Shown: positions 1-24,344 of the stretch, piece by piece
How the letters are laid out: every line of letters begins with the position of its first letter
How positions within the stretch are numbered: the first letter of the stretch is position 1
IMG/VR virus record: IMGVR_UViG_3300009606_001232
Coordinates: 1-24,344 of that record
Length of the DNA stretch: 24,344 bases
Strand: one strand, 5' to 3'
Source: a virus
The notes under the pieces: model-generated
The model's database searches: none
Told to the model about the DNA's origin: nothing
Seen by the model: only the letters and a program-made list of their open reading frames with translations
Made by a program: the position numbers and the translations under genes

Positions 1-119
1 ATGCGTTATACCCAAACTATATTTATCTCATTATATAGCTATATCAATAATTTACTGTCTTTTAACGTATTTACAACGGTTACATTCACGGATAACATAA
101 CCCCTAATTTCAAGAATTT
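1..119. other. Unassigned leader upstream of the phoH-like gene
   Basis: This short stretch holds no gene I can support. One frame stays open from the first base to 258, but it overlaps the phoH-like gene in another frame and looks like a shadow. A 12-bp palindrome (ATATAGCTATAT) lies at 33-44. Any upstream gene must end at or before the window edge. A promoter for phoH could lie here, but the box found upstream of later genes is absent. Confidence 0.4.
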
Positions 120-857
120 ATGGCAAGCAAACACCATACGGACGATGTATATCGTCCTAAGAGAGTTCCTAAAAACCCAATTAAGTTCAAACTCCAACTT
201 AATGAAGAACAAAAAGAAGCTAAACAAGCAATCCTTAATAATACCATCACCCTTTTAGGAGGTAGTGCAGGTAGTGGAAAAACATTACTAGCATGTAATG
301 TTGCTCTAGATGGGCTATTACGAAGACAGTATGATAAAATAATAATAACCAGACCTACAGTATCAAAAGAAGAAATAGGTTTTTTACCTGGTGATTTAAG
401 AGAAAAAATGGATCCCTGGGTTCAACCTATTTACCAAAACTTTTTCCAATTGTATGATAAAGCTAAAATTGAAAAACTTATTGAAGACGGTAAAATAGAA
501 ATAGTACCAGTATCCTTTATGAGAGGTAGAACATTTTTAGATTCAATGATTATAGTAGATGAAGCACAAAATGTAACCCACCAACAAATGGAAATGATTA
601 CTTCTCGTTTAGGGTTAAGAAGCAAAATGATGGTATGTGGTGATGCTCAACAAACAGATTTAAAGAAAAAATCAGATTCTGGTTTTAAATTCTTATATAC
701 TGCTGCTAGAAAAATTAAAAATTTAGAAGCAATTACTCTAACTACTAACCATAGAAATGAGATAGTTGAAGATTTATTAAACTATTATAATGATGCTGTT
801 GATAAAGGAGTAAGTATTACTACTTCTGGTTCATATATTTATAATAGTAAGAATTAA
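120..857 (+). CDS. phoH: PhoH-like P-loop ATPase
   Basis: This is a cytoplasmic ATPase of the PhoH family (245 aa), an RNA-helicase-like P-loop NTPase found in many marine phages. Its exact role in infection is not settled. The sequence shows a Walker A motif GSAGSGKT at about residues 48-55, a Walker B motif IIVDEAQN at about 144-151, and the family signature GDAQQTD at about 174-180. The ITRPT and GFLPGD segments between them are also typical. The length matches phage PhoH proteins that consist of the ATPase domain only. The ATG at 120 gives a short basic N-terminal extension before the domain. No Shine-Dalgarno sequence precedes it. It sits just before the structural cassette and probably ends a separate unit. 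Despite the name, the sequence does not show phosphate regulation. Confidence 0.93.
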   Translation: MASKHHTDDVYRPKRVPKNPIKFKLQLNEEQKEAKQAILNNTITLLGGSAGSGKTLLACNVALDGLLRRQYDKIIITRPTVSKEEIGFLPGDLREKMDPWVQPIYQNFFQLYDKAKIEKLIEDGKIEIVPVSFMRGRTFLDSMIIVDEAQNVTHQQMEMITSRLGLRSKMMVCGDAQQTDLKKKSDSGFKFLYTAARKIKNLEAITLTTNHRNEIVEDLLNYYNDAVDKGVSITTSGSYIYNSKN

Positions 858-861
858 TTTC

Positions 862-877
862 ATATTTATAACAAAAT
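862..877 (+). promoter_or_regulatory. Putative late promoter box (variant copy)
   Basis: ATATTTATAACAAAAT, one base different from the motif repeated elsewhere in the window (A for C after the TATA). It lies 7 bases before the ATG of the 180-aa gene. It is called a promoter because of its recurrence and position; there is no transcript evidence. Confidence 0.55.
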
Positions 878-883
878 AGAATT

Positions 884-1426
884 ATGGCATTATGTACCTC
901 TACCGGATCATTAGATGTATTTATTAAAGAAAGTATTACTTTACCAAATGGTAATGAAGAAGTAGCAACTAATAATATAAAAATTTCAAATGTAAACCAA
1001 TTAGTAAGAAGAATAGATACAATTTCTTCACATTGGGAGGGTACCGGAGTTGAAATTTTAAGATTTGTAGATGATGAAGCATCTCAAGTAGCTGGATCAT
1101 TCGTAAGAGATACTGTTAAATATTTAAGAGTCACTAATCTAGATTGTACCAATTATCTATCCTTATATTTAATCCAAGATAGCCCAGATGCCCAATCACC
1201 TAATACAGGTAATGTAGGATCAGGAGATGAAGGTGTATTTAAAATAGATCCAGGAAAATCAATGATGTTATCAAATGCACAATTTGAAAGCAGTAATTAT
1301 TATGATTATGTAGTAGATGGGTATGTAGATATCCAATATTATTCATCATTTTCATCATTATATAGTATAAAAGCAAAAGCAAATAACGCAGATGTTAGGA
1401 TAGAGTACCTTGTAGGTTCTTCTTAA
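884..1426 (+). CDS. Probable virion structural protein, unknown function
   Basis: A 180-aa protein that I cannot assign to a named family. It is acidic, rich in Ser, Asn and Tyr, with short alternating hydrophobic segments that suggest an all-beta fold. It has no signal peptide or membrane segment. The pattern YLRVTNLDCTNYLSLYLI around residues 80-97, followed by a segment around a DPGKSMML sequence (about 122-129), resembles small beta-sandwich proteins encoded near tail-fibre genes of marine phages; this is recalled similarity, not a search. It has its own upstream box and is followed closely by a fibre-like gene with the same MAL start, so a decoration or fibre-associated role is the best guess. 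Confidence 0.75.
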   Translation: MALCTSTGSLDVFIKESITLPNGNEEVATNNIKISNVNQLVRRIDTISSHWEGTGVEILRFVDDEASQVAGSFVRDTVKYLRVTNLDCTNYLSLYLIQDSPDAQSPNTGNVGSGDEGVFKIDPGKSMMLSNAQFESSNYYDYVVDGYVDIQYYSSFSSLYSIKAKANNADVRIEYLVGSS

Positions 1427-1441
1427 TATTTATAATAAAAT
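1425..1441 (+). promoter_or_regulatory. Putative late promoter box
   Basis: AATATTTATAATAAAAT, an exact copy of the recurrent 17-base motif. It begins inside the stop codon of the preceding gene and ends 13 bases before the next ATG (1455). Confidence 0.65.
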
Positions 1442-1454
1442 AAATTTAATAAAA

Positions 1455-1736
1455 ATGGCATTAACATTTAGAACAGGCTCAGGCGGTAAAGGTTCCGCTC
1501 TAACAATTGAAGAATTAGATAATAACTTTAGACACTTTACAGGTTCACATTCAGTAAGTGGTAGTTTTGAAGTAACAGGTAGTGTTACAATAACTGGATC
1601 TTTAAATCAAACAGGATCAGTAATTTTTACAGGTTTACCTACAACTGAACCATTAGTAACTGGTTCATTATGGCTATCAGGTAGTGGTGCAGGTAATGCT
1701 TCAGGATCTAAATATTTAATGGTATTTAATGGGTAA
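1455..1736 (+). CDS. Small fibre-like structural protein with TGS repeats
   Basis: A 93-aa protein. Residues 1-28 (MALTFRTGSGGKGSALTIEE and the DNNF that follows) resemble attachment N-termini of marine phage fibre proteins. The rest is a low-complexity run with a period of about 7-8 residues (SGSFEVTGSVTITGSLNQTG), as in trimeric beta-helix or fibre shafts. The C-terminus (GLPTTEPLVTGSLW, then KYLMVFNG) resembles short terminal domains of other phage structural proteins. The same SGSLDVTGSLNVSGS pattern occurs in the N-terminus of the large fibre at 4531, so the two are probably related. A role as a short fibre or fibre adaptor is inferred. A terminator follows immediately. Confidence 0.75.
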   Translation: MALTFRTGSGGKGSALTIEELDNNFRHFTGSHSVSGSFEVTGSVTITGSLNQTGSVIFTGLPTTEPLVTGSLWLSGSGAGNASGSKYLMVFNG

Positions 1737-1762
1737 AAAACATTTATTTTAAATAAAATTAT

Positions 1763-1790
1763 AGGGACTCAATTTGAGTCCCTCTTTTTT
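1763..1790 (+). terminator. Intrinsic (Rho-independent) terminator
   Basis: A hairpin with stem AGGGACTC/GAGTCCCT, loop AATTT (the stem can extend to 10 bp), followed directly by CTTTTTT. It ends the small fibre-like transcript just before the box of the neck operon. Confidence 0.92.
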
Positions 1791-1806
1791 ATATTTATAA
1801 TAAAAT
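1791..1806 (+). promoter_or_regulatory. Putative late promoter box of the neck-fibre operon
   Basis: ATATTTATAATAAAAT, directly abutting the T-run of the terminator and ending 9 bases before the ATG of the gp13-like gene. The terminator-box-gene order strongly supports a promoter role. Confidence 0.7.
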
Positions 1807-1815
1807 ATATATAAT

Positions 1816-2988
1816 ATGAATATTCCAATTTATGATGGTAATCCTTTATGGAGTCCTAATTCAACTGCCTTTGGATTTTATAATAATGATGTTGAATTTC
1901 AAGAAGATTGTATAAAAGTATCAAAGTTTATAACTACTCGTTTAGGTTACCCCTTAATGGATGTAGAACTTCAAACTTCTTCTATGTTTACGGCATTTGA
2001 AGAAGCAATTACTATTTATGGAAATGAGTTATACGCCTACCTAATTCGAGAAAATGTATTAGACCTTACAGGACTACCCTATGCTAATTTGGATTTAACT
2101 GAAACTATAGTTTCTCCCAATTTTGAAACCATTATTAGGCTTTCTGAACAGTATGGAGAAGAAGCAGGAGTAGGTGGAAACGTTACTTGGTATCAAGGTT
2201 CTATCCCACTATCTTCTAGTGTGCAAGATTATGATTTAAAAGTTTGGGCTAAAGACCAAGGAATAACAGGTAGTATAGAAATAAAAAGAATATTTTTCCA
2301 AGAACCAGTACCTGCTTCAGCTAGATACCTAGCCCCTTTTGATGGGTTTGGATTTGGTGGTGTTGCAGCAGCAGGATTAATGGAAATGGGTGGATTTGGA
2401 GGTTCAGGTGGGTTTTTAATGATGCCACTTCATTATGATATGCAAGTGATTCAATCCATTGAAATGAATCAACAAGTTAGAATGTCTAATTATAGTTTTG
2501 AAGTACATAACAATGTGATACGAATATTCCCCATTCCTGGACCATTTAATGGTTTTGATTTTAATAGCAGTTGTGGTAGTTTATGGTTTGAATACATTAA
2601 AACACAAGAAAGAATTGAATCATCAGTAGAATGTGCTGAAGGTTTAATTACTAATGTATCTAACATGCCTTACCAAAACCCAATTTATTCCTTAATAAAT
2701 TCAGTTGGTAGACAATGGATATTTGAAATGACATTAGCTATATGTAAAGAAATCTTAGGGTATGTTCGTGGTAAATATAGTACCGTACCAATTCCTAATG
2801 CTGACATGACACTAAATCAAGCCGATTTACTATCAGCAGCAACAGCTGAAAAAACAGCATTATTAGAAAGATTAAGAGCATATTTTGATGAAACATCACG
2901 TGCTAATATGTTAGAAAGAAAAGCTAGAGAAACAGATGCGGTTATAAAAGAATTGGATCAAGTTCCAAGAGTAATTTATATAGGATAA
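1816..2988 (+). CDS. gp13: Neck protein, T4 gp13-like
   Basis: A 390-aa probable neck (head completion) protein that would seal the portal and connect head to tail. Residues about 38-60 (FITTRLGYPLMDVELQTSSM) match the N-terminal pattern of T4-like gp13 proteins: a helix, then R-LG-P with V-V and an aligned helical segment. A later FEVHNNVIRIFPIP (about 229-242) is also typical. Between them is a Gly/Phe/Met-rich stretch at about 175-203, possibly a flexible loop. The protein is longer than T4 gp13 (309 aa). The ATG at 1816 is chosen for its position after the promoter box. It starts a tight operon: the next gene begins 2 bases after its stop. The assignment rests on remembered family patterns and on the gp13-14-15 order. 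Confidence 0.72.
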   Translation: MNIPIYDGNPLWSPNSTAFGFYNNDVEFQEDCIKVSKFITTRLGYPLMDVELQTSSMFTAFEEAITIYGNELYAYLIRENVLDLTGLPYANLDLTETIVSPNFETIIRLSEQYGEEAGVGGNVTWYQGSIPLSSSVQDYDLKVWAKDQGITGSIEIKRIFFQEPVPASARYLAPFDGFGFGGVAAAGLMEMGGFGGSGGFLMMPLHYDMQVIQSIEMNQQVRMSNYSFEVHNNVIRIFPIPGPFNGFDFNSSCGSLWFEYIKTQERIESSVECAEGLITNVSNMPYQNPIYSLINSVGRQWIFEMTLAICKEILGYVRGKYSTVPIPNADMTLNQADLLSAATAEKTALLERLRAYFDETSRANMLERKARETDAVIKELDQVPRVIYIG

Positions 2989-2989
2989 T

Positions 2990-3520
2990 ATGGCAATGTT
3001 CGCAAGACAGAGAGATGTCTCTCTAGTAAGACACTTGAATAGAGAAGTTATGGGTAATGTTATTACCCAACAAGCTGCTTTCTATCAATTTAAATTAGAA
3101 GAAACTAAAGTAAACATATACGGTGAAGCTGCTGCAGAAAAATTTTATAATGGTCCTTTCTTATTTAATTGTTTAATTAATAGAGGACCCCAAGAACAAC
3201 CTGAAAATGCAGAAGGTATACAATTTGAACAATCCATTGATTTTTATTTCTTAAGAGATGATTTAGTTGATGCAAATGTAGTCCCTGATATTGGTGATAT
3301 AATTTTATATCAAGGAGGATATTATGGAGTACAAGGTACAATTGCTAACCAGTATTGGAGTGGCAAAAACCCAGATTACCCTAATAATGGTTCTGATGGT
3401 ACTCCAAACCCACTAAACCCCAATTTACAACTATTTGGAACTAACTTATCAATATTAGTATCAACATATTATATATCAGCAGATAAACCAGGAATATCAC
3501 CATATAAAGAAAGATTTTAA
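2990..3520 (+). CDS. gp14: Neck protein, T4 gp14-like
   Basis: A 176-aa protein, shorter than T4 gp14 (256 aa). After a basic N-terminus, the segment VPDIGDIILYQGGYYGVQG (about residues 98-116) corresponds to the GDLI-F-P----FEI pattern of gp14 proteins. The FNCLINRGPQ segment and the loop rich in Asn and Pro (about 125-145) fit a small beta-rich neck component. In T4, gp13 and gp14 together complete the head and form the tail-docking ring. The next gene starts at the last base of this stop codon (TAATG overlap), so the two are translationally coupled. Position between gp13- and gp15-like genes supports the call. Confidence 0.7.
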   Translation: MAMFARQRDVSLVRHLNREVMGNVITQQAAFYQFKLEETKVNIYGEAAAEKFYNGPFLFNCLINRGPQEQPENAEGIQFEQSIDFYFLRDDLVDANVVPDIGDIILYQGGYYGVQGTIANQYWSGKNPDYPNNGSDGTPNPLNPNLQLFGTNLSILVSTYYISADKPGISPYKERF

Positions 3521-4527
3521 TGGCAATAAGAAAACCCATACCAAAAACCCAAAAACAATTAAGCATAGATCAGCAAAGACCTACTGATCCAAGGTATGGT
3601 AATCCTAATATACCATTACCTACTAACGAAAATGAAACTGGTATACCATTTAATAGATCAGAGAAATTATCTTGGAAAGATGATAATACTAAACCTTTTT
3701 CTATTGGTATACAAGACTTAGATGAAGCAGTATTTTTTTATTTCAAAAATGTAATAAAACCTTTTGTTTATCAAAACGGAAATAGAATAGAAGTACCAGT
3801 AATATATGGTGATCCCGAAAGATGGAAATCATTTCAACGTGATGGGTATTATAGGGATAAAAAAGGATCTATTATGTTACCTATTATTGTTATTAAAAGA
3901 AATACTATAACAAAAGATAGAACAGTATATAATAAGTTGGATGCTAATAGTCCTAACTTATATGGGACCTTTCAACGTGCTTATAATCCTAAAAATTTTT
4001 ATAATAATTGGGCTGCTATAAACAACAAAATACCAGCAAAACAATTTTATGCTGTTGCCGTTCCTGATTTTGTAAATTTAGAATATAGTGTAATTGTTCA
4101 AACTTATTACATGGAACAATTAAATAAAGTAATTGAAGCATGTGAATACTCCTCAGATGCTTATTGGGGTAACCCTGAAAGATTTAAATTTAGAGCTTTT
4201 ATTGATTCCTTTACTACTGAAACTTCATTAACATCAGGTAGAGACAGGTTAGTAAAAGGAACATTTAACATTAGATTAAGAGGGTATATAATACCAGATA
4301 CAATACAAAAAGATTTAAATTCTATTTCTAAGTATAATTCTAAATCTAAATTTGTAATACAGATGGAAACAACATCTAATTCTGAAATATTTGAAACCGA
4401 TGTTACAAAAACAAGAGATGGAAGAACTAGAAAAGAAAGAGATGTAGAAGGAGATATAGCAAACATATCAGATACACCATCAGGAGTAGAAATAAAAAAT
4501 GAACCCGGAACAGGATTAATAGGATAA
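3520..4527 (+). CDS. gp15: Tail sheath stabiliser / tail completion protein, T4 gp15-like
   Basis: A 335-aa protein that probably caps the tail tube and sheath, as the gp15 hexamer does in T4. Supporting features are the VPVIYGDPERWKS segment at about residues 91-103, the QFYAVAVPDFVNLEYSVIVQ segment at about 174-193 that fits the central beta-sandwich of gp15, and a following helix and loop with NPERFKFRAF (about 218-227). The N-terminal 50 residues are rich in Pro, Asn and Lys, and the C-terminal 60 are highly charged and likely disordered. It is longer than T4 gp15 (272 aa). Unlike in T4, terminase genes do not follow; a large fibre gene does. Confidence 0.7.
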   Translation: MAIRKPIPKTQKQLSIDQQRPTDPRYGNPNIPLPTNENETGIPFNRSEKLSWKDDNTKPFSIGIQDLDEAVFFYFKNVIKPFVYQNGNRIEVPVIYGDPERWKSFQRDGYYRDKKGSIMLPIIVIKRNTITKDRTVYNKLDANSPNLYGTFQRAYNPKNFYNNWAAINNKIPAKQFYAVAVPDFVNLEYSVIVQTYYMEQLNKVIEACEYSSDAYWGNPERFKFRAFIDSFTTETSLTSGRDRLVKGTFNIRLRGYIIPDTIQKDLNSISKYNSKSKFVIQMETTSNSEIFETDVTKTRDGRTRKERDVEGDIANISDTPSGVEIKNEPGTGLIG

Positions 4528-4530
4528 AAT

Positions 4531-7500
4531 ATGGCAAGTAATGTAAGGTTTGTAGATTCCCTTAAAGTAGGACAATATAAAGGAGAACGTGGTCCTGCTG
4601 GTACTGGTTCACTTTTCCCATTTACTGGTTCTGCAATTATATCTGGAAGTCTAGATGTAACAGGAAGTTTAAATGTTTCAGGTAGCATAAACGCTACTAG
4701 CTTTACAGGGTCATTTACTGGTTCTTTTACAGGAGATGGTTCTGGTTTAACAGATACACCAATTAATATTAATGCTGGAAATGCCTTATATTTCTCAGGC
4801 GATACTTTAAATGTACGTACAGGAGGAGTTAATTCAGGTGGTTCAAATATCCCATCATCTACTGCTAATAGAAATTATATAATACAATATCAAGATACTC
4901 CTCATCAAACTTTGGTTGTTAACGTACCTTGGATAGATACAACCTATTCAGCAGGAACAGGATTAAGTTTAAATAGAGAAAATAATATTTTTAACGTAAA
5001 TGTTAGTGGATTACCAGTTGTAGTTGGCTCTCCATCCCCTGCTACAGTATCTAACCGATACTATGCTATTCAAACCAATATGAATGAAGAATTAATAGTT
5101 AACGTACCTTGGACAGATACTCCATGGGATGGAATTTTTTCTGGTAGCGCTCAAATAACAGGATCTTTAGGAGTAACAGGAAGTGTACTTGTTAGTGGTA
5201 GCGTAGGTATCGGAACTACTAGTCCTAGCGAAAAGCTAGAGGTTAGCGGTGGTATTATAGGGGAGACTTTATTTATAAGAAACATTGACGGCTATAACGC
5301 TAAGCTGCTTTCTTCCAACCTAACATTTAACCGTACTTTTAATTTCCCGGACAATGAGGGAACATTAGCTCTTACTTCAGATATACCTAGTGCATCCCAA
5401 TGGGACGATGTTACAGGTGGTATAAATTATGCGAATGGCAACGTCGGTATTGGGACGACAAATCCCGGTTATGCCCTAACTATTAAAAGCTCAGGAAACG
5501 CCTCTCAAAACTTTCTCCTTATCCAAAACTCCAGTAATAATTCAATGTTTACTGTAGCTTCAGACCCCTCAGGTAACGCTAATTTAGCAGTTAGAAACTC
5601 CGCAGGCATAGCGAAAATATTTATTAACACCGTAGGAGATTCATTCTTTGCAGGTGGAAACGTCGGGATTGGAACAACTAGTCCTAGCCAAAAGCTAGAT
5701 GTTAATGGTAATATCTCAATAGCCACTACCTCTGGTCCATCAGCTAGTAACCAAATAAGTATGGTAGGTTCAAGGGCTATTTTCGGATATGATGGCAGTA
5801 TAAATTCTGCGTTTATGAGGTCAAGTGACATATCAAAGCCTTTGGTTTTTGGCTCAGGCACAAGTGAATTTATGAGAATTGTCTCTTCCACAGGTAACGT
5901 TGGAATAGGAACAACTAGTCCTAGTGAAAAGTTGCACGTTAATGGGAACTTAGAATTAGGGACCAACCCAACTTTATATTGGACTTCAAATACTTTAAAT
6001 TTACAAAATAAGTCTATCGCAAGTATTCCTGTAGTAAATATTAAGGGTAATGTAAACTATGGAGCGAGACTACAAGTCGAAGATGAATTGGGTTTGGTTG
6101 CTATAAGATTAAGAGGAGATGGAAATTCTTATTTTAATGGGGGAAATGTTGGAATAGGAACAACTAGTCCAAGTGTTAAATTGCACGTAGATAGTGGTGG
6201 AACAGAAACAGTTGCATATTTTAAATCTTCTGACAATAGAGCTAGGATAGTAATAGCTGACAATGATACAAATACTTATATAATCTCCGAAGATAGTAAA
6301 ATGAGCTTAGGTTCAGCTGCTAGCTTAAACGCAGGGAATTTAACAATTGACTCAGCAGGTAACGTTGGTATAGGAACGACTAGCCCTAGTAGTAAGTTAG
6401 AGGTAGCAGGGACAATAAATCAAACTGTATTAGAAGGTGCACCAAGCGATAACCTAAACAATATACTAAGTACAAGGTATTTTAGCTCACATACAGCAAC
6501 TACAAATGCTCCTTCAGGAATAACTGCATTCGGAATGGGACTATCTATTAATTACGGAAGTAATGCCAGTATGCAACTTATGAGTAATAGAGGGAATACA
6601 ACTCCACTCTCTATGCGAAAATTTTCCAATGGAACTTGGAATGGTTGGATTGACATACTAGATTCAAATAAAATTAGTGATGCAGATATTACATCTTGGG
6701 ATAGTGGGATTACTCGCTGGAATGGAACATCAGGAACCAGTAATAATTGGAATAATATTGATGAGAATAGTTTTATAACAGGTCACACCTCAACACTGAA
6801 CTACCCTCCTGAACTTAGTCAGAGCTTCCTATCAGGAATTGCTACAATGTATAGCTCAGAGAATGGTTGGCAGGTAGCGAGTAACAGAAGTAGCGTACAA
6901 GGTGTATACTTTAGAAAGGTTACAAATGGAACTTGGTCTTCTTGGAATAAATTTATTGATAGTCGAGATATATATGTTGATGTATCGAATGGTAATATTG
7001 GAATTGGGACTACTAGTCCTGTCTCCAAGTTACAAGTACAGGGCGATATTAGAACAAACACTCAGGTCATAGTTACGGGTGCAGGAAATATAGATAATTC
7101 CTCAAATAACTTAGATTTAAACGCGGTAAATAATTTATTATTTTCAATTGGTGGTTCTGAAAAAATGAGGATTCTAGCTAACGGCAACGTAGGAATCGGC
7201 ACGACTACTCCTAGTGAGAAGTTAGAGGTAAGTGGATCAAGATCAAAATTTAACGGTATTTTAGTTGGGGAAAATAGGACTGATATACAGTTCGAGGGTG
7301 ATGGTAATCTTACCGTAGGCAACAACGACTGGTTAATTTTAAAAGAGGGGGGTCAAGAAGTTATGAGAGCTGGGGGCTCTTCTAAAAATGTAGGTATCGG
7401 GACAACTAGTCCTGATAATAAACTACACCTATACAGTAACAACTCAAGCGCCGACGCTCTATTAAAGTTAGAACAAGACGGGACAGGAGATGCATCTATA

Positions 7501-8346
7501 GACTTCCTGCTAACCTCAACTAACTTATTTAGAATAGGAGTAGACCATTCTAATAACGATGCTCTTACGTTTGCAGCAGGAAGCTTTGGAACTGGACTAG
7601 ACTACATGGTTATCAGATCAGGCAACGTAGGTATAGGAACAACTTCACCAAATAAAAAACTTCACGTCAATTCAGGTGCAATAAACGAGGCGGCTAGATT
7701 TGAGTCTACAGATGTAGGCGCTTTTATTGAATTTAAAGACAGTGGTACAACAGACTTGCCTATAATTGGAGCTGTTGGTAATAATTTTGACATACGTACA
7801 GGAGGCTCTACTAGTGTTAGGGTAACAAGCGCCGGAAACGTAGGTATTGGAACAGATAGTCCTGCTGGAATGTTGGATGTAAATGGAAGTATCTTTCTTT
7901 CAGATGGAGGATCGAATAAAGGCTCAGTTAGAGTTTTGACGGCTTATACTGGAGCGTATTATAATAATGCAGGCACTTTAGGTATTTGGCAAGTTAATAC
8001 TTTGGACGCTGTAAACTTTAGGAGTAATTCAGACTTAGTTATAAATTATGATAACAATGGTTTCAATCCGTCTTCGCATTTTGCGGTGACTCAGGACGGG
8101 GTGGAGCAGCTGTATGTTGAGGGAACGACAGGCAACGTAGGTATTGGAACTACTAGTCCTAGTGAAAAGCTAGAGGTTGACGGTCAAGTGCTATCTGATG
8201 GGTATAGACTTGCCGCAATGCAAACGGCACCTGCAGCTAGAAATTCAGCTGGAACACTAGGAGAAATAGTAATAGACGGAAATCACATATATGTTTGTTA
8301 TGCTACAGACTCTTGGAGTAGAGTAGCTTTAGACATATCATGGTAA
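4531..8346 (+). CDS. Large modular tail fibre with 12 GNVGIGTTSP repeats
   Basis: A 1271-aa fibre, probably trimeric, that should carry host recognition. The N-terminus has an attachment-like start and TGS/SGS repeats ending in FTGDGSGLTD (about 69-78). Then comes a duplicated unit ending VNVPWxDT (about 130-137 and 190-197). Twelve copies of (G)NVGIGTTSPS-KL-V follow, with the Val of VGIGT near residues 225, 305, 378, 457, 540, 612, 823, 887, 954, 1033, 1104 and 1203. The one long gap (612-823) holds two related domains of about 75-80 residues, ending NGTWNGWIDIL and NGTWSSWNKFID, resembling pyocin-knob receptor-binding domains. The C-terminus (GEIVIDGNHIYVCYATDSW, then SRVALDISW) is a short cap common in marine phage fibres. 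There is no C-terminal S74 chaperone-peptidase domain. Base composition inside the repeat region is patchy, suggesting modular exchange. Confidence 0.93.
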   Translation: MASNVRFVDSLKVGQYKGERGPAGTGSLFPFTGSAIISGSLDVTGSLNVSGSINATSFTGSFTGSFTGDGSGLTDTPININAGNALYFSGDTLNVRTGGVNSGGSNIPSSTANRNYIIQYQDTPHQTLVVNVPWIDTTYSAGTGLSLNRENNIFNVNVSGLPVVVGSPSPATVSNRYYAIQTNMNEELIVNVPWTDTPWDGIFSGSAQITGSLGVTGSVLVSGSVGIGTTSPSEKLEVSGGIIGETLFIRNIDGYNAKLLSSNLTFNRTFNFPDNEGTLALTSDIPSASQWDDVTGGINYANGNVGIGTTNPGYALTIKSSGNASQNFLLIQNSSNNSMFTVASDPSGNANLAVRNSAGIAKIFINTVGDSFFAGGNVGIGTTSPSQKLDVNGNISIATTSGPSASNQISMVGSRAIFGYDGSINSAFMRSSDISKPLVFGSGTSEFMRIVSSTGNVGIGTTSPSEKLHVNGNLELGTNPTLYWTSNTLNLQNKSIASIPVVNIKGNVNYGARLQVEDELGLVAIRLRGDGNSYFNGGNVGIGTTSPSVKLHVDSGGTETVAYFKSSDNRARIVIADNDTNTYIISEDSKMSLGSAASLNAGNLTIDSAGNVGIGTTSPSSKLEVAGTINQTVLEGAPSDNLNNILSTRYFSSHTATTNAPSGITAFGMGLSINYGSNASMQLMSNRGNTTPLSMRKFSNGTWNGWIDILDSNKISDADITSWDSGITRWNGTSGTSNNWNNIDENSFITGHTSTLNYPPELSQSFLSGIATMYSSENGWQVASNRSSVQGVYFRKVTNGTWSSWNKFIDSRDIYVDVSNGNIGIGTTSPVSKLQVQGDIRTNTQVIVTGAGNIDNSSNNLDLNAVNNLLFSIGGSEKMRILANGNVGIGTTTPSEKLEVSGSRSKFNGILVGENRTDIQFEGDGNLTVGNNDWLILKEGGQEVMRAGGSSKNVGIGTTSPDNKLHLYSNNSSADALLKLEQDGTGDASIDFLLTSTNLFRIGVDHSNNDALTFAAGSFGTGLDYMVIRSGNVGIGTTSPNKKLHVNSGAINEAARFESTDVGAFIEFKDSGTTDLPIIGAVGNNFDIRTGGSTSVRVTSAGNVGIGTDSPAGMLDVNGSIFLSDGGSNKGSVRVLTAYTGAYYNNAGTLGIWQVNTLDAVNFRSNSDLVINYDNNGFNPSSHFAVTQDGVEQLYVEGTTGNVGIGTTSPSEKLEVDGQVLSDGYRLAAMQTAPAARNSAGTLGEIVIDGNHIYVCYATDSWSRVALDISW
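5197..8184 (+). repeat. Coding repeat array: 12 GNVGIGTTSPSxKLxV modules
   Basis: Imperfect coding repeats within the fibre gene. Spacings between successive copies are 80, 73, 79, 83, 72, 211, 64, 67, 79, 71 and 99 residues. The DNA of the copies differs mainly at third positions, for example in how GIGTT is encoded, but most keep ACTAGTCCT or a one-base variant for the TSP part. The spread of synonymous changes says the array is old or was assembled from different sources, while the shared core could still support recombination. Confidence 0.9.
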
Positions 8347-8349
8347 TAT

Positions 8350-8379
8350 AAACACAAATACAAACAAAAACAAAAACAA
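8350..8379 (+). promoter_or_regulatory. A/C-only leader before the fibre-associated gene
   Basis: Between the fibre stop and the ATG at 8380 the sequence is almost only A and C, with repeated CAAA/CAAAAA units and no Shine-Dalgarno sequence. Unstructured A-rich leaders are the usual translation-initiation context in Bacteroidota. It probably works as a ribosome entry region on a transcript shared with the fibre gene, since no promoter box is present. Confidence 0.5.
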
Positions 8380-8739
8380 ATGATTACTTACAATTGGAAT
8401 TGCAAAACAGTAGACGTACACCCTCAAGAAGAAGGTGAAACAGACGTAGTATATAATGTACATTGGATAGTTACAGGAACTTCAGACAAATTAGATCCTG
8501 AAGGAAATCCTTATTCAACTACAAATATTGGAACACAAATGGTACCACTAGACCCAGGAACTCCATTTATACCCTTTGAAGATTTAACAAATGAAATAGT
8601 TGTTGAGTGGACCCAAGATGCTATGGGTGAAGAACAAGTTACAGCTATTGAAACAAATATTTCTTCAAGTATAGAACTATTAATAAACCCAGTTAGTATT
8701 ACACTTACTATTGGAGAACCTATACCACCAACAGATTAA
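8380..8739 (+). CDS. Small fibre-associated conserved protein (DUF7936-like)
   Basis: A 119-aa acidic protein of unknown function. The order of features, MITYNWNC start, VHWIVTG (about 28-34), then FIPFEDLTNEIVVEW (about 63-77) and a helical C-terminus ending in VSITLTIGEP-IPP, matches a small conserved family found beside tail-fibre genes in many marine phages (I recall it as DUF7936). The Trp-rich first strand and the DLT-W helix are its signature. It follows the fibre by 33 bases and is likely co-transcribed with it. A role in fibre assembly or as a minor fibre component is inferred from context only. Confidence 0.78.
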   Translation: MITYNWNCKTVDVHPQEEGETDVVYNVHWIVTGTSDKLDPEGNPYSTTNIGTQMVPLDPGTPFIPFEDLTNEIVVEWTQDAMGEEQVTAIETNISSSIELLINPVSITLTIGEPIPPTD

Positions 8740-8793
8740 ATTAAAATTATTTTAAAATTTATTAAAAATTATGTGGTGTACTAAATTAGATTT

Positions 8794-8811
8794 TGTATAT
8801 TAAATATAATA
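8794..8811 (+). repeat. 18-bp direct repeat, copy 1
   Basis: TGTATATTAAATATAATA, identical to 8901-8918. Preceded by TTT, so it reads TTTTGTATATTAA, similar to the promoter-like sequence at 21997. Possible promoter element. Confidence 0.8.
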
Positions 8812-8826
8812 TCCAATATTTATAGG

Positions 8827-8886
8827 CCGTTAATACCCTTAACATAAACATTATCACTAATTAGTTGATTAATGTTTAAATAACGG
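8827..8886. repeat. Nested inverted repeat (60 bp)
   Basis: Outer arms CCGTTA/TAACGG and inner arms AAACATTA/TAATGTTT enclose a central palindrome ACTAATTAGT. The inner 32 bases are close to one continuous palindrome with a single unpaired base. As RNA it would fold into a two-part hairpin; there is no T-run after it (the sequence continues with A), so it is not a forward intrinsic terminator. As DNA it could be an operator for a dimeric regulator. Confidence 0.7.
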
Positions 8887-8900
8887 AAAAAACGTGTTAA

Positions 8901-8918
8901 TGTATATTAAATATAATA
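8901..8918 (+). repeat. 18-bp direct repeat, copy 2
   Basis: TGTATATTAAATATAATA, an exact second copy. It ends 34 bases before the ATG of the 84-aa gene, a distance that fits a promoter -10 region for that gene. Confidence 0.8.
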
Positions 8919-8952
8919 AAAATTTAAATTATAAATTAAAAAAACAAGTATT

Positions 8953-9207
8953 ATGAGCAAAGTAATCAAATTAGAAGAAAAAGAATTAGAAATTCTTAGA
9001 GAGTACCAAAGTAAACAAAACAATATTACTTTTGAATTAGGTAATGTAGATATTCAAAAAGCTATTCTTGAGGGTCAAAGAAGTCAAATTTTAGAAGGCT
9101 TAGCTAATTTACAAGAAGAATCTAACAAAACTGGTAAAGAACTACAAGAAAAATATGGGGATGGAAATATTGATTTAAAAACCGGAGAATTTACTATAGT
9201 AGAGTAA
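8953..9207 (+). CDS. Small coiled-coil protein, conserved in phages
   Basis: An 84-aa protein, highly charged (rich in Glu, Lys and Gln). Residues about 5-67 have regular hydrophobic spacing that predicts a long coiled coil, and the C-terminus (EKYGDGNIDLKTGEFTIVE, about 65-83) is a short beta-hairpin-like tail. Small proteins with this layout (helical hairpin followed by KYGDG-I--TGE) are common in phages infecting unrelated hosts; their function is unknown. It has its own upstream region with a possible promoter (8901-8918) and lies between the fibre block and the sheath gene. A structural or assembly role is only inferred from location. Confidence 0.78.
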   Translation: MSKVIKLEEKELEILREYQSKQNNITFELGNVDIQKAILEGQRSQILEGLANLQEESNKTGKELQEKYGDGNIDLKTGEFTIVE

Positions 9208-9224
9208 TTTTTGAAAAAAGTTTT

Positions 9225-9240
9225 AATATTTATAATAAAA
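9225..9240 (+). promoter_or_regulatory. Putative late promoter box of the sheath gene
   Basis: AATATTTATAATAAAA, matching the recurrent motif except for its last base. It ends 24 bases before the sheath ATG; the leader between them is A-rich without a Shine-Dalgarno sequence. Confidence 0.65.
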
Positions 9241-9264
9241 CAGTATTAAAATAACAAAAATAAA

Positions 9265-10977
9265 ATGGCAGAAACATTAATATCTCCAGGTGTATTAGCA
9301 AGAGAAAACGATCAATCATTTGTTACCTCACGACCAGTTGAAAGAGGAGCGGCAATCATAGGACCTGCTGTGTTGGGTCCGGTTGAAAAACCTACACTAA
9401 TTAGTTCATTTAGTTCTTATCAAGCAATTTTTGGTGGCGCATTAGAAAGTGGATCAGGTGAGTTTACTTACCTTACTTCAATTGCAGCAAACCAATACTT
9501 CCAAAATGGAGGTAATTCTTTACTAGTAACCAGAGTAACATCAGGATCATTTACTTCAGCAACAAGTTCAGCTATTCAAGGAGAAGTAGGAAATAATGCT
9601 TTTACTTTAGAAACAATTTCTGAAGGAGAAATAATGAATACAGGAACTACTTTAATTTCAAATGGTGCTCTAGCATCAGGCTCTGCAGATAATGTTAGAT
9701 GGGAAATAGCATCATCTAATTCAGCATCTGGTGCATTTAGTTTATTAATAAGAAGAGGTAATGATACTAATAATAATAAAGTAATATTAGAATCTTATAA
9801 TAACATTTCATTAGACCCATTTGCTTCAAATTATATTTCAAGAGCAATTGGTGATGTTTCTTCTAATGTAGTAACAGAAGGAGCAGATACATTTTTACAA
9901 GAAAGTGGTTCTTTCCCTAATATATCTAATTATGTAAGAGTAAAATCAGTTAACACACCAACACCACGTTACTTTAATAATGATGGGTCAGCAAAAGCTC
10001 AGTTTACAGGTAGTATACCACAAGTTGGTTCTGGTTCATTTGAAGGGGCTTTAGGTTCTAATATACCAACTGGTAGAGTTGCTAATTTTTACCAAAATAT
10101 TGATGCTACTGACACACAAGGATTAATAGGATCTGATTATGACACTGCAATAGCATTGTTAGCTAACCAAGATGATTATCAATTTAATGTAATATCAACT
10201 CCTGGTTTAACTAAAAAAGATCATTCTAGTCAAGTTACTAGTGTAATGAATAATTCTATTTCACGTGGTGATAATATCGCTGTAATAGATTTAGTTGGTT
10301 ATAACCAACCTATTAATACTGTAACAATACAAGCAGGTGGAATTGATAATAGCTATACAGCTACATATTGGCCTTGGTTACAAACAGTTGATCCTAATTC
10401 AGGACAATTAGTTTTCATACCAGCATCAACCTTTATACCAGGTGTATATGCCTTTACAGACGCTTCAAGTGATCCATGGTTCGCACCAGCAGGTATTACT
10501 AGAGGTGGAATGGGTCAAGTTGTTAGAGCTGAAAGAAAATTAACTTCTACAAATAGAGATACTTTATATGAAGCAAATGTAAACCCAATTGCAACATTCC
10601 CATCACAAGGAGTTGTAGTATTTGGTCAGAAAACATTACAAAAAGCTGCTTCAGCATTAGATAGAGTAAATGTACGTAGATTGTTAATTACACTTAAGAG
10701 TTTTATATCTCAAATTGCAGATAATTTAGTATTTGAACAAAATACAATTGCAACAAGACAGAATTTCTTAACACAAGTAAATCCATATTTAGAAAGTGTT
10801 CAACAGAGACAAGGATTATATGCTTTTAAAGTAGTAATGGATGAAAGTAATAACTCACCAGATGTTATAGATAGAAATGAGTTAGTAGGACAAATTTTCT
10901 TACAACCAACTAGAACAGCTGAATTTATATTACTAGATTTTAATGTATTACCAACTGGAGCAACATTTCCATCGTAA
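9265..10977 (+). CDS. gp18: Contractile tail sheath protein, gp18-like
   Basis: The tail sheath subunit (570 aa), which polymerises around the tube and contracts to drive it through the cell envelope. The N-terminus ISPGVLARENDQSF (about residues 6-19) is the typical sheath start, where the N-terminal arm links neighbouring subunits, followed by GAAIIGPAVLGP and a beta-rich segment. The C-terminal core shows LDRVNVRRLLITLKSFISQI at about 464-483, then FEQNT, and ends FILLDFNVLPTGATFPS, all characteristic of the contractile sheath family. The central part, rich in Ser, Gly and Asn, is the variable surface domain. It is shorter than T4 gp18 (659 aa). The tube gene follows after 42 bases with its own box. 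Confidence 0.96.
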   Translation: MAETLISPGVLARENDQSFVTSRPVERGAAIIGPAVLGPVEKPTLISSFSSYQAIFGGALESGSGEFTYLTSIAANQYFQNGGNSLLVTRVTSGSFTSATSSAIQGEVGNNAFTLETISEGEIMNTGTTLISNGALASGSADNVRWEIASSNSASGAFSLLIRRGNDTNNNKVILESYNNISLDPFASNYISRAIGDVSSNVVTEGADTFLQESGSFPNISNYVRVKSVNTPTPRYFNNDGSAKAQFTGSIPQVGSGSFEGALGSNIPTGRVANFYQNIDATDTQGLIGSDYDTAIALLANQDDYQFNVISTPGLTKKDHSSQVTSVMNNSISRGDNIAVIDLVGYNQPINTVTIQAGGIDNSYTATYWPWLQTVDPNSGQLVFIPASTFIPGVYAFTDASSDPWFAPAGITRGGMGQVVRAERKLTSTNRDTLYEANVNPIATFPSQGVVVFGQKTLQKAASALDRVNVRRLLITLKSFISQIADNLVFEQNTIATRQNFLTQVNPYLESVQQRQGLYAFKVVMDESNNSPDVIDRNELVGQIFLQPTRTAEFILLDFNVLPTGATFPS

Positions 10978-10991
10978 AAACTAAAAAGATA

Positions 10992-11008
10992 AATATTTAT
11001 AATAAAAT
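10992..11008 (+). promoter_or_regulatory. Putative late promoter box of the tube gene
   Basis: AATATTTATAATAAAAT, an exact copy, ending 11 bases before the tube ATG at 11020. It gives the tube gene its own promoter, as expected for a protein needed in high copy. Confidence 0.65.
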
Positions 11009-11019
11009 AAGAAAATAAA

Positions 11020-11508
11020 ATGGCAGTATTAAACCCAAACGAAATATTTTTCACAGCATTTGAACCAAAACAAAAGAATAGATTTATTTGTTTTGTAGAT
11101 GGATTTCCCGCTTACATCATGAAAGCGGTAGGAGCTGTAACTATAGAACAAGGAACAGTACCTTTAAATCATATCAATGTTGAAAGATATGTAAAAGGTA
11201 AAACTAAATGGGGCACAATTGAATTTACATTATTTGATCCAATTACTCCCTCTGGTGCACAAGCAGTAATGGAATGGGTTAGATTACACCATGAATCAGT
11301 AACTGGTAGAGATGGATATAGTGATTTCTATAAAAAAGATTTAACTATTAATGTATTAGGACCAGTAGGTGATATTGTTTCAGAATGGATTATCAAAGGA
11401 GCAATGATTACAAATGCTTCGTTTGGAGATTATGGTTGGGACCAAGAAAACGCTGCTCAAACAATTACAATGACTGTACAACCAGATTACTGTGTATTAA
11501 ATTTCTAA
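11020..11508 (+). CDS. gp19: Tail tube protein, gp19-like
   Basis: The tail tube subunit (162 aa; T4 gp19 is 163 aa), which stacks as hexameric rings to form the inner tube through which DNA passes. The N-terminus NEIFFTAFEPKQKNRFICFV (from residue 6), the central KWGTIEFTLFDPITPSGAQAV and the C-terminal GWDQENAAQTITMTVQPDYC are the gp19 pattern, where an all-beta tube fold ends in a strand followed by a short tail. Directly after the sheath gene, as in T4. A terminator follows, so the sheath-tube block is closed before the chaperone gene. Confidence 0.96.
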   Translation: MAVLNPNEIFFTAFEPKQKNRFICFVDGFPAYIMKAVGAVTIEQGTVPLNHINVERYVKGKTKWGTIEFTLFDPITPSGAQAVMEWVRLHHESVTGRDGYSDFYKKDLTINVLGPVGDIVSEWIIKGAMITNASFGDYGWDQENAAQTITMTVQPDYCVLNF

Positions 11509-11536
11509 AAAACAATTACATAACTTATCAAAAAAT

Positions 11537-11561
11537 GTTTGGCTACGGTCAAACTTTTTTT
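11537..11561 (+). terminator. Intrinsic terminator after the tube gene
   Basis: A hairpin GTTTGG-CTACGG-TCAAAC (6 bp with one G-U pair, 6-base loop) followed directly by seven T, and preceded by six A. The stem is short, so termination may be partial. Confidence 0.75.
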
Positions 11562-11582
11562 GTATGTTGTATATGTATAACT
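11559..11582 (+). promoter_or_regulatory. Possible promoter of the chaperone gene
   Basis: After the terminator, TTTG at 11559-11562 is followed by an AT-rich GTATGTTGTATATGTATAA element. Together these loosely resemble a Bacteroidota promoter (TTTG, then TAnnTTTG). The late box found before the neighbouring genes is absent. Weak call. Confidence 0.3.
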
Positions 11583-11613
11583 GATAAAAACGTTTTAATT
11601 AAATAAAGATTAT

Positions 11614-12342
11614 ATGAGTGAATTTAAATTTCCAAGTGAAGAAGTAGAACTACCTTCAAAAGGTTTAATATATCCAAAAACCCACCCACTTTCTAGTGGT
11701 AAAATAGAATTAAAGTATATGACCGCTAAGGAAGAAGATATTTTAACTAACCAATCTTACATTCAAAAAGGAACAGTATTAAATAAATTACTAGATTCTG
11801 TAATATTAACAGAAGGGGTTAAACAACAAGACTTAATATTAGGAGATAAAAATGCAGTATTAGTTGCTACTCGTGTATTAGGTTATGGAGCAGAGTATAA
11901 ATTTACTTATAGGGGAGAAGAAAAAATTGTTGATTTATCTTCTTTAGAAAATAAAGAATTTGATGAATCTTTAATTACCCCAGGTAAAAATGAATTTAAA
12001 TTTGTTCTCCCTCATACTAAAACTCCAATTACTTATAAAATTTTAACGGGTGCCGATGAAATTAAAATTGATAGAGAATTAGAAGGGTTAAAGAAAATTA
12101 ACAAAAATTCATCTCCTGAATTAAGTACAAGACTAAAATATATTATTACTTCAGTTAATGGGGAATCCGGATCTAAAGAAGTTAGAGAATTTGTTGATAA
12201 CTTTTTATTAGCTATAGATTCTAAAGCATTAAGAAAACATCTTAGAGACACTCAACCAGATGTAGATCTTCATTATATAGACGAAGATGGAAGGGAGGTA
12301 GCCATCCCTATAGGGATTAGCTTTTTTTGGCCTGAGCTCTAA
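11614..12342 (+). CDS. Tail assembly chaperone, gp26/T4_baseplate-like (short form)
   Basis: A 242-aa protein of the T4 gp26-like (T4_baseplate) type, which I read as the tail assembly chaperone. The N-terminus VELPSKGLIYPKTHPLSSGK (about residues 11-30), followed by IELKYMTAKEEDILTN, is the family signature. The C-terminus ends IPIGISFFWPEL. Position is telling: it lies between the tube and the tape measure genes, where tailed phages encode chaperones that coat the tape measure. In many phages that gene makes a second, longer product by ribosomal frameshifting, and here another open frame continues past the stop (see the extension). The gene lacks the late box of its neighbours and lies between two terminators, so it may be expressed separately and at a lower level. 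Confidence 0.8.
   Translation: MSEFKFPSEEVELPSKGLIYPKTHPLSSGKIELKYMTAKEEDILTNQSYIQKGTVLNKLLDSVILTEGVKQQDLILGDKNAVLVATRVLGYGAEYKFTYRGEEKIVDLSSLENKEFDESLITPGKNEFKFVLPHTKTPITYKILTGADEIKIDRELEGLKKINKNSSPELSTRLKYIITSVNGESGSKEVREFVDNFLLAIDSKALRKHLRDTQPDVDLHYIDEDGREVAIPIGISFFWPEL
12322..12328 (+). other. Candidate slippery site (T7) for ribosomal frameshift
   Basis: Seven T in the codons AGC TTT TTT TGG of the chaperone gene. A +1 slip (or -2) here puts ribosomes into the frame that is open from 12314 to 12619. A -1 slip meets TGA at once and gives nothing. The only overlap between the two open frames is 12314-12339, so any shift must occur there. A second possibility inside it is a +1 shift at CTC TAA (12337-12342), which would keep the FFWP motif. 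Confidence 0.6.
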
Positions 12343-12622
12343 TATAGCACCCCAAATTAGGGTAGGATTATTTACCCAAATACACTCTATATTATTTCAT
12401 GGTAAAGGTGGGTATGATTACCATACTGTGTATAATATGCCTGTATGGTTACGTAAATTTACCTTTAAACAAATATCTGACTTTTATGAAGAAAAAAATA
12501 AAATAAAAAAAGCATCACAAACCTCAGGTAAAACTTCACTAGTAGGAGATGATGGTAAAGTTAATGCACCCGCATTTAAAAATGCAACAAAACAGTATCA
12601 AAATAAAAGCAGCTACAAATAG
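12329..12622 (+). CDS. Frameshift extension of the tail assembly chaperone
   Basis: This reading frame, +1 relative to the chaperone gene, encodes about 97 residues with strong protein character: QIRVGLFTQIHSILFHGKGG, then YDYHTVYNMPVWLRKFTFKQ and a Lys-rich helical end. It has no good start of its own. The only early candidates are GTG at 12428 and ATG at 12437, which would discard the conserved-looking IHSILFHGKGGYDY part. Joined to the short form through the overlap it would give a product of about 335 aa, resembling the long chaperone form (G-T type) of other tailed phages. The stop lies in the stem of a terminator, so the frame fills the transcript exactly. Alternatives are a sequencing error in the T7 run, a true frameshift mutation, or a small separate gene. 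Confidence 0.72.
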   Translation, partial: GLSSNIAPQIRVGLFTQIHSILFHGKGGYDYHTVYNMPVWLRKFTFKQISDFYEEKNKIKKASQTSGKTSLVGDDGKVNAPAFKNATKQYQNKSSYK

Positions 12623-12633
12623 TTGCTTTTTTT
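12606..12633 (+). terminator. Intrinsic terminator after the chaperone
   Basis: A 10-bp stem AAAGCAGCTA/TAGTTGCTTT (one G-U pair) with loop CAAA, running into a 7-T tract. It overlaps the stop codon (12620-12622) of the frameshift extension and directly precedes the tape-measure box. Confidence 0.9.
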
Positions 12634-12650
12634 AATATTTATAATAAAAT
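12634..12650 (+). promoter_or_regulatory. Putative late promoter box of the tape measure
   Basis: AATATTTATAATAAAAT, an exact copy, immediately after the terminator T-run and ending 8 bases before the ATG (12659). Confidence 0.7.
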
Positions 12651-12658
12651 AGATACTA

Positions 12659-14803
12659 ATGGCTGATATGAAAGACCAAGCTAAAGCAGCAGGTGAATTT
12701 AAAGATAATTTAAATGAGGCAGCTAACGCACAACAGAAGATAAAAGAAAATCTAAACGATATTCTTTTTGAACAAAGAAATCTTGCTGATGAAGCTCGTG
12801 GTTTTGCAAAAGCAGTATTCGATTCCTCTACTCAAGCAACTTCTACGGCTGCTGCTTTTAGGGGTATAGCTAGTATATCATCAACAATAAATTCAAAAAT
12901 TGAAGATATTGTAACTGGAGAAAAAACCTTAAATGATTTACAAAAAGATAGAAATAAATTAAGAGAAAAAGAAAATTCTTTAGGAGTAGAATTAAATCAA
13001 GCAGTAGGGGAATTTGGGGCAACTAATATTAACATCCAAGAAATTTTAAAAAATAATATCTCCTTATATGATGCCTTAGGTGACTCTGTAGAAAATTTAG
13101 ATGGAAATCAATTAGCTTTATTAGGTTTATATGAAAGTCAACTAAACATTCTAAGAGATCAAAAAGCAGAATACGATGAAATAGAAGATTTTGCTAAACA
13201 AATAGACAATAACATGGGTGTTGCTGGCAAGGCGACTGAAGGACTTGGTAGTGTTTTAGATAAGATAGGTGCTGGAGATATAGGAAAAAAATTAGGGTTA
13301 GATGATGCAATAAAAGGTGGTAGAAAAGAGGCTGCTAAATTAGCAGGTACAGCGGGCAATGGAATGACCCCAATGAGTAAGCAACTTAAAGTTGCAGGTA
13401 AAATGATTGGTACCATGGGCAAATCATTATCTAAAGCCTTAGGTCCTATTGTCATTATAGCCGAATTAGTTAAGGGGATGATGCAAGCTGATGAACAGAC
13501 TAAGGAATTAGGCCGTTCAATGGTAATGACTAAAAATGAATCAAGAAAATTCTCAGCTAATATTTCAGCTGCAGCTAGATCTAATTACCAAATGGGTATT
13601 ACAGGTACAAAAGTACTTGAAAATATAACTAAAGTAAATGAACAATTTGGTTTTATAACAGAATTCAGTGGAGAAACTTTAGTCAGTATGACTAAATTAA
13701 CTTATACTTTAAAAATTGGAGCAGAATCTGCTGGTAATTTAGCGGCAGCAGCTGAAGCAACTGGGGTAAATTTTGAGGATAATTATAAAAATATCCTTGC
13801 TGCAAGTTATGAGTTGCAACAACAAGCAGGAACTCAAGTTGATTTAAGAGCTGTACTTGAAGAAACTGGAAAAGTAACTGGTCAAATAAGAGCTAATTTT
13901 GGAGGTAATACTGTTGAAATAGCAAAAGCAGTTACAAATGCTCGTTTATTGGGTACTGAAATGGGTACAATAGCAGCAGCAGGTAAGCAGCTTTTAGATT
14001 TTGAAAGTTCTATTAGTAAAGAATTAGAAGCTGAATTATTAATTGGTAGAGATATAAACCTTGAAAGAGCAAGAGCAGCTGCCCTAACTGGAGATCAAGT
14101 AGCACTTCAAAATGAATTAGCCCGAGAAATGGGTTCATTTGAAGATTTTACTAAAATGAATGTTATCCAACAAGAAGCTCTAGCAGGAGCAATGGGTATG
14201 AGTGCTGATCAAATTGCTGATATGTTATTTAACCAAGAAACAATGAACAAATCAGCTAAAGAATTACGTGCTTTAGGTAAAGATGAATTAGCAAATAGAT
14301 TAGAACAAAAATCAGCACAAGATAAAATGAATTCTGCTATGGCAGAGTTAAAACAAGTTTTTGTTGATTTAGGAGCAGCATTATCTCCCATATTAAATGT
14401 ATTATCTGTTGCAGCAGGTATTGTTTCAACTATAGTTGGATATACCCAAGATTTATTAGGATTTATAAATCCGTTTAGTGATTCATTTGGTAAAGTAGAT
14501 TTTGAAAGTTCTGCAGGTAATGCTGCACTTGGGGGGTTAGGCAGAAGTGTTGGGATAGAAGATGGTGTAATAGGACCTGGTGGTGATTTAATTACTACTT
14601 CTCCTGAAGATTTCCTTATAGCAACTAAAGACCCCCAACAAATGGTTTCAAATGTTGCCCAAACAGGCCCATCTGTTGATACTTCAAAATTAGAAAGATT
14701 ATTAGAAGAATCACTTAATAAAAAACAACCAGCTCCCGTAATAAGAATGAATGATGTAAAATTAGGTACTGCTGTAGACATGGGTGCATTCTCCATACAA
14801 TAA
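12659..14803 (+). CDS. Tail tape measure protein
   Basis: The tape measure (714 aa), which sets tail length and probably helps DNA entry. Residues 1-120 and 150-190 are highly charged helices with coiled-coil character. Hydrophobic helices at about 258-276 (LGPIVIIAELVKGMM) and about 571-603 (PILNVLSVAAGIVSTIVGY) could insert into the host membrane. Between them lies an all-helical Ala-rich part with the conserved blocks LDFESSISKELEAELLIGRD (about 446-465) and MNVIQQEALAGAMGMS (500-515), which I recognise from tape-measure-like proteins of marine phages. The C-terminal GVIGPGGDLITTSPEDFLIA (about 636-655), with ATKDP, is also typical. If one residue spans about 0.15 nm, the tail would be slightly over 100 nm. 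The chaperone gene directly upstream supports the call. Confidence 0.85.
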   Translation: MADMKDQAKAAGEFKDNLNEAANAQQKIKENLNDILFEQRNLADEARGFAKAVFDSSTQATSTAAAFRGIASISSTINSKIEDIVTGEKTLNDLQKDRNKLREKENSLGVELNQAVGEFGATNINIQEILKNNISLYDALGDSVENLDGNQLALLGLYESQLNILRDQKAEYDEIEDFAKQIDNNMGVAGKATEGLGSVLDKIGAGDIGKKLGLDDAIKGGRKEAAKLAGTAGNGMTPMSKQLKVAGKMIGTMGKSLSKALGPIVIIAELVKGMMQADEQTKELGRSMVMTKNESRKFSANISAAARSNYQMGITGTKVLENITKVNEQFGFITEFSGETLVSMTKLTYTLKIGAESAGNLAAAAEATGVNFEDNYKNILAASYELQQQAGTQVDLRAVLEETGKVTGQIRANFGGNTVEIAKAVTNARLLGTEMGTIAAAGKQLLDFESSISKELEAELLIGRDINLERARAAALTGDQVALQNELAREMGSFEDFTKMNVIQQEALAGAMGMSADQIADMLFNQETMNKSAKELRALGKDELANRLEQKSAQDKMNSAMAELKQVFVDLGAALSPILNVLSVAAGIVSTIVGYTQDLLGFINPFSDSFGKVDFESSAGNAALGGLGRSVGIEDGVIGPGGDLITTSPEDFLIATKDPQQMVSNVAQTGPSVDTSKLERLLEESLNKKQPAPVIRMNDVKLGTAVDMGAFSIQ

Positions 14804-14804
14804 T

Positions 14805-14820
14805 AATATTTATAATAAAC
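14805..14820 (+). promoter_or_regulatory. Putative late promoter box of the baseplate operon
   Basis: AATATTTATAATAAAC, matching the recurrent motif up to its last base, 2 bases after the tape-measure stop and 24 bases before the ATG at 14845. No further box is seen before 21989, so it probably drives the whole baseplate block. Confidence 0.65.
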
Positions 14821-14844
14821 ATTTAACAATTAAAATTTAAAATT

Positions 14845-15042
14845 ATGCCTTTACTTAACAAACTTGAAACACAAGGAAGTACTTTAACACCTTTAAGAGG
14901 TGAACAACCCACAGGCCCATTAAAAGCAGGAGGAACTATTCCGGTAAATAATACTTTTTCACAAGGTACTTACCAAAACTATGTTTCAGATGCTCCCAAT
15001 TCAGTAGATACAACTGGAAATCCAACTCTAGCCACACGTTAA
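14845..15042 (+). CDS. Small probable baseplate-associated protein
   Basis: A 65-aa protein, rich in Thr, Gly, Pro and Asn, with little predicted helix and no membrane segment. I recognise no domain; PLLNKLETQGSTLT (residues 2-15) resembles starts of small proteins encoded before baseplate genes in other phages. Base composition and codon use match the neighbours, it has the promoter box upstream, and the next gene starts 12 bases after its stop, so it is a real gene of the baseplate operon. Possible roles are a short linker or plug in the baseplate; this is inference. Confidence 0.7.
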   Translation: MPLLNKLETQGSTLTPLRGEQPTGPLKAGGTIPVNNTFSQGTYQNYVSDAPNSVDTTGNPTLATR

Positions 15043-15054
15043 AATATTTAACTA

Positions 15055-17229
15055 TTGGCTAGATTACTTAACATAAAGACAAACCTCTCTGACCATAACT
15101 CTCCCCAATATGGGTATGATAGGCGTGGGGCAGGTCCTCGCAAAACTAATGCGAGTGGTCAGCCTTATGAAGTTCAAAAGATTCCTAAAAGATCATTTGA
15201 TACTTCTGATTATGGTAAAAGTACTGGACCCGAAATCTCTGAAGATTTTTTATTAAGGGGTGGTCTTTTAACTCCTGAAAGAACAGCAAAAGATGTTTCT
15301 AGGTTAACTAAAATGTTTTTTGATTTAAAGTCCCCAAATGGGTTTTTATTTACGGCTAAACAAGAAGTATTATCTAGAACAGGGGTAAATGTTTTAGCTG
15401 TTGGTAATTCTGAGATTAATTCAAAAAATAGACGTGCATTTAACAATGGTGTTTATTTACCTACTTCTACAATAGCACAAGCCGCTGTTAATGCCGTTGG
15501 TGGTCATTTATTAAAACAAGGAATAGACCCAACAGCATCAACAGGCCCAGATGGAGGTATACTAGGTGGGTTATTAGATGATGTATTTGGTTTAGACATA
15601 CAAGACCCTTTAGGTAACCCAACTTATTATTCTACTGTAGCATATAAGGAAAGAAGAGGTAATAATACAACAACTAGTAGATTAGTTGGATTTACTAAAT
15701 CTAATGTAAATACCAACACTAATGGTGAAAATGAGTTATACAACTATTCTGGTGGCCCTGGTTCTATTCTAGGAGTAGATAGAACTAGTGTAAAAATGGT
15801 GGGTGACCAAAGAACAGGTCTAAACAATTCAGTATTAAGAAATAATGGTTTTTTTACTACAGGAAAAACTTTAGATACTAATTTTGGTTTTGATTATAGT
15901 GTTTTTAAAGGTGGTGTTACAAATCCAAATTTTGAAACTTTTAGAGGGGGTACCTATTTTGGTGATATAACAAATCCTTTAAATACCAAATCTGTATCAG
16001 GAAGATATTCATCTCAAATCGGTTCTATAACTGACCTTTTAGGAACAGGTATATTTAAAACTACAAATGATAATATAAATGGTGCAGAAATAAGTAAAGT
16101 TGGTCAAAGTGTATACCAACCTGGGGGTTTTACAGCAAACATAGGTGGTGTAAAAGGTTTGGGGTCATCTTTAACTTATAACCAGCTAATGACTTCTAAA
16201 CCAGAAGCTCAAGCAGGTAATCAAGATAATGATTACTTAAAAACTGAAATATTACAAGATTTTAGATCAAAAACAAGTGCTAAATCTGTAAAATCCCCTG
16301 ATTATATTATACCAACAAATAGATATGAACAAAGAGTAAAATTAGGAGATGCTGGGGCTAAAAATCAAACTACAAGTTATGTAACAGGTAATAATGGGGC
16401 GTTAGATAAAATCAATGCCTTACAAATATATAAATCAGAATTTGTTGACACTAGTAAAGATATTAATGATCTATGTAAATTTAGAATTGGTGTAATAGAT
16501 AATGATAATCCTTCATTAAAAACATATATCCATTTTAGAGCATTTTTAGATGGTATGGATGATAGCTATACAGCAGAATGGTCTCCACAAAAATTTGCGG
16601 GTAGAGCAGAAAACTTATACAATTACCAAGGATTTGATAGAAAATTTAATTTAAGTTGGACAGTAGCTGCTCAATCAAAACAGGAATTAATCCCAATGTA
16701 CCAAAAGTTAAATTATTTAGCTTCAGTTTGTGCACCTGATTATTCATCAGACGGGTATATGAGAGGTAATTTAATTACCTTAACGGTAGGTGGGTATCTT
16801 TATGAACAAGTTGGAATTATGACAGGAATTAATTATACTGTACCAATGGAATCACCTTGGGAAATAGCAATTAATGATACTAATGCTGGATCAGATAAAA
16901 GTGTTAAAGAATTACCATTCATGATAAAAGTATCAGGGTTTAGTTTTATCCCAATCCATAATTTTGTACCTAGTATACAGAAAAATATATTTAAGGATAC
17001 TAATAGTGAAGGGCAATACACCCAAGGTGATTTAGCAACTTTTGGACCAGAAAGATATATTGCTTTAAGTAATGGATTAAATAGAAGAGGAGATAATAAT
17101 TATGATAGAGTAGAACCTACAACCCAACTCCAACCAGAAGGTGTAACTCCAACAATCTCTAATCAAGAATTATTAGATTCATTAAGTTCTGACCTTTCAG
17201 GTATAACTCCATTAAATCCTAATACTTAA
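15055..17229 (+). CDS. Baseplate protein, possible tube-initiator or wedge component
   Basis: A 724-aa protein. The reading frame closes at a TAA at 15049-15051, so the TTG at 15055 is the only start that keeps the MARLLNIKTNLS sequence; MA is the usual start in this phage, and TTG is therefore chosen. The first 470 residues are rich in Gly, Asn and Ser, with little recognisable. The C-terminal part is conserved: FRIGVIDNDNPSLKTYIHFR at about 476-495, then AFLDGMDDSYTAEWSPQKFA, NLSWTVAAQSKQELIPMYQK (about 533-552), YMRGNLITLTVGGYLYEQVG and a PWEIAI motif. This domain recurs in phage baseplate genes and I associate it with hub-proximal or tube-initiation proteins (T4 gp48/gp54 position), with moderate certainty. 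It is followed by the LysM-like gene after 4 bases. Confidence 0.68.
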   Translation: MARLLNIKTNLSDHNSPQYGYDRRGAGPRKTNASGQPYEVQKIPKRSFDTSDYGKSTGPEISEDFLLRGGLLTPERTAKDVSRLTKMFFDLKSPNGFLFTAKQEVLSRTGVNVLAVGNSEINSKNRRAFNNGVYLPTSTIAQAAVNAVGGHLLKQGIDPTASTGPDGGILGGLLDDVFGLDIQDPLGNPTYYSTVAYKERRGNNTTTSRLVGFTKSNVNTNTNGENELYNYSGGPGSILGVDRTSVKMVGDQRTGLNNSVLRNNGFFTTGKTLDTNFGFDYSVFKGGVTNPNFETFRGGTYFGDITNPLNTKSVSGRYSSQIGSITDLLGTGIFKTTNDNINGAEISKVGQSVYQPGGFTANIGGVKGLGSSLTYNQLMTSKPEAQAGNQDNDYLKTEILQDFRSKTSAKSVKSPDYIIPTNRYEQRVKLGDAGAKNQTTSYVTGNNGALDKINALQIYKSEFVDTSKDINDLCKFRIGVIDNDNPSLKTYIHFRAFLDGMDDSYTAEWSPQKFAGRAENLYNYQGFDRKFNLSWTVAAQSKQELIPMYQKLNYLASVCAPDYSSDGYMRGNLITLTVGGYLYEQVGIMTGINYTVPMESPWEIAINDTNAGSDKSVKELPFMIKVSGFSFIPIHNFVPSIQKNIFKDTNSEGQYTQGDLATFGPERYIALSNGLNRRGDNNYDRVEPTTQLQPEGVTPTISNQELLDSLSSDLSGITPLNPNT

Positions 17230-17233
17230 AAAT

Positions 17234-17536
17234 ATGGGTAGATACACAACAATAGCAAGCACAACAACCCCTAAAGGAAAACAGTATAAAACAACAGTTA
17301 AATACCCAGATCTTCCTTTAGGCTTTGATGATATATATGCTTATACCGATGAGGGAGACAGATTTGATATATTAGCTCAAACATATTATGGTGATTCTAA
17401 TTTATGGTGGGTTATATCTATAGCAAACCCTCAATTTAATCAAAATTCTATGTTTCCACCTTTAGGAGTTCAAATTAGAATTCCGGGGAATATCGGAGCA
17501 ATTATATTAGATTACCAACAATTAAATGCAATATAG
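17234..17536 (+). CDS. LysM-like baseplate protein (gp53 / tail X-like)
   Basis: A 100-aa protein. Residues about 30-90 show a LysM-type fold: GDRFDILAQTYYGDSNLWWV (about 41-60), then ISIANPQFN and VQIRIPGN. This is the arrangement seen in the T4 baseplate wedge protein gp53 and in P2 tail protein X. In phage baseplates the domain is structural, linking wedge or hub proteins, rather than an active peptidoglycan binder. T4 gp53 is nearly twice as long, so this is the minimal LysM part. It lies 4 bases after the 724-aa baseplate gene and 2 bases before the hub gene, consistent with a stoichiometric baseplate component. Confidence 0.82.
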   Translation: MGRYTTIASTTTPKGKQYKTTVKYPDLPLGFDDIYAYTDEGDRFDILAQTYYGDSNLWWVISIANPQFNQNSMFPPLGVQIRIPGNIGAIILDYQQLNAI

Positions 17537-17538
17537 TT

Positions 17539-20500
17539 ATGGCTGGAAATATAATCGGGGAACCAATAAAAGAAATAATTGGGGAACAAGTTGATCTAAG
17601 ACAAAAAATCCACGGAGCGGGTTATAATGAATCTTCTATTCAAAGATCACCTGCAGTATTAAATTTCTTAAATAATAAAAATGCTTGGATAAAACTTGCT
17701 TCGGGTGTTAGTTTAGATGATGGGGAAAGATTAAAAGCTTTATCTGAAGCTGAAACATCAAACTATTTTACTGAAAATGATATTGCTTCTTTAACAGGTA
17801 AAAACTTAGCTAAAAATTATATATTATTTAATACTATACAATCTTTAACCCAAGGAGAGGATGCTGCAACTACTTATGAAACAAGAAGTGGTATAAGAAC
17901 CACTAATAGTTGGAATGGTAGTAATGATAAAATGTATGGTGGAATGGGGGGTAATAGTAGAGGATTACAACCCGTCCCTGGTATAACAGGAATTAGTGTT
18001 GAATCTATAAATAGAGGTTCAATTAGAAAGGCAACAGTAACCTTAAAAGCCTATAATAAATTTCAATTTGGTATTATTGAAATACTTTACCTAAAATTAG
18101 GTTATTTAATGATGTTAGAATGGGGTTGGGATAAATATATTGATTCTATAGATAATAATAATAATCCTGTAATAAAAAATGTAGAATCTACTATTATAGA
18201 GAACCAATGGTTTAAGGATGGATCAGTTTCTCAATTGGATATGTTACGAAACATAAATGGTTTTGTAGATCTTTATAAAGGAAACTACCAGGGGTTTTTT
18301 GGTAAAGTAAATAACTTTAGCTGGACTTTAAATGCAGATAATACCTACGATATTACTGTTAATTTAATTACTCTTGGGAGTGTAATAGAATCAATAAATG
18401 CTATAGTACCTTCTGCACCTCTTACTACAAAACAAATAAAAGAAAGAACTGCTGCTCTTAGAAAAGTTTATAAAATTGCAGATGAAGAGGGTGAATTGCT
18501 TGATGATGAAGAAGATAATAAAGTAATAACCAATTTAGGTTCAGATAGAATATCAAGTTTTATTGCTCAACAAATAGCAACATTTTTTGATCAAAATCTT
18601 GAAATTAATCAAAATTATTATCATTTTCCAAATGCAGTAGGTAAAACTAACTCTAGTGGGGAAAATGTTGATGTAGAAACTAATCAAGATAAAATACCCC
18701 CAAGTTCTAGATATTATATTAGATTTGGGGAATTATTAAAAAATATTGAAGAAAATGTAATCTTTAAAGTAGTTAATGGAGATTTATCTAAAGAATCTTC
18801 TATTACATTTGAAAAATCAGAAGAATTTACTCGAATTAATTATGAACCTAATTTAATACCTTTAAATCCTTCAATTTGTATTTTTAAACCTGTTTATACT
18901 GAAGAATTAGGTATAACAGAAACAATAGGACTTCCTTCATTTTCAGGACTAAAAGATTTTGTAGTAGAAAAAGATAATGTTTATTATGGTAAATTAATGA
19001 ATATTTATTTTAATTTGGACTATGTATCTACAGTTTTAAACACTAATAAAAATTCAAAAAATGAATTAAATTTATATGATTTTATTCAAAAGTTATTAGA
19101 TGGAGTAAATAGATGTATGGGTGGTGTCCCAGATCTTTCAGTAAGTATAAAAAATGATAGAGTAATTTATTTTTTAGAAGAAAACCCAATTACTGGATAT
19201 GAGGTAGTTTATCCTCCTGAAACTAAAGAGGTAGAATTTAATATTATAGGATATACTCCTACTAAAGGGTCTACGTTTGTAACTGATTTTAATTTTCAAA
19301 CTAAAATTACCCCTAAGCTAATGACCCAAATATCCATAGGGGCAACAGCAGCAGGGTCAGAACAAAATTCATTAAATGCTGTAGGATATAAAAAGTGGAA
19401 TGTGGGGTTAACCAATAGATTTGAAGAAAAATATGAAAATGGAACAATTTTTAAATACTCAATTCCATCCCCAGATGAAGTAGCTACAAATAAAGAAAAA
19501 TATTATAATGATATTTATGAAAATAATTTTAAAGTAAATGCTGAGTATAGAGTAAGACCTCCTGCTTATAGTTGGAATTATAAGGGTTTTACTAAACGAT
19601 ATGGAACAGAAAATACATCATTTTGGAGATCTAGAGAAAAGAATCTAAATGATTCTGAAATGAGAGCAAGTGTTTACGACGAAATTGAAAAAATTGATAC
19701 GGAAATTGCTGATCGAGGTATTGAAGTATTAAATGAAGGTGAAAAATTAAACAATTATCCTACTTATTTATTAGATGGTTTTGGGGGGACGGGTACTAAA
19801 TTTGTAGAAGTAAAAGTATCTAAAGCAGAAAGAAATGCAAAAATAAGAGAAAATATGAAGGCAGAAGGTTCTGTAATTTTGGGTTCTGGTAATGCTACAC
19901 AAGGAGAAGGTTTAACAACTAAATTAGTACCCCAAAAAGTTAGTACAGCAGATGCTTTATATTGGTATGGATCAGAAAACCCCAGTTTTTTAGAAAGAGG
20001 TTATAATTCATTTAAAAGATATAAATCCTTTTTAGATCAATATCAATATGAGGATCAAGATATTGTTTCGGGGGCAACGGGTTTTATTCCTGTAACTTTA
20101 GGATTAACTTTTGATGGGTTAGGTGGTATAAAAATTTATAATCAAATAAAAGTAAACCAAAATGCTCTTCCTGCATCATACCCTAAGGCTTTACAATTTA
20201 TTATAGATGGGGTTAATCATACTGTAGATGGAAATCTTTGGAAAACTAATATAACCACAATTTCTCGACCAAAAACAACACTACCCGTAAGAAGAAAAAT
20301 ATCCAAAACCCAAGCTGTAGAAGTAAAACCACTACCCACAACAAAAACATTTACAGGTCCAGCAGAACAGGCTGTCTCTTTAATAAAAAATCTACCTTTA
20401 ACTGCTGGAACTAGTAATGGTTTAATATATTACCCTGAAGAAACACCTAAAATTCAAGTAGTATTACACCATACAGCAGTAAATGCACCTATAGAAAATA

Positions 20501-21138
20501 TAGTTAGGAATTGGACAAAACTATCAGACCATGTTTCTACCCATTTTATTATTAATAGAAATGGAGATTATGACCAATTATTCCCTTTAAAATATTGGGG
20601 GAACCATATAGGTGCTAAAAGACCAGGTAGTAGCTACTTGCAAAAAAGTACTATTTCTATTGAACTTGAAGCAGTAGGATTTTTAAAATATATAAATAAT
20701 ACAGGAAAATACCCAAAAAATGCACTTTCAGAAACCGCACAATTTAAACAGGGTAATAAAACATTTACTTATAAAGAACTTCAACAAGGAATTAATGAAG
20801 TACCAATAGCTAGACCATTTAAAATGAATAGTGATGGGTCTTTATCACAAACAGGTACTTATAGGGAGGAGATGTATTACCAATCATATACAACACCTCA
20901 ATTAAATACTTTGAAAAAAGTTTTACAACAAATTAGAAAAGAATACCCTAATATACCTATAGGATCAAATTATGATGGCATAAATAAATTTTCAGAACAA
21001 TTCCCAAGTAAGGGAGTAGAGTCTGAAACAGCTTTTGCAAATAATAGAGGTACTTACACCCATAACTCTTATAGAACAGATAAAAAGGATATTTTTCCAC
21101 AAAAAGAATTAATAGAATTATTACAAGAATTTAAATAA
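17539..21138 (+). CDS. Baseplate hub with C-terminal N-acetylmuramoyl-L-alanine amidase
   Basis: A 1199-aa hub or spike-associated protein with a cell-wall hydrolase. The N-terminal region has VLNFLNNKNAWIKLASGVSL (about residues 40-59), and GFFGKVNNFSWTLNADNTYD (about 253-272) continuing into ITVNLITLGSVIESI, a pattern of phage baseplate hubs. A later segment GFIPVTLGLTFDGLGGIKIY (about 850-869), ending NLWKTNITTISRP, is hub-like. Residues about 965-1199 are an Amidase_2/PGRP domain: VVLHHTAVN with H977 and H978, SIELEAVGF, and HNSYRTDKKD with H1175 and D1184. H977, H1175 and D1184 fit the zinc ligands of AmpD-type enzymes. It should cut peptidoglycan during tube penetration, as the gp5 lysozyme domain does in T4 with a different chemistry. 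The stop overlaps the next ATG. Confidence 0.86.
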   Translation: MAGNIIGEPIKEIIGEQVDLRQKIHGAGYNESSIQRSPAVLNFLNNKNAWIKLASGVSLDDGERLKALSEAETSNYFTENDIASLTGKNLAKNYILFNTIQSLTQGEDAATTYETRSGIRTTNSWNGSNDKMYGGMGGNSRGLQPVPGITGISVESINRGSIRKATVTLKAYNKFQFGIIEILYLKLGYLMMLEWGWDKYIDSIDNNNNPVIKNVESTIIENQWFKDGSVSQLDMLRNINGFVDLYKGNYQGFFGKVNNFSWTLNADNTYDITVNLITLGSVIESINAIVPSAPLTTKQIKERTAALRKVYKIADEEGELLDDEEDNKVITNLGSDRISSFIAQQIATFFDQNLEINQNYYHFPNAVGKTNSSGENVDVETNQDKIPPSSRYYIRFGELLKNIEENVIFKVVNGDLSKESSITFEKSEEFTRINYEPNLIPLNPSICIFKPVYTEELGITETIGLPSFSGLKDFVVEKDNVYYGKLMNIYFNLDYVSTVLNTNKNSKNELNLYDFIQKLLDGVNRCMGGVPDLSVSIKNDRVIYFLEENPITGYEVVYPPETKEVEFNIIGYTPTKGSTFVTDFNFQTKITPKLMTQISIGATAAGSEQNSLNAVGYKKWNVGLTNRFEEKYENGTIFKYSIPSPDEVATNKEKYYNDIYENNFKVNAEYRVRPPAYSWNYKGFTKRYGTENTSFWRSREKNLNDSEMRASVYDEIEKIDTEIADRGIEVLNEGEKLNNYPTYLLDGFGGTGTKFVEVKVSKAERNAKIRENMKAEGSVILGSGNATQGEGLTTKLVPQKVSTADALYWYGSENPSFLERGYNSFKRYKSFLDQYQYEDQDIVSGATGFIPVTLGLTFDGLGGIKIYNQIKVNQNALPASYPKALQFIIDGVNHTVDGNLWKTNITTISRPKTTLPVRRKISKTQAVEVKPLPTTKTFTGPAEQAVSLIKNLPLTAGTSNGLIYYPEETPKIQVVLHHTAVNAPIENIVRNWTKLSDHVSTHFIINRNGDYDQLFPLKYWGNHIGAKRPGSSYLQKSTISIELEAVGFLKYINNTGKYPKNALSETAQFKQGNKTFTYKELQQGINEVPIARPFKMNSDGSLSQTGTYREEMYYQSYTTPQLNTLKKVLQQIRKEYPNIPIGSNYDGINKFSEQFPSKGVESETAFANNRGTYTHNSYRTDKKDIFPQKELIELLQEFK

Positions 21139-21989
21139 TGTATTTTCCAAAATCACAAATAACAACAAATTTATATACCAATGGTAAAGAATATGTGTAT
21201 ATTGGTACAGATAAAGAATATATAGGTTATTATTTTCAAACTTCTAAAGGTAAGTATTATACTGGTAAAAACCCAAATGATTTCCCTGTAGAAGAAATTA
21301 TTATCCCCATTCAAACATCAAACGAAGATGCTGAAGAAGGAGCAATTGGTAATTATTCTCAAACAACAGCCTTATATTTAGTTCCTGATGCTTATGCGAT
21401 AGCAGCAAATATAGGTCTTAACGCTACTCCCCCAAAACCACCTACCCAAACAATTAGCCTTCCAACCGAAGATAATTATAAACTGGGAGAATATCAAAGA
21501 TACTTTGCATCTAAAGATAATGAAGTAAGATATATAGAAATTACACAAGAAGAATATACAAAATTTGTAAATAGAGAACCAAATGTAGATTATTTTTTAT
21601 ACACTGTATTTAAACTCCCATGGCTTATATCAGGCAATAGAAGTGAAGTTGTAAATGTAAATAAAAAAACAGTAGAAAGAATTACCTCTAATTTAACATT
21701 ATCGGGATTTAAATCATATTTTAAAAATAGATATGATCAGTATTTTAAATACTCACCAGGTTCAAATTTAACAACTGATGGTACTGAATTCTTAAATGAA
21801 AGCACAGGTAAACGTTATGTTGGATTATACCATGTTCACCCTGAAAAAGGTCCTATGGTTGGAGCAGAACACACATCTCAAATCCATGATTATTTAATTC
21901 CTGTTAGTGGTTCAAATATGGGTTATAGGGTTAATAAAATGGAAACTCAAAATAGTCAAAATAAAAATACAAAGTATGTTGGTTATTAG
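21138..21989 (+). CDS. Conserved phage virion-associated protein
   Basis: A 283-aa protein of unknown function, coupled to the hub gene by a TAATG overlap. The N-terminal part has MYFPKSQITTNLYTNGKEYV (1-20) followed by YYFQTSKGKYYTGKNP, a layout I recognise from uncharacterised proteins following baseplate genes in marine phages. The C-terminal part has RYVGLYHVHPEKGPMVGAEH (about 225-244) followed by HDYLIPVSG, a compact motif with several His residues that could bind metal or be a beta-domain contact. There is no signal peptide or membrane segment. As last gene before a new promoter-like element, it closes the baseplate operon. A baseplate or peripheral wedge role is inferred. Confidence 0.72.
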   Translation: MYFPKSQITTNLYTNGKEYVYIGTDKEYIGYYFQTSKGKYYTGKNPNDFPVEEIIIPIQTSNEDAEEGAIGNYSQTTALYLVPDAYAIAANIGLNATPPKPPTQTISLPTEDNYKLGEYQRYFASKDNEVRYIEITQEEYTKFVNREPNVDYFLYTVFKLPWLISGNRSEVVNVNKKTVERITSNLTLSGFKSYFKNRYDQYFKYSPGSNLTTDGTEFLNESTGKRYVGLYHVHPEKGPMVGAEHTSQIHDYLIPVSGSNMGYRVNKMETQNSQNKNTKYVGY

Positions 21990-21996
21990 ATAAGGG

Positions 21997-22009
21997 TTTC
22001 GTATATTAG
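21997..22009 (+). promoter_or_regulatory. Putative promoter of the polymerase block
   Basis: TTTCGTATATTAG, similar to TTTTGTATATTAA at 8791 and to Bacteroidota promoter elements, followed by an A-rich leader to the ATG at 22026. The late box is absent, fitting an early or middle class for replication genes. Confidence 0.45.
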
Positions 22010-22025
22010 GGTAAAATAAAGGTAT

Positions 22026-23297
22026 ATGTATTGGCTTGTAGAAAACAAGGAACAATTAAATGTTTTAATAAATAGTAGTTATAAGAAGGCGTTCATTGAG
22101 GTAATACCTTTCAATGACACAATACACCCCGTATTAAATCATGTAAGTTTAGTGTATATTAGACCACTTGAAGCAACTAAAGGCTTTATGGTATGTGTTA
22201 CGCATAGTGAGTCCTTGAATGCGTTAAAAACACGTGTAAACGAATTAATAGATAAGTTCGAAATACTATATTGTAGAGATAAAAAGGAAATGTTACATTA
22301 TTTTCCAAACAAAACTCTTTATGACATAACACCACCTCCTCATACGTATATACGTCCTACAACACAAACCCACGATTTATACTACCGTAAACACAAGGAT
22401 AACCGTGAGTTAAACCTAATTATACCTATTGTTAAACACTACGAATTGTGTGAGACAATTTTTGGAGATCTAAAAGCGAATATTAACATAGAAAAAACAA
22501 AATACAATGAATTTTTTAACAATAAAGTATCCGTGGTATTCAACGCCATCGAGCGAAATGGCATACGAATATGTAATGACACCTTCAGTAAATACTTCCA
22601 CGATATTGACGGCGAATATGCCCACACTCAGTTCAACCTAAAAACAACAACAACAAGACCATCAAATAAATTTAAAAACGTAAATTATGCAGCACTTAAT
22701 AAAGAAAATGGATGTAGGAAAAGTTTTATACCACGTAATAATAGGCTTGTGGAAATTGACATTAGTGCTTACCATCCTAGCTTGTCTGCTCGCCTCATTG
22801 GTTATAATTTTGCCAATGTTGATATTCACGCTCATTTTGCGTCCTTATATGGAGTGGATTATAAAAAATCGAAAGAACTTACCTTCAAACAGCTCTATGG
22901 GGGCGTTTTTGACAACTATAAAGGCCTGGAATTTTTTCAAAAAATAGAGAAATACGTAGGAGAAACGTGGCGTAAGTTTGAGAGCGACGGGTTTATAGAA
23001 TGTGAAATTTCTGGATATAGATATGAAAAGGAAAATTTACAAAACATGAATCCACAAAAATTATTTAATTATATATTACAAAATTTGGAGACGTCAATGA
23101 ATGTTCGTATATTATGGGATATGTTTTGTATACTACGAAAATGTAATACAAAACTAGTACTATACACATACGATTCATTTTTGTTTGATTTAGATAACGA
23201 TGAGGAGGATATATTAGAGGAAATTAGGAATGTATTTAAAAAATACAAATTAAACATTAAAGAAATAGAAGGTTATGACTACAATTTTACAGAATAA
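22026..23297 (+). CDS. Compact family-A DNA polymerase
   Basis: A 423-aa protein with the palm and fingers of a family-A DNA polymerase. Motif A is LVEIDISAYHPSLSARL with D245. The O-helix (motif B) has K283-x3-F287-x3-Y291-G292, the exact spacing of E. coli Pol I K758/F762/Y766. Motif C is LYTYDSFLFD with D383, where YDS replaces the usual HDE. The GCRKSFIPRNN segment before motif A is the expected RxxF-type lead-in. The N-terminal 170 residues, with FIEVIPFNDTIHPVLNHVSL (about 23-42), may be a reduced 3'-5' exonuclease-like domain, but the usual acidic residues are not evident. It is much smaller than Pol I or T7 polymerase. It may be one part of a split replicase or a repair polymerase. 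A-family assignment is firm, role is not. Confidence 0.85.
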   Translation: MYWLVENKEQLNVLINSSYKKAFIEVIPFNDTIHPVLNHVSLVYIRPLEATKGFMVCVTHSESLNALKTRVNELIDKFEILYCRDKKEMLHYFPNKTLYDITPPPHTYIRPTTQTHDLYYRKHKDNRELNLIIPIVKHYELCETIFGDLKANINIEKTKYNEFFNNKVSVVFNAIERNGIRICNDTFSKYFHDIDGEYAHTQFNLKTTTTRPSNKFKNVNYAALNKENGCRKSFIPRNNRLVEIDISAYHPSLSARLIGYNFANVDIHAHFASLYGVDYKKSKELTFKQLYGGVFDNYKGLEFFQKIEKYVGETWRKFESDGFIECEISGYRYEKENLQNMNPQKLFNYILQNLETSMNVRILWDMFCILRKCNTKLVLYTYDSFLFDLDNDEEDILEEIRNVFKKYKLNIKEIEGYDYNFTE

Positions 23298-23742
23298 TAC
23301 CCATATGTATAACGCGAAATATGATGTTGTAAAAGACATCCAAAACGCAGGAGATTTGAATAATAAATTATTTTGTACGTTTACAGACCTGGAGGGTTTA
23401 GACGCACTAATCGAAGATATACAATCAAAATACACAATCATATATAATAAAATGTTTGTATTAGAAATTGTAGGAAAAGATGAATATGTTGTTACATACA
23501 ATGTAGACCAAGGGAATGTACAAATAATCCCAGAAAATACTATTTTGGTTCATAGAAAAAAGGAATCTAATACCCTATACACCATTAATGCACTTAACGA
23601 ATTGATTAAGAAATTAAATGGGGGTGTTGTAGATACTAGATATAAAGTAGATTGGCAACATTATAGAAATTGTGTTTTACTTACACAACACAATGATCTA
23701 AATCAATTAAATACAAAAATTTATAAAATAATAGAAGTATGA
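23275..23742 (+). CDS. Conserved phage protein of unknown function
   Basis: A 155-aa protein; the first ATG (23275) overlaps the polymerase gene by 23 bases. A second in-frame ATG at 23305 gives MYNAKYDVVKDIQNAGDLNN and starts 7 bases after the polymerase stop, so the true start is uncertain. The C-terminal half, with VHRKKESNTLYTINALNELI (about 91-110) continuing KKLNGGVVD and DWQHYRN, matches a small protein I recall from other phages, typically with HRK and NTLYTINALN conserved. It has no known domain. Its coupling to the polymerase gene suggests a function in replication or nucleic-acid handling, which is inference. Confidence 0.75.
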   Translation: MTTILQNNTHMYNAKYDVVKDIQNAGDLNNKLFCTFTDLEGLDALIEDIQSKYTIIYNKMFVLEIVGKDEYVVTYNVDQGNVQIIPENTILVHRKKESNTLYTINALNELIKKLNGGVVDTRYKVDWQHYRNCVLLTQHNDLNQLNTKIYKIIEV

Positions 23743-24344
23743 TGGATAATTTCGATTTAAAAAAATATTTAGCTGAAGGTAAGCTATTAAAAGAAGACGA
23801 GTCTAGTTGGGTTTCTAATTTTGAAAAATTACTAGCCGATGAGTTAGATATTGAAATAAGAGATTTATGGATGAAGGTAGTAGACCCACACTTAATAAAA
23901 ATAGGTGCTGATTTTTCTCAACAAGGATTAGACACCTTCCCAGAAATTGTTAGATCTATACTTAAAACCCCAGAATTTAAGGGTAAAATGGTATTTATTG
24001 ATAATGATGAATTTGCTGAAGAAATTTCTGAAAAACATCCTGAGTTAGAAGATTATGTTTGGAATGAAGAAAATTTTTGGATATATGTTAATTCTCCCCT
24101 GTCTGAAGGTAAACCATTAAAAGAAGATTTAAAACCCTCTAAAAATAGTGACGATATATTTCCTGAAGTACCTGAGGAGTTAAATGATATGTTAAAGGAT
24201 GGTAATGAGTTTATAAGCAATAGAATTATTGTTGAACTCGAAGGACCTAATGCTGGTTGGTATGATTATAACCAAAATATGTATTCTACGTCTGAATTTG
24301 AATGGTGGGGACCTTTTGTATATTCAAATGATGAAGCAGAACAA
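23739..24344 (+). CDS. Partial gene cut by the right edge, unknown function
   Basis: An open frame with no stop up to the window end, 202 codons so far. Two ATGs in tandem (23739, 23742) start it, and the first overlaps the stop of the previous gene in ATGA. The N-terminus FDLKKYLAEGKLLKEDESSW is a short helix resembling the KYLAEGKLLKE starts of many small T4-like and marine phage proteins. The rest is very acidic (many Glu and Asp), with VELEGPNAGWYDYNQNMYS (about 165-183) followed by a FEWWGPFVYS segment that suggests a small beta-fold. Composition and codon use match the neighbours. I do not recognise the function. Confidence 0.75.
   Translation, partial: MMDNFDLKKYLAEGKLLKEDESSWVSNFEKLLADELDIEIRDLWMKVVDPHLIKIGADFSQQGLDTFPEIVRSILKTPEFKGKMVFIDNDEFAEEISEKHPELEDYVWNEENFWIYVNSPLSEGKPLKEDLKPSKNSDDIFPEVPEELNDMLKDGNEFISNRIIVELEGPNAGWYDYNQNMYSTSEFEWWGPFVYSNDEAEQ

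Follow-up and report, generated by a model that had tools for sequence, protein, structure and literature searches.

A predicted +1 ribosomal frameshift with an upstream Shine-Dalgarno-like element and hairpin in a T4 gp26-like tail assembly chaperone gene of tailed phages

Results

Organization of the chaperone locus

The window analysed here is a stretch of 24,344 nucleotides of viral DNA (IMG/VR record IMGVR_UViG_3300009606_001232). A chaperone gene whose product ends in GISFFWPEL sits in it, flanked on one side by the tail tube gene and on the other by a long ORF at the tape-measure position (Table 1). Counterparts of this long ORF are annotated as tail tape measure protein in Flavobacterium phage immuto and Listeria phage LIS04. 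The product of the chaperone gene (TAC-N) matches PHROG 150 (baseplate hub) with an E value of 2e-7. Its score against the Pfam family T4_baseplate (PF12322) is 18.8 bits, below the cut-off of 24.5, and the best match to this family among its relatives has an E value of 5.5e-6. A PDB sequence search gave no match. The N part and the extension described below were folded as separate models. The AF2 model of TAC-N reached a pLDDT of 91.5 and its top PDB rows were the HK97 TAC (2ob9, Z 4.6) and YqbN (3klu, Z 4.5), both weak resemblances with low Z. Judged from the sequence matches, the N product is probably a T4 gp26-like tail assembly chaperone. A second ORF overlaps the first in another frame between tube and tape measure, and this gene order fits the G/GT type.

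Table 1. Features of the chaperone locus, with positions in the window
Feature	Position	Strand	Remarks
Tail tube protein (context)	11020..11508	+	PHROG 4542 tail tube, E 5e-27
TAC-N, T4 gp26-like tail assembly chaperone	11614..12342	+	frame 0, 242 aa, ending FFWPEL
Internal SD-like element AGGGAGGT	12292..12299	+	last G of GGAGG 23 nt before slip codon
Hairpin ATCCC-TATA-GGGAT	12304..12317	+	between SD-like element and slip site, 4 nt before TTT
Slip site TTT TTT TGG	12322..12330	+	putative +1 slip at UUU_U, first or second Phe codon; A-site sense codon
TAC-C extension	12329..12622	+	+1 frame, 97 aa + TAG; fused product 335 aa (predicted)
Tape measure by position (context), 714-aa ORF	12659..14803	+	gene order; annotated relatives

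A conserved extension in the +1 frame

An earlier sequence-only reading of this DNA had placed the end of the chaperone frame at 12342 and an open +1 frame, encoding a protein-like stretch of about 97 residues, at 12314-12619; these coordinates were confirmed. The +1 frame is preceded by TAG at 12311-12313 and closed by TAG at 12620-12622, and holds 102 residues, 97 of which follow the T run. That it lacks a good start also proved right, as its first start-like codons, GTG at 12428 and ATG at 12440, are both downstream of the most conserved part. The third frame closes at once at the slip site (TTG GCC TGA), so that a -1 shift in the window makes nothing. The junction peptide of the predicted fused product is FFGLSSNIAPQIR.

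Searches of IMG/VR gave 57 relatives with one half of the locus, and the best 80 of 208 relatives with the other half were used. These provided 89 unique loci having both halves, the window included. In this set, drawn from the 57 and the best 80 of 208 relatives, the extension lies in the +1 frame in 88 of the 89 unique loci, and in the third frame in the remaining one (L080). In the 30 loci that diverge to less than 75% nucleotide identity, no stop occurred in 2,782 codons of the +1 frame, as against 170 and 423 stops in the other two frames, and substitutions by +1 codon position (855/432/2068) showed a coding pattern. These counts support the earlier proposal of a probable programmed frameshift in a tail assembly chaperone. 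The comparison of homologues that had been suggested with it showed that dozens of independent assemblies, and isolated phages as well, retain the overlapping arrangement. Conservation was carried to 33–67% identity and below by 17 MAG loci and phage isolates; TTT TTT TGG with a +1 extension was found in 14 of the 16 MAG loci having the junction present (33–67% identity). No single-frame fusion of the two parts was found among the loci compared. Some of the alignments were built from the window and related-locus rows, with phage-record rows left out.

The conserved residues of the extension follow the pattern R..LF.QIH.IVFHGKGGYDY.TVYNMPIWLR. Its model is helical with a pLDDT of 82.5, and Foldseek gave no confident match to it. 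DUF6760 (Pfam PF20546) scores 15 bits against the window extension, under the cut-off of 27, and matches the extensions of 12 of 49 relatives at E<=0.1 (best 3.2e-5); in five MAG genomes it gave one weak match and the controls were silent. PHROG 634, 'baseplate hub assembly catalyst', matches some extensions, with a best E value of 4.7e-4. When an extension profile of the window clade was run against 357 ORFs of 18 distant loci, the first 16 rows were all predicted extension ORFs, from +1, -1 and separate-gene lines alike; the four lowest-ranked of these were weak (E 0.05–0.5). A terminator-like stem with a T run (AAAAGCAGCTACAAATAGTTGCTTTTTTT) lies at 12605-12630, over the end of the extension and just before the tape measure gene.

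Place and direction of the shift

The consensus shift site across the relatives is TTT-YTT-TGG-CCT, and TTT YTT TGG is retained down to about 33% protein identity. In the window a seven-T run occupies 12322-12328 and the new-frame GGC begins at 12329. The codons for Phe237, Phe238 and Pro240 are the three columns of lowest synonymous entropy among 92 conserved columns. Low synonymous variation at Pro240 is explained by double coding; the two Phe codons precede the doubly coding stretch. TTT makes up 81% of the Phe codons at other places and stands at the first slip codon in 88 of 89 loci; where Leu replaces Phe at the second, the codon is CTT with a single exception. By this codon usage, the slip codons are under selection. 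In many relatives a +1-frame stop stands directly before AGC/AAC-TTT, and +1 coding (G-L-S/T) starts at GGC. Since constraint begins at the GGC of TGG-C and the +1 stop lies before AGC/AAC-TTT, the shift is placed within AGC TTT YTT TGG. The A-site codon is UGG or, rarely, another sense codon, and the frame-0 stop comes 15–36 nt past the start of the slip site; a stop codon is therefore not what stalls the ribosome.

The variant TTT CTT TGG occurs in 12 of the 89 unique loci and also in the isolated Flavobacterium phage immuto, whose host is Flavobacterium sp. LMO8. These relatives are without a T run, which excludes a read error, transcript slippage or a -2 shift as the common mechanism. They also separate what stood of the sequence-only reading from what did not. 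It had left the direction as +1 or -2, of which the +1 was upheld and the -2 was not; the seven-T run that it pointed out in the overlap is present, yet it is not an essential feature; and the simple indel of six against seven T which it had considered is refuted. A shift in the +1 direction, at UUU_Y or CUU_U, is strongly supported by the comparison of these junctions.

Sequence elements upstream of the slip site

In 32 of the 43 independent +1 loci, the strongest anti-SD duplex of the whole N gene falls between 36 and 18 nt ahead of the slip site. In none of 8 contrast loci, six read by -1 and two with a separate gene, does the best pairing fall there. The SD-like AGGAGG sits 23–29 nt before the slip site. 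Glu codons at the element are GAG in 56 cases and GAA in 12, as against 151:694 elsewhere. The element was significant in the synonymous test at 24 of the 43 loci, and a strong one is missing in 11.

Between the SD-like element and the slip site there is a hairpin, which in the window has a positional p of 0.014 and a synonymous p of 0.055. A positional p<=0.05 was obtained at 24 of the 43 loci and at 0 of the 8 contrast loci, and a synonymous p<=0.05 at 22 of the 43. The hairpins end 1–7 nt before the slip codon. Their region has a mean z of -1.64 against synonymous resampling, while control windows range from -0.31 to +0.29; the mean folding energy of 27-nt windows is -5.35 at the hairpin site, with most of the gene lying at roughly -1 to -2.5. 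The stems vary in sequence and register (ATCCC/GGGAT, AAGTCC/GGACTT, GGCCA/TGGCC, CGCATCC/GGATGCG, GCTCCC/GGGAGC), and the hairpin is missing in about half of the +1 loci. Both elements, counting weaker SD matches, are present in 30 loci; the linear SD distance is 23 nt in 16 of them, with a maximum of 29 nt, and looping out the hairpin shortens it to 6–9 nt in 16 of the 30. No conserved downstream stimulatory structure was detected (mean z -0.40, 30 loci), and Rfam gave no match at gathering score in 11500-12900. By these tests the SD-like element and the hairpin exceed what codon choice or position explains, with synonymous significance in about half of the loci.

A pattern of DNA alone, GGAGG-N22..28-TTTYTTTGGCCTGA, combining the SD-like element and the slip site with no protein requirement, was scanned through IMG/VR. 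It was found at 80 or more loci. Among the matches listed, the chaperone lies in the slip-codon frame in 80 of 80 and the extension in the +1 frame in 79 of 80, the remaining locus ending at the contig end. Recovery of the chaperone in 80 and of the extension in 79 of the matches listed indicates that the SD-like element and the slip site jointly predict the frameshift. In 53 pattern loci independent of the earlier set, the hairpin was significant at 0.05 in 25 by the positional and in 20 by the synonymous test, about 3 being expected. The hairpin is frequent and not universal.

Lineages that decode the junction otherwise

Homologues in which the extension is a separate gene with its own start, a possibility that had been raised against the frameshift, were found in two lines only, L080 and L144, both with ATG. 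In L080 (L080:3001-4070) the slip codons have been lost, the junction reading TTC TTC TGG, and neither an SD-like element nor a hairpin is present. This locus is nested among +1 loci as sister to L111 (support 90/92); by its place in the tree, L080 is a natural reversal, that is, a loss of the predicted frameshift.

The jumbo phages XacN1, RAS14, MIJ3, RaK2, 121Q and Atu_ph07 (L164, L165, L166, L167, L168 and L170) carry the extension in frame -1, and their sequence at the same Phe-Phe place is T TTT TTT/TTC. They form one clade (100/98), all other frameshifting lines being +1. The same position would thus be decoded in different directions across lineages. In the records of the six phages the extension either has no annotation or is listed as a hypothetical gene of its own. 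Neither the SD-like element nor the hairpin occurs in the relatives that read the extension by -1 or encode it as a separate gene.

Some further +1 junctions differ in sequence. The Streptomyces phages BRock and Alone3 (L169 and L171) have a +1 extension after CTG TTT CGC and CTG TTT CAG respectively, with an upstream hairpin CCCRC-TGAAC-GTGGG. Streptococcus phage vB_SagM-GXN1 (L141) has the +1 site TTC TTT CGT, and its chaperone groups with those of Bacillus SP-15 and Listeria LIS04.

Discussion

The comparative evidence makes it highly probable that the locus encodes two forms of a tail assembly chaperone, the long one arising by a +1 shift at UUU_U. The virus would be a contractile-tailed phage in which most ribosomes stop at the frame-0 terminator and release TAC-N, while a minority would shift within the T run, read 97 more residues and give TAC-NC of 335 aa. 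In the shift, the P-site tRNA-Phe would re-pair one base downstream with a sense codon waiting in the A site. The SD-like element may pair with 16S rRNA and hold the ribosome while UUU (or CUU) occupies the P site. The hairpin could loop out the spacer, bringing the effective distance often to 6–9 nt, or refold in the mRNA exit channel, and SD pairing and hairpin together would favour forward movement. In RF2 the forward push comes from a short spacing; at an effective spacing of about 8 nt it is not obvious that the SD would push forward. A hairpin upstream of a +1 site has been shown to raise +1 shifting in yeast and to lower -1 shifting (PMC3639245). By analogy with lambda G/GT (PMC5009743), the short chaperone may bind and coat the tape measure protein, and the long form, made less often, may use its extension to recruit tube subunits.

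Alternatively, with a real +1 shift, the SD-like element and the hairpin could simply follow from the protein sequence (the EE-V and IPIG motifs) and have no action on the ribosome. The IPIG codons are partly palindromic (CCNATNGG), only about half of the loci reach significance in the synonymous tests (22 of 43 for the hairpin, 24 of 43 for the SD), and 11 +1 loci have no strong SD-like element. Against such an origin stand the excess of GAG over GAA at the element alone, the variety of stems, in sequence and in register, that occupy one place, and the hairpins of the 53 out-of-sample loci; both elements are absent in the -1 and separate-gene relatives. This explanation is considered unlikely.

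The extension could instead be a separate gene, entered by re-initiation or at an internal non-AUG start such as the CTG at 12332; the SD-like element and hairpin would then form a split ribosome-binding site. The two elements do resemble split initiation sites. T4 gene 25 has a known split ribosome-binding site. L080 and L144 do encode the extension separately, and annotators often call a small separate ORF. However, in 42 of the 89 unique loci, the window included, no ATG, GTG or TTG occurs in the +1 frame ahead of the conserved GGY motif, and the CTG is not conserved, being CAG in L040 and CTA in L158. The +1 coding constraint begins exactly at the slip site, and an internal start would need neither the choice of slip codons nor their loss in L080. 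An internal start is therefore improbable. A -2 ribosomal slippage, or slippage of RNA polymerase on the seven-T run, would lead to the same reading frame, the window does have seven T, and phage Mu uses a -2 shift (PMC5009743); nevertheless the TTT CTT TGG loci, immuto included, and BRock keep the same +1 extension without a sufficient run, which makes slippage highly improbable. A sequencing or assembly indel splitting one continuous gene, suggested by the homopolymer at the junction, has a vanishingly small probability given that the arrangement is common to dozens of independent assemblies, isolated phages and homopolymer-free loci, with no single-frame fusion in the set.

Frameshifts in tail chaperones are known in the -1, -2 and +1 directions (PMC5009743). 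The predicted +1 frameshift shares with lambda gpG/gpGT (Xu 2004; PMC5009743) overlapping ORFs between tube and tape measure, a startless second ORF and a minority long form, which is predicted here; lambda shifts by -1, whereas the window locus would shift by +1 at UUU_Y/CUU_U with an upstream SD-like element and hairpin. For a canonical -1 site (X XXY YYZ) the extension should lie in the -1 frame; in the window that frame stops at TGA, and in the six jumbo phages it does carry the extension. With prfB (RF2) it shares a YUU_U slip codon and an internal SD-like element upstream; the RF2 site is CUU_U, with UUU_U in a minority of species (PMC5009743). In prfB the SD lies 3 nt upstream and a stop codon occupies the A site, while at the chaperone site the SD-like element is 23–29 nt away with a hairpin between, and the A-site codon is a sense codon, mostly UGG. 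With T4 gp26/gp51 and T4-like TACs the window has in common an N part that is probably gp26-like, by its match to PHROG 150, and some extensions match PHROG 634. According to PMC10885494 and PMC12846349 (citing Vladimirov 2022), some T4-like phages are reported to encode the long form by its own gene and others to use a poly-T -1 signal, unlike the +1 arrangement of the window locus.

Influenza PA-X and other UUU_C +1 sites also combine UUU, a pyrimidine and a sense codon. UUU_CGN is found in GXN1, BRock and L162, and the UUU_CGC of BRock resembles the PA-X site; PA-X differs in being eukaryotic, with no stimulators evident. Shifting by +1 in phage structural or TAC genes is shared with Listeria phage PSA and the archaeal virus HSTV-2. 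In PSA it differs in involving CCC before a stop codon or a pseudoknot, in the capsid and tube genes. In the HSTV-2 TAC a +1 shift is very likely. The hairpin of PMC3639245 likewise lies just upstream of a +1 site and stimulates it, in an artificial yeast construct, whereas the chaperone hairpin is a natural and widespread candidate in phages. Our literature search did not find a description of a +1 form in the gp26-like family or of the three-part signal, which does not imply its absence elsewhere. The three-part signal seems to differ from those known at other +1 sites and appears to be undescribed.

The hosts are likely Bacteroidia, whose ribosomes hide the anti-SD (PMC8710568), and the RF2 site of F. 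johnsoniae has a low shifting efficiency (PMC12421855). A stronger or remote SD together with a hairpin could be an adaptation to such ribosomes. We incline, by a little, to the view that the locus represents a new class of bacterial +1 signal, in which an SD-like element would act over 23–29 nt via a hairpin on UUU_Y/CUU_U with a sense codon in the A site. It would occur in phages of Bacteroidota and several other phyla, its Phe-Phe site being read by -1 in a distant jumbo clade, and would be dismantled when the extension gains its own start. The gp26-like phages, treated through T4 as exceptions to chaperone frameshifting, would then gain a conserved frameshift in the rare +1 direction, and the group appears to be a large set of tailed phages. 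The signal suggests a way of driving +1 shifting that needs no stop codon and works with an SD far upstream, in the likely hosts, where the anti-SD is hidden. Natural variants (CTT, TTC TTC, the -1 relatives, and the loci lacking SD or hairpin) make the mechanism directly testable. In the deposited genomes examined, the predicted long chaperone has been missed or misannotated as a small hypothetical gene.

Elsewhere in the window, a 1271-aa ORF at 4531-8346 carries many NVGIGTTSP repeats and is a probable tail fibre or appendage protein. A 1199-aa protein of the baseplate region, encoded at 17539-21138, contains an Amidase_2 domain at residues 974-1140 and is likely a tail-borne cell-wall hydrolase.
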